Below, piece after piece: positions 1-48,227 of a stretch of 48,227 bases of DNA (the first letter of the stretch is position 1; every line of letters begins with the position of its first letter). The notes under the pieces were generated by a model, which was not told where the DNA came from, ran no database searches, and saw only the letters and a list, made by a program, of their open reading frames with translations. This stretch comes from Pseudomonadota bacterium. Its GTDB lineage: Bacteria; SZUA-182; DTGQ01. The stretch spans positions 1 through 48,227 of the forward strand of contig DAOURK010000015.1 in assembly GCA_030625085.1 (NCBI GenBank). Reading direction: 5' to 3'. Position numbers and translations under genes: made by a program.

Positions 1-5
1 ATTTA

Positions 6-137
6 ATTCCTTATATATCAAAGACTTATACCGAGTTCCAAAAAATCCCTTATATCAAACAGCCCTTGAAAACCCTTGCCCTGCAAGTGATTCCAGGCGG
101 GGCAAGTTCCATTTTTCGCCTTATATCGAAAACCCAG
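6..137. repeat. Short AT-rich dispersed repeat, two partial copies
   Basis: Two related units occur here: one at 40-56 (AAAAAATCCCTTATATC) and one at 117-137 ending TTATATCGAAAACCCAG. A weaker third copy of the TTATATC core lies at 6-22. An inverted copy at 48090-48116 joins the left half of the first unit to the right half of the second. The whole first 251 bases hold no gene; they lie beyond the 3' end of the minus-strand mltD-like gene. Confidence 0.6.
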
Positions 138-251
138 TTAAGTTACCTATATTTTGGTTCAGCCTTCATGTGTCTTGGTGGACTTCATACTGAGAGAAAT
201 ATTTTCCGGGAAAGATAAAAATTATGAAATTAAAGCATCAAGGGGTATGAT

Positions 252-2051
252 TTAATCACGCTTTACCAGAACTTGCTGACCAGGATATACAAGACTTTTT
301 ATGTTCAACCCATTTAAGGTCAAAAATTCACTTAATTTCATATTATAATTTTTAGCAATATTAAAAGGGCAATCTCCTCTTTTAATCCGATAAATTTTAA
401 CCCGGGTTGAAGGAGTCTTTTTGGTTGATGCATAAACCCTCTGCTTTAATGGAATACGCAATTTTTGTCCGGCGCGAACGCGATTAGCCTTTCTAATCCT
501 GTTAGCTCGCATAATAGAAGAAACAGAGACCTTATATTGTTTTGCTAAATGAGAAATAGTTTCTCCTCTTTTGATTCGTACGGTAATATATTCTCGTTCC
601 ACGGGAACCCATTCAGGAATAGATTCCACACAAGCTAAAGCCTGTTCTCGAATATTAGGCGGAATTTTTAACTTGTACTCATAATTTGGGATAACCTGAT
701 AGCGAAGTTCAGGATTTAAAAGAGTCAAATCCTTTTCTTTTATGTTTAATTTGTCTGCCAAAGTTTTAAGATGAATTTGTTTATTTATAGAAATTTCTTC
801 ATACTCCAGGGGGGGCAAAGGCTCAACCAATTCAATCCCGAATTGGTCCGGATTTTCGATAATATGGAGAGCAGCGAGAAATAGAGGCACATAGCGAGCT
901 GTCTCCAAGGGGAGGCTTTGATAGAGATCCCAAAAATTATCCAAATAATTGAGATGCTGCTTCCTAATCACCCGTAAAACCTTGCCTTCGCCACAATTAT
1001 AGGCAGCCAGCGCCGTAGTCCAGTCACCAAAAATTTTATGCAGTTGGGTAAGATATTCAATGGCCGCCCTCGTTGATTTTTGGGAGTCCATTCGCTCATC
1101 TACCCATTTATCTCTCTTAAGACCGAATTTATACCCTGTCGAAGGAATAAATTGCCATAAGCCTAAAGCCCGAGCTCGAGAAAGGGCCTTTTCCTTAAAT
1201 CGACTTTCAATTAAGGGTAACCAGCAGAGTTTATCAGGGAGGCCTGCTTCACGTAATTCTTTGAGAATCATGGGGAGGTAAAGGCCAGACCGCTTATAAG
1301 CCTCTAAAAAACATTTTCTTTCCCCTCCCAAAAAGTATTTAATTTCCTTTTTTACATGCTCATTCATAATCAAAGGAATTTCGTTATGATTCCCATTTAC
1401 TACATTTTGGCGAGAAGCATATATTTCGACAATACGTTTAGAAATTAAAAACCGAAGATCATCTTTTTGTTGCAATAGATCAACATCATCATCGGGACCC
1501 ACATAGACCATAAATTCATATGCCCGATCAAGGCTTTCAATGGCGTCATCGGGATTCCCTTCTTCCCATTCCTTCTGGGCATCCTGACAAAGTTGTAAAG
1601 CAGCATCCAGAGTTTCCTGTCTTCGGTCCGGTTGAAATTTTTCCATTAAAGAAAAATTTGTTGATTCCATTCCTTTTATGCCCTCCATGGGAGATAAGAG
1701 AGATGAAGAGCTTTGATCCCCTGAAATTAAAGATGAAGAAGCATGTATTTCTGTTTTGGCTTGTCTGGTCAAGGGTTGATCAATTGTTTGTGGATAAGAT
1801 TCTAAAACATTTAACGATGGTTCACGATTCGAAATTTCCATTGTCTCTGAAGAAGTATTGTTTTCATCATGTTGGTGAAGGTCAAGGTGATTTTGGGGGG
1901 GTAAATTTTCTGCAGCCCCTTCAAAGATTTCTTCCCTATGGTTGGGATGGGTCTTTGAGGCCAACGGCGAAATCCTGGAACATCCGTTTATAATCAATAA
2001 CAAAAAGAAAAAAAAAGTTGCCCCTAGAATATGGGGCGCTTTTGTTTCCAT
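252..2051 (-). CDS. mltD: MltD-like membrane-bound lytic murein transglycosylase with LysM repeats
   Basis: This lipoprotein should cleave the MurNAc-GlcNAc bond of peptidoglycan, releasing anhydro-muropeptides, from the periplasmic face of the outer membrane. The N-terminus has a hydrophobic stretch (residues 12-22) and a lipobox ending in Cys24. A low-complexity Ser/Gln/Glu-rich linker follows, then a short helical segment (about 145-215). The SLT domain (about 235-385) has the catalytic Glu282 in PLIESRF and the GLWQFIPSTG and AAYNCGEGKV motifs. The C-terminus carries two clear LysM domains (about 487-537 and 552-599) and one weaker LysM-like segment (about 425-470). Domain order and 599 aa length fit MltD. 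The ATG start has an AGAGGTAAGG ribosome site upstream. It stands alone, with about 530 non-coding bases before it. Confidence 0.92.
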   Translation of the reverse strand: METKAPHILGATFFFFLLLIINGCSRISPLASKTHPNHREEIFEGAAENLPPQNHLDLHQHDENNTSSETMEISNREPSLNVLESYPQTIDQPLTRQAKTEIHASSSLISGDQSSSSLLSPMEGIKGMESTNFSLMEKFQPDRRQETLDAALQLCQDAQKEWEEGNPDDAIESLDRAYEFMVYVGPDDDVDLLQQKDDLRFLISKRIVEIYASRQNVVNGNHNEIPLIMNEHVKKEIKYFLGGERKCFLEAYKRSGLYLPMILKELREAGLPDKLCWLPLIESRFKEKALSRARALGLWQFIPSTGYKFGLKRDKWVDERMDSQKSTRAAIEYLTQLHKIFGDWTTALAAYNCGEGKVLRVIRKQHLNYLDNFWDLYQSLPLETARYVPLFLAALHIIENPDQFGIELVEPLPPLEYEEISINKQIHLKTLADKLNIKEKDLTLLNPELRYQVIPNYEYKLKIPPNIREQALACVESIPEWVPVEREYITVRIKRGETISHLAKQYKVSVSSIMRANRIRKANRVRAGQKLRIPLKQRVYASTKKTPSTRVKIYRIKRGDCPFNIAKNYNMKLSEFLTLNGLNIKSLVYPGQQVLVKRD

Positions 2052-2584
2052 AATTTATACCTTACCTCTGCTCTTAGCTCTTATTTATAAAAAAATTCCC
2101 ATGTATCAATGTAATTAATGTTAATTGTCCTCGTTGCTCAATTCAAAATAGTGTTACCCAGGCAATTAGTGGTTCTGGCAAGTTATGATAAATTTTTTGA
2201 TTAACTTGATTTATATCATGTTTATCCTGTTGTCCTGTCAAATATTTTTTCCTAGGGTGAAAATTAATTATGATAAATTATTTTGCTCCAGGAATCAATC
2301 TATTATGAAAAATTAAATCTTTATTGAGAAAAATTATTCCTATTCTTTCAATGTAACTTTTTGTTTTTATTTATGATTTATCGAGGTCCATGAGGCCAAA
2401 TAATTTTTCTTTAGTAACCAAATATTCCTCTATTATATCATTTAGGTGCTTAGTTCTGAATTTCGTGATTTTTATGATAGAAAACTTTAAAACCTTTTTG
2501 GTTCCGGCTTGTCCGGGTTAGGACATAGGGTTATAAAGCCTAAGAAGAGAACTCCATATATTGAAAATATTCTTCTTTTGCAGA
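2052..2584. other. Gene-free spacer
   Basis: I see no coding region here. It holds the upstream region of the mltD-like gene and the 3' side of the HDOD-GGDEF gene. One copy of a roughly 60-bp dispersed repeat lies at 2464-2522. The rest is AT-rich without a convincing terminator or RNA. Confidence 0.6.
2464..2522 (+). repeat. Dispersed ~60-bp repeat, copy A
   Basis: The segment starts CGTGATTTTT and ends TTCCGGCTTGTCCGGGTTAGG. It matches the reverse complement of 12803-12862 almost base for base, including an identical stretch from AAAACCTTTTTGG to CCGGCTTG. The CCGGCTTGNCCGG core is a small imperfect palindrome. Both copies are intergenic. Confidence 0.8.
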
Positions 2585-2722
2585 TTAAAGGGATACTTCA
2601 CAGCTATCTAACTCTTTTTCTTCAAAAGAGCTAACTATATTTTTTCCTTTTTGTTTAGATTGGTAAAGAGCTTTATCAACTTTTCTCAGCAGACTTTCAG
2701 GTGAGTCCAGGTCAAATCCGGG
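2585..2722 (-). pseudogene. Frame-displaced C-terminus of the HDOD-GGDEF protein
   Basis: The upstream ORF stops at 2712-2714 right after the SIGVA motif of its GGDEF domain. In the +1 frame from 2722 the DNA stays open for 45 codons to a TAA at 2585-2587. It encodes LLRKVDKALYQSKQKGKN, which is the conserved last helix of GGDEF domains. The two halves together give one complete GGDEF domain. The break is either a real indel, an assembly error, or less likely a +1 slip at GTAGCCCGG. Confidence 0.85.
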
Positions 2723-4595
2723 CTACTCCAATGCTGACTGTGATCAGGCATTTTGGGAAATCTTTCCGCTTGAGGAGTGAATTTTTTTCAACACCAAGCC
2801 GAACCCGTTCTGCAAAGATCAAGGCTCCATCCAACTTGGTATTGGGTAATATAACGAGAAATTCGTCTCCTCCATACCTCCCCACAATATCGATGTTTCG
2901 GGAACTATCTTTAATAATTCCAGCCACATCTTTCAAGGTAATATCACCTGCTTGATGGCCATATGTATCATTCATGGTTTTAAAATGGTCAACATCGATA
3001 ATGGCGATAGAAAATGATTGTCCGTAGCGGGTTGATCTTTTTATTTCATTATTCAAGGATAAATCCAATTGACGACGATTATAGACACCTGTCAAAGTAT
3101 CAATTATAGCCATCTGAGCAGTATTTTGAAATAATCTGGCATTTTCCAGAGCCATCCCTACATTCACCGCCAAAATATCCAATACCTTGATGAGGTCATC
3201 AGAGATAAAAACATTCTCCATAGGATTATCAATAAGAAAAAGATCCATAACCTTTTTGTTCGTCTTAATGGGAACAAGAAGTAATTCGTTACTCGATAGA
3301 CTTTTTAAAAGACAAGAAGCAGGAGTTACATCATCATTATAATATCTTATATGAGATATTTTTTTATTTTTAGTACAATTAAATAATGCAAGCCCAATTT
3401 CGTCATCCAATTCATATCCGACTGTAACAAGGGTTTGGTTGTCTTCAAAATTACCACAAACTACTTCCGGTATTATCATTCTTTTGTTCATGTTTATAGA
3501 AAACCAGATAAGTCTAGGGAAACCAAAACCCTCATTTAATCCTCCTAATACATTTTGGATAATCTGAGAGGGCTCCATTATCTCACGAGTTTTACAGATG
3601 ATAGTATTTAAGGTATTCAGTTGCTGGACATGTTTCTCCAATTTTTTCTTGGTATTATCGTAAAGGGAATTGATCCTGCCCAGTTCAAAATTAGCTTTTT
3701 GGATGGACTCTATAAACCCTTTTAAGTCATCTGCTTGAAAATTAAACATTTTTGCATTCAAAGTAAGGTCCTTGTTCATTTCCTCCATAATAGGCCCAAT
3801 TTTCAAATCTTTTAAATTGATGATCTTTTCTATCTCGGGAGCCAGGGTAGGATGGAAAAAAATCTTAAATGAACCCAGGGCCTGCGTCCAGCAAATAAAA
3901 TCAGCTACAGAGACTATCGCCGTCAGCTCATTAATCATTTCACTATCTTTTTCTTTTGTTCCATGATGCAGTTCAACAGCTTTCTGTAAACTTTCAGGAA
4001 GGTCCCATTTCTCCAAGGCCAACTTCCCAATCAAGGCATGATTAACAGAAAGGTATTCATCCTCAGACTGGGTAGACATAATTGTTGGATTTATAGTTAA
4101 TTTTTTCAAATAATTCGTGTAATCTTCTCCAAGTATTTGCTCCATAATAATTTTCCCCACATCATGAAGAAGACCGGCCACATAAGCTTCATCCGGATGT
4201 TCATAGTGCAGGCCATGAGCTATGTTCTGGGCCACATTGGCCACAGCCAAAGAATGTCGCCAGAAATACGATTTGTTAAAAAGACAATTTGCTTTATCTT
4301 CTTGAAATATTGTATCGAATATGGAGAGACTTAAGAGTATTTTTTTAAGGGTTTCAAGTCCCAAAATAGCAAGGGCATGATCCAAGGTACTGATTTGCTT
4401 TGGCAAGGAAAAGGCTGCAGAATTGACAACTCGCAGAACCTTGGAAGTTAACGCACTATCTAAGCGGACAATTTTTGAAATGTCTTTGATAGAACTCCCT
4501 TCATCAAAAATAGTTTTTAAAATGCGAGTTACGATAACAGGTAATGTTGGAAGATCTCCTTTAATTTTAGCAAATATTTCTTCTCTTGTAATCAT
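2712..4595 (-). CDS. HDOD-GAF-GGDEF signalling protein, reading frame broken near its end
   Basis: The N-terminal part (about 1-290) is an HDOD domain, a metal-dependent-phosphohydrolase-like fold used in signalling, with HDVGKI near residue 145. A GAF-like sensor region follows (about 330-485), then a GGDEF diguanylate cyclase domain (about 490 to the end). The GGDEF active site is intact (GGDEF at 575-579, after DVDHFKTMND), so synthesis of c-di-GMP is plausible. The ORF ends at SIGVARI, and the missing final helix is encoded at 2585-2722 in another frame. The start ATG follows a GAGGGG ribosome site. The next gene upstream on the same strand is also a c-di-GMP protein, 218 bases away. Confidence 0.88.
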   Translation of the reverse strand: MITREEIFAKIKGDLPTLPVIVTRILKTIFDEGSSIKDISKIVRLDSALTSKVLRVVNSAAFSLPKQISTLDHALAILGLETLKKILLSLSIFDTIFQEDKANCLFNKSYFWRHSLAVANVAQNIAHGLHYEHPDEAYVAGLLHDVGKIIMEQILGEDYTNYLKKLTINPTIMSTQSEDEYLSVNHALIGKLALEKWDLPESLQKAVELHHGTKEKDSEMINELTAIVSVADFICWTQALGSFKIFFHPTLAPEIEKIINLKDLKIGPIMEEMNKDLTLNAKMFNFQADDLKGFIESIQKANFELGRINSLYDNTKKKLEKHVQQLNTLNTIICKTREIMEPSQIIQNVLGGLNEGFGFPRLIWFSINMNKRMIIPEVVCGNFEDNQTLVTVGYELDDEIGLALFNCTKNKKISHIRYYNDDVTPASCLLKSLSSNELLLVPIKTNKKVMDLFLIDNPMENVFISDDLIKVLDILAVNVGMALENARLFQNTAQMAIIDTLTGVYNRRQLDLSLNNEIKRSTRYGQSFSIAIIDVDHFKTMNDTYGHQAGDITLKDVAGIIKDSSRNIDIVGRYGGDEFLVILPNTKLDGALIFAERVRLGVEKNSLLKRKDFPKCLITVSIGVARI

Positions 4596-4813
4596 TTTTC
4601 CCCTCTCTTTATGTAATATACCTGCCGGAACTATTCATTTCTCAAAAAAAATCCCTATATCTAATAAACAACCCCCTCAAATAAAAGCCCCCTTAAGCGA
4701 CTTCATATTTAAGGCATGGTCTTTGCATTATATATGTTTTTATTTTTCTATGATAGGCCTCTCGAGCCCAAGATAACGTCAAAGTCAGGTGTAACTATTT
4801 AATTTTACAAGTT

Positions 4814-6406
4814 TTATAAATTTATGGGGTCATCACATAAGTTATTGAAAATTTTGTATTTATGATTAACTTTGACGTGATCCCGCTCTCGGCCCCGAAG
4901 CATTTCTAGCAAACATTTGACTACAGTCTGATCTAATTTTCCTTCATCTGCTTCCTGATAAAGAATAGCCTCGGCTTTCTCTTTAGACATTCCCTCCCTA
5001 TAAGGCCTATCAGTGACCAGAGCATCATAGATATCCACCACAGCCATGACCCTGGCCACCATAGAAATCTCCTCTCCTTTTAACCCATCAGGGTAACCCG
5101 AACCATCAAGTTTTTCATGGTGATGCCGTATTACTTCCAAGGCTGAGCCTAAATTATTTTTTAAGGGAAGACATATCTTATACCCTACATCAGGGTGAGT
5201 CTGTAAAACCTCCCACTCATGGGGATTCAGCTGGCCGGGTTTATTTAAAACCTCAAGAGGAATGCCGATTTTGCCAATATCATGTAAAATGCCTCCAAGC
5301 CTTACTGCTTCTATCTCCTTTTCAGAAAGATCCATTTTTTTTGCCAGTGTTATCGCTATATTCGCAACTCTTTGAATATGCCCCTGTGTATAATTGTCTT
5401 TCGCTTCAACCGCATTTGCCAAAGAAATAAGTACATTTTCAATACTGGTCAAATGGTCGTTGAGGATTTTTGCTTTAGTCAAAGATTTTATTCTGGCCAA
5501 AAGCTCTAATTTATTAAGGGGTTTGGTGATGAAATCATCAGCTCCTGCTTCTATCCCTTTAAGCTTGACATCTCTATCATCTAAGCCGGTAATCATTATG
5601 ACCGGGATCAATCGGGTGACTTCACTCCCTTTCAAACGCCGGCAAACTTCATAGCCGTTCATGCCGGGCATGTTAATATCCAACAAAACCAAATCTACAT
5701 TTACCTTGTTAATATAAGACAGGGCACTTTCTCCACTGGATGACCTTAAAACCACATAATTTAAAGGGACAAGCAATTCTTCCAACAGTTCTGTGTTAGA
5801 TGGTTGGTCATCAACAACCAATATTGTTGATTTTTGATCAACTAATAGTCTTTTTTCTTTTTCAAAAAATTTAATCCTATTTTTCCCTTCAATTTTAGCC
5901 TGCAATAAAGCTTCTTGTGCCTTTTTAAATAAATTTTCCTTATTTGTCGCATCTTCAGGGAAAGCAACAAGACCTATACTTACTGTTAGAATCCCATCGG
6001 ATAGCCTTTCAACAGACTCCCTAATTTTTTCCACAGCTGATAAAAAAGACTTATGATCACACTTAATCAGAATAACAGTAAAAATGTCAGCAGAATACCT
6101 GGCTGCCAAATCACTTCTTCGAATATTCTTCTTGATCAATTTGGCTATTTCCTTGAGTGCCCTGTCTCCCTTCAAAGGACCGTATCGCTTATTATAAATA
6201 GAAAATGAATCAATATCTATTATGGCTAAAGTGAAAGGGGACCCGTATCTTAAAGACCTCTCTATTTCCCTATCTAAAGATATTTGAAAGAACCCATGGT
6301 TGAATAAACCAGTCAGACTATCTAAAAAAAGCGCATTGGTTTGCTTTTTGTATTCTTCTTCTAATTCTAAATATGCTTTCTGGGAAATTTTAGAATTATC
6401 CTTCAT
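4814..6406 (-). CDS. Degenerate GGDEF - receiver - HD-GYP protein (putative c-di-GMP phosphodiesterase)
   Basis: Three modules lie in order. A GGDEF-fold domain at about 20-180 has the signature RYSADIF at 103-109 in place of RYGGDEF, so it is probably catalytically dead and may sense GTP or bind a partner. A response-regulator receiver follows at about 193-312, with the acidic pair at 199-200, phospho-acceptor Asp243 and Lys295. The HD-GYP domain at about 325-505 has His375-Asp376 in ILHDIGKIG and DGSGYPDGL at 434-441, the hallmarks of active c-di-GMP hydrolases. A cognate kinase is not visible here. A fusion in which a dead GGDEF precedes the receiver is less usual than REC-first order. The neighbouring HDOD-GGDEF gene is a likely antagonist. 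Confidence 0.9.
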   Translation of the reverse strand: MKDNSKISQKAYLELEEEYKKQTNALFLDSLTGLFNHGFFQISLDREIERSLRYGSPFTLAIIDIDSFSIYNKRYGPLKGDRALKEIAKLIKKNIRRSDLAARYSADIFTVILIKCDHKSFLSAVEKIRESVERLSDGILTVSIGLVAFPEDATNKENLFKKAQEALLQAKIEGKNRIKFFEKEKRLLVDQKSTILVVDDQPSNTELLEELLVPLNYVVLRSSSGESALSYINKVNVDLVLLDINMPGMNGYEVCRRLKGSEVTRLIPVIMITGLDDRDVKLKGIEAGADDFITKPLNKLELLARIKSLTKAKILNDHLTSIENVLISLANAVEAKDNYTQGHIQRVANIAITLAKKMDLSEKEIEAVRLGGILHDIGKIGIPLEVLNKPGQLNPHEWEVLQTHPDVGYKICLPLKNNLGSALEVIRHHHEKLDGSGYPDGLKGEEISMVARVMAVVDIYDALVTDRPYREGMSKEKAEAILYQEADEGKLDQTVVKCLLEMLRGRERDHVKVNHKYKIFNNLCDDPINL

Positions 6407-6580
6407 TATTCACTCATGAACTGGTTTTATAAATGAATACCTCGTATTTAAGGATTCGCCAATTTCTCTACTAAAAAGATAAACCTGTGCCTACAAAAAC
6501 TAATTAATATATTATTCGACATTTTAAGCTCGTATAAACGGAAAAATAAGGGAAATTTCACGGGTAGTGCGAAAACATAT

Positions 6581-7486
6581 TTAAGAAATGATCTTGCCCT
6601 CTGATTTAATTTTTCGAAGGCCTGATTCAATATTGCAGGGTTTAAAGCCGATAAGCTGAATAATTTTTTCACTATTAAGAGAGCAATCCGCAGCTCTTTT
6701 GGCTCGAGCAGGCGCATCTCGCATGGAAACGGGTTTAAGCAGATCAGGTGAATAGCCGAAAATAGAGGCAAATTTTCTGCCAAACTCATATCGGTTAATA
6801 TTTTCCGATCCTCCCAAATGAAACATTCCCGTGTCTTTTAATCTGCTTAACTGTAAAAGTGCTTGAGCCGTATCCTGAACAAACAAACAGGTCCGATATT
6901 GATCAGTAAATAAAGGAATAATTCTATTCTCCTCCAGATTTCGAAACATCCAGTGCAAAAAAGAGTTGTTAACCTCGTTACCAGATCCATACATTAAAGA
7001 AGTCCGGATTATAGAATAATTCCCATTCCAGGCCAAAACACGCTTTTCTGCTTCCAATTTGCTAAGGGCGTATACATTTAAAGGATTGGTTGGGTCAGTT
7101 TCTCTATACCAACCCTTTTCCCCATCAAATACCAAATCCGTAGAAATATCGAGTAAGCGTACTGAAAAATTGAGACAGGAAAGAAGATTCTCGGTTCCTG
7201 TAACATTAATATTATAAGCCCTCTCCGGGGCCTGCTCACACATATCCGGATGGGAGAGAGCAGCCGTATGGATAACCACGTCGGGTTTGATGTCTGCTAT
7301 GACCCTTTTTACCGCTAAGGCATCAGTCAAATCCAAGGGAAAGGTTTGACATCCTTTGATCTGCTGGGAATGATAACAAAAGCTGCCGGCAAGTTGGAAG
7401 TGATCGCGAAAAATAATGGCTAGATTGGATCCTAAAAATCCACTAACCCCGGTGATCAAGGCTTTTGGCTTGGAAAAAGTGGCCAA
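6581..7486 (-). CDS. RmlD-like dTDP-4-dehydrorhamnose reductase / SDR epimerase
   Basis: This is an extended short-chain dehydrogenase of the RmlD substrate-binding family (301 aa). The N-terminus has the NAD(P)-binding GVSGFLGSN motif. Further on there is HTAALSHPDMCE, the DISTDLVFDG segment with its Ser/Thr, and the catalytic YALSK (Tyr-x3-Lys). RmlD reduces dTDP-4-keto-L-rhamnose, the last step to dTDP-rhamnose, but no rmlABC genes are nearby, so another sugar nucleotide is possible. The start is a TTG at 7484-7486 preceded by GGGAGAG about 10 bases upstream. Confidence 0.8.
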   Translation of the reverse strand: MATFSKPKALITGVSGFLGSNLAIIFRDHFQLAGSFCYHSQQIKGCQTFPLDLTDALAVKRVIADIKPDVVIHTAALSHPDMCEQAPERAYNINVTGTENLLSCLNFSVRLLDISTDLVFDGEKGWYRETDPTNPLNVYALSKLEAEKRVLAWNGNYSIIRTSLMYGSGNEVNNSFLHWMFRNLEENRIIPLFTDQYRTCLFVQDTAQALLQLSRLKDTGMFHLGGSENINRYEFGRKFASIFGYSPDLLKPVSMRDAPARAKRAADCSLNSEKIIQLIGFKPCNIESGLRKIKSEGKIIS

Positions 7487-7891
7487 TTTTTATTCTCTCC
7501 CAAAAAATATAATCTTAATTGTCAATCTTTTATTATCATGATAGTATAATACTTTTTAGTTAATGATTACAGTTATTTTTCAGCAATTCTCGATTTTGAC
7601 CCAAGTCGGTTACATTACAGGCAAAAGGTTTGTTAGGTCCTATAAAAAAGGGGATTTTTGTAAAGATTATTATTGCAGCCAATTAATCTCTATTTTCAAA
7701 ATCAATTAAAATTGGTAACTATACTCAGCAAGGGCACAAATTACGCTTTTTAAATCTCACCACAGAGAGCACAGAGTTTTAAATCTTATTACTGAACTCT
7801 GTGTCCTCTGTGGTTTATTTAGCATTTTTTCATAATCACAATTTATGGCCTTGCCAAGTATATTTCCCCTTTCAAGGAAAAAAGGTGGTGT
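7487..7891. other. Divergent spacer before rnr
   Basis: No gene is seen. This is the divergent region between the RmlD-like gene and rnr, so both promoters should be here. I could not assign either with confidence. A miniature hairpin element fills 7721-7861. Confidence 0.6.
7721..7861. mobile_element. Miniature inverted-repeat element (MITE/REP-like), copy 1
   Basis: This 141-bp non-coding unit starts ATACTCAGCAAGG and ends CCTTGCCAAGTAT, so its tips are imperfect inverted repeats. The inner part is a second inverted repeat, CCACAGAGAGCACAGAG against CTCTGTGTCCTCTGTGG. The RNA or single strand would fold into one long hairpin. A 159-bp relative lies at 43913-44071 with the same tips. It ends 30 bases before the rnr start. 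There is no transposase, so movement would need a helper element. Confidence 0.75.
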
Positions 7892-10093
7892 ATGTTAAAA
7901 ATTACTGAGGTTAAGGTCCTAAAATTTATGCAACAAAGCAATAGGGGACCTTTTTCCCTTCGTCGATTAATGGTCGCCTTGAAGGTGAACAGCAAAGAGC
8001 GACGGGAATTAAAAAACTTATTACAAAATCTGGTGAACTCCGGCCAAGTTATTCTTATCAAGGGAGGAAAATATGGTTTAATCCGGAAAATGAATCTGGT
8101 ATCCGGTTATGTAAAAGCCCATCCTTCGGGTTATGGTTTTGTAATTCCTGACAACGAAAACCAGACTGATATTTTTCTTTCCCCAGGCAAAATGAAGGAG
8201 GTTTTCGATGGAGATCATGTTATGGCTCGAGTGGATCACGTAGATCGCCATGATCGAAGGTCCGGATCCATTGTTCGTATCCTCAAAAGAGCTCATAAAC
8301 GAGTCATAGGTCGCTATGAAAAAACCAAACACATTTCTTTTGTTATCCCCAATAATCCATTTTTAACCCAGGATATCATTATTCCTAAAGGTAAAGGTAA
8401 GGGATTAAAACCAAAAAAGGGACAATTAGTGACCGTAGATATCCTGGAATATCCCACCAAATATCGTAATCCTACTGGTAAGATTATAGAAATTTTAGGG
8501 TGGCCTGATGATCCGAACCTGGATATAGAGATAGTTATTCGTGATTACCAATTGCCGGACCTCTTTCCGGAGCAGGTACTAAAAGAGGCCCAGTCTTATT
8601 CGGAGGCGACGGAAGATGCACTGAAAGAATATTCGGATTTACGAAATTTGTTGACTTTCACTATAGACGGGGAGAAAGCTCAGGATTTTGATGATGCCCT
8701 CTCTTTACAATTGCCTCATAATGGTAACATGCTTTTGTGGGTACATATTGCTGATGTAAGCTATTATGTAAAGGAAGATAGCGACCTGGACAAAGAAGCC
8801 TTTTTACGCGCTACAAGTGTTTATTTTCCGGATCGGGCAATTCATATGTTACCTGAACAACTTTCCCATAACCTTTGTAGTTTGAACCCTGGCCTAGATC
8901 GGCTGACAATTTCGGTGGGAATGGAGTTTGATTCTAAGGCTCGATTGCTGAATTACAAAATTATTCCCGGTATTATCAACAGTAATGAACGAATGACCTA
9001 TACACAGGTACGAGATATCCTATCGCCCGAAGTTAAAACACCTCCTGAATACCTATATTTACAATCAGTATTAGAGGCTATGGGAAATCTGGCTATGCAA
9101 CTCCGGAAAAATCGATTAAGGAATGGCAGCCTTGATTTTGATTTACCTGAACCTGAAGTAATTTTAGATTTAAGGGGTGATGTTCAGTCTATAATCCGGG
9201 CTGAGAGAAATTTGGCTCATAACCTTATTGAAGAGTTTATGCTGGCCGCAAACCAAGTGGTAGCCGGACATTTAGGGAAATTAAAAATACCCTCTATTTA
9301 TCGAATTCATGAGGCCCCAGAGGAAGCAGACCTCATTGATTTTTTAGAGTTTGTTCATGGATTAGGGTGGGAAAAAAGGTCCGACAAAAAGCTGCCAAAG
9401 AAAAAATGCGGAGACCCTGCCCCGGATAAAATGTCTAAACAAAGGCTGGAGCACAAAGATTTACAGGAAATTATGGAATATTTTGAGGGGAAACCCGAAA
9501 AAGCGGTGGTTAATTTCTTATTGCTCCGCTCTATGAAACAAGCCCGATATTCGACTCAAAATGTGGGCCATTTTGGTCTGGCCATAGAGCAATATACTCA
9601 CTTCACCTCTCCTATCCGCCGATATCCTGATCTTATAATTCATCGATTGGTAAAAAAAATGCTGAACAAAACAAAAGATGAATTATTAGAAGACCGGGAC
9701 CTAGCCGAAAAGTTGGCCTTAATTGCTAATCATTCTTCCTTGCAAGAGCGCATAGCCGTGGAAGCTGAGCGAAAAATAATTAATATGAAAAGAGTTCGAT
9801 ATATGCAGAAAAAGATTACCGAAGAATACACCGGGATTATTAGCGGGATTACAGCTTTTGGCTTTTTTGTTGAGTTAGAAAAAATCTTTGTAGAAGGATT
9901 GGTTCATATCCGAAATTTGGGAGACGATTATTATCAATTCGATGAACAAAAACATCAGCTTGAGGGGCATCACACCAAAAAAAAATTTCATATTGGTGAT
10001 AGAGTAAAGGTGCGCGTGGCTCATGTAGACTTACAAAAATTATTTATTGATTTCACTTTGCTCACGAAGTTGGAAAGCTTTTTAGACGAATAA
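7892..10093 (+). CDS. rnr: Ribonuclease R
   Basis: RNase R is a 3'-to-5' hydrolytic exoribonuclease that degrades structured RNA and takes part in mRNA decay and trans-translation quality control. The protein (733 aa) has an N-terminal winged-helix segment (about 1-65), cold-shock OB folds (about 70-205), the RNB catalytic domain (about 245-590) and a C-terminal S1 domain (about 645-728). The metal-binding aspartates are visible in DGEKAQDFDDAL (Asp259, 265, 267 and 268). The RNB end motif HFTSPIRRYPDL is present. The lysine-rich tail of E. coli RNase R is missing. The ATG follows AGGTGG closely. Confidence 0.95.
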   Translation: MLKITEVKVLKFMQQSNRGPFSLRRLMVALKVNSKERRELKNLLQNLVNSGQVILIKGGKYGLIRKMNLVSGYVKAHPSGYGFVIPDNENQTDIFLSPGKMKEVFDGDHVMARVDHVDRHDRRSGSIVRILKRAHKRVIGRYEKTKHISFVIPNNPFLTQDIIIPKGKGKGLKPKKGQLVTVDILEYPTKYRNPTGKIIEILGWPDDPNLDIEIVIRDYQLPDLFPEQVLKEAQSYSEATEDALKEYSDLRNLLTFTIDGEKAQDFDDALSLQLPHNGNMLLWVHIADVSYYVKEDSDLDKEAFLRATSVYFPDRAIHMLPEQLSHNLCSLNPGLDRLTISVGMEFDSKARLLNYKIIPGIINSNERMTYTQVRDILSPEVKTPPEYLYLQSVLEAMGNLAMQLRKNRLRNGSLDFDLPEPEVILDLRGDVQSIIRAERNLAHNLIEEFMLAANQVVAGHLGKLKIPSIYRIHEAPEEADLIDFLEFVHGLGWEKRSDKKLPKKKCGDPAPDKMSKQRLEHKDLQEIMEYFEGKPEKAVVNFLLLRSMKQARYSTQNVGHFGLAIEQYTHFTSPIRRYPDLIIHRLVKKMLNKTKDELLEDRDLAEKLALIANHSSLQERIAVEAERKIINMKRVRYMQKKITEEYTGIISGITAFGFFVELEKIFVEGLVHIRNLGDDYYQFDEQKHQLEGHHTKKKFHIGDRVKVRVAHVDLQKLFIDFTLLTKLESFLDE

Positions 10094-10181
10094 AATAAAT
10101 AAGGGCTAGATCTATTCATACCAAAAGCATAAAAAGGCCCTTCGGGTTATTTTAAATACTTCTTCAAATAGAAGGGGAAAA

Positions 10182-10562
10182 ATGATTTCGCTTAGCAGAT
10201 CTAAGAGGTTTTCATTACCCTTACCAAAAATCTTTATTTGCTTGACTATTATCCTGACAATAGCCTTTTTGGGCTGGGGGAAAAAGTGCTCGGCCGAAAA
10301 TTGGCATGACGAAAAATATATACAATCCCTTCCAGACGAATCTTTTGCTGTAGTCGACACAACTCCTGAAGGTATTATGATTCGTCTTTTGCCCCATCAT
10401 GATATCCACGGTAACGTAGTAATACCAAAATTAATGGAGTGTATAAACCAAGTCTTCACATTACCCCCTAACTATAGAAAAATAGCAAGAGAACATTTAT
10501 TACAGGATTACTATGAGTTTGTATTTCCAAAATTGATGGGACAAAACAATCCAAATCCTTGA
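10182..10562 (+). CDS. Small exported protein of unknown function
   Basis: I do not recognise this 126-aa protein. Its N-terminus looks like a signal peptide: basic residues (RSKR), a hydrophobic core at about 17-32, and a likely signal peptidase I site after KKCSA, giving a mature protein of about 88 aa. The mature part is mildly acidic, has no Cys, and contains PEGIMIRLLPHHDIHGN. A strong ribosome site GAAGGGG lies just before the ATG, so it is probably real. It sits between rnr and a radical SAM gene, with 88- and 83-base gaps. Whether it belongs functionally with either is unknown. Confidence 0.6.
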   Translation: MISLSRSKRFSLPLPKIFICLTIILTIAFLGWGKKCSAENWHDEKYIQSLPDESFAVVDTTPEGIMIRLLPHHDIHGNVVIPKLMECINQVFTLPPNYRKIAREHLLQDYYEFVFPKLMGQNNPNP

Positions 10563-10645
10563 AATAAACCTTAACAGTAAGAGAAAGGCAGCTAAAGAGT
10601 ATTTCTGATTGAATTTTTCTAAAAAAACCCTGGAATCTACTAAGC

Positions 10646-11698
10646 ATGTTTGAATTTAGCGAGTTTAAATTCCTGCATCATTTAGACCGTTTTCGAGCTA
10701 TTTGTCGTGGAGAGCTGCCACCGCCGGTTACTTTCGAGGTTGATCTAACTAATGCCTGTAATCATCGTTGTCCCTGGTGTGTAGACCATTCTTATAACTC
10801 TCGAACAAATACCACTCTCAAAGAATCTTCTTTTTTAAATTTTGGTGACGAAATTGCTCAAAAAGGAGTACACAGCATCATTTTTAAAGGAGGTGGTGAA
10901 TCTCTATTGTATTATTCCTTCAGTAAAGTGGTTCAACATTTGGGAAGCAAAGGTCTTAAGCTGGGACTCATCACCAATGGTGAGACCATTGACCGTCATT
11001 TGAAAGCCATTCCTCATCTGAGTTGGCTTTTCGTCAGTTTGGATGCAGGTACAGCCAAGACACATCAAAAGTTGCATAAACCTTTTAAAAGCGATGCATT
11101 CCATAGTATCGTCGATAATTTATACCAAATTTCCAGCTCTGTTTTTACCGGGGTTGATTACATTATTCATCCTGAAAATATTCAGGAAATAGGGCTGGCA
11201 ACCCAAATAGCCCGAGATGTAGGATGTCGCTGCATTGCCTTCAAACGTGTGATCGGTGAAGATAATAAAAAATTTACCCCAAAAATGTTAAGGGAAGTTG
11301 ACGAGTTAATAATCAAAATGAAAGATGAACAAGAAAATGCTGATTTTCAAATTCTCGGCACTAGATTTAATTCTTTTTCACCGGAAAATAAAACATTACC
11401 CTATACTATTTGTTTGGCCCATCATCTCGTAGGAGTTTTAGGGTCAGATGGCCACCTCTACCCTTGTGGGGCCCTGCGTGGCGAGGTTGATTATTCTTAT
11501 GGTTCCATCTACCGCGGCTCTTTTCAGGATATTTGGTATGGGAAAAAGCGGAAGGCTGTATTGAAAAAAATTATTCGGAAGGAATGTGCCGACCGATGTC
11601 TTGGCCGAACTTCCTATAGTCGATATGATCATTACAATAACTTATTGCAATACCTTACCACCAATAAAGAAAAAGTTGGGCATATAGATTTTCTTTAA
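10646..11698 (+). CDS. Radical SAM protein with SPASM/twitch-like C-terminus
   Basis: The iron-sulfur motif CNHRCPWC (Cys38, 42 and 45) after a short beta strand is the radical SAM signature, and GGGESLLY is the SAM-contacting glycine motif. The C-terminal part has four further cysteines (in ICLAHH, YPCGAL and ECADRC), as in SPASM or twitch domains that bind an auxiliary cluster. Relatives act in peptide or cofactor maturation, but the substrate cannot be read from the sequence. No clear ribosome site precedes the ATG. The gene upstream encodes a small exported protein. The end is convergent with the ROK kinase gene. Confidence 0.82.
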   Translation: MFEFSEFKFLHHLDRFRAICRGELPPPVTFEVDLTNACNHRCPWCVDHSYNSRTNTTLKESSFLNFGDEIAQKGVHSIIFKGGGESLLYYSFSKVVQHLGSKGLKLGLITNGETIDRHLKAIPHLSWLFVSLDAGTAKTHQKLHKPFKSDAFHSIVDNLYQISSSVFTGVDYIIHPENIQEIGLATQIARDVGCRCIAFKRVIGEDNKKFTPKMLREVDELIIKMKDEQENADFQILGTRFNSFSPENKTLPYTICLAHHLVGVLGSDGHLYPCGALRGEVDYSYGSIYRGSFQDIWYGKKRKAVLKKIIRKECADRCLGRTSYSRYDHYNNLLQYLTTNKEKVGHIDFL

Positions 11699-11719
11699 GG
11701 CAGAAAGAATTCTGAAAAA

Positions 11720-11752
11720 AAATATTTTTTCATTTCGAAATGAAAAATTTTT
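11720..11752. terminator. Possible AT-rich bidirectional terminator
   Basis: A perfect 22-base palindrome, TTTTTCATTTCG and its complement, lies at 11726-11747, flanked by A and T runs. It sits between two convergent genes, where a shared terminator is expected. The stem is AT-rich and therefore weak. Confidence 0.4.
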
Positions 11753-11785
11753 AAAAAACCCTCCATAAAGCCGACAATAAATATG

Positions 11786-12760
11786 TTATATAAGATTAAA
11801 ATAGGCAATACCGGCAGCGCCGATAATTCCGGAATTGTCTCCTAAAGATGCCCTGACAATTTTTACTCTTTTGGCCATCTCTGATAAGGCCCTTTTTTGA
11901 ACTTCCTTGAGGGTAACCGGATAGATTATATCCCAGGCATTAGTCAAGCCTCCTCCTACCACGATCATCTCCGGGTTTAAAAGATTTATCAGATTAGCTA
12001 TGCCAATACCTAAAAAGGTAGCGGTTTCGTTCATTATGTGTATGGCCAATTCATCCCCTTTAAGGGCAGCCTGATAGACCAAATCTGAAGTAATATTCTC
12101 AAGATTACCTTTTGCATAATCAAGAACCATAGTTAATTTTCCTGATTGGATGGCATTACAGACCCTGCGAACAATAGAAGAAGCAGAAGCATAAGACTCA
12201 AGACATCCATAATTTCCACAGTTGCACTTTAAGCCATCGGGCAGAACAGTCATATGCCCAATTTCGGCAGCCATGCCATCCGCTCCATGCCAAATTCGAC
12301 CATTGAGAATAATACCTCCTCCTACCCCGGTCCCCAAGGTTAAACAGACCAAGCTTTGAACTTCTTTACCAGCCCCAACCCATTTTTCTCCAAAAGCAAA
12401 GGCATTGGCGTCATTATCCATAAAGGTGGGTATAGACAACTTCTCCTCAATCATATGCTTTAAGGGCACCTGTTTCCATTTTGGAAAATTTGGAGAACTG
12501 ATAATTATACCGGACTGTATGTCGATGGTGCCGGGAGAACCTATACCTATGCCCTTGATCTGATTTCCCGGGACGATTGTTTGATTAATGACTTCCTGAA
12601 TAGCTTTAATAATTCTTTCTACCACCTTGTCTAATCCGAGAGTTACTCTGGTTGGGAGTATGAGACGATGAACCATCCGGCCGTCAGAGGTGACCATTCC
12701 CACTCTCATATTTGTACCGCCTAAATCAACTCCAATTAATAATGTCTTATTGTCACCCAC
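11786..12760 (-). CDS. ROK-family glucokinase / sugar kinase
   Basis: The protein phosphorylates a hexose, probably glucose at the 6-hydroxyl, with ATP. It has the phosphate-binding VDLGGTN (11-17), GSPGTID, the catalytic DNDAN (Asp117), LGTGVGGGI, and the ROK zinc site: EIGH (about 166-169) with Cys179, Cys181 and Cys186 in CNCGNYGC. It has no N-terminal helix-turn-helix, so it is the kinase rather than the NagC/XylR repressor type. 324 aa is normal for ROK glucokinases. Substrate choice is inferred; N-acetylmannosamine or other sugars remain possible. The upstream spacer carries a dispersed repeat. Confidence 0.88.
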   Translation of the reverse strand: MGDNKTLLIGVDLGGTNMRVGMVTSDGRMVHRLILPTRVTLGLDKVVERIIKAIQEVINQTIVPGNQIKGIGIGSPGTIDIQSGIIISSPNFPKWKQVPLKHMIEEKLSIPTFMDNDANAFAFGEKWVGAGKEVQSLVCLTLGTGVGGGIILNGRIWHGADGMAAEIGHMTVLPDGLKCNCGNYGCLESYASASSIVRRVCNAIQSGKLTMVLDYAKGNLENITSDLVYQAALKGDELAIHIMNETATFLGIGIANLINLLNPEMIVVGGGLTNAWDIIYPVTLKEVQKRALSEMAKRVKIVRASLGDNSGIIGAAGIAYFNLI

Positions 12761-12802
12761 GTGCTGATTTCTCCCAGGTAATTAAATCTTCAAAAAAATT
12801 AC

Positions 12803-12862
12803 CCTAACCCGGCCAAGCCGGAACCAAAAAGGTTTTAAAAATTTTCTACCGCAAAAAACACG
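12803..12862 (-). repeat. Dispersed ~60-bp repeat, copy B
   Basis: Read on the minus strand this starts CGTGTTTTTT and ends GGCCGGGTTAGG, matching 2464-2522 over nearly its full length. It lies between the flavodoxin-like and ROK kinase genes, within the possible promoter region of the latter. Confidence 0.8.
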
Positions 12863-12993
12863 GGTTTTATGATTAAGATACTAAAGCATCTATTCAAAAA
12901 TTAAATGAAGCGCAGTCTAAAAGAGGCCTGAATTTATAACTGCTCGTAATATTTTAAATAATAGAGGAGAAGGAGTTAAGTAAACAAATATTT

Positions 12994-13482
12994 TCATTTA
13001 CCTGAGTTGAATTGATTGACCAATCCAGCCACTCGGTTACCCAGAGCTTCACCCTGCCGAATAGCTTCTGCATCCGGTGCTCCTGTAGTAGCAGCCCCAT
13101 AGTGTCCTCCCACTGAAATGGGATCTCCTACTACAATCATTTCATGTATTAACATAGCCTGGATAATTGAAAGGATGGTGGTTTCCTTACCGCCACTATG
13201 ATGCCCGGCTGTAACAAATGCCGCACCAATCTTATCTTTCAATTGTCGCCTGATAGCAACACTTTGATCAAACATCTTTTTAATTGGCGCAGCCATACTG
13301 CCAAAATATACAGGAGAACCCACGATTATTGCATCTGCCTTTATAAGATCATCATTTGTTGTTTCTTCCACCTTTTTTAAAGTTACCTGTATATCCTCAC
13401 TTTCAACTCCAAGAGCAACTCCTCGCGCTAAGGCTTCTGTATTTCCACTCTGAGAATAATAAATAATTACTATATTTTTCAT
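12994..13482 (-). CDS. Flavodoxin-like / WrbA-like NAD(P)H:quinone oxidoreductase family protein
   Basis: This is a small flavodoxin-fold protein (162 aa). The FMN phosphate loop is at the N-terminus (YYSQSGNTEALA), followed by the alternating strands of the fold and the isoalloxazine-side loop GSPVYFGSMAAP. The later GHHSGGKETT segment is typical of the WrbA branch. It may reduce quinones or serve as an electron carrier. The protein is shorter than WrbA (about 200 aa), so the reaction is uncertain. It is a lone gene: 233 bases separate it from the ROK gene downstream. Confidence 0.82.
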   Translation of the reverse strand: MKNIVIIYYSQSGNTEALARGVALGVESEDIQVTLKKVEETTNDDLIKADAIIVGSPVYFGSMAAPIKKMFDQSVAIRRQLKDKIGAAFVTAGHHSGGKETTILSIIQAMLIHEMIVVGDPISVGGHYGAATTGAPDAEAIRQGEALGNRVAGLVNQFNSGK

Positions 13483-13709
13483 TGTATTTTCCTTCTCAAA
13501 ACTTAATTACTAACAAACAATTCAATAATTAAAAAAATAAAACATTTTTTTATTAATTACCATAGATCTCTATTCCTGTCAATTTCTTTGCCTATCTTAA
13601 TAAAAATCTTTACCGCCAATTACATCTTTTTCAACTCTAATTGTTTAGTATTGTTGCATTATACTATTCTTTTTCCCTCTGTGAAAAATCCGGGAAATTC
13701 AAGTTATCC

Positions 13710-13738
13710 TTGACAATACTCACATCTCTGTGTTAAAT
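13710..13738 (+). promoter_or_regulatory. Sigma70-type promoter of tRNA-Leu
   Basis: A perfect -35 TTGACA at 13710-13715 and a -10 TTAAAT at 13733-13738 are 17 bases apart, and a TG dinucleotide precedes the -10. Transcription would start near 13745, about 20 bases before the tRNA. Confidence 0.7.
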
Positions 13739-13763
13739 AGTTACCAAATAAAAGGCTGTAATT

Positions 13764-13851
13764 GCCGGAGTGGTGAAATCGGCAGACGCACGGGACTCAA
13801 AATCCCGCGGGACTTAGTCCCATGAGGGTTCGATTCCCTCCTCCGGCACCA
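13764..13851 (+). tRNA. tRNA-Leu(CAA)
   Basis: The acceptor stem GCCGGAG pairs with CTCCGGC, followed by A and an encoded CCA. The anticodon stem CGGGA/TCCCG encloses the loop CTCAAAA, giving anticodon CAA (reads UUG). The long variable arm is the leucine-type arm, and the T arm contains GGTTCGATTCC. The length is 88 nt, with its own promoter and terminator. Confidence 0.96.
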
Positions 13852-13870
13852 TACAAATTAAAGAGTTACA

Positions 13871-13903
13871 AAAGAGCCAGCCCGTAAAGGTTGGCTCTTT
13901 TTA
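13871..13903 (+). terminator. Intrinsic terminator after tRNA-Leu
   Basis: AAAGAGCCA pairs with TGGCTCTTT around a 12-base loop, and the stem runs into a short T run. It lies 20 bases after the tRNA, and it also separates the tRNA from the convergent LolA-like gene. Confidence 0.85.
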
Positions 13904-13941
13904 TATGATACATAAGGGTATCCAATGGCAAAATCACCCAA

Positions 13942-14688
13942 TCATCTGCGTAAAGATGCCTTAGAAAATATATGCTTCGGAATTTCGGCATTAAAGGTAA
14001 CAGAATCAATGATAAATTCTGTCCCTGAACCCTTTTTTAAAACATCCTTAAAAACCATCTTCTTGGGATACCAACGATTCCCTATTTTTAAAACCTCTTG
14101 AATTTTAATGGTTTTAATAAGTTTACCACTCCTGGCAAAACGGTCTTCTCGTAAGGGCAGATATCGCTGCTGATCAATCCATAATTTTCTCGAATAATAG
14201 GCCACCTTATCTGTTTTAGTCGTCAATTCCAAAACATAACAAGGTCGGTTGTCTACTTTTTCTTCTCCTAGGATTTTTGCATCATAAATATTATTCAGTA
14301 TGGGGTCTTCCGTAAAATCTTCATAAGATACATCAGATCCCAGAAGTGATTGCCTGAGCATATGACCAGCGATTTTAATGATACGGTCGGCAGATGGCGT
14401 CCATGTCCACAACTCATCCTTAATCTTCAGCATCTTAGTGCCCTTTTCACTGGCCGGTGACAGATATTCGGTAAAAGCCTTTTCTGTACCTTGTATCCAG
14501 GATTTAGATTTTACTCTTCGGGTTCCTCGTCGTCCTTTAATAATCATAGTGGAGGTTGAAATACGGTTTTGGGCAATAAAATTCTTATCAACCTTTTCTA
14601 ATATATCCCTGCCGGAGAGCTGCTCCGCAAAGAGCGCATTGCAGTATATAATTAAGATAACAACTATAAAAACAATTATCTTTTTCAT
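13942..14688 (-). CDS. LolA-like outer-membrane lipoprotein-sorting protein, last gene of a five-gene export operon
   Basis: The precursor (248 aa) has a signal peptide ending near LFAEQ, so it acts in the periplasm. The mature part is the beta-rich LolA-like fold annotated as outer membrane lipoprotein-sorting protein. It has the repeated strand patterns of that family (SKSWIQGTEKAFTEYLSP, LELTTKTDKVAYYSRKLWID), and tryptophan-rich surface strands. Classical LolA carries lipoproteins from LolCDE to LolB; this family is a distant relative often coded beside exporters. Its start overlaps the stop of the permease upstream by four bases (ATGA), showing translational coupling. The likely job is to accept a lipid or lipoprotein from the ABC complex. 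The cargo is unknown. Confidence 0.82.
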   Translation of the reverse strand: MKKIIVFIVVILIIYCNALFAEQLSGRDILEKVDKNFIAQNRISTSTMIIKGRRGTRRVKSKSWIQGTEKAFTEYLSPASEKGTKMLKIKDELWTWTPSADRIIKIAGHMLRQSLLGSDVSYEDFTEDPILNNIYDAKILGEEKVDNRPCYVLELTTKTDKVAYYSRKLWIDQQRYLPLREDRFARSGKLIKTIKIQEVLKIGNRWYPKKMVFKDVLKKGSGTEFIIDSVTFNAEIPKHIFSKASLRR

Positions 14689-15959
14689 ACTTCCAGCTCC
14701 TTAAATAATTGTGCTGTTTGTCTTCTATATATCCCAATGCCGGCCATTATGGCCCCCAAGGTTGGAGCGAAAAGACCGGGGACGAATCCGATAACATAAC
14801 TTGTCTCAGTCACCCGGGCGCGCATGACATTAGATATAAGCATAGTAGAACTTTTCATTAAGTACCCCATATCAAAACCCCTATATTGAAAATAGTAGGA
14901 AATAGCAAGACCAAGCAATGTGCCCAGAATAGATCCGATAAACCCAATAAATATCGACTCATAGATCATGTAACGATATAAACTCCCTTTCGGCTCTCCC
15001 ATAGCCAGGCGAACGCCTATTTCCCCGTAACGACGAAGATTATTCATCAAGCCCGAATTCCACAACACAATAGACATGGCCAATAAAAAAATAAAAATAA
15101 TTACATTGACTCTGGATCGGGCTACATCAAGATATTCAGCCAAGCCGTTTTGTTCACGCAGACTTACCATGACAGGAGAAAATTCGTCATCTGCCCTGGA
15201 ATAGTTCTCATTAAAATTTTGCGTTAATTCTTTCATAGCCCTCTCATCATAGAGCATATTTTTTGAATATCCCACAATCTCGCCGGCCCCATCAGGCATA
15301 TCAAGGGCGGCCTGAATATCCTTAATACCAACTATGATGGCGCCTTTATCCATAGCTGTTATGCCAAAACATACAGTACCGGCAATGGTAAAATTATGCG
15401 TAGCCATAGCCCCGTTCATAGTTGAGCTAATCAAGGTCGCCTGCGCCCCTAATTGAATTCCCAATTCTTGAGCAAATTCTTCACTAATCAGGATTTCATT
15501 TTTTTGTTGGGGTAATTTCCCCTTTACCAGTGCCTTGGTGAGGTTTAGTATTTTTATTTCTGGAGAATTCTGACTGAGCAAATCCACGGCTAGGCCCATG
15601 ACCGGGCCTTGAGTTCTTGTCTCGCCATTTTCATCGGGAATATCCAGTAATCCTCCAAAATGCGTACGCGGAGTCCATATCATTTTTTCTTCGCTGTTTC
15701 GCATTTGTTCCAAAACTTTATTAACCCCGAGAATGGCCAGGTCATTAGGCCTTTGCTGAGCAAGTTCCTCATAGGCTCGGGTCATTATTTTTACATGCCC
15801 TGTATTAAACTGGGCATTAGAGCTGACCATATCCCCCATCACCCCCTGCATCCAGCTATAAAGAAAAACCATAAGAAAGACACCGGCTGCAACTATCAAC
15901 ACCGGGAACAAACTTCTGGAGCGATCCCTTATTAAGCCCTTTATTAAAAATTTTATCAC
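14685..15959 (-). CDS. ABC transporter permease, FtsX/LolC/MacB type (second permease of operon)
   Basis: The protein (424 aa) has one membrane helix near the N-terminus (about 17-37), a periplasmic domain of about 245 residues, and three helices at the C-terminus (about 285-305, 330-355 and 385-410). This is the mechanotransmission layout of MacB, FtsX and LolC/E rather than of a classical importer. RRYGEIGVRLAMG after the second helix is the conserved cytoplasmic coupling motif of the family. Both ends overlap neighbours by four bases. It is likely a heterodimer partner of the permease at 15956-17128, working with the ATPase at 17144. Confidence 0.88.
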   Translation of the reverse strand: MIKFLIKGLIRDRSRSLFPVLIVAAGVFLMVFLYSWMQGVMGDMVSSNAQFNTGHVKIMTRAYEELAQQRPNDLAILGVNKVLEQMRNSEEKMIWTPRTHFGGLLDIPDENGETRTQGPVMGLAVDLLSQNSPEIKILNLTKALVKGKLPQQKNEILISEEFAQELGIQLGAQATLISSTMNGAMATHNFTIAGTVCFGITAMDKGAIIVGIKDIQAALDMPDGAGEIVGYSKNMLYDERAMKELTQNFNENYSRADDEFSPVMVSLREQNGLAEYLDVARSRVNVIIFIFLLAMSIVLWNSGLMNNLRRYGEIGVRLAMGEPKGSLYRYMIYESIFIGFIGSILGTLLGLAISYYFQYRGFDMGYLMKSSTMLISNVMRARVTETSYVIGFVPGLFAPTLGAIMAGIGIYRRQTAQLFKELEV

Positions 15960-17128
15960 GATAATTTTCCTTTCAAAGCATCAGTCGGCTTTAATCTTGA
16001 AATCCTGCGGCTGGGCACAAAACTTACTATAGTTACTATCAGCATCATCAAAAACACGGTGCCTAAAACAAGGCTCAATGAATATGATGGGTAAAGCCTA
16101 TCACTCAGGGCAAAACCGAAACTTTCAGTCGCCTGGGGTAAAGACAGGCCTTTCTCGGCAAATATGCCCAATAGCGGTATGCCATAGATAGCCGCGACAC
16201 CTATGGCCAATATCCCATGCATAGCCCCTTCAAGAGTAAATAGAGACATTACCTGGCGCGGGGTCATGCCCATGGCAATCATAGTACCAATCTCTTTCCT
16301 GCGCCTGAAAATGGCCAGTACCTGCGTATCAAAGATGGCCAACATAGCTAAAAATATCAAAATCACATACATGATAGCCGAAGAAACCATCTTAGTCTTG
16401 ATCAGTTCATGGATATCTTGCAACAGGATCTCATGATTTTTAAATTTCCAACCCTCAGCATCAACTTGTCCGCTTACATGGCGACCCACAACAACTAAAG
16501 TCGCCTCACCATCTAAACGAGTCATTTTCTGCAGCTCTTTAAGGGGAATCCATAATTGGCCGTTATCAATGCTTGGTACTGTGGTCTTCATAATTTCCAC
16601 TATCTTACCTTCAACGGCATCAAAGGTACCGTTAACATCCCGCCAACGAATGGTTATAAAATCACCCATCTTCAGAGAAGCACTTTTCGCCATCCGGGTG
16701 CCGATCAAAACCGGCAATACTTTGTCTTTTACACCCAACTTAGCAGATGGTATTCCAAGAATTTGCTGGCCGGGATCAATACCTTTCAAAAGTACTGTTT
16801 GAATCCTGCCTTCAGGATAAATAGCCGCCTGTCTTATTAAAATTGGTGTAGCTTCTTTACTTTTTATCAAATTGTCTAATTTACCTGGTAGCCGGCCATG
16901 ACTATCATCATAAGAAAAAGGGTCGTAAGGGTCATAATTCCTGTGCCAATATTGCCCTCCGCCTACTTCATCTTTAATCATGGTCCGGGAAGCCTGTTCA
17001 TTCATTCCGTTAAAAATTCCCTGAGTGCCTATGATAATAATATAAACAAGAGAAAGGACGGCTACGTTAAGCCAAGTCCGCAAACCCGCTCCAATGAGAT
17101 TTTTATAAGCTAATTTTAAGGACAACAT
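15956..17128 (-). CDS. ABC transporter permease, FtsX/LolE/MacB type (first permease of operon)
   Basis: This 390-aa protein again has one N-terminal helix (about 20-42), a periplasmic domain, and three C-terminal helices. The motif RRRKEIGTMIAMG is the cytoplasmic coupling element. The two permeases are clearly not duplicates: their periplasmic domains share little sequence, and this one has an acidic, Tyr/Asp-rich stretch around residues 55-75 (YDPYDPFSYDDSHG). The start ATG lies 15 bases after the ATPase stop, and its stop overlaps the next permease. The family extracts lipoproteins or moves substrates across the periplasm without passing them through the inner membrane. Confidence 0.88.
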   Translation of the reverse strand: MLSLKLAYKNLIGAGLRTWLNVAVLSLVYIIIIGTQGIFNGMNEQASRTMIKDEVGGGQYWHRNYDPYDPFSYDDSHGRLPGKLDNLIKSKEATPILIRQAAIYPEGRIQTVLLKGIDPGQQILGIPSAKLGVKDKVLPVLIGTRMAKSASLKMGDFITIRWRDVNGTFDAVEGKIVEIMKTTVPSIDNGQLWIPLKELQKMTRLDGEATLVVVGRHVSGQVDAEGWKFKNHEILLQDIHELIKTKMVSSAIMYVILIFLAMLAIFDTQVLAIFRRRKEIGTMIAMGMTPRQVMSLFTLEGAMHGILAIGVAAIYGIPLLGIFAEKGLSLPQATESFGFALSDRLYPSYSLSLVLGTVFLMMLIVTIVSFVPSRRISRLKPTDALKGKLS

Positions 17129-17143
17129 CTCCGAACCTCTCTT

Positions 17144-17830
17144 TTAATTAACCGTCTCATCCTTGGCCACTCTGCCGTCAATCAGAAAAATTTTTCGCTT
17201 TAAATAGCCGATCACCTTTTCATCATGGGTAGCAAAGATAAAAGTAGTTTTTAATTCCTCATTTAATCGGCTCATCATTTTTAATATGTTATATGAATTA
17301 TCAGCATCAAGATTAGCTGTGGGCTCATCAGCCAGCACAAGCTCCGGTTGTTTAACCATGGCCCGTGCGATAGCTACCCGCTGGGCCTCACCGCCGGAAA
17401 GTTGGGCAGGTTTTGAATCAGTCTTATCAGACAGCCCCACCCACTCCAAGGCATTAATCACTTTCTTTTTTCTTTCCCTTGACCCCATATGCATAAGTAA
17501 CAAAGGAAATTCGATATTCTCAAAAACTGAGTATACGGGTAATAGGTTGTATGTTTGAAAAATAAAGCCCATATGCTCTCTTCGAAGGCGAGCGGCTTCT
17601 TGGGCCGAAAGCCCTTCCACTCCCTTACCCAAAACGGTAATTCTTCCTTCAGAGGGAACATCAAGTGAACCAATTATATTTAAAAGTGTTGTTTTCCCTG
17701 AACCGCTCGGACCTATAAGTCCGCAAAACTCACCCCTCTCGAATTGAAGATCAATCTCATTTAAAGCAGTAAATTCCCTCCCTCCAATAGGATACCGTTT
17801 GATCATTTTTTCTATATTTATCAATGGCAT
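17144..17830 (-). CDS. LolD/MacB-type ABC transporter ATPase
   Basis: This ATPase powers the two FtsX-type permeases beside it. From the proposed start it is 228 aa, the usual LolD size. It has Walker [10 protein letters not shown] (40-48), the Q-loop in [10 protein letters not shown], the signature LSGGE (144-148), Walker B LVLADEP (164-170) and the H-loop in FATHDE. I chose ATG at 17828-17830 because GGAGAA lies about seven bases upstream. In-frame earlier starts (ATG at 17861-17863, TTG at 17864-17866) would add 11-12 residues and overlap the stop of the barrel gene, so coupling is possible. Confidence 0.9.
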
Positions 17831-17862
17831 AAGTATTTCTCCAATTGTCTTGATTTTTTTCA

Positions 17863-19023
17863 TCAATGGTTATAAATAATCATACACTGTATACCTTTTC
17901 CGCTAAATGGTGAAAAATCATTTTCCCGATGAGAAAAAACCATCAAGTTAAACTGCCAATTATCATAGGTTCGTTGCCAACCCATATAGTAAGAGGCCTC
18001 CTCTTGTGTATAGTCATAATATCCTATAGTATTGATGCTATCTATTAAGCCGAATCTATAATCCACTGATAAGGCTGAAATACTCTTTGTTTCATCCGAT
18101 TGATCTATCTTAGGGCCGTATGATTGAATAAGATGCTCATATATAAGATGTATGCCCGACTCAAATGTATAATCAGCCCCGATGGTAAAAAAATTTTGCC
18201 ACTTATCAGAACCACTGTCTAATTTTATCTCCTCTGCACAGGCACCAAACCATAAACCAATTCCTATATCCCAACTTCCATCAACAGCATAACGATTTTC
18301 AAGACCATCTGAAAATTGAGCGGAGCTTTTGCTTTCGATTTTTCTTCCGAAACCATTAGTATCAACATCAATAACATCCCTACGATGATAACTAAAGGCC
18401 AGCTCCCCTTTTGATAAGGGGAACTGGAACCTCCCCCCAAATTCAATCTTGTCTTCATCGGTTGCAAATGTTTCAGTTCCTTTTAGATCATTATTACCAA
18501 ACAAGCCCCAAATCCATATATTCGCATTATTTAAAAAATAATAACGACCAAGAAAGGCCTTCACTCCTTCAGTAAGCTGTAATGGGTCTCGGATATCGAG
18601 ATGATCAAACCACATTAGGGTGCGCAGAAGCCTGGCCGGCCCAAAATTTATCTTTTGTAAACCAAGTCTGCTTTCAAATTGGGCAGACGAATAACGAACC
18701 CACAGGCGGTAAATCTCCAGTTTAGCATTCTCTTCAAAGTTACCAGAAAAATTGAGCGGGGTAGAAGCGTAAAAATTAAGCGCTATCTCAGTATCAATTT
18801 CTTTATCATTCTCCAAAGCCTTTATTACTCTCATCTCGGGCATATATCGAAGACCAATCTGAGTATCCTCCAACGACTTATCATTAAAAGTAACCCCCCC
18901 GGATAATTGTCCTTTTATGGGGATATCCCCTGCCTGTAAACTGTCGATAAATAATACAGAAGATATAAAAAATATACAAAATATACAAAATATACAAATA
19001 ATGATAATAAAATGTTTTAACAT
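17863..19023 (-). CDS. Putative outer-membrane beta-barrel protein, first gene of the export operon
   Basis: The 386-aa precursor has a very hydrophobic signal peptide with an in-frame triple repeat of Cys-Ile-Phe, probably cut near SLQAGD. The mature protein is made of alternating amphipathic strands rich in Tyr, Trp, Phe and Gly, with acidic turns, and it ends in an aromatic-containing strand. This is the pattern of a porin-like barrel of about 14-16 strands. No enzyme motif is seen. It leads an operon with LolD-, LolC/E- and LolA-like genes, so it may be the outer-membrane partner or the cargo-receiving site. I do not recognise a named family. Confidence 0.72.
   Translation of the reverse strand: MLKHFIIIICIFCIFCIFFISSVLFIDSLQAGDIPIKGQLSGGVTFNDKSLEDTQIGLRYMPEMRVIKALENDKEIDTEIALNFYASTPLNFSGNFEENAKLEIYRLWVRYSSAQFESRLGLQKINFGPARLLRTLMWFDHLDIRDPLQLTEGVKAFLGRYYFLNNANIWIWGLFGNNDLKGTETFATDEDKIEFGGRFQFPLSKGELAFSYHRRDVIDVDTNGFGRKIESKSSAQFSDGLENRYAVDGSWDIGIGLWFGACAEEIKLDSGSDKWQNFFTIGADYTFESGIHLIYEHLIQSYGPKIDQSDETKSISALSVDYRFGLIDSINTIGYYDYTQEEASYYMGWQRTYDNWQFNLMVFSHRENDFSPFSGKGIQCMIIYNH
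18969..18995. repeat. Three perfect 9-bp tandem units in a signal-peptide coding region
   Basis: The unit AAAATATAC occurs three times without change. On the coding (minus) strand each unit reads Cys-Ile-Phe, so copy-number change by slippage would keep the frame and only lengthen or shorten the hydrophobic core of the barrel protein's signal peptide. Confidence 0.85.
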
Positions 19024-19364
19024 AATGATAATTATTCAGTATTTCTTAGCTTATAAAAGCCCCTAAAAAAATAACCCTTATTTTTTCTCATTTTTTTTCA
19101 ATTCTTCACTATGATGAAGGAGGTTAGAGTTATCAGAATAATCGGCAAAATTATTCTCTATGAAATAATAGAGGATGTCAATTAAGCTTTTTCTTTACAG
19201 TATTGGACAATTTTTCCAAACTGACCGATTTGCTTTCCTCTTATATTCCTTTGAATATGAAGAGCGTTGGGATGTACCAAAGATAATTTCAATAATAAAA
19301 TATACACTCTATCCGTCTTAATATTATATAAAATCGAAAAAGGATTATTGAAAAGGATAAAAAA

Positions 19365-19475
19365 ATGTTTATGAACGCATGTGGAGCTATTTTATTAGGT
19401 ATTATAACCGCTGTAGGTCTACAGATATTTATCGAATCGGCTTGGGAATTATATAAGATATCAAAGTCTGAGTAA
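19365..19475 (+). CDS. Possible 36-aa single-span membrane peptide
   Basis: An ATG preceded by AAAAGGAT opens a 36-codon frame that ends in TAA. The product has a continuous hydrophobic run (about residues 5-23, with AILLGIITAVGLQIFI), then a charged tail (ESAWELYKISKSE). That layout fits a small membrane protein such as a type I toxin or a complex-stabilising subunit. There is no homologue I can name, and a frame of this length can occur by chance. Confidence 0.35.
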   Translation: MFMNACGAILLGIITAVGLQIFIESAWELYKISKSE

Positions 19476-19542
19476 AAAGACAGTATCAACTTTTATTATC
19501 TATCTGTATTTACGCTCCTACCTTTAATTTCTTAGTAAACTC

Positions 19543-19680
19543 ACCGCCCGCACGGCGCTATCGCTTGCGCGGGTGGTTCGACTCCGCGATGGTGGCTTTA
19601 AACCACCACCTTGGCAAGGGGGATGCTGCGCCCCACTTTGATCCCCCAGCATAAGGTTCCCCCACTGAAAGTGGGGGCTT
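19543..19680 (+). ncRNA. GC-rich multi-hairpin block (possible IS200/IS605 right-end or omega-RNA relic)
   Basis: In an otherwise AT-rich spacer, about 135 bases hold four hairpins. CCCGC near 19547 pairs with GCGGG near 19572. GGTGG (19591-19595) pairs with CCACC (19603-19607). GGGGGAT (19618-19624) pairs with ATCCCCC (19641-19647). CCCCCAC (19659-19665) pairs with GTGGGGG (19671-19677) around TGAAA. A G/C-run hairpin ending followed by TTATAAATT resembles the right ends of IS200/IS605 elements, but no tnpA or tnpB is present. The strand is a guess. Confidence 0.4.
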
Positions 19681-19994
19681 ATAAATTAGTTAATTATATC
19701 ATCAGGCAAACCTCTTTCTAGAATAATTTATACCATAAAAAATTATGTATTATGAAAAAAATAATCTTCTATGGCAAAAATTCCGGAAATCTTAGGGCTT
19801 TGGGTTCACCCCACTTCTTGATAAAATAAAAATAATAACCCCTTGAATTATGAATATTTGTGGAAAACTTCATCCAGATTATCAGACTTGGTGGTCTCTT
19901 TACATGTACCAGCAGATATGATATGATTTACTCATAATTTAATAATTAATTTTTTTTAAAAATCTACCTTTTACTATAATATAAAGAAACCAAA

Positions 19995-20498
19995 ATGTTT
20001 ATTCGAACAGGGATTATTATTATTAGTGACAAAGGGTCCCAAGGAGACAGAATTGACAAAAGTGGCCCTGCAATTCGGCAAGCCCTTAAAAATAAAATTT
20101 TTGTAGTGGAAGGTTATCAAATTGTACCTGACGAAAAAAAATCAATTCAAAAAGCTCTCCTTCAGTTTACCGACGACCAAAAATATGATTTGATTATAAC
20201 GAGTGGAGGAACAGGAATCAGCCCACGGGATGTAACCCCCGAAGCAACAAAAGAAGTTGTAGATCGACTTTTGCCCGGTTTTGCCGAAGCCATGCGAATG
20301 CACAGCCTGACCTTTACTCCTCATGCCATAATTTCTAGGGCTATCTGTGGCACGCGCCAAGAATCATTAATTATAAATCTTCCCGGAAGCCCAAAAGCAG
20401 TAAAAGAGTGTCTGGACGTTGTCCTGCCCGCAATCCCTCACGCCATCGCCAAGCTCAAGGGAGATACGACCGATTGTGGAGACCATCATGGCCTTTAA
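19995..20498 (+). CDS. mog: MogA/MoaB-type molybdopterin adenylyltransferase
   Basis: The protein (167 aa) belongs to the MoaB/Mog family, which adenylylates molybdopterin before molybdenum insertion. It has IIISDKGSQGDRIDKSGP at the N-terminus, TSGGTGISPRDVTPEAT (the MPT-binding loop) in the middle, and INLPGSPKAVKECL near the end. It overlaps the start of holB by 11 bases. No other molybdenum-cofactor gene is nearby, so the partners must lie elsewhere. MoaB and Mog cannot be told apart with certainty here. Confidence 0.88.
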   Translation: MFIRTGIIIISDKGSQGDRIDKSGPAIRQALKNKIFVVEGYQIVPDEKKSIQKALLQFTDDQKYDLIITSGGTGISPRDVTPEATKEVVDRLLPGFAEAMRMHSLTFTPHAIISRAICGTRQESLIINLPGSPKAVKECLDVVLPAIPHAIAKLKGDTTDCGDHHGL

Positions 20499-21495
20499 TG
20501 AAATCATCGGTCATAGTACAATCATTCGATCCTTGCAAAATTCCTTACGCAAAGACAAAATTTCCCATGCCTATCTATTTTTTGGACCTGATGGCATTGG
20601 AAAAAAACTTATTGCCTTTAGCTTAGCTAAAGCTATAAATTGTATTGACCAAGATGGGGATTTCTGTGGATTTTGTGATTCCTGCCGACGAATCGAAAAT
20701 GGTGTTCATCCGGACCTTTTCTTCATCGAACCGGAAGGACAAAGCATAAAAATAGATCAATTGCGGGATTTACAGGCATCCACACGTTATAAACCCTATA
20801 TGGCCAAACGTAAAGTATGTATCATTGATCAGGTGGATCGTATGACGGCTTCTGCAGCCAATTCAATCCTGAAAACATTGGAAGAACCTCCGGGAACAAT
20901 GGTGCTCATCTTATTAGCTACATATATTGATCAAATTTTACCAACGGTTCGCTCCCGGTGCCAGCTATTGCAATTTTCTCCTTTATCAACTGGTGATGTG
21001 GAACGTCTGATTATAGATAAAATGGCTTTACCCCAAGACAAGGCACATCTCTTAGCATCCTTCGCCGCTGGAAGCTTTGGTAAGGCCCAATATCTTGATC
21101 CGGCTATTCTGGAGGAAAAAAATAAAAAAATTCTCTTCTTAATTGAGCACCTCTATACCTTAAAGATTGAGGAAATTTTTACTGAGGCAAAAAAACTGGC
21201 TGAAGAAAAAAATTCTGATAATCTTCAGCACTTGCTTGCTCTCTGGATATATTGGTATTATGATATATGGAAATATAAGCTAACCGGAAACGAGCAAAAT
21301 TTGACCAATAGTAATCAAATAGGGCATATTCATCAACAATCCCAGCTATTGTCTTATTTGAAAATTAAAAAAAATATCCAATTAATTCAAAATGCTTTAA
21401 GTGCTTTGCAACGAAATGCAAATAAACAATTAACCATGGAAGTTATGTTAATGAAATTATCAACTCATGAAAATAGGATATCATTTGAGCTATGA
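20488..21495 (+). CDS. holB: DNA polymerase III delta' subunit
   Basis: This is the clamp-loader delta' subunit, which helps open and load the sliding clamp. From the chosen ATG it is 335 aa. It begins FNEIIGHSTIIRSL, has the degenerate P-loop GPDGIGKK (33-40) and the zinc cysteines 52, 60, 63 and 66, and the sensor-like TLEEPPGTMVL. I placed the start at 20488 rather than 20419 because GTGGAG precedes it and because family members start with this phrase; the longer form only adds 23 residues antiparallel to nothing known. It overlaps mogA by 11 bases, and its stop overlaps ricT (ATGA). Confidence 0.92.
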   Translation: MAFNEIIGHSTIIRSLQNSLRKDKISHAYLFFGPDGIGKKLIAFSLAKAINCIDQDGDFCGFCDSCRRIENGVHPDLFFIEPEGQSIKIDQLRDLQASTRYKPYMAKRKVCIIDQVDRMTASAANSILKTLEEPPGTMVLILLATYIDQILPTVRSRCQLLQFSPLSTGDVERLIIDKMALPQDKAHLLASFAAGSFGKAQYLDPAILEEKNKKILFLIEHLYTLKIEEIFTEAKKLAEEKNSDNLQHLLALWIYWYYDIWKYKLTGNEQNLTNSNQIGHIHQQSQLLSYLKIKKNIQLIQNALSALQRNANKQLTMEVMLMKLSTHENRISFEL

Positions 21496-22472
21496 AACTT
21501 GATGAGTTTATGCATCAAAAATTACTCCCTAATAATCTTATTAACAATAATAATAATCTCTCAATCGAGGGCCCCGAAGACGATAAATTAATTAATGTTA
21601 TTGGAGTCCAAATAGAACTAACAGGAAAAATCTTTGATTATCTCCCAAATAATGTAAAACTCCGATATGGCGATTATTGTATCATTGAGATGGATAAAGG
21701 AATAGAAATAGGCAAAGTTTACCGCCCACCATTTACTATCACTAAAAAGCAGTACCGTAAACCCCTCAAGAAGGTAATCCGAAAAGCGACCCCGGAGGAT
21801 ATTGAGCAAAAAAGGCGAAATATCGAAAAGGGGCACAAAGGACTTTTAGTATGTCAAAAAAGGATCGCTGAGCGAGGGTTGCCAATGAAATTGGTCAAAG
21901 TACGATACTCTTTTGATGGAACTAAGGCGATTTTCTATTTTACTGCGGAGGGACGTATAGATTTTCGAGATCTGGTTAAAGACTTGGCCGGCCGTTTCAA
22001 AACTCGTATTGAAATGCGTCAAATTGGAGTTAGAGACGAGGCCAGATTAATTAAAGGTTATGGTTGTTGCGGTCGACCCTTGTGTTGTTCATTGTTTCTT
22101 CGTGATTTCGAACCGGTTTCTATTCGTATGGCCAAGGATCAGTGCCTAACTTTGAATCCGGGAAAAATATCCGGCATCTGCGGTCGATTGATGTGTTGTT
22201 TAGTTTATGAAGCCTCGCAATATGAAGAAATCAGAAAAAGGCTTCCAAAATTAAGCGAGCGAGTTAAAGTAAATAATGAAGAAGGAAAAGTTATCTCCTT
22301 TGACGTTCTGAAAGAATTAGTCTCTGTGGAATTTTCTGATGGAAGAGTTTTAAAGATCAAGGGATCAGAAATACAAAGAATTAAATCAGATAGTAATAAA
22401 AAATCTCCAAAATCGGCAAAATTAAATCCGAAAAATCACGTTACTAAGCCTGGCAAACTCTCCAATAGATAA
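21492..22472 (+). CDS. ricT: PSP1/RicT (YaaT) family protein
   Basis: The 326-aa protein has the PSP1 domain with its cysteine motifs: CCGRPLCCSLFL and CGRLMCCLVYE. In Bacillus, RicT forms a complex with RicA and RicF that carries Fe-S clusters and guides RNase Y. RNase Y (rny) is coded later in this same window, so that role is worth considering. N-terminal residues 1-35 are Asn-rich and poorly conserved. It follows holB with a four-base overlap, the common holB-ricT order. The last 51 bases overlap the 3' end of rsmA on the other strand. Confidence 0.9.
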   Translation: MKLDEFMHQKLLPNNLINNNNNLSIEGPEDDKLINVIGVQIELTGKIFDYLPNNVKLRYGDYCIIEMDKGIEIGKVYRPPFTITKKQYRKPLKKVIRKATPEDIEQKRRNIEKGHKGLLVCQKRIAERGLPMKLVKVRYSFDGTKAIFYFTAEGRIDFRDLVKDLAGRFKTRIEMRQIGVRDEARLIKGYGCCGRPLCCSLFLRDFEPVSIRMAKDQCLTLNPGKISGICGRLMCCLVYEASQYEEIRKRLPKLSERVKVNNEEGKVISFDVLKELVSVEFSDGRVLKIKGSEIQRIKSDSNKKSPKSAKLNPKNHVTKPGKLSNR

Positions 22473-23285
22473 AGTCTCACCCCGCCGCTGAGGACAAATA
22501 GAGGCCTTTTTCAAAAGAGCCTCCCATTGATCCGGGGAAATACCTAATTCCGGATGTGCCTTCAGTGCATTCTGCAGGGTTTTTCTTCGTTGAGAAAAAG
22601 CGGCCCGGACAAGACGAAAAAATAAATGCTCATCCTGAAGAAAAACTGGTGGATCTTCCAAAGGATGAAGGGCAATGACCTCAGACATCACTTTAGGCCG
22701 AGGGTAAAAAGCCTCAGCAGGAAGTAAAGCCACCTTTCGGACTTTGTAAAAATACTGCATGAAAATACTGAGGTCCCCATAGGCTTTTCCCCCGGGAAGA
22801 GCTCGAAAACGCTCAGACATCTCCCTTTGCAAGGTGGCTATTATAAGAGAAATCCGATTCCTTATTTTTCCTAGGCGAACCAAAATGGGGACCGCTACAT
22901 TATAAGGAAGATTTCCTATTATTTTAATCTTTTCTGTTGGCCCGGAAAAATCTTTTAACATTTCTTCATAGTCACAGCGTGTTGCATCAGCCTGAATGAG
23001 GGTAATATTTTCAAAGCCTTTAAGCTCTTCTTTCAAAACTTTATATAGTCTTGGATCAAATTCCAAAGCAATTGTCCTATGAGCTTGATGGGCCAAAATA
23101 CGAGTAAGTTGTCCCAAACCAGAACCAATTTCTAAGATCACGTCTTTTTCCGAAATTGTTGCTTCTTTGCATATTTTCCCAACAGCCTCATCGTTTATCA
23201 AAAAATGCTGCCCTAACCTCTTTTTAGGAAAGATTCGATACTTTCGCAAAAGATACAGAACCTGTTGATGCAGCTCATCTCTCAT
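22422..23285 (-). CDS. rsmA: 16S rRNA (adenine(1518)-N6/adenine(1519)-N6) dimethyltransferase
   Basis: RsmA (KsgA) dimethylates two adjacent adenosines in the 3' hairpin of 16S rRNA during late 30S assembly. The protein (287 aa) has KKRLGQHFLIN (21-31), the SAM motif LEIGSGLGQL (51-60), the catalytic NLPY (125-128) and the C-terminal helical domain with FSQRRKTLQNAL. The stop lies 51 bases inside the convergent ricT gene, so the two mRNAs overlap at their 3' ends. It starts one base after the pdxA stop and is probably co-transcribed with it. Confidence 0.95.
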   Translation of the reverse strand: MRDELHQQVLYLLRKYRIFPKKRLGQHFLINDEAVGKICKEATISEKDVILEIGSGLGQLTRILAHQAHRTIALEFDPRLYKVLKEELKGFENITLIQADATRCDYEEMLKDFSGPTEKIKIIGNLPYNVAVPILVRLGKIRNRISLIIATLQREMSERFRALPGGKAYGDLSIFMQYFYKVRKVALLPAEAFYPRPKVMSEVIALHPLEDPPVFLQDEHLFFRLVRAAFSQRRKTLQNALKAHPELGISPDQWEALLKKASICPQRRGETLSIGEFARLSNVIFRI

Positions 23286-23286
23286 T

Positions 23287-24300
23287 TTATTTTTCCTGAT
23301 TTCTTTGTGCCAGGTAGGCGGCAGTTTCTAAAGCAGCAATCAGACTGGAAATTTTCGCTCGCCCCTGCCAGGCGATATCATAAGCAGTTCCATGGTCCAC
23401 GGAAGTCCTTATGATAGGGAGGCCTAAGGTAATGTTAACTCCTGTATCAAAGGCCAGCATTTTGAGAGGGATTAAACCCTGATCATGATACATAACCACC
23501 ACAGCACCAAATATTCCACGTTGGGCACGATAAAACAGGGTGTCAGATGCGTATGGGCCCTCAACAGGGATATTTTCAGATTGTGCCTTCGCAATGGCTG
23601 GTGAAATACAGTCGAGTTCTTCCCTGCCGAACAATCCATTTTCTCCGGCATGGGGATTTAATCCACACACGGCAATATTAGTCTTTTGTGGATAAAATTT
23701 CGCTAACCACTGATAAGTTAAACAAATAGTACGATATACGCGATCTTGAGTTATTTTTGAAGAAACATCGCGAATGGCGGCATGGGTTGTTACTAATACT
23801 ACCCGAAGGCTTCCCCCATCTAACATCATAGAATAATTATGTGTGTTAGTGCTCTGGGCCAGTATTTCAGTATGGCCGGCATAGTGAAAGCCAGCCAAAT
23901 TCATGGCCTCTTTATTAATTGGGGCAGTGACCATAGCCTGCAAATCTCCCTTTTTACAAAGATCAATTGCCTTTTTAATGTATTCTACTGATGCCTTACC
24001 GCAAACGTCAGTAGCCCGGCCGATTTTTACTTGTTCCATTCGAATATTTTTTAGATCAAGAACATTAATAAGACCCTCATCAAACCGCGCCTCTGAAAGA
24101 GAGGAAATAGAGTAAAAATTGCTTGAAGGGTAAACATTTATACGTTTCGCTATTTCATCGAGAATACTCCTATCCCCTATTATTAAAATATCATACCCTC
24201 TATGAGGATTATTCTCTTGAAAATAGCGAACAATGATTTCGGGACCAATTCCCGCAGGGTCTCCCATAGTAATACCAATAATGATTTTTTTTCTTACCAT
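23287..24300 (-). CDS. pdxA: 4-hydroxythreonine-4-phosphate dehydrogenase
   Basis: PdxA oxidises 4-phosphohydroxy-L-threonine in pyridoxal 5'-phosphate synthesis. The protein (337 aa) starts with GITMGDPAGIGPEI and contains AGHTEILA, VTTHAAIRDV, CGLNPHAGENG, GPYASDTLF and MYHDQGLIP, which include the metal-binding histidines of the family. The length is normal. It is followed directly by rsmA; the pdxA-rsmA pairing is also found in E. coli. Confidence 0.95.
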   Translation of the reverse strand: MVRKKIIIGITMGDPAGIGPEIIVRYFQENNPHRGYDILIIGDRSILDEIAKRINVYPSSNFYSISSLSEARFDEGLINVLDLKNIRMEQVKIGRATDVCGKASVEYIKKAIDLCKKGDLQAMVTAPINKEAMNLAGFHYAGHTEILAQSTNTHNYSMMLDGGSLRVVLVTTHAAIRDVSSKITQDRVYRTICLTYQWLAKFYPQKTNIAVCGLNPHAGENGLFGREELDCISPAIAKAQSENIPVEGPYASDTLFYRAQRGIFGAVVVMYHDQGLIPLKMLAFDTGVNITLGLPIIRTSVDHGTAYDIAWQGRAKISSLIAALETAAYLAQRNQEK

Positions 24301-24560
24301 GTGTTCCCCTTATGTATTCTAAAATACAAAAACCGAACCAGTATTGCATACTATGAATAGTATTTCATAGTTCTGGGTCATTTGTGAATAATTTTTCATA
24401 CTTTAAATTGGCCATTTTATTTTTTCTTTTTATTTCAATATGATACTTTATGATATATTTCTATTTTTTTGGCACGACATTTGCTTTTTATTATAGCAAA
24501 TTTTTAAAAACATTTATACGTGAAGATTTTTCGAAACTAACTTTACAGGGGGGAAAGTTT

Positions 24561-26177
24561 GTGGATAAGAAAAAGCTTTTAATTATTGGCCTGGTCTTTG
24601 TTTTTTCTATGGTTTTTTACTTTCTCAGTTCTATCGCCCACGCAGAAAATATTGCCTTCGATACTTTTGAATATTGGGATAGCCCCTTAAATCATGGCTG
24701 GCAAACATCCGACCCACCTTACCCGGTTTTTGGTTATCAAGTTGGCTTCGGGGGCGTGGAGACCCTGGTTGATTTTGCTGAGGGAAGCCGGGTCCTCCAA
24801 ACAAATGGCCAAGCCTCGGTATTTAACCAACTAGAGCCCTATACACTTTTTAATTATAATCTTATTGATTCAGAAACTGAAAACTTTGTGGATAAAAAGG
24901 TCATATCATTTAAAATGCGGGCTCCCTTTGCTATTGAGTATTTTGACATGTTCCGATTTTGTGTTGTAGTCACCACCACTGATGATGAAACCAAAACACT
25001 TGTGTATCGTCCGGTGAAAGGTCCGGAGCCTACAGAAAAAGGTGATATTATTGAAGTATGTATTGGTCGTCAGTATCAGGATGGGACCTGGCACTTAATA
25101 GTTCGCAATATGGATGATGATATTGCGGCGGCAATTCCCGGTATAGGGTTAAAGGAAGTAAAAGGAATTATTATTAAGGGAAATAATTACCGATTGGACG
25201 AAATATTCTTTCATGATGATATGAGTTTTATGATGAATCATCCTCCTGAATTATGGCGTATCGGTCCACAATTCGCAACCCTGTTTACTCCTTTCCAGTA
25301 CTTGCTGGCAGCTCGAGATCCCGATGGAGATTTTCTGCATTTTATCGTTAACATTGGAGGATATGGAGCATCTGGAAGCTCTACCCAAAACAATTTTGCC
25401 ATCCGTCTGTTAGAAGATCCTAATGATCCAAACTCGGATATTGCTCCTGATATAGCTCTTATTCAGTTTATTCCCCAAGTATTGGAAGATTTAATTGTGA
25501 CTGTCCGGGTAACTGACGGCCAATTAACTGACGTTGAAACCTTCCCCCTTTCTGTAGTTACCTATCCTGTTGCCGGGATGAATTATCCTCCGCTGTTGGA
25601 GGAATTTCGTGCCGCAGTTGCTTATGTTGGAGAAGAATTTGTCTATGATATTGAGGCTCGAGATCCTGATTATGGTGACATTCTTACCTTTTCAGCCACT
25701 ATTAATGGCCTGCCTTCTTACCAATATGGGCCATGGAGTTTTAATATTATTAATCCCATTACCGGACGAATTAGTTTTACACCTTTCTTTGGAGGAGAAT
25801 ATAAGATAAGTGTAACCGTTCGGGACAGCCGGGGAATGTATGCTCAAGACATCATCCCTTTAACGGTTGTCAATCCGGGAAGCTGGTTAAATCATAACCC
25901 GGTTCTCGTTGAACATATTCAAAACCCGCAAGTTGCCAAAGCGGGTAATGTTTTTCTTATTCCGCTGGAATTTATAGACCCTGATGGGGATGAACTTTAC
26001 TATTCCTGCAATATCGGTTCACTCGCAGAACGTACCGATGGGAAACAGGGCGCTGTATTCAGTTTTTTTACTCATTTCCCAGGACAATACCTGATCAACA
26101 TTACGGCCTATGATGACCGAGGCGGATTGACTGATCAATCCTTCTTATTAGATGTACAACCATGGTGGTCACTTTAA
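24561..26177 (+). CDS. Secreted protein with three Ig/cadherin-like repeats
   Basis: I do not recognise a named family. I prefer the GTG at 24561, since AGGGGGG lies about nine bases upstream and the next residues form a normal signal peptide (VDKKKLLIIGLVF, cut near AHAEN). The earlier in-frame ATG at 24450 adds 37 residues that spoil it. From the GTG it is 538 aa. The N-terminal part (about 30-225) is beta-rich. Three repeats follow, each beginning with a Pro-containing phrase (HPPELWRIGPQ, YPPLLEEFR, HNPVLVEHI), and each containing an acidic loop (DPDGDFL, DPDYGDIL, DPDGDEL) that could bind calcium. This is typical of cadherin/PKD-like adhesion or polysaccharide-binding modules. Confidence 0.75.
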   Translation: MDKKKLLIIGLVFVFSMVFYFLSSIAHAENIAFDTFEYWDSPLNHGWQTSDPPYPVFGYQVGFGGVETLVDFAEGSRVLQTNGQASVFNQLEPYTLFNYNLIDSETENFVDKKVISFKMRAPFAIEYFDMFRFCVVVTTTDDETKTLVYRPVKGPEPTEKGDIIEVCIGRQYQDGTWHLIVRNMDDDIAAAIPGIGLKEVKGIIIKGNNYRLDEIFFHDDMSFMMNHPPELWRIGPQFATLFTPFQYLLAARDPDGDFLHFIVNIGGYGASGSSTQNNFAIRLLEDPNDPNSDIAPDIALIQFIPQVLEDLIVTVRVTDGQLTDVETFPLSVVTYPVAGMNYPPLLEEFRAAVAYVGEEFVYDIEARDPDYGDILTFSATINGLPSYQYGPWSFNIINPITGRISFTPFFGGEYKISVTVRDSRGMYAQDIIPLTVVNPGSWLNHNPVLVEHIQNPQVAKAGNVFLIPLEFIDPDGDELYYSCNIGSLAERTDGKQGAVFSFFTHFPGQYLINITAYDDRGGLTDQSFLLDVQPWWSL

Positions 26178-26212
26178 AAATATTTATTCCTTACTAATTG
26201 AATCGTTTTTTT

Positions 26213-26262
26213 AGGCCCCGATTTCCGAATAATAAACAGGGCAAAATCGGGGCCTTTCTTTT
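26213..26262 (+). terminator. Strong intrinsic terminator
   Basis: AGGCCCCGATTT (26213-26224) is the exact complement of AAATCGGGGCCT (26244-26255), followed by TTCTTTT. It lies 36 bases after the secreted-protein gene and isolates it from accD. Confidence 0.9.
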
Positions 26263-26315
26263 GGAAAGCCTCATCTTTCGATTATAACCATTTTTCTGTT
26301 TTGATTTTCTGATTC

Positions 26316-26345
26316 TTGACAATAATTTAGGTAATAGATTATGAT
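26316..26345 (+). promoter_or_regulatory. Sigma70-type promoter of the accD-folC-lptD group
   Basis: TTGACA at 26316-26321 and TATGAT at 26340-26345 are 18 bases apart. Transcription would begin near 26352. This places the ATG at 26341 inside the -10 box and so argues for the downstream accD start. Confidence 0.7.
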
Positions 26346-26382
26346 ATATTCTTCTTATGAGGAAAAAAAATCGGAGAAAACC

Positions 26383-27261
26383 TTGTGGTTTAGAAGAGAA
26401 AAACAGCCAAAAGAAAAAATTAAAAATAAAAAACTTCAAATACCAGAAGGTATTTGGGTCCGGTGTAAGGGCTGCAAAGAGATTATCTATAAAAAAGAGA
26501 TCGAACGAAATTATGACCTTTGCCCAAAATGCGATTATCATTTTTATATTAATGCCAAAAAAAGGCTCTCTTTACTATACGATGAAGGCAAATATACTGC
26601 TTTTGATGAAAATATGTTAGCTACCGATCCTCTAAAATTTCGCGATCGGAAAAAATATAAAGACCGTCTCAAAGAATATGCTTCCATCACCGGATTAAAA
26701 GATGCTATTTTAAGTACTGAGGGAGCTATTGCGAACAAACAGGTAGTGATCTGTGCTATGGAGTTCAAATTTATGGGAGGAAGTATGGCTTCGGTGGTGG
26801 GAGAAAAAATTGTCCGGGCTATTGAAAAATGCATAGCTGGAAATATTCCCTTTATCACTGTTTCTTGTTCGGGAGGAGCTAGAATGCAGGAAGGGATTTT
26901 TTCCCTGATGCAGATGGCCAAAACCAGCGGCGCTATCGGCAAACTGAATGAGGCTGGTATTCCTTTTATCTCTATTCTCACCGACCCTACGACCGGCGGA
27001 GTTTCAGCCAGTTTTGCCATGTTAGGAGACATTATCTTCTCAGAACCGCGAGCCTTGATCGGATTTGCCGGGGAACGCGTTATTGAACAAACTATCGGCC
27101 AACAACTCCCGCCTGGATTTCAAAGAGCAGAATTTCTTTTAGAGCATGGGATGATAGATATGATTGTTGATCGAAGAAAAATGCGGGATACATTAATTAC
27201 ATTATTGAATTTTTTTGATAAATCTCCCCAAAATACGCCCTTACCTCAAAACCAAAAATGA
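26383..27261 (+). CDS. accD: Acetyl-CoA carboxylase carboxyltransferase subunit beta
   Basis: AccD with AccA moves the carboxyl group from biotin to acetyl-CoA, the first step of fatty-acid synthesis. The zinc ribbon (Cys28, 31, 47 and 50) is followed by the crotonase-like carboxyltransferase domain with [22 protein letters not shown] and [14 protein letters not shown] chose TTG at 26383 (292 aa): GGAG lies six bases upstream, the product then starts M-W-F-R as AccD proteins do, and the ATG at 26341 lies in the promoter. No accA follows; folC and lptD come next. Confidence 0.93.
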
Positions 27262-27272
27262 GATAAAATATT

Positions 27273-27298
27273 GATTGAAGTCATTCATTACTTCAATC
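27273..27298 (+). other. Perfect hairpin between accD and folC
   Basis: GATTGAAGT and ACTTCAATC form a nine-base stem around an eight-base loop, just after the accD stop. There is no T run, so it may protect or process the mRNA rather than end it. Confidence 0.5.
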
Positions 27299-27335
27299 GG
27301 TTCCTCAACGAACTTTTAATAATAAGCTAAAAATC

Positions 27336-28640
27336 ATGTCATATGAGCAAGCCATAAAATATCTGTATAATTTACAACCCATTGGGATTAAATTCGGCCT
27401 CAATAATACCCTTTCTTTGTTGGCCCATTTTCATAATCCCCATCAGAAGATTAAAACTATCCATGTAGCAGGCACAAATGGTAAAGGTTCCATCTGTTCC
27501 ATGCTTTCCTCCATTTTACAATCTGCCGGATATAAGGTGGGCTTATATACTTCACCTCATTTAATAGACTTTACTGAACGTATTTCCATTAATGGTAATC
27601 CCATTCCCCAATCAGAAGTGGCCAGCCTTACTGAAAAAATTCGTTACGCTATTAACGATGGGGATTTTAAGGCCAACCACCCAACTTTTTTTGAAGTGGT
27701 TACTGTTATGGCTTTAATTTATTTTTATGAGCAATACCTTGATCTAGCTATTATGGAAGTAGGTATGGGGGGAAGATTAGATGCCACTAATGTTATTCAG
27801 CCTCTCATGGGCATTATAAGCACTATTGCTCTGGACCATCAGCAATACCTGGGGAAATCCTTGGGACATATTGCCCAAGAAAAAGCGGGAATTATTAAAA
27901 GGGGTATGCCGGTTATCATTGGGGACTGTCACCCCGAAATTTTACAAATTATTAGCTATACTTGTCAAAAAATGGGTGCTACCTTAATTCAAGCACCTCC
28001 TCTTTCAAACGCCCATATTTTACATCAGGACCTTTCGTGTCAAAAGTTTGAAGTTCTCTGCCCAAAAGAAAGCCCAAAACAGTATTCCATCTCTCTGCTT
28101 GGGCATCATCAAATTCAAAATACCTTAACAACGTTAACTGCCGCTAAAAAATTAAATGATCTTCTGCCTCGACAAATTTCCCATGCCCAAATCTGTAAAG
28201 GGCTAACCAGTGCTCGATGGCCGGGAAGAATTGAGGTCTATCCTGGTTCTCCTTTAATTATTATAGATGGCGCCCACAATCCTGCTGCTGCCCATAGTTT
28301 ATCCCGATTTATTAAAGAATTAAAATTTTTACATCTTACCCTTGTTATTGGTGTCATGAAGGATAAAGAAATTGATAAAATCTGTCAGGACCTGGTTCCT
28401 CTGGCTTTCCGAATCATTTTAACACGCCCTAACATTGCCCGTGCAGCCTTGCCGAGGGACATATTACACATATTGCATTCCCAATCCCTTTTGCCAAATT
28501 CAGTAAAAGTTTCTATGGTTGATAGCATCCCTGAAGCCATTACTCTGGCAAAAACCCAGTCCGGCTTAAAAGATATAATTTGTATTACCGGCTCACTTTA
28601 CACTGCCGGAGAGGCTAAGGTAGTTCTTGATGAAAGGTAA
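27336..28640 (+). CDS. folC: Bifunctional folylpolyglutamate synthase / dihydrofolate synthase
   Basis: FolC adds glutamate to dihydropteroate and to tetrahydrofolates, with ATP. The protein (434 aa) has the P-loop GTNGKGS (46-52), SPHLIDFTERI, EVGMGGRLDATN, the carbamoyl-lysine region LDHQQYLGKSLGHIAQEKAGI and, in the C-terminal domain, RWPGRIEV and IDGAHNPAAA. It lies 74 bases after accD and overlaps lptD by 11 bases. The accD-folC order is common across proteobacteria. Confidence 0.94.
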   Translation: MSYEQAIKYLYNLQPIGIKFGLNNTLSLLAHFHNPHQKIKTIHVAGTNGKGSICSMLSSILQSAGYKVGLYTSPHLIDFTERISINGNPIPQSEVASLTEKIRYAINDGDFKANHPTFFEVVTVMALIYFYEQYLDLAIMEVGMGGRLDATNVIQPLMGIISTIALDHQQYLGKSLGHIAQEKAGIIKRGMPVIIGDCHPEILQIISYTCQKMGATLIQAPPLSNAHILHQDLSCQKFEVLCPKESPKQYSISLLGHHQIQNTLTTLTAAKKLNDLLPRQISHAQICKGLTSARWPGRIEVYPGSPLIIIDGAHNPAAAHSLSRFIKELKFLHLTLVIGVMKDKEIDKICQDLVPLAFRIILTRPNIARAALPRDILHILHSQSLLPNSVKVSMVDSIPEAITLAKTQSGLKDIICITGSLYTAGEAKVVLDER

Positions 28641-30735
28641 ATATCCAGTTATATTTTTAATTTGTATCCTTTACATTTTCTATTTTTCCTCCCTTGGCTT
28701 AGGCCTGGAAATTCAAGGCAGCGAAAAAATTTTGATTTATGCCGATCAGATTGAATTTAACCAAAAATGTGAACGAATCCAGGCCAAGGGAAATATCCAC
28801 GTTCACTATCAAAACACATATTTTACTTCTGATGAAATAGATTTCCTCGTTCCCGAAGAAACCCTTTGGGCTTTAGGGAATATACGCCTTGCTGCTGATA
28901 GCCTCTATAAAATACAGGGTGATACCCTGCGGTTTAATACAAGATCACATCTTTGGAATATTGAAAACACCCAGATATTTTTTGCTCCCTCCTATTACTT
29001 CACTGCCCAAAATGCCGAACAGAAATCAAAAAAAGAAATTTTAATTTCTCAAGTTTCCTATACTGCTTGCGATCCGGCAGATCCCCCATGGGAACTTTCT
29101 TGTTCCCGAGGGACCATTGATCTTGACGGATCAGCCAAGCTAAAAAATATCGTTCTCCGGATAAAAAACAAACCTGTTTTCTTTTTCCCCTACCTCAGCT
29201 TTCCTATTAATCAAGAAAGGGCTCCGGGATTTTTAACTCCTGATTTCGGTCGGTCCAGTGTGTTGGGAATATTTCTTGAAAACACCCTTTATTGGCCAAT
29301 TCGTGAATGGTCTGACCTTAAATTCCCTATAGATTATTATGAAAAAAAAGGCATCGGTACGGGAGTTGAATACAGATATGCTTTAACTAATCAAGATTTT
29401 GGCCGCCTCAGGGCATACGGACTTAAAGATCGCCATCAAAAAAAAAGTCGAGGCGATTTTTCCTTTCACTTTCAACAAAACCTTCCCCTGAAAACCAGAG
29501 GGATAGCGGATGTTAGTGTCGTGAGCGATAACGAATATTACCAGGACTTTCAACAGGGAATAGCTAAACGCTATAGTAATCTTCTGGAATCAAAAGCTTT
29601 TCTGGAAAAAAATACTGATCCCTGGAATGGCCGAATTTTGACCAATTATGTTAAACCCCTCAGAGACGAGCATAATGTTCGTTATCTGAAGGCCCCGGAA
29701 ATTACCTTTTATACAAAGCTTCGATCTTATGCCCATCTGCCTGTTTTCTTTCGATGGGATTCATCCTGGACGCATTTTCAGATTCATGATCATGAAGCCT
29801 ATCAGGGAGATTCTAAAACCCAGAGGATTGATCTTTTCCCTCAAATATTTTATTCCCATCCCGGACGATTTTTAAGCCTAAGTTCCTCACTTTCCCATCG
29901 GAGGACCTATTATCGTTGCCAAGAAGAAAAAAAGACCATTCTCAGAAATCTGTATGGCGGAAGTTTGGATATTACCGGACCTAAATTCTATCAAATTTTT
30001 TCTGGCCAGTGGAAACATATTTGGTACCCTCAAATATCCTGGGTCTATGAAACCCTTGATCAGGAAGAGAAAGAAATAAAAGAAATAAGAGGTATAGATT
30101 CCCTGGACCGGTTGAGAGCGGGCCGAAAAATAAATTTTTCGCTGATTAACCGGGTATGGCAAAAAAGATCTGTGGGAAAAAGTATTCAGAATAGCGAATG
30201 GTTGAATCTGATTATTCGCCAAAAATATAGTTTTCGAAAGGATGTTTCCTCATGTAGAGAAACACAAACATGTCCCGGATTCACCGATTTTGAAATTGAA
30301 GCCTCATCAAAACCTTGGAAAAATAATCAGTATACCTTAAACTATATTTATGACACCGATCGTGGTCGCCTTGAACTGACGGATTTTCAATGCTCCATTG
30401 GCTCTATGTCAAGTTTTGTTTTTGACCTTGGATGGAGATACAGCAGAGTTTGTGATACCACCTGGATATATGCCCCAGCAAAAACTTCTGAGATGAAGAA
30501 GGACCAGGAGCTAAATTTTTTACACTCAAGCCTGCGGGCTCCCTTTTATAACCGCTGGATAGGGGAAGTGGGCCTTTATTATGATATTAAAGACGGTTCC
30601 TCTGTTGAAAATCAATACACCCTTACCTATCGAGGTGCTTGTTGGTCAGCTCAGCTTACTTATGTTTATCGTTTCAATGGGCAGCGGTGGAATGTAAAGA
30701 TCAATCTTGATTCTCTGGGAGGATTAAACTTTTAA
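28630..30735 (+). CDS. lptD: LPS-assembly protein LptD
   Basis: LptD is the outer-membrane barrel that inserts lipopolysaccharide into the outer leaflet together with LptE. The precursor has a signal peptide (hydrophobic to about residue 25, cut near GLGLE), an OstA/LptA-type beta-jellyroll (about 30-140) and a large barrel. Two cysteines near residues 150-160 (TACDPADPPWELSC) and later cysteines could form the disulfides known in LptD. It is 701 aa from the ATG; a TTG codon directly before it could also serve. It overlaps the folC end. The presence of lptD shows an LPS-type outer membrane. Confidence 0.9.
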   Translation: MKGKYPVIFLICILYIFYFSSLGLGLEIQGSEKILIYADQIEFNQKCERIQAKGNIHVHYQNTYFTSDEIDFLVPEETLWALGNIRLAADSLYKIQGDTLRFNTRSHLWNIENTQIFFAPSYYFTAQNAEQKSKKEILISQVSYTACDPADPPWELSCSRGTIDLDGSAKLKNIVLRIKNKPVFFFPYLSFPINQERAPGFLTPDFGRSSVLGIFLENTLYWPIREWSDLKFPIDYYEKKGIGTGVEYRYALTNQDFGRLRAYGLKDRHQKKSRGDFSFHFQQNLPLKTRGIADVSVVSDNEYYQDFQQGIAKRYSNLLESKAFLEKNTDPWNGRILTNYVKPLRDEHNVRYLKAPEITFYTKLRSYAHLPVFFRWDSSWTHFQIHDHEAYQGDSKTQRIDLFPQIFYSHPGRFLSLSSSLSHRRTYYRCQEEKKTILRNLYGGSLDITGPKFYQIFSGQWKHIWYPQISWVYETLDQEEKEIKEIRGIDSLDRLRAGRKINFSLINRVWQKRSVGKSIQNSEWLNLIIRQKYSFRKDVSSCRETQTCPGFTDFEIEASSKPWKNNQYTLNYIYDTDRGRLELTDFQCSIGSMSSFVFDLGWRYSRVCDTTWIYAPAKTSEMKKDQELNFLHSSLRAPFYNRWIGEVGLYYDIKDGSSVENQYTLTYRGACWSAQLTYVYRFNGQRWNVKINLDSLGGLNF

Positions 30736-30750
30736 AGAGGGCGGAAAAAA

Positions 30751-30993
30751 ATGGCAAAAAAAAATGAGCCTAAATGGATAGATATTCATACTACCACAAA
30801 TGAATACGAAGCTAATATTATTAAGGGGCTCTTAGAATCAGAAGGCATTCACTGTCTGATAAAATCTTTTAGGGTAACGCAGTTTCCTTTTAATATAGGC
30901 CATTTGGGGGAAATCAAACTACTGGTGCCCTCAATTGAAGCAGAAAAAAGTAAAAGGGTCATTAGCCAGCATCTATCTAATAAACACTCATGA
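30751..30993 (+). CDS. DUF2007 family protein
   Basis: This 80-aa protein matches the pattern of DUF2007 (putative signal-transducing, PII-like fold): an N-terminal strand with a Thr-rich turn, the NEYEANIIKGLLESEGI helix, then a strand, and the final helix after LLVPSIEAEKSKRVI. Its function is not known. It lies 15 bases after lptD and is probably in the same transcript. There is a GAGGGCGG ribosome site before the ATG. Confidence 0.8.
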   Translation: MAKKNEPKWIDIHTTTNEYEANIIKGLLESEGIHCLIKSFRVTQFPFNIGHLGEIKLLVPSIEAEKSKRVISQHLSNKHS

Positions 30994-31097
30994 AAAGCTT
31001 TTTTCACCCCCGAGGATAAATTTTTTGACTCTTTCACTAAAGTCTATTTTTCAAAATGCGTTTTCATGGTAAAAATAGTTCTCAATACTTTATGAAT

Positions 31098-31192
31098 TCG
31101 TAAAAAGTCATTTTTGTAAAATTTGGGTTACATAAATTCAATGAGTTATGTTGTACGAAGTCCCCAATTTTAGACTTTTTACGAGACCATCA
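31098..31192. repeat. Inverted-repeat element with TCGTAAAAAGTC / GACTTTTTACGA arms
   Basis: The 12-base arms at 31098-31109 and 31173-31184 are perfect complements, 63 bases apart, and the right arm continues GACCATCA. Single related arms occur at 39309-39327 (ACTTTTTACAAGACCGTCA) and 41886-41899 (TCGCAAAAAGTCAT), all intergenic. Confidence 0.7.
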
Positions 31193-31261
31193 TACTTAGA
31201 TTAAAAAATTATTTTTTGGTTTATTTGCGGCTTTAAGTTAATAAAATGCTTGAAAATATTA

Positions 31262-31290
31262 TTGACATACATGAGGAGATTCTATACAAT
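31262..31290 (+). promoter_or_regulatory. Sigma70-type promoter of tRNA-Val
   Basis: A perfect TTGACA (31262-31267) and TACAAT (31285-31290) are 17 bases apart. The start point would be near 31297, about 14 bases before the tRNA. It may also drive thrS. Confidence 0.8.
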
Positions 31291-31310
31291 AAAGAACCAA
31301 GAATATATAT

Positions 31311-31382
31311 AGGCACGTAGCTCAGGGGGAGAGCGCTACCTTGACACGGTAGAAGTCGGCGGTTCAAAACCGCCCGTGCCTA
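31311..31382 (+). tRNA. tRNA-Val(GAC)
   Basis: The acceptor stem AGGCACG pairs with CGTGCCT, followed by A. The anticodon stem CTACC/GGTAG encloses TTGACAC, giving anticodon GAC (valine GUC/GUU). The D arm GCTC/GAGC and the T arm GGCGG-TTCAAAA-CCGCC are complete. CCA is not encoded, unlike the tRNA-Leu in this window, so a CCA-adding enzyme is needed. Confidence 0.94.
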
Positions 31383-31481
31383 TTTAACTGCAGAATGTAG
31401 TTATAGTGTGAAATAGGCATTAGAAAAAAGCCTTGTGAATTCAAGAGAATAATTTTCCCTTTAGAATCGTGCTTATAACGA

Positions 31482-33416
31482 ATGGAAAAAATTACTATTA
31501 CTTTCAATAATCATCAGTCCACAGGACATGAAAAAGGAATACTTATTAAAGATTTTTTACTATCTAGTAATAGTTCCTTTAAAAATAAGGCTGTTGCCGC
31601 CAAAGTTGATGGCCAATTAGTAGACCTTAATTATCCGATGACCTCAGATTGCCATTTAGAAACTGTAGCCGCAGATTCCCCGGAAGGGATAGAGGTCCTT
31701 CGTCATAGCACCTCTCATATTATGGCCCAGGCAGTCCAGGAGTTATTTCCAGGTGCTAAATTGGCCATTGGTCCTGCCATCAAAGACGGCTTTTATTATG
31801 ATTTTGATTTGGACTCGTCCATAACCCTGGATGATTTAGAAAAAATTGAAAAACGAATGCAGGAGATTGTTAAAGGTAATCTGCAATTTGAGCGAAAAAC
31901 TGTAGCTAAGAGTGAAGCTATTGAAATATTCAAAAAACGAAATGAGCCGTATAAAATTGAATTAATTGAAAAAATCTCTGAACCAACTGTTAGTTTATAT
32001 CAACAGGGAGATTTCTTAGATTTATGCCGTGGCCCACATATTTCGAGTACTGGAAGACTCAAATCTTTTAAATTATTGAGCGTAGCGGGCGCTTATTGGC
32101 GTGGCGATGAAAAAAACAAGATGCTCCAAAGGATTTATGGTACAGCTTTTAACAGTCCGAAAGAACTCAGGGCTTACGTAAATTATTTGGAGGAGGCCAA
32201 GAAGCGTGACCATCGCAGATTGGGAAAAGAACTGGATCTTTTTAGCATTCATGAAGAAGCCGGAGCAGGGTTTGTCATTTATCATCCCCATGGGGGAATT
32301 TTGCGAAGCATCCTGGAGGATTTTGAAAAAAAAGAACATATAAAGCGAGGGTATCAAATCGTCTACGGCCCTCAAATGTTAAAATTGGATCTATGGAAAA
32401 AATCCGGGCATTATGACCATTATCGGGAAAATATGTATTTTACCGAAATTGATGGTCAGCATTACGGCATAAAGCCAATGAATTGTCTGGCCCATATGTT
32501 GATTTACCGATCCCGCATTCGAAGTTATCGGGATCTTCCCATTCGGTATTTTGAGCTGGGAACAGTTTATCGGCATGAAAAATCAGGTGTATTACACGGT
32601 CTTCTGCGAGTACGCGGATTCACCCAGGATGACGCCCATATTCTTTGCCTCCCTGAGCAGTTAAATGAAGAGATTCAAAATGTCCTGGATTTTGTAATTG
32701 AGGTCATGGGCATTTTTGGCTTTGATTATGAGATGGAAATTAGTACCCGACCTGAAAAATCGATTGGTTCTGATGAGGATTGGGAAAGGGCCACTAAAGC
32801 ACTGGAATTGGCTTTGAAAGGTAAAGAAATAACCTATCTGGTTAACGAGGGAGATGGGGCCTTCTATGGCCCTAAAATCGATGTTAAGCTAAAAGATGCC
32901 TTGGGAAGGACTTGGCAATGCGCCACTATCCAATGTGATTTTACCTTGCCGGAACGATTTGATCTGACCTACATTGACTCTCACGGCCAAAGGCAACGAC
33001 CGGTAATGCTCCATAGAGTAATTTTAGGAGCCCTTGAGAGATTTATCGGTATTTTAATAGAACATTTTGCTGGGGCTTTTCCAGTATGGCTGTCACCAGT
33101 GCAAGTAAAAATTTTAACTATTACAGAGAAACAGAATAAATATGCCGAAAAAATAAAAAGAGAGCTACTCGAAAAAGATATCCGCGTTGAGGCTGATTTG
33201 AGAAATGAAAAAATCGGGCTAAAAATCCGGGAGGCCCAGTTACAAAAAATTCCCTACATGATAATTCTTGGAGACAAAGAAACAGCAGACGAAAAAATTA
33301 ATGTTCGGCGAAGAGACGGCCGACAATTAGGAACACTTAATTTAGATGATTTTTCACAGCAATTAACAGAAGAAATTGAAAAAAAATTGATTAGATTTGG
33401 AGGTGATACAATATAA
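31482..33416 (+). CDS. thrS: Threonine--tRNA ligase
   Basis: ThrS charges tRNA-Thr and edits mis-attached serine. The protein (644 aa) has the N-terminal TGS domain (1-60), the editing domain with [12 protein letters not shown] (HxxxH region), the class II core with motif 2 ([10 protein letters not shown]) and motif 3 ([13 protein letters not shown]), the zinc ligands in MNCLAHM, and the anticodon-binding domain (about 540-640). Length and order are normal. It leads the run thrS-infC-rpmI-rplT-pheS-pheT. The last codons overlap the strong ribosome site of infC. Confidence 0.97.
33399..33415 (+). promoter_or_regulatory. Strong Shine-Dalgarno placed before an ATA start of infC
   Basis: GGAGGTGAT (33399-33407) is nearly a full complement of the 16S tail. 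Nine bases after GGAGG comes ATA at 33413, in frame with infC, followed by a second ATA. The ATG at 33437 has only AAGAG two bases upstream, too close. Infrequent start codons on infC (AUU in E. coli) are the known basis of IF3 autocontrol. Confidence 0.55.
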
Positions 33417-33994
33417 TAGATAAAAATTCAAGAGTAATGGTGAATCAACAGATCCGGGCTAAAGACATACGTTTAATTGATGATGAGGGAAATCAAATGG
33501 GGATTTTGCCTTTGGCGAAATCGCTGGAACTGGCTATGGGTCGTGGACTAGATTTAGTGGAAGTAGCCCCAATGGCTAACCCTCCGGTTTGTCGAATTAT
33601 GGATTATGGAAAATATAAATATCAACAACATAAGAGGGCCCAAGAATCAAAAAAAAACCAGAAGATTATCCATGTCAAGGAAATAAAATTACGCCCAAAA
33701 ACTGAAAAACATGATTTTGAATTCAAAAAAGACCATATCAGAAAATTTCTCCTTGGAGGCAACAAGGTCAAGGTTACCGTTATTTTTCGAGGTCGAGAGA
33801 TGACTCATTATGAGATAGGCGAAGAATTGCTCCAAAAGATGGCTAATGAGGTAGGGGATGTTGGTGTTGTTGAGCAAAGACCGAAAAAAGAAGGACGAAA
33901 TATGACGTTGCTGTTGGGAGCAAAAAGTCAAAGTAGAAAAAAAGAAAAGCCAACAAAGGAAGGTTTAGGAGATGCCAAAAATCAAAACCAATAG
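33413..33994 (+). CDS. infC: Translation initiation factor IF-3
   Basis: IF-3 binds the 30S subunit, keeps it apart from 50S and checks the start codon. The N-domain contains [14 protein letters not shown] and LDLVEVAP; the linker is Lys-rich; the C-domain holds [18 protein letters not shown] and [11 protein letters not shown] set the start at ATA 33413 because the only strong ribosome site fits it; a conventional start at ATG 33437 would give 185 aa and still a complete IF-3. The gene follows thrS directly and overlaps rpmI by 23 bases. The C-terminal tail after residue 170 is Lys/Glu-rich. Confidence 0.93.
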
Positions 33995-34169
33995 AGGCGC
34001 GGCTAAGCGATTTAGCGTTACCGCCGGAGGTAAAATTAAGTGCAAAAAGGCTTATGCCAGTCATATATTGACCAAAAAAACAAGAAAAAGAAAAAGAAAG
34101 CTCCGGGAAGATAACTATTTATCCCCATGTGATGTCAAAGGTGTGAAAAGGCTAATCCCTTATAAATAA
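33972..34169 (+). CDS. rpmI: 50S ribosomal protein L35
   Basis: L35 is a small basic protein of the large subunit. All 65 residues fit: it begins [14 protein letters not shown], has the [21 protein letters not shown] region and ends near the LPYK-like tail. A TTTAGGAG ribosome site lies directly before the ATG, inside the infC coding end, so translation is probably coupled. A spacer of 183 bases separates it from rplT, longer than usual. Confidence 0.96.
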
Positions 34170-34352
34170 TAAAAAACTTTCACAGCTTTAGCCCCGCGAT
34201 TGAAAAAATTCCGGCTAGGGTAAAGACCTGCACCATACCATTAAAAGTAACTATGGGAATTCCCCGGGGGGTAACAGGGGGTAAACCGGTAGTAATTTTC
34301 TAAAAACTTTAGATAAGGAAAAAATTTTTACGTTTTAAAGGAGAGTATTTAG
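34170..34352 (+). promoter_or_regulatory. Unusually long rpmI-rplT spacer, possible RNA control region
   Basis: The two ribosomal genes are normally a few dozen bases apart; here the gap is 183 bases. It includes the palindrome GGGAATTCCC near 34257 and two direct copies of GGGGGTAA within 34266-34284, both GC-rich in an AT-rich setting. L20 is known to repress its own operon in other bacteria by binding mRNA, so an L20 site is a fair guess, but I cannot fold a proven motif by eye. Confidence 0.35.
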
Positions 34353-34706
34353 ATGCCAAGAGTTAAAAGAGGTGTAGTCGCCAGAAGGCGGCATAACAAA
34401 ATTCTTAAAATGGCTAAAGGATATCGGGGTGCTAGGAGTAAATTATTCAAGACTGCCAATGAGGCGGTAAATAGAGCCCTCGCCTATTCCTTTAGGGACC
34501 GAAAGGTCCGAAAAAGGGATTTTCGGAGATTGTGGATAGTGAGAATCAATGCAGCCAGCCGAATACACGGCCTTTCGTATAGTCAAATGATGAATGGATT
34601 AAAAAAGGCTGGCGTAAATTTAAATCGCAAGATTATGGCTGACTTGGCGGTCAATGATCCCTCTGCTTTTGGGGAATTAGTCAAGGTTGCCAAAAAAGCC
34701 GCTTAA
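34353..34706 (+). CDS. rplT: 50S ribosomal protein L20
   Basis: L20 binds 23S rRNA early in 50S assembly and in several bacteria represses its own mRNA. The protein (117 aa) starts [19 protein letters not shown], with the long basic N-terminal arm, then [21 protein letters not shown] and the globular C-terminal half with [28 protein letters not shown] precedes the ATG. pheS starts 13 bases after its stop. Confidence 0.97.
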
Positions 34707-34719
34707 CATAGAATTATTT

Positions 34720-35730
34720 ATGCTTGAACAACTTAAAAATTTACAAATTGCAGCTAAAAATGAATTTTTAAAAATCAAAGATGCCGGCTCGCTGGAGCAA
34801 ATACGGGTTAAATATCTGGGACGCAAGGGATTGATTTCTCAACTCATGAAAACAATCGCTTCGTTGCCACCCGAGGAAAAGCCCCTAATAGGTAAAAAGG
34901 CCAATGAATGCAAAAGAGTTATCGAGTACTTTTTGGAGGAGCGTCTTTCTCAATTAAAACAAAAGTCAACAAAGAATAAAAAAGAAAAGATTGATTTGAC
35001 TTTACCGGCCTTTCCTTTCTTAACAGGGCATAAACATCCGATTACCCTAGTTTTAGAAGAAACGTACCAAATTTTTGCCGGTCTCGGGTTCGAGATTGCC
35101 GAAGGACCTGAAATTGAAAAAGATTTTTATAATTTCGAGGCATTGAATATCCCTAAAGACCATCCTGCCCGAGATATGCACGACACTTTTTATATCTCAA
35201 AAGAAATCCTTCTCAGGACCCATACATCTCCCGTACAGATTCGAACCATGGAAAAAACCCATCCTCCCATTCGTATTATTGCTCCGGGAAAGGTATATAG
35301 AAGAGATGCTGATGTAACTCATACTCCCATGTTCCACCAGGTGGAAGGTTTGCTAGTCGATACATCAGCTTCTTTCAGCGAACTTAAGGGAATTTTGACA
35401 GCCTTTGTACATCAGATGTTTGATCCACAAACACGCTTACGCTTCAGACCAAGCTATTTCCCCTTTACCGAGCCAAGCGCCGAAATTGATATAAGTTGTG
35501 TTATGTGCCGTGGAGAAGGATGTAGAGTTTGTTCCAACACTGGATGGCTTGAAATACTTGGAGCAGGAATGGTCCATCCGGAAGTATTTCGAGCTGTTGA
35601 TTACGATTCGGAAAAATATATCGGCTTTGCCTTTGGTATGGGCATGGAAAGAATCGCCATGTTAAAATATGGAATTGGCGATATTCGGTTATTTTTTGAA
35701 AATGATTTGCGTTTTTTAACCCAGTTTTAA
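34720..35730 (+). CDS. pheS: Phenylalanine--tRNA ligase alpha subunit
   Basis: PheS forms the catalytic core of the alpha2-beta2 enzyme. From ATG 34720 the product is 336 aa, starting with the coiled-coil arm (LEQLKNLQIAAK, YLGRKGLISQLM). The class II motifs follow: motif 1 with GFEIAEGPEIEKDFYNFEALN, motif 2 VYRRDADVTHTPMFHQ, and motif 3 GMGMERIAMLKYG. A four-cysteine segment (CVMCRGEGCRVC) lies around residue 270. The in-frame TTG at 34687 overlaps rplT and adds 11 residues without family support. Confidence 0.96.
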   Translation: MLEQLKNLQIAAKNEFLKIKDAGSLEQIRVKYLGRKGLISQLMKTIASLPPEEKPLIGKKANECKRVIEYFLEERLSQLKQKSTKNKKEKIDLTLPAFPFLTGHKHPITLVLEETYQIFAGLGFEIAEGPEIEKDFYNFEALNIPKDHPARDMHDTFYISKEILLRTHTSPVQIRTMEKTHPPIRIIAPGKVYRRDADVTHTPMFHQVEGLLVDTSASFSELKGILTAFVHQMFDPQTRLRFRPSYFPFTEPSAEIDISCVMCRGEGCRVCSNTGWLEILGAGMVHPEVFRAVDYDSEKYIGFAFGMGMERIAMLKYGIGDIRLFFENDLRFLTQF

Positions 35731-35795
35731 TATAAGATTAAGTATCCAAGGTATAGACTTTTTGCTTACTCGTCCATACCTGAGGGTCAAAATAG

Positions 35796-38195
35796 ATGAA
35801 AATTAGCTATAAGCTTATCCAAAAATATATTGACTGTTCTTTGAGCCCTGAAGCCTTAGCTGATAAATTGACTATGGCCGGCCTGGAGGTTTGTGCCATA
35901 GAAAAAACAGGGCTTGATCTCAGCTCATGTGTAGTAGGGCAAATCCTCGAAATTCAGCCCCACCCTGATGCAGATCGCCTCACCGTCTGTCAGGTAAATA
36001 TTGGTACCGAAGTCTTACCCATTGTCTGCGGCGCCCAAAATATGAAATTAAATGATAAGGTACCGGTTGCCTTGGTGAGTTGCCGTTTGCCTGGGGGCTT
36101 TCTTATCAAAAAATCAAAAATCCGCGGAGTATCCTCTCAAGGAATGATGTGTTCAGAAAAAGAACTTAATCTCAGTGAAGAAGCTTCCGGCTTGATGATT
36201 TTGCCTTCTGAGGCGCCTATTGGAAAAGAAATTTGCTCATACCTTGGGCTGGATGATGTTGTTTTAGAATTGGACCTTACCCCTAACCGGGGGGATTGCC
36301 TTTCCGTGCGAGGAATTGTGCGTGAAATTGCCACCTTAACCAATGAAACAACTAAAAAAATAACGATTGATATGCCACCTGAAGGGAATACAAACATTCA
36401 GGATATGATGTCTATTCGGGTCGATGCCCCTGATCTTTGCCCCCGGTATTCAGCGAGCATAATTTCAGACGTAACCATTGGCCCTTCTCCATTGTGGTTA
36501 GTTCAACAATTACAATCAATGGGCATTCGTTCAATTAATAATGTAGTTGATGTTACTAATTTTGTTATGATGGAATGGGGACAACCACTTCACGCCTTTG
36601 ATTATGATTTGATTCAGGAAAAAAGAATTATTGTCCGTCGGGCAAAAGAAAAAGAAAAAATCATTACCCTGGATGAGGTTGAACGACAATTAATTGCAGA
36701 AAATCTCGTTATTGTTGATACAAAACAAGCTATTGCCCTAGCAGGTGTTATGGGGGGAGCCAATACGGAAATTTCCAATCAGACTCATACTATTCTTTTA
36801 GAGAGTGCTTTTTTTGACCCCATCTCTATTCGCCGAACATCTGCCCTCTTTGGACTTCACAGTGAAGCCTCACATAGATTCGAGAGAGGGATTGATCCGG
36901 ACAGTGTAATTTTAGCCTTAAATCGAGCAACTCAGCTAATTGTAGAAGTTACTGGGGGGAAGCCGGCAAAAGGAATAATTGATATTTATCCGACTCCTTT
37001 TCAGCCCCAAAACATTACCTTACGCTTGCCTATGGTAAAAAAGGTCCTCGGTATCGAAATCCCTGAAAAAAAAATTTACCAAATTCTTCAAAACATGGAT
37101 TTCTCGATACAACGAATCGATGAACAAAAACTGGCCGTTCTTGCGCCTGTCTTTCGTTGGGATATAAAACGAGAAGTAGACCTTATCGAGGAGATAGCCA
37201 GAATCTATGGCTATGAAAATATTCCCGTGAGCTTGCCCACAGGTACTATTTCTGCTGAGAAAAAAACAAAGCTCAGAAATTTTGAGACAAAAATAAGAGA
37301 TATTTTAGTGGGACTGGGGTTTTCTGAAGCTATTAATTTTAGCTTTATCTCAAAAAAAATCATGGATGATCTTCCCCAGGTAAATGCTGAGTCCGAAGAG
37401 AGAATTTATTTAAAGAATCCCTTAACAGAAGACCAAAATGTTATGAGAAATTCTTTAATAGCCGGTCTATGTAAAAACATAGCCTTTAACCAAAACAGAC
37501 AGGCACAAAACATTCGCCTCTTTGAATTGGGCAGATGCTTCATCCCTTCTTCATCCGGTTCTCTACCTAAAGAAAAAATGATGTTAGGTGCTGTTATGCA
37601 AGGGTCAAGAGATCCTGCTTCCTGGCAGGGCAAGTCCGAATCGCTTACCTTTTTTGATGTAAAAGGAGTAGTAGAGGCCTTCATGTCTGCTTTGGGAATT
37701 TGTGACTATACTATCTGTTCGGATAATTACATATGGATGGGATCTTGCCACTGTTGCTCGATCAGGGTTGGAAATCAGCCAATAGGCTTTTTGGGGGAAA
37801 TAGATAAAAGTATTTTAGAATATTTTGATATTACTAAAAATATTTTTGGAATAGAGATTGAAATAGAATTTCTCAATATGCCCAAAAAAAGAACATTGAA
37901 ACCTATCCCTAAATATCCATCTATAACCAGAGATTTAGCCTTAATTATTCCCGAGGAGATACCCTATCAAGAGCTATATAAAAGCATTCGAGATATGAAT
38001 ATCAAAATTCTGCAAAAAATTTATCTCTTTGATGTTTATCGTGGAGATCAAGTCCCTTCAGGGGAAAAAAGTTTTGGACTGTCTTTAATCTATCAGTCTT
38101 TAGAAAAAACCTTAACAGATAAACAAGTCAATGCTATGCATAAAAAAATTATCAATCACCTAAAGCAAAAATTCCATGCATCATTGCGAGAATAA
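35796..38195 (+). CDS. pheT: Phenylalanine--tRNA ligase beta subunit
   Basis: PheT carries the editing site and binds tRNA-Phe. The protein (799 aa) has the EMAP-like tRNA-binding domain (about 39-150, with GQILEIQPHPDADRLTVC), the B3/B4 editing region (about 210-385), the B5 domain, the catalytic-like core (about 480-680), and the C-terminal anticodon-binding fold that starts at KYPSITRDLALII. The spacing and order are normal. It lies 65 bases after pheS and 15 bases before the zapB-like gene. Confidence 0.97.
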   Translation: MKISYKLIQKYIDCSLSPEALADKLTMAGLEVCAIEKTGLDLSSCVVGQILEIQPHPDADRLTVCQVNIGTEVLPIVCGAQNMKLNDKVPVALVSCRLPGGFLIKKSKIRGVSSQGMMCSEKELNLSEEASGLMILPSEAPIGKEICSYLGLDDVVLELDLTPNRGDCLSVRGIVREIATLTNETTKKITIDMPPEGNTNIQDMMSIRVDAPDLCPRYSASIISDVTIGPSPLWLVQQLQSMGIRSINNVVDVTNFVMMEWGQPLHAFDYDLIQEKRIIVRRAKEKEKIITLDEVERQLIAENLVIVDTKQAIALAGVMGGANTEISNQTHTILLESAFFDPISIRRTSALFGLHSEASHRFERGIDPDSVILALNRATQLIVEVTGGKPAKGIIDIYPTPFQPQNITLRLPMVKKVLGIEIPEKKIYQILQNMDFSIQRIDEQKLAVLAPVFRWDIKREVDLIEEIARIYGYENIPVSLPTGTISAEKKTKLRNFETKIRDILVGLGFSEAINFSFISKKIMDDLPQVNAESEERIYLKNPLTEDQNVMRNSLIAGLCKNIAFNQNRQAQNIRLFELGRCFIPSSSGSLPKEKMMLGAVMQGSRDPASWQGKSESLTFFDVKGVVEAFMSALGICDYTICSDNYIWMGSCHCCSIRVGNQPIGFLGEIDKSILEYFDITKNIFGIEIEIEFLNMPKKRTLKPIPKYPSITRDLALIIPEEIPYQELYKSIRDMNIKILQKIYLFDVYRGDQVPSGEKSFGLSLIYQSLEKTLTDKQVNAMHKKIINHLKQKFHASLRE

Positions 38196-38210
38196 AGGGT
38201 AAAGTGAGTT

Positions 38211-38393
38211 ATGCTTTTTGAAAAAATTGATCAGATTAAAATTAAAATTAGACAAATAATAATAAATATGCAAAAATTAAAACAGGAGAACGAAAAATTA
38301 AAAGAGGAAAATGAACGATTTAAAACAGACAGAGAACGCCTTCAAAAAAGCATTAATGAAATGATCAAAGAATTAGAAATTTTTGAGGATTGA
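38211..38393 (+). CDS. zapB: ZapB-like coiled-coil cell-division protein
   Basis: This 60-aa protein is almost entirely a heptad coiled coil (residues 5-55, with repeated KLKEENERF-like heptads), with no Cys or Pro. ZapB proteins are short coiled coils that bind ZapA and bridge the Z ring to the nucleoid. Identity rests on shape and on position directly upstream of zapA, since the sequence itself is low-complexity. AAAGTGAG before the ATG is a plausible ribosome site. Confidence 0.7.
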   Translation: MLFEKIDQIKIKIRQIIINMQKLKQENEKLKEENERFKTDRERLQKSINEMIKELEIFED

Positions 38394-38430
38394 AATCTTT
38401 TAAAAAGAAAAATATACTGTAGGGTGTCAG

Positions 38431-38736
38431 ATGCCGGAGTTAAACCAGACAACGAATATAGAAATTTTGGGGGAAGAATACAAGATTAAAAGTGATATTT
38501 CTCCTGAAGAAGTGCATAAACTAGCACATTATGTAAATATTAAAATAGGGAAAATCAGAAATAAAGCTAGGGACATACCCTTATTAAGAATGGTTGTTCT
38601 GGCTTGTTTAAATATAAGCGAAGAGTTGTTTGCAGTAAAAAAACAACTTGATGAAACCCAAAATTTAATGGAGGATGAAACTATAAAAATTCTTAAGCTG
38701 CTCGATGAATCATTTCGATTATCGGCGCATAAATAA
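38431..38736 (+). CDS. zapA: Cell division protein ZapA
   Basis: ZapA binds FtsZ and bundles protofilaments in the Z ring. The protein (101 aa) has the N-terminal FtsZ-binding beta-alpha domain (VEIL-like start, NIEILGEEYKIKSD, then EVHKLAHYVNIKI), followed by a long C-terminal helix (about 55-100) for tetramer formation with ILNISEELFAVKKQL-like heptads. It follows the zapB-like gene by 37 bases, and the 6S RNA region follows it. Confidence 0.88.
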   Translation: MPELNQTTNIEILGEEYKIKSDISPEEVHKLAHYVNIKIGKIRNKARDIPLLRMVVLACLNISEELFAVKKQLDETQNLMEDETIKILKLLDESFRLSAHK

Positions 38737-38909
38737 TAAGTAATGAATGTGGTCTTTAGGTAGTTTAAAACATTTTTGTCAGCCAATTTTGAGGGCAAGG
38801 AATAAAATTTTAAATAAAATAAAACCTTGTCGGGCTGTTTATAATAAGTTTTGTGTATTTTTTTGATAAAATTATTATATAGACAGTTATAGATAATAGT
38901 TTTCGTCGC

Positions 38910-38938
38910 TTGAAATTATATGATGAAAATGATATAGT
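38910..38938 (+). promoter_or_regulatory. Sigma70-type promoter of the 6S RNA
   Basis: TTGAAA (38910-38915) and TATAGT (38933-38938) are 17 bases apart, and the expected start is at 38944-38946, where the folded RNA begins. Confidence 0.7.
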
Positions 38939-38943
38939 ATTGT

Positions 38944-39132
38944 AGAACCCCCTGCTATACACGTGATGAATGGAGAGTTTTGAGCCAACATTAAAAATAG
39001 GGGAGTCTGGACTTTGGGTGCTGAAAATAAGCCTCAGTATTTTATTACAGAGGACATTTGAAGCACGCAGGAGGACACCCACCTGGTAACCCAGGTTCAA
39101 AATCTTTCATTGCACACGGTATAAAGCGGGGG
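38944..39132 (+). ncRNA. ssrS: 6S RNA
   Basis: 6S RNA mimics an open promoter and sequesters sigma70-RNA polymerase in stationary phase. The ends form the long closing stem: CCCCC (38948-38952) with GGGGG (39128-39132), GC, TATAC with GTATA, GTG with CAC, and AATG with CATT, in matched order with small internal loops. The 3' half contains the hairpin CCACCTGGTAACCCAGG, which resembles the 3' central-bubble hairpin of proteobacterial 6S RNAs. The length of about 185 nt is typical. It sits between zapA and a 5-formyl-THF cyclo-ligase gene, exactly as ssrS does in E. coli. Confidence 0.82.
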
Positions 39133-39475
39133 ATTCCCCAATCCAATTGAGTATACCTAAAAGACCCCATCATTATGTCTCCAATTAATTCGCAGTTTTG
39201 TAAATTATACTTTAACATGAGTTTTGAGAGGATTTTTAAAAAATCATTCATATACAATTTAATTACTACAAATTCAACAGGTTATACTGGATAAAATTTC
39301 TATTAGATACTTTTTACAAGACCGTCAGCTTCAAATCAGATCTCTGCTGAAGGTATTTTGAAATCAGGACGGGAGACAGGGATGACAAAAGGATCGGCTG
39401 GGAAGCCGCATAAAAAGATGAAAATTGCTATGCTATTAAATCAGTAAAAAAGATAGCGTAAAGAATAAGCGTTAA
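39133..39475. other. Spacer between 6S RNA and the cyclo-ligase gene
   Basis: No gene is seen. A single arm of the GACTTTTTACGA family lies at 39309-39327. The stretch around 39401-39440 (GAAGCCGCATAAAAAGATG) resembles 47318-47345. A 21-codon frame starting at 39382 is too short to call. Confidence 0.5.
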
Positions 39476-40057
39476 ATGAGCATGTATGAATCCAGGAAAA
39501 AAGATATCCGTAAAATGATATTATCACAAAGAAATAAAATCTCTTTAAAGGAACGCCAAAAAAAAAGTGGGGTAATCTTAAAGCGGTTGATCCAGACGTC
39601 CTATTTCTTAAAGGCATTTACCATGATGATTTATGTTTCTTTCTCCAGTGAGGTTATGACTGAAAAGCTCATAAATTATGCCTTAAGAAAGGAAAAAAAG
39701 ATTGCTGTTCCAACGGTTGACCTCGCTGGGCATCAATTGATACTGTCAGAGATTAAACACTATGAGGAGTTAGTTCCATCTACATATGGTATTAAAGAAC
39801 CTAAGCAATTACGAATCATAAATCCCGATCAGGTTGAACTATTCATTTTACCTGGACTTGCTTTCGATGAACAGGGAACAAGATTGGGGTATGGAGGAGG
39901 ATATTTTGATCGTTTATTAAGTACGAAAAATACGTCTCAAAATTTAATTGGCATTGCTTATGAATTACAAATTCAAAAAGAATTACCCTGTACACATCAT
40001 GACATTTCTGTGAATAAGGTAATCACAGAAAAAAAAGTAAGAACTTTTAACATTTGA
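39476..40057 (+). CDS. ygfA: 5-formyltetrahydrofolate cyclo-ligase
   Basis: This enzyme turns 5-formyl-THF into 5,10-methenyl-THF with ATP, recycling a storage folate. The protein (193 aa) has the N-terminal basic helix (KKDIRKMILSQRNK), YVSFSSEVMTEKLI, LILPGLAFDEQGTRLGYGGGYFDR-type ATP/folate site (with GYGGGYFDR) and a final strand. The E. coli homologue, ygfA, is co-transcribed with 6S RNA. The ATG has no clear ribosome site; two in-frame ATG codons lie two residues apart. rny starts 25 bases after the stop. Confidence 0.92.
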   Translation: MSMYESRKKDIRKMILSQRNKISLKERQKKSGVILKRLIQTSYFLKAFTMMIYVSFSSEVMTEKLINYALRKEKKIAVPTVDLAGHQLILSEIKHYEELVPSTYGIKEPKQLRIINPDQVELFILPGLAFDEQGTRLGYGGGYFDRLLSTKNTSQNLIGIAYELQIQKELPCTHHDISVNKVITEKKVRTFNI

Positions 40058-40082
40058 TAACTAAAGTTACATCCTAAAGGGG

Positions 40083-41654
40083 GTGAGCAAAATTAGCGGA
40101 GAGATATATATCATTTTGATGATTGTTATTGCTGTTATTTGCCTCTTAGTGGGTTATTTTGTTCGAAAAAAAATTTCTGAAAATAAATTAATAACCGCTG
40201 AGGCTATCGCCAAAAAAATTATTGTTGATGCTGAAAAAGAGGCAAATAATAAAAAACGCGAAGCTGTTTTAGAAGCCAAAGATAGATTATATCAGTCTAA
40301 GGCAGAGTTTGAAAGAGAAACAAGGGATAAGAAGATAGAATTACAAAAGCTCGAAAAGCGACTTACCCAGAAGGAAGAAAATGTCGAACGAAAAGTAGAT
40401 TTGCTGGATAGAAAAGAACAAGAAATTAACTCCAAGACCAAGGTAGTGGTTACAAAGGAAAGGGACTTAAACCAAAAGATCGCTGAATATGACGCTATAA
40501 TTCAGGAGCAAAAAAATCAGTTGCAGAAAATCTCTAATATGAGTTCGGAAGAAGCCAAAAATATGTTGATTGCTAAAATGGAGAATGAGGCTAAGCATGA
40601 GGCCGTGCGGTATATTAAAAAGATTGAAGAGGAAGCCAAAGAGACTGCCGGAAAAAAAGCTAAAGAGATAATTAGTTTAGCAATTCAAAGATATTCAGCA
40701 GATGAAGTAATGGAAGCAACTGTTTCTACTGTAGATCTGCCTAACAATGAGATGAAGGGGAGAATTATCGGCCGAGAAGGACGCAATATCCGAGCCCTGG
40801 AAATGGCCACCGGTGTTGACCTGATCATTGATGATACACCAGAGGCTGTTATCATCTCCGGTTATGATCCTATTCGAAGACAGGTTGCTAAAAAAGCCCT
40901 AGAAAAATTAATTATTGACGGACGAATTCATCCAACCCGAATTGAAGAAATTGTAACTAAATGCCAGAAAGAGATAGATAATTTAGTCCGAGAAGAGGGA
41001 GAAAAAACAACCTTTGAGGTGGGAGTTCATAACCTTCATCAGGAAGAAATAAAACTTATTGGGCGTTTACGCTATAGGACTAGTTATGGGCAAAATGTTT
41101 TACAACATTCTAAAGAAGTTGCTTTTTTGGCAGGTATAATGGCAGCAGAACTCGGAGTCGATGAACAATTGGCCAAGAGGGCGGGGCTATTACATGATAT
41201 TGGTAAGGCAGTAGATCATGAGATGGAAGGTTCTCATCCTCAAATAGGTGCGGAGTTAGCCAAGAAATATAACGAATCATCCTTGATCATTAATGCTATT
41301 GCCGCTCATCACGAAGATGAGGAACCAAAGGGAATTATTGCTGTTTTAATCCAGGCAGCCGATACTTTATCGGCAGCTCGACCAGGCGCACGAAAAGAAA
41401 GTCTGGAAAATTACGTTAAGAGATTGGGAAATTTGGAAAAAATCGGAAATTCCTTTAAAGGAGTAGAAAGCTCATACGCCATTCAAGCGGGAAGGGAGAT
41501 TCGCATTATTATTGAACCTGAAAAACTTACAGAAAATAATATGGGAACTTTGGCCAAAGATATTGCGAAAAAAATTGAGGAAGAACTGGAATATCCAGGA
41601 CAGATTAAAGTTACTCTAATCCGAGAATCCAGAACCATAGAATATGCCAAATAA
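40083..41654 (+). CDS. rny: Ribonuclease Y
   Basis: RNase Y is a membrane-bound endoribonuclease that starts mRNA decay. The protein (523 aa) begins with one membrane helix (about 7-27), then a long charged coiled coil (about 30-200), a KH domain (about 210-280, with GRIIGREGRNIRALE), and an HD domain (about 330-430, with HSKEVAFLAG and LLHDIGKAVDHE). The start is GTG with AAGGGG directly upstream. RNase Y with RNase R in this window gives both endo- and exonuclease steps. The partner RicT is coded at 21492. Confidence 0.96.
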   Translation: MSKISGEIYIILMIVIAVICLLVGYFVRKKISENKLITAEAIAKKIIVDAEKEANNKKREAVLEAKDRLYQSKAEFERETRDKKIELQKLEKRLTQKEENVERKVDLLDRKEQEINSKTKVVVTKERDLNQKIAEYDAIIQEQKNQLQKISNMSSEEAKNMLIAKMENEAKHEAVRYIKKIEEEAKETAGKKAKEIISLAIQRYSADEVMEATVSTVDLPNNEMKGRIIGREGRNIRALEMATGVDLIIDDTPEAVIISGYDPIRRQVAKKALEKLIIDGRIHPTRIEEIVTKCQKEIDNLVREEGEKTTFEVGVHNLHQEEIKLIGRLRYRTSYGQNVLQHSKEVAFLAGIMAAELGVDEQLAKRAGLLHDIGKAVDHEMEGSHPQIGAELAKKYNESSLIINAIAAHHEDEEPKGIIAVLIQAADTLSAARPGARKESLENYVKRLGNLEKIGNSFKGVESSYAIQAGREIRIIIEPEKLTENNMGTLAKDIAKKIEEELEYPGQIKVTLIRESRTIEYAK

Positions 41655-41687
41655 TTAACTAAAAGTTCCGTGGCCTTGAAAAATCTC

Positions 41688-41740
41688 CTAGGGGAGCAAG
41701 AAAGACATGCCTGTTTTCTTGCTCCCCTAGAGCTTAATTT
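41688..41740 (+). terminator. Strong intrinsic terminator after rny
   Basis: CTAGGGGAGCAAGAAA (41688-41703) and TTTCTTGCTCCCCTAG (41715-41730) are perfect 16-base complements around an 11-base loop. A T-rich stretch (TTAATTTTT) follows about four bases later. It ends the thrS-to-rny direction of reading. Confidence 0.85.
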
Positions 41741-41950
41741 TTAAAGTAACCCTTCAGACTTTATGCCGAAAAAAATATAAAGAAAGGAACTAATTTTTTA
41801 TATCCCCATATTTTTTCATCCCTCGGTGTCCTTTGTGGGTTCAATAGGGCCTCTTTGAATGTTTACTTATCAAAATATGGTGAAGTCGCAAAAAGTCATT
41901 AACGGCAAATCTATGTTAAATTAATAAAATTATAAAAAAATTGTTAAAAA

Positions 41951-42727
41951 ATGAAAATATTATTTATCGGCGATATTATAGGTAAGGCGGGGCGAAACCT
42001 TATTCAAAAATTACTACCGGAAATAGTTAGTGATTTTCAAATAGATTTTTGCATTGCTAACGCTGAAAATGCTGCCGGCGGTTTCGGATTAACTTCCAAA
42101 ATTGTTCGGCAATTATTTCAAGAAAACGTTGATGTTCTCACCTCAGGAAATCACATCTGGGATAATAAAGACATCCTTAATATCATTTCTACAGAAAAAC
42201 GTTTATTACGCCCTGCTAATTATCCGAAAGCTCCCGGCTTTTCGTCCATGGTTTATAAAACTAAAAGTGGAGAAAAGGTAGGGATATTAAATCTTTTAGG
42301 CAGAATATACATGCCTGCCCTGGACTGCCCCTTTCAGATTGCCGAAACTAAGGTACCCGAACTTCAACGAGAATGCGATATTATTATTGTCGATTTCCAT
42401 GCGGAAGCTACTTCAGAAAAAATTGCTATGGCTTGGTATCTGGACGGAGAAGTCAGTGCAGTAATTGGCACGCATACTCACGTACAAACGGCCGATGAGA
42501 CCATTCTCCCAAATGGTACTGCTTATATTACAGATGTTGGTATGACGGGGCCTTTTGACTCGGTAATTGGGATTGAAAAAGAGATCATCATCCAAAAATT
42601 TTTCACCCAAATGCCGCATAAATTTAATGTAGCTAAAGATGATTTACGATTGAATGGGGCAGTGATCAATATCGAATCGAATACAGGAAGGGCCAAAGAT
42701 ATTAAAAGATTACAAATTAATTGGTAA
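41951..42727 (+). CDS. ymdB: YmdB-type metallophosphoesterase (TIGR00282 family)
   Basis: YmdB is a cyclic-nucleotide phosphodiesterase of the calcineurin-like fold, usually coded next to rny. The metal ligands are visible: GDIIGKAGR at the N-terminus, NAENAAGG, SGNHIWDNK, DFHAEATSEK and GTHTHVQT near the C-terminus. The length of 258 aa is normal. In Bacillus it acts on 2',3'-cyclic nucleotides and cAMP and affects biofilm and mRNA fate. A terminator and 296 bases separate it from rny here, so it probably has its own promoter. Confidence 0.92.
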   Translation: MKILFIGDIIGKAGRNLIQKLLPEIVSDFQIDFCIANAENAAGGFGLTSKIVRQLFQENVDVLTSGNHIWDNKDILNIISTEKRLLRPANYPKAPGFSSMVYKTKSGEKVGILNLLGRIYMPALDCPFQIAETKVPELQRECDIIIVDFHAEATSEKIAMAWYLDGEVSAVIGTHTHVQTADETILPNGTAYITDVGMTGPFDSVIGIEKEIIIQKFFTQMPHKFNVAKDDLRLNGAVINIESNTGRAKDIKRLQINW

Positions 42728-42803
42728 TCCCGCCACACAGATGAATACCACGCAAAACTAGCTGTAAGCCCAATTAACAACTAAAACACCCTGAGAACAA
42801 ATT

Positions 42804-43895
42804 TTAGATTCTTTCCATACACGTGCCAGGTATCATGATGCATTTCAACTTTCCCCTTTCAAGACTTTTATCTGGGGCAATACTAATTTGTGTATCACGA
42901 TACTTTTGCTGAAGACGATGGAGATTCTGACGATGTTGCCCAATGAATATGGAAAGCTCTCGCTCTGGTACCAAAATCGTTACCCTTTTGCCATGGCCAC
43001 CATCTTTGGCCATCAAATTCACCATTCGATCATAGGCTAGGGAAGAAACCACTAACTCTCCCAGGGCAGGATGAAAAGGCCCTGCAATCACACTACCCTC
43101 TTTTTCCATTTCCGGAATTGATTGCAGTCCAATCCGAGCCACAGTAATACCGGCTTTGGTAAACTGCAAAAATAGCCCTTTACACAATTCAATAGTCTTC
43201 TCAAGAGTAAGGGGTGTATAATTTCCCAGCCTGTACATTTTCTCCAACTCTGTATTCTTAATGACTAAGGTGGGATGAATCCTGACAAAATGAGGAGCTA
43301 ATTCAATAACTTTTTCTACCGTTCGGCAAAGGGCTTCATCACTTTCCTCAGGCAGCCCAACCATCAGATGCAAACCAATGCAAAACTGATGATGATGAAG
43401 TAGGTGCATAGCCTCTATAACCTGTTTCTCAGAGTATGTTCGGCCCGCTTTCTGTAAAATCTTCTGGTCCAAGGACTGGACACCAATCTCAATTGTACGA
43501 ACTCCGTATTGAGCCAAAAAATTCAGGCCTTTTTCAGAAATATAATCCGGGCGGGTGGAAACCCTTATGCCATCAATTTTCCGCTCTTTAATGGCTTGAT
43601 AAGCAGGTAATAAATAAAGCTCTTGCACAGCTTGGGGCATTCCCGTAAAATTACCACCATAAAAAGCCACTTCTATGCTTTTGGGAAATCCGGATGATTT
43701 CTTCTTTCTGGTATGTTTTATTGTTTTTAAATAATGTTCGATAAGGGGATAAATATCTGCAGGCTCATGAACAAGGGATGTTCCTGTTACCTCTTTTTGA
43801 TTACAAAAAATACAATGATGGGGACACCCCTGATGAGGTAAAAAAATAGGGATAATCTTAGATCGGAAGGATTCAGACCGGTTTTGCTCAAACAT
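42804..43895 (-). CDS. Elp3-like radical SAM protein without acetyltransferase domain
   Basis: The N-terminus has the Elp3-type iron-sulfur motif GCPHHCIFC (Cys24, 28 and 31), followed by FYGGNFTG, a SAM-contact motif. Then come STRPDYI, EIGVQSLDQKILQKAGR and GLHLMVGLPEE, all shared with Elp3 and related radical SAM oxidoreductases. The 363-aa protein lacks the C-terminal acetyltransferase domain of true Elp3, so its reaction is unknown. Similar genes in Firmicutes and Desulfobacterota sit near rnc or smc. It is the last of the minus-strand run from 47965, but about 200 bases and a repeat element separate it from gpsA. Confidence 0.88.
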   Translation of the reverse strand: MFEQNRSESFRSKIIPIFLPHQGCPHHCIFCNQKEVTGTSLVHEPADIYPLIEHYLKTIKHTRKKKSSGFPKSIEVAFYGGNFTGMPQAVQELYLLPAYQAIKERKIDGIRVSTRPDYISEKGLNFLAQYGVRTIEIGVQSLDQKILQKAGRTYSEKQVIEAMHLLHHHQFCIGLHLMVGLPEESDEALCRTVEKVIELAPHFVRIHPTLVIKNTELEKMYRLGNYTPLTLEKTIELCKGLFLQFTKAGITVARIGLQSIPEMEKEGSVIAGPFHPALGELVVSSLAYDRMVNLMAKDGGHGKRVTILVPERELSIFIGQHRQNLHRLQQKYRDTQISIAPDKSLERGKLKCIMIPGTCMERI

Positions 43896-43912
43896 TGATT
43901 AATATTCACATT

Positions 43913-44071
43913 ATACTCAGCGAGGGCATAAATTACGCTTTTTAAATTTCACCACAGAGGACACAGAGAGAACAGAGTATTAAATTTTATTACTGAACTC
44001 AGTGTCCTCTGTGTCCTCTGTGGTTTATTTAGTATTTTTTGAAAATCACAATTTATGGCCTTGCCAAGTAT
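43913..44071. mobile_element. Miniature inverted-repeat element (MITE/REP-like), copy 2
   Basis: This 159-bp relative of 7721-7861 has the same tips (ATACTCAGCGAGGGC and GCCTTGCCAAGTAT) and a longer inner hairpin: CCACAGAGGACACAGAGAG against GTGTCCTCTGTGTCCTCTGTGG. It is 18 bp longer than copy 1 because both arms carry one extra nine-base unit. It lies between gpsA and the Elp3-like gene. Confidence 0.75.
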
Positions 44072-44091
44072 ATAAACAAAAAAAACAAAAA

Positions 44092-45117
44092 TTATTCTGC
44101 CAGAGTGTCCCAGGGACACTCGTATTTTAAAGCTCGCCCCATTAATTCAGAAAAAGCGTCCCGTGGATCTTTTTGCTCAAACAGAACAGCCGATACCTGT
44201 TGTGTAATCGGCATCTCTACCTGAAATTTTTGCGCCAGCCGAAGGGCACATCGAGTAGTTGCTATCCCTTCAGCCACCATTTTCATTCCAGCTAAAATAT
44301 CGGGCAACTTTTCGCCACGCCCTACTCGTTGCCCCACGGTTCTATTTCGGCTCAGGTCCCCGGTACACGTCAGGATTAAATCTCCCACTCCGGATAGACC
44401 ATAAAAGGTCTCCGCTTTGGCTCCCATAGCAGTCCCCAGACGAACAATTTCCACTAATCCACGAGTAATAAGCGCGGCTCGGGCATTATTGCCAAAACCC
44501 AAGCCATCGGAAATGCCTGCGGCAATGGCAATAATATTTTTCAGGGAACCGGCCAATTCAACTCCTACCAGGTCACTGGTTCGGTAGACACGAAAATAGG
44601 AAGTGGAAAACAAATGCTGAATATATGAGGCTTCTTCTAAATCCTCACAAGCCACAGTCACCGCTGTAGCCATTCTTTTTGAAACCTCTTGAGCAAAACT
44701 CGGCCCGGAAATACAAGAAATTTTGATCTGAAGTTGAGAAGTAACCTCGTGCTGAATTACCTCTGACATACGAAATAGAGACTTTTCCTCCACACCCTTG
44801 GTAGCCGAAACCAGATGAACTCCTGAAGAAAGATAATGAGCATATTGACAGGTTAGCTGCCGTACTACATGTGAAGGAGGGACCGAAACAACAACCTCTT
44901 TTGATTCTACAGCCTCCTGTAAGGAGCTCGTAACCTTTAGGTTAGAGGGAATTACCAAGCCGGGAAGAAAAAAGGTATTCTCTCTCTTGGTCTCTAATTC
45001 CCTGACCAGCTCTGCTTCATAAGCCCATAAGATGACATCATATCCTTTATCTGCCAATAAGATAGCCAGAGTCGTGCCCCAACTTCCGGCGCCAATAACT
45101 GCAATTTTTTCATTCAT
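44092..45117 (-). CDS. gpsA: Glycerol-3-phosphate dehydrogenase [NAD(P)+]
   Basis: GpsA reduces dihydroxyacetone phosphate to sn-glycerol 3-phosphate for phospholipid synthesis. The protein (341 aa) has GAGSWGTTLA at the N-terminus (Rossmann loop), VVVSVPPSHVVR, SGPSFAQEVSKRMATAV, the catalytic lysine in GSLKNIIAIAAG, and TRGLVEIVRLG with the substrate-binding GVGDLILTC and SRNRTVG. The length is normal. It follows the purH-type gene by 63 bases on the same strand. Confidence 0.96.
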   Translation of the reverse strand: MNEKIAVIGAGSWGTTLAILLADKGYDVILWAYEAELVRELETKRENTFFLPGLVIPSNLKVTSSLQEAVESKEVVVSVPPSHVVRQLTCQYAHYLSSGVHLVSATKGVEEKSLFRMSEVIQHEVTSQLQIKISCISGPSFAQEVSKRMATAVTVACEDLEEASYIQHLFSTSYFRVYRTSDLVGVELAGSLKNIIAIAAGISDGLGFGNNARAALITRGLVEIVRLGTAMGAKAETFYGLSGVGDLILTCTGDLSRNRTVGQRVGRGEKLPDILAGMKMVAEGIATTRCALRLAQKFQVEMPITQQVSAVLFEQKDPRDAFSELMGRALKYECPWDTLAE

Positions 45118-45180
45118 AGTCTTATTTTAAGCCCTGATCACAAATCTTAATGGCCATATTTTCCCTTATCTGCAATGAGA

Positions 45181-45801
45181 TTAACATACTACGGGTTTAT
45201 CCCCTTCAAGCCTGACGCGCTGAAGATATTCCGTAATGACCTTATCATAATGGGCCGTATGGGCATAGGTTTTTTTCATAAGGGAAAATTTGGTGGCATA
45301 ACTGATTTCTCCATGATTTTGCTCTAATTCCTGACTAATCGTTTTATAATCAGCAGGATCAACTATCACCGCCACATCCTGAAAATTTTTGGCCGCAGCA
45401 CGTAACATGGTTGGGCCGCCGATATCAATATTTTCCACTGCCTGAGCAAAGGTACTCTCTTTATTGGCAATAGTCTGCTCGAAAGGATAAAGGTTGACTA
45501 CCACTAAATCAATGGGCAAACAATCTTGTTCCGCCATCTGGCGCATATGTTCCGGATTATCGCGTCTGGCCAACAAACCGGCATGAATTTTAGGATGCAG
45601 TGTTTTCACGCGGCCACCCAACATTTCAGGAGATTTGGTATATTCTGAAACAAGAGTTAAAGAAACCCCATTTTCTTTTAAAAGTCGGGCTGTACCACCT
45701 GTTGATAAAATTTGAACGCCCAATTTCTGTAATATCTTCGCTAAATCCACAACACCTTTTTTGTTTGAAACACTTATTAATGCTCTCTGAATCTTTCCCA
45801 T
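45181..45801 (-). CDS. purH: IMP cyclohydrolase domain of PurH as a stand-alone protein
   Basis: PurH closes FAICAR to IMP with its N-terminal (MGS-like) domain and formylates AICAR with its larger C-terminal domain. Only the first is present: 206 aa from the ATG at 45801 (GGGAGG seven bases upstream), with [39 protein letters not shown] and [17 protein letters not shown], ending at PVVC. A full PurH has over 500 aa. The next gene, gpsA, starts 63 bases later, so the second domain is not merely frameshifted nearby. The transformylase must be coded elsewhere or replaced by another enzyme. Confidence 0.9.
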
Positions 45802-45874
45802 ACCTAACCTCCCTTGTAACTGATGCCACAACAAATATTATATAAATCAGGATCTTTCTCATTCCACATATTTT

Positions 45875-46246
45875 TTACAGATCACCCGAATCCGCCGACC
45901 CCGGATCTTCTCCTTTTTTTTCTCTCTCAGCCTCATGAACCGCCTCATCTACCATTTGCTCATACTCTCCTCCTTCCATATCCTCTCCCATCTCTTTACC
46001 CATCTTCTTCATCCATTTGGCCATACTCACCGGGTCGTTCTCATCCAGCCCGGACAATTTGCCGGGATCAGCAAGGGATTCCAGTCTGGCCTCTTCTGAT
46101 TTTATTACTCGAACTCGAGAGATTAATTTTTCAATATCCGAGCTGCCGCAATGTTTGCACTTTAAAGGTACTGAATCCTTTACCTTTAAAACTAAAAGGG
46201 TAAACCGTCTTAAACATTGGCAGCACTTATATTCATAGATTGGCAT
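45875..46246 (-). CDS. FmdB-family zinc-ribbon protein
   Basis: The N-terminus MPIYEYKC with Cys8, Cys11, Cys30 and Cys33 (about; CxxC...CxxC) is the FmdB-type zinc ribbon, a putative regulatory protein. The C-terminal half is acidic and Met/Glu-rich (KWMKKMGKEMGEDMEGGEYEQM) and likely helical, and ends disordered. I chose ATG 46246 because the family starts MPIYEY; a GTG at 46255 adds three residues, and the GGGGG ribosome site at 46256-46260 suits the ATG. It lies 73 bases before purH on the same strand. Confidence 0.88.
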   Translation of the reverse strand: MPIYEYKCCQCLRRFTLLVLKVKDSVPLKCKHCGSSDIEKLISRVRVIKSEEARLESLADPGKLSGLDENDPVSMAKWMKKMGKEMGEDMEGGEYEQMVDEAVHEAEREKKGEDPGSADSGDL

Positions 46247-46260
46247 TATACTCACCCCCT

Positions 46261-47022
46261 TTAATTCATTAACAAGGAACCCTCATCCATGCAAAAATCA
46301 ACCCGGGGAAAAAATTCTTTAGCCTGAACAATGCAATATTTGGGGTCCGATTCCCCTTTCAGACAAAATAATTTTCTTCTTTTTTGCCCTGGTGATGGAA
46401 AATCCGATTCCTGTATATCTACCAAGGAACCATATGGACAATTCAGGCATTTTTCGTATTGGTATTCAAAAACTTTTCCTAATAATAAGGCCTGTCTGGC
46501 CTCGGCTACAGTCCAATGTTTGGCTGTACTTTTTTTTTCGATTTCTATTCCATGCACCCGATCTAAGATCAGCCTGCCCCGATCAAGGCGCAAAGCAGCC
46601 CGAAATTCTAATTGATCTCCTTCGCTTAACCGAAGACGGCTTTGCTGAGATGGGCTTAAGATAGCATACACCGTGTCTTCAAACAAAGTAATATCAATGG
46701 ATACCTCCTGAAACACTAAAAAAAATCCCTTAAACCACACCTGAGCCCGCTCATGATGTCTGTTCATAATAAATTGAGGTTTCAGTGCTTTAATTGTACC
46801 CGCACAATTCAGTTCTTTTCCCTTTTTCTCATCAAACCATATCTCAAATTCTCGAAGATCTTTACGAAAAACCTAGTAATCTTCCGGCGTAAGCAACAAC
46901 TGAGGATATTTGGCTATCTTTTCATCATAATAGTCAGCGCATGGTACACATTTTCTTCCCACATGCGCATAGGACTTTGGACAGGGTATCCCGCACCGCA
47001 GTCCAGTTTTCGGCACATCCAC
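46261..47022 (-). pseudogene. Unrecognised cysteine-containing protein interrupted by an in-frame TAG
   Basis: I do not recognise the family. An intact ORF of 168 codons (46261-46767) starts at an ATG with no ribosome site. Reading the same frame upstream, the coding sequence continues without a break to a GTG at 47020-47022 except for one TAG at 46873-46875. The upstream part encodes CGIPCPK and RKCVPCADYYDEK, a possible metal-binding pair, and the lower part has CLNCPYGS and two further Cys near the end. The gene is most simply a nonsense-disrupted copy. It lies directly before fmdB with a five-base gap at the Shine-Dalgarno of fmdB. Confidence 0.6.
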
Positions 47023-47494
47023 TTAAAATAAATACATCCATGAGGATAATACCCTTTTTTTCAATACATGATAGACCGAAACCACATTCTCAAACTCACG
47101 ATGTGAATCATGGGTACAGCGAAAAACATCAGCCCTTTTATACAAATTTTTCAACCCAAAATCCCTTCCAGCATTGCTTTTTAATTCTCTAAAAAGTCCT
47201 TATAAAATATCACATTCCCTGCTAAATTACAATCACCCCCCTACTTCAACAATAACGTCTGCAATAAAAATAAATTACTCATTAGGAATGATAAAGCACG
47301 AATGCGCGAACTGCCGGCAAGCCGCATAATAAAAAAATCCCCATGCTGTTACATTACTATATTGGATGCAACTTGGTATGGGGTATAAGGAGACTCTTTG
47401 TAAAGCTTCTCAGGAAAGGTTAGCGCTAAAAATTGCCGGGAGTTCCTTTCTTTGAAAAGACCTTGGCATAAAATTATCTTTAAAGGAATGGTTT
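47023..47494. other. Spacer with possible coding remnants
   Basis: No gene is called. On the minus strand a frame from about 47190 to 47023 stays open and reads like protein (for example LYKRADVFRCTHDSHREFE), ending in a TAA that touches the GTG of the interrupted gene. Its start is unclear, and another frame through a run of seven A at 47055-47062 also reads on. The rest, to 47494, holds nothing I can support. Confidence 0.4.
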
Positions 47495-47965
47495 TTAAGA
47501 ACGTAATGTAGCTGTTAACCGCAGAGGATTATTGAGTAGTTCGAGAGCAGTGATAATATTCGGGGCAATTATATCTGCCCCCATTATGGCCTCACCTGCT
47601 GCTCCTTCACCTTGAACAACCGCAATACCAAGAACTGCTTTTTTAAGCATGAGGCGATCATTTCGCCCATTTCCGATACAAACGGTTCTTCCGGCGCCCA
47701 ATTGATTAACGTAGTTTAGTTTACCAATATCTTGATTCTCTACCGGAAGGATAGAAAGCTTGCAGTCCACTCCCTTAAGTTCTGCTTTGGCCTTACCAAA
47801 GGTGTCAGCTGTTAAAATATGAATTTGTAAGCTCCGGCTAAGAACATCCAAACAGGCTTTAACACCACTAAGCAACTGTCCGTCATAAGCCAGGGTACCA
47901 TTATAATCTAAAACAAGATGCATCAAGTTTAATGTATTAAAACCAGGAATAGGTACTTCAAGCAT
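47495..47965 (-). CDS. HAD-type phosphatase, soluble P-type ATPase-like (COG4087 type)
   Basis: This 156-aa protein has the HAD motif 1 as DYNGTLA (Asp20, with Asn22 in place of the usual second Asp), motif 2 ILTADTFG, and the metal-binding loop CIGNGRNDRLML. It resembles the P domain of P-type ATPases, lacking any membrane part. The loss of the second Asp occurs in that COG and fits a phosphatase acting on small molecules or none at all; the substrate is unknown. It stands alone with an open spacer on both sides. Confidence 0.85.
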   Translation of the reverse strand: MLEVPIPGFNTLNLMHLVLDYNGTLAYDGQLLSGVKACLDVLSRSLQIHILTADTFGKAKAELKGVDCKLSILPVENQDIGKLNYVNQLGAGRTVCIGNGRNDRLMLKKAVLGIAVVQGEGAAGEAIMGADIIAPNIITALELLNNPLRLTATLRS

Positions 47966-48089
47966 AATAATTCTTTCTATGATATGCTTAAACAGTCTTT
48001 AAGATGTGTTTTTAAATAATATTTTAATCCTAATATTTTTTCAAAACTATGTAATTTGATAGTATTTGTCAAGTTCTAAATTAAAAATT

Positions 48090-48116
48090 CTGGGTTTTCG
48101 ATATAAGGGATTTTTT
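48090..48116 (-). repeat. Short dispersed repeat, inverted copy
   Basis: On the minus strand the 27 bases run AAAAAATCCCTTATATC then GAAAACCCAG. The first 17 match 40-56 exactly, and the last 17 match 121-137 exactly. The rest of 47966-48227 shows no gene. Confidence 0.75.
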
Positions 48117-48227
48117 AAATTTGTAAAGCCTTAGTAAATGTAGTCCCAGAAAGGCGAAATATTTTTCATAGCTCCTTTAAATTTAATAAGTTAGCCTATG
48201 TTTTGCAACTCATTGTTTTTTAATGGC

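Follow-up and report, generated by a model that had tools for sequence, protein, structure and literature searches.

A 6S RNA Gene in the zapA to Cyclo-Ligase Interval of a Thinly Sampled Bacterial Phylum

Introduction

What is encoded between zapA and the gene for 5-formyltetrahydrofolate cyclo-ligase (ygfA/fau) in a bacterium from a seldom-sequenced phylum? The question is raised by a 48,227-nucleotide stretch of DNA (hereafter, the window; GenBank assembly GCA_030625085.1, contig DAOURK010000015.1, GTDB lineage Bacteria; SZUA-182; DTGQ01), for which an earlier note had proposed a 6S RNA in this interval by likeness to ssrS of Escherichia coli. 6S RNA is a small RNA that, on the current view, imitates an open promoter and so retains RNA polymerase in resting cells. 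The analysis described here leads us to regard positions 38946-39136 as almost certainly a 6S RNA (ssrS) gene, whose product would act by open-promoter mimicry and would release the polymerase upon synthesis of a short product RNA (pRNA). Direct support comes from the family match, predicted structure, covariation, gene neighbourhood, a promoter-like site and the presence of primary-sigma-type proteins; transcription, polymerase binding, the pRNA start and release would be expected by analogy with the known 6S family. Well supported as it is, the locus is ordinary: both the gene and its place are of familiar kinds, and it adds a 6S RNA to a phylum represented by nine genomes. The order zapA-6S-cyclo-ligase-RNase Y can assist annotation and the search for weak 6S genes, and changes no concept.

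Identification of the RNA

In a search of the whole window, the Rfam covariance model for 6S RNA (RF00013) matches positions 38946-39136 of the forward strand with 96.2 bits (E 3.8e-18), more than twice the family's cut-off (gathering score) of 46.4 bits. The match is full length, covering model positions 1-187 of 187, and spans 191 nt. The claim of a 6S RNA at 38944-39132 is therefore borne out by the covariance model and its location stands, whereas the proposed extent, including a length of 185 nt, gives way to that of the model match. Across the assembly (4.94 Mb in 247 contigs) this is the single 6S match at E ≤ 0.001; a second copy was sought at that threshold and none was found.

A second model, built from the 6S RNAs of the phylum, also yields a 28-bit match on the minus strand of the window that overlaps the 6S locus. 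Similar minus-strand matches occur at the 6S loci of two relatives (40.4 bits in L032 and 20.5 bits in L031). Such matches are expected from a rod with near-complementary strands and, as they overlap strong plus-strand matches, they are not taken as genes. The model gives two more matches elsewhere in its scan of the window (7.4 and 7.3 bits), which we attribute to chance.

Flanking Genes and the Leader Alternative

Immediately upstream of the RNA lies zapA (38431-38736; PF05164, E 9.5e-17), itself preceded by pheT (35796-38195), which carries five Pfam domains of the phenylalanyl-tRNA synthetase beta chain, and by a small coiled-coil-like ORF of 60 residues (38211-38393). Downstream are the cyclo-ligase gene (39476-40057; PF01812, E 5.2e-40) and then rny, encoding RNase Y (40083-41654; PF12072, E 3e-62, with KH and HD domains). 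All six features lie on the forward strand, in the order pheT, small ORF, zapA, 6S, cyclo-ligase and RNase Y. The ssrS-like setting that had been proposed for the RNA is thereby confirmed, since its flanks are recognized by Pfam and E. coli K-12 has the corresponding order zapA-ssrS-fau. The two genomes part company after the cyclo-ligase gene, which is followed by RNase Y in the window and by sibC and serA in E. coli. The E. coli 6S RNA (ssrS, NC_000913 3055983-3056165) belongs to the same Rfam family and scores 139.8 bits, compared with the 96.2 bits of the window's RNA.

Given that the structured element ends 339 nt upstream of the cyclo-ligase gene on the same strand, and that no terminator-like site is present on the forward strand between the two (up to 39500), it might be read as part of the cyclo-ligase mRNA, serving there as a structured leader or cis-regulatory element, and not as a free-standing RNA. 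We consider this very improbable. A lax Rfam search of 38700-39520, with matches admitted up to E 5, returned no family besides 6S, so that no known riboswitch is visible before the cyclo-ligase gene. Moreover, among 34 6S places located in a survey of 60 genomes (see below), 20 lack a cyclo-ligase gene in the 3 kb that follow on their contig, some of them lying at contig ends, and ssrS at the equivalent place in E. coli is annotated as a non-coding RNA. The 339-nt spacer between 6S and the cyclo-ligase gene shows little conservation among the four members of the family. A small terminator-like hairpin, as read on the minus strand, was observed upstream of the cyclo-ligase gene at 39395-39408 and has no counterpart when the intervals of the other three family members are aligned.

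Gene Neighbourhood Among Phylum Relatives

A 6S RNA was found in eight of the nine genomes of the phylum, and all eight score above the RF00013 cut-off; the suggestion that 6S RNAs are often missed in this group is not sustained for the covariance model, which detects one in all but one of the genomes. At these loci, zapA is upstream in all eight, with the cyclo-ligase gene and RNase Y each downstream in seven. The eighth locus (G007) is on a contig that ends 192 bases past the 6S RNA. Likewise, pheT is found upstream of zapA in seven of the eight loci and is not seen in the short G007 stretch. In the ninth genome (G008, 88% complete), zapA, the cyclo-ligase gene and the start of RNase Y are together on one contig, and neither the Rfam model nor the phylum-built model finds a 6S RNA in the gap between zapA and the cyclo-ligase gene; 6S may have been lost or displaced from this interval. 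The G008 interval (L118, C211, 330-1060) consists of other sequence with repeat-like stretches.

The neighbourhood is also familiar from published work. One study states that the order zapA-6S-ygfA is reported in other taxa, especially Gammaproteobacteria (PMC9788540), and another describes ygfA and 6S as adjoining genes in gammaproteobacteria and alphaproteobacteria, as well as in certain beta- and deltaproteobacteria or Firmicutes (PMC9130861). A third has a table row for the 6S RNA of Aquifex aeolicus that names pheT (PMC4227106). In a limited literature search, no paper was found in which RNase Y is named beside 6S, which does not show that the point is unpublished.

These reports bear on another reading, namely that the RNA is 6S-like and binds RNA polymerase in another way, as does Ms1, which binds the core enzyme and is described as structurally related to 6S (PMC9130861). 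This has only a very slight chance of being correct, as 38946-39136 matches the 6S model over its whole length and sits in the zapA/cyclo-ligase neighbourhood that PMC9788540 and PMC9130861 report for 6S itself.

The small ORF between pheT and zapA is weakly similar to ZapB (E 3.1e-5; 24.8 bits, below the Pfam cut-off of 31.5), and other coiled-coil families score nearly as high. Similar stretches are present at the same place in three other members of the family (tblastn, 29-31% identity).

Predicted Structure and Covariation

The minimum-energy fold of 38944-39132 has a free energy of -71.6 kcal/mol, as compared with a mean of -44.8 kcal/mol (sd 3.84) for 200 dinucleotide shuffles, none of which folds as low (z -6.98). 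The paired motifs named in the earlier note were all located, namely CCCCC (38948) with GGGGG (39128), TATAC (38956) with GTATA (39119), GTG (38963) with CAC (39115), and AATG (38969) with CATT (39108), as was its 3' hairpin, CCACCTGGTAACCCAGG, at 39079-39095. The paired motifs make up a closing stem whose description as fully matched was slightly generous, small bulges being present in the minimum-energy fold. The 5' strand of this stem occupies 38947-38975: Rfam pairs 38947-38964 with 39116-39134, and the minimum-energy fold extends the stem to 38975/39105. The 5' side of the central bubble follows at 38987-39000, where Rfam predicts no pair, and the apical arm of the rod spans 39001-39080, with 39001-39036 paired to 39049-39080 in the Rfam structure.

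Conservation of this architecture was assessed in a MAFFT alignment, made from sequence only, of the eight 6S RNAs of the phylum (out of 35 matches seen), onto which Rfam's own structure was mapped through the window sequence. Altogether, 83.6% of the cells are paired, relative to 39-51% when the structure is slid along the alignment, and 22 of the 51 Rfam pairs have changed on both sides, relative to a shuffled mean of 11.1; none of 500 shuffles reaches 22. The 191-nt RNA is thus predicted to form a rod in the expected size range (about 180-200 nt), with a central bubble and with covariation that maintains the fold, although all eight aligned sequences come from searches with the Rfam model, a procedure that favours sequences fitting that model's structure. 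The common gene neighbourhood is support independent of that selection. Within the apical arm, the two longer helices are paired in 100% and 90.3% of cells and the two short ones in 87.5% and 90.6%. The Rfam helix adjoining the bubble is imperfect in the relatives, with 83.8% of cells paired and five of its ten pairs failing in two to four of the eight sequences. A structure computed by RNAalifold from the same alignment, and hence derived from these very sequences, has 92.7% of cells paired and shows changes of both partners in 25 of its 53 pairs.

Promoter-Like Site

A sigma-70-type promoter-like site, TTGAAA-N17-TATAGT, is present on the forward strand at 38910-38938 (TTGAAA at 38910-38915 and TATAGT at 38933-38938), with a TG before the -10 element. 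As had been claimed, it stands at a suitable distance from the RNA, ending 7 nt upstream, and judged by sequence it would place the putative RNA start near 38945-38946. A match of 10 of 12 bases at a distance of 5-8 nt arises in 71 of 20,000 shuffles of the upstream region; such sites are not enriched in the region as a whole, where two were found and 4.1 are expected in shuffles. The site is kept in all four members of the family, one of which has TATATT as its -10 element. In the alignment of these four genomes, the last 48 columns before the RNA include 29 that are invariant, as against 25 in the preceding 180. The same scoring, at the same distance, gave no convincing promoter in four relatives outside the family (best matches of 6, 7, 9 and 6 of 12).

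The notion that the locus is a decayed 6S gene that has lost its expression is scarcely credible, as both the structure and the promoter-like block before it seem to be under constraint. All nine genomes of the phylum encode proteins with Sigma70 region 1.2 (PF00140), and the host genome has three such matches, one of them in an open frame of 592 codons.

Putative pRNA Template and Release Switch

A motif on the template side of the bubble, GAGCC, is common to the E. coli and window 6S RNAs. When the two are aligned through it, C38989 of the window falls opposite U44 of the E. coli RNA, which we take to be the pRNA start in that molecule. By this alignment, the putative pRNA template would comprise 38977-38989, with the pRNA beginning opposite C38989 and the template being read towards 38977. 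Since the position of the E. coli uridine is occupied by a cytidine in the window, a pRNA initiated there would begin with G.

On the opposite side of the bubble, a 3' hairpin (ACCTGG/CCAGGT), the one noted earlier as CCACCTGGTAACCCAGG, is predicted at 39081-39096 on the forward strand. In the eight aligned sequences, pairing holds in 95.8% of its cells, and four cells have changed on both sides, compared with 1.0 in shuffles, with none of 500 reaching four. By pairs, two of six have changed on both sides, a count matched by 100 of 500 shuffles, and four further pair types occur, which 481 of 500 shuffles attain. Because shuffles often equal these counts of pairs and pair types, the covariation evidence for the hairpin is modest.

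In the minimum-energy fold of the free RNA, this hairpin has only three pairs, the outer bases on its 3' side being taken up by pairing with the GAGCC-bearing helix. When 9, 12, 14, 16 or 18 template bases were barred from pairing in silico, it assumed six pairs every time. According to PMC8876501, a 3' bubble hairpin of nine pairs forms in E. coli 6S upon use of the template, whereas B. subtilis 6S-1 has a small one that is already present in the free RNA and does not lengthen. The same paper describes a role of the hairpin in setting the length of the pRNA in both species. As predicted from folding energies, the window's RNA would share features with both: a small preformed hairpin of three pairs, as in B. 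subtilis, and its lengthening upon template occupation, as in E. coli, albeit to six pairs rather than nine. Overall, the hairpin looks like a short release switch of the E. coli type.

The mechanism that we propose is that of 6S RNAs generally, which are abundant, most of all in stationary phase, and bind the sigma-70 holoenzyme. The RNA would be transcribed from its own sigma-70 promoter and would fold into a rod whose central bubble resembles an open promoter to the housekeeping RNA polymerase. When nucleotides are scarce, RNA polymerase would be retained by the 6S RNA; upon their return, it would use the 5' side of the bubble as the template for a short pRNA. Synthesis of the pRNA would open the adjoining helix and allow the 3'-side hairpin to lengthen, whereupon RNA polymerase would be released.

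Gene Order Beyond the Phylum

The survey mentioned above comprised 60 genomes (the source genome, its eight phylum relatives and 51 taken from other parts of the domain) and yielded 34 6S matches, 27 of them above the cut-off. An additional Rfam match in G019, at 62.4 bits and above the cut-off, was probably lost earlier to the stricter filters of the survey, so that at least 35 of the 60 genomes have a 6S match. Among the 26 survey matches outside the phylum, zapA is upstream in 11, and the cyclo-ligase gene and RNase Y are within 3 kb downstream in 7 and 11, respectively; 13 have at least one of these three neighbours and 13 have none.

A further set of 80 loci was fetched by their RNase Y. 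The phylum-built model, applied to 21 of these and to E. coli, found 6S in six of the 21 and failed to report the E. coli 6S RNA at E ≤ 1, from which its reach is evidently short. The Rfam model, applied to nine of the loci and to E. coli, found 6S in E. coli and in six of the nine, with none in L035, L050 and L109. Two of these six loci (L031 and L032) are from phylum members. The other four, by their locus titles, are from Syntrophobacteraceae (L033), Deltaproteobacteria (L036), Desulfobacteraceae (L037) and Nitrospiraceae (L068), and they resemble the window in carrying 6S upstream of RNase Y, in these loci at a distance of no more than about 400 nt (RF00013, 77.3-114 bits). Unlike the window, they have no zapA or cyclo-ligase gene visible between the two, and in L033, L036 and L037 the genes upstream of 6S were read by eye as the ATP synthase beta and epsilon subunits. 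Searches of the 80 loci for zapA, pheT and the cyclo-ligase gene were positive in L031 and L032 only, using models that were grown from the window's proteins and are thus too narrow to speak for the other 78.

We also raise a speculative suggestion, one that we think more likely wrong than right: the array pheT-zapA-6S-cyclo-ligase-RNase Y may date from early in bacterial evolution, with zapA-6S-cyclo-ligase as the only part retained in E. coli, and it might serve to locate 6S RNAs that have diverged beyond the reach of the Rfam model. The same tentative suggestion extends to the release switch of the phylum, which may be intermediate between those of E. coli and B. subtilis in having a small preformed bubble hairpin that lengthens.

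The use of gene order as a guide was tried on 20 stretches taken from downstream of zapA or from the interval separating it from the following genes, and it was one of these that gave the additional G019 match. Neither model found a 6S RNA in 15 of these, making gene order only a modest help in recovering missed 6S genes. Two more (G009 and G057) contain weak matches already present in the survey, and a partial minus-strand match to the phylum-built model in L134 (26 bits, rough E 9.7e-7) was taken as chance. Finally, in G059 (L129, 326-538), a candidate 6S RNA reported by the phylum-built model at 32.8 bits, and not by Rfam, lies between zapA and RNase Y.
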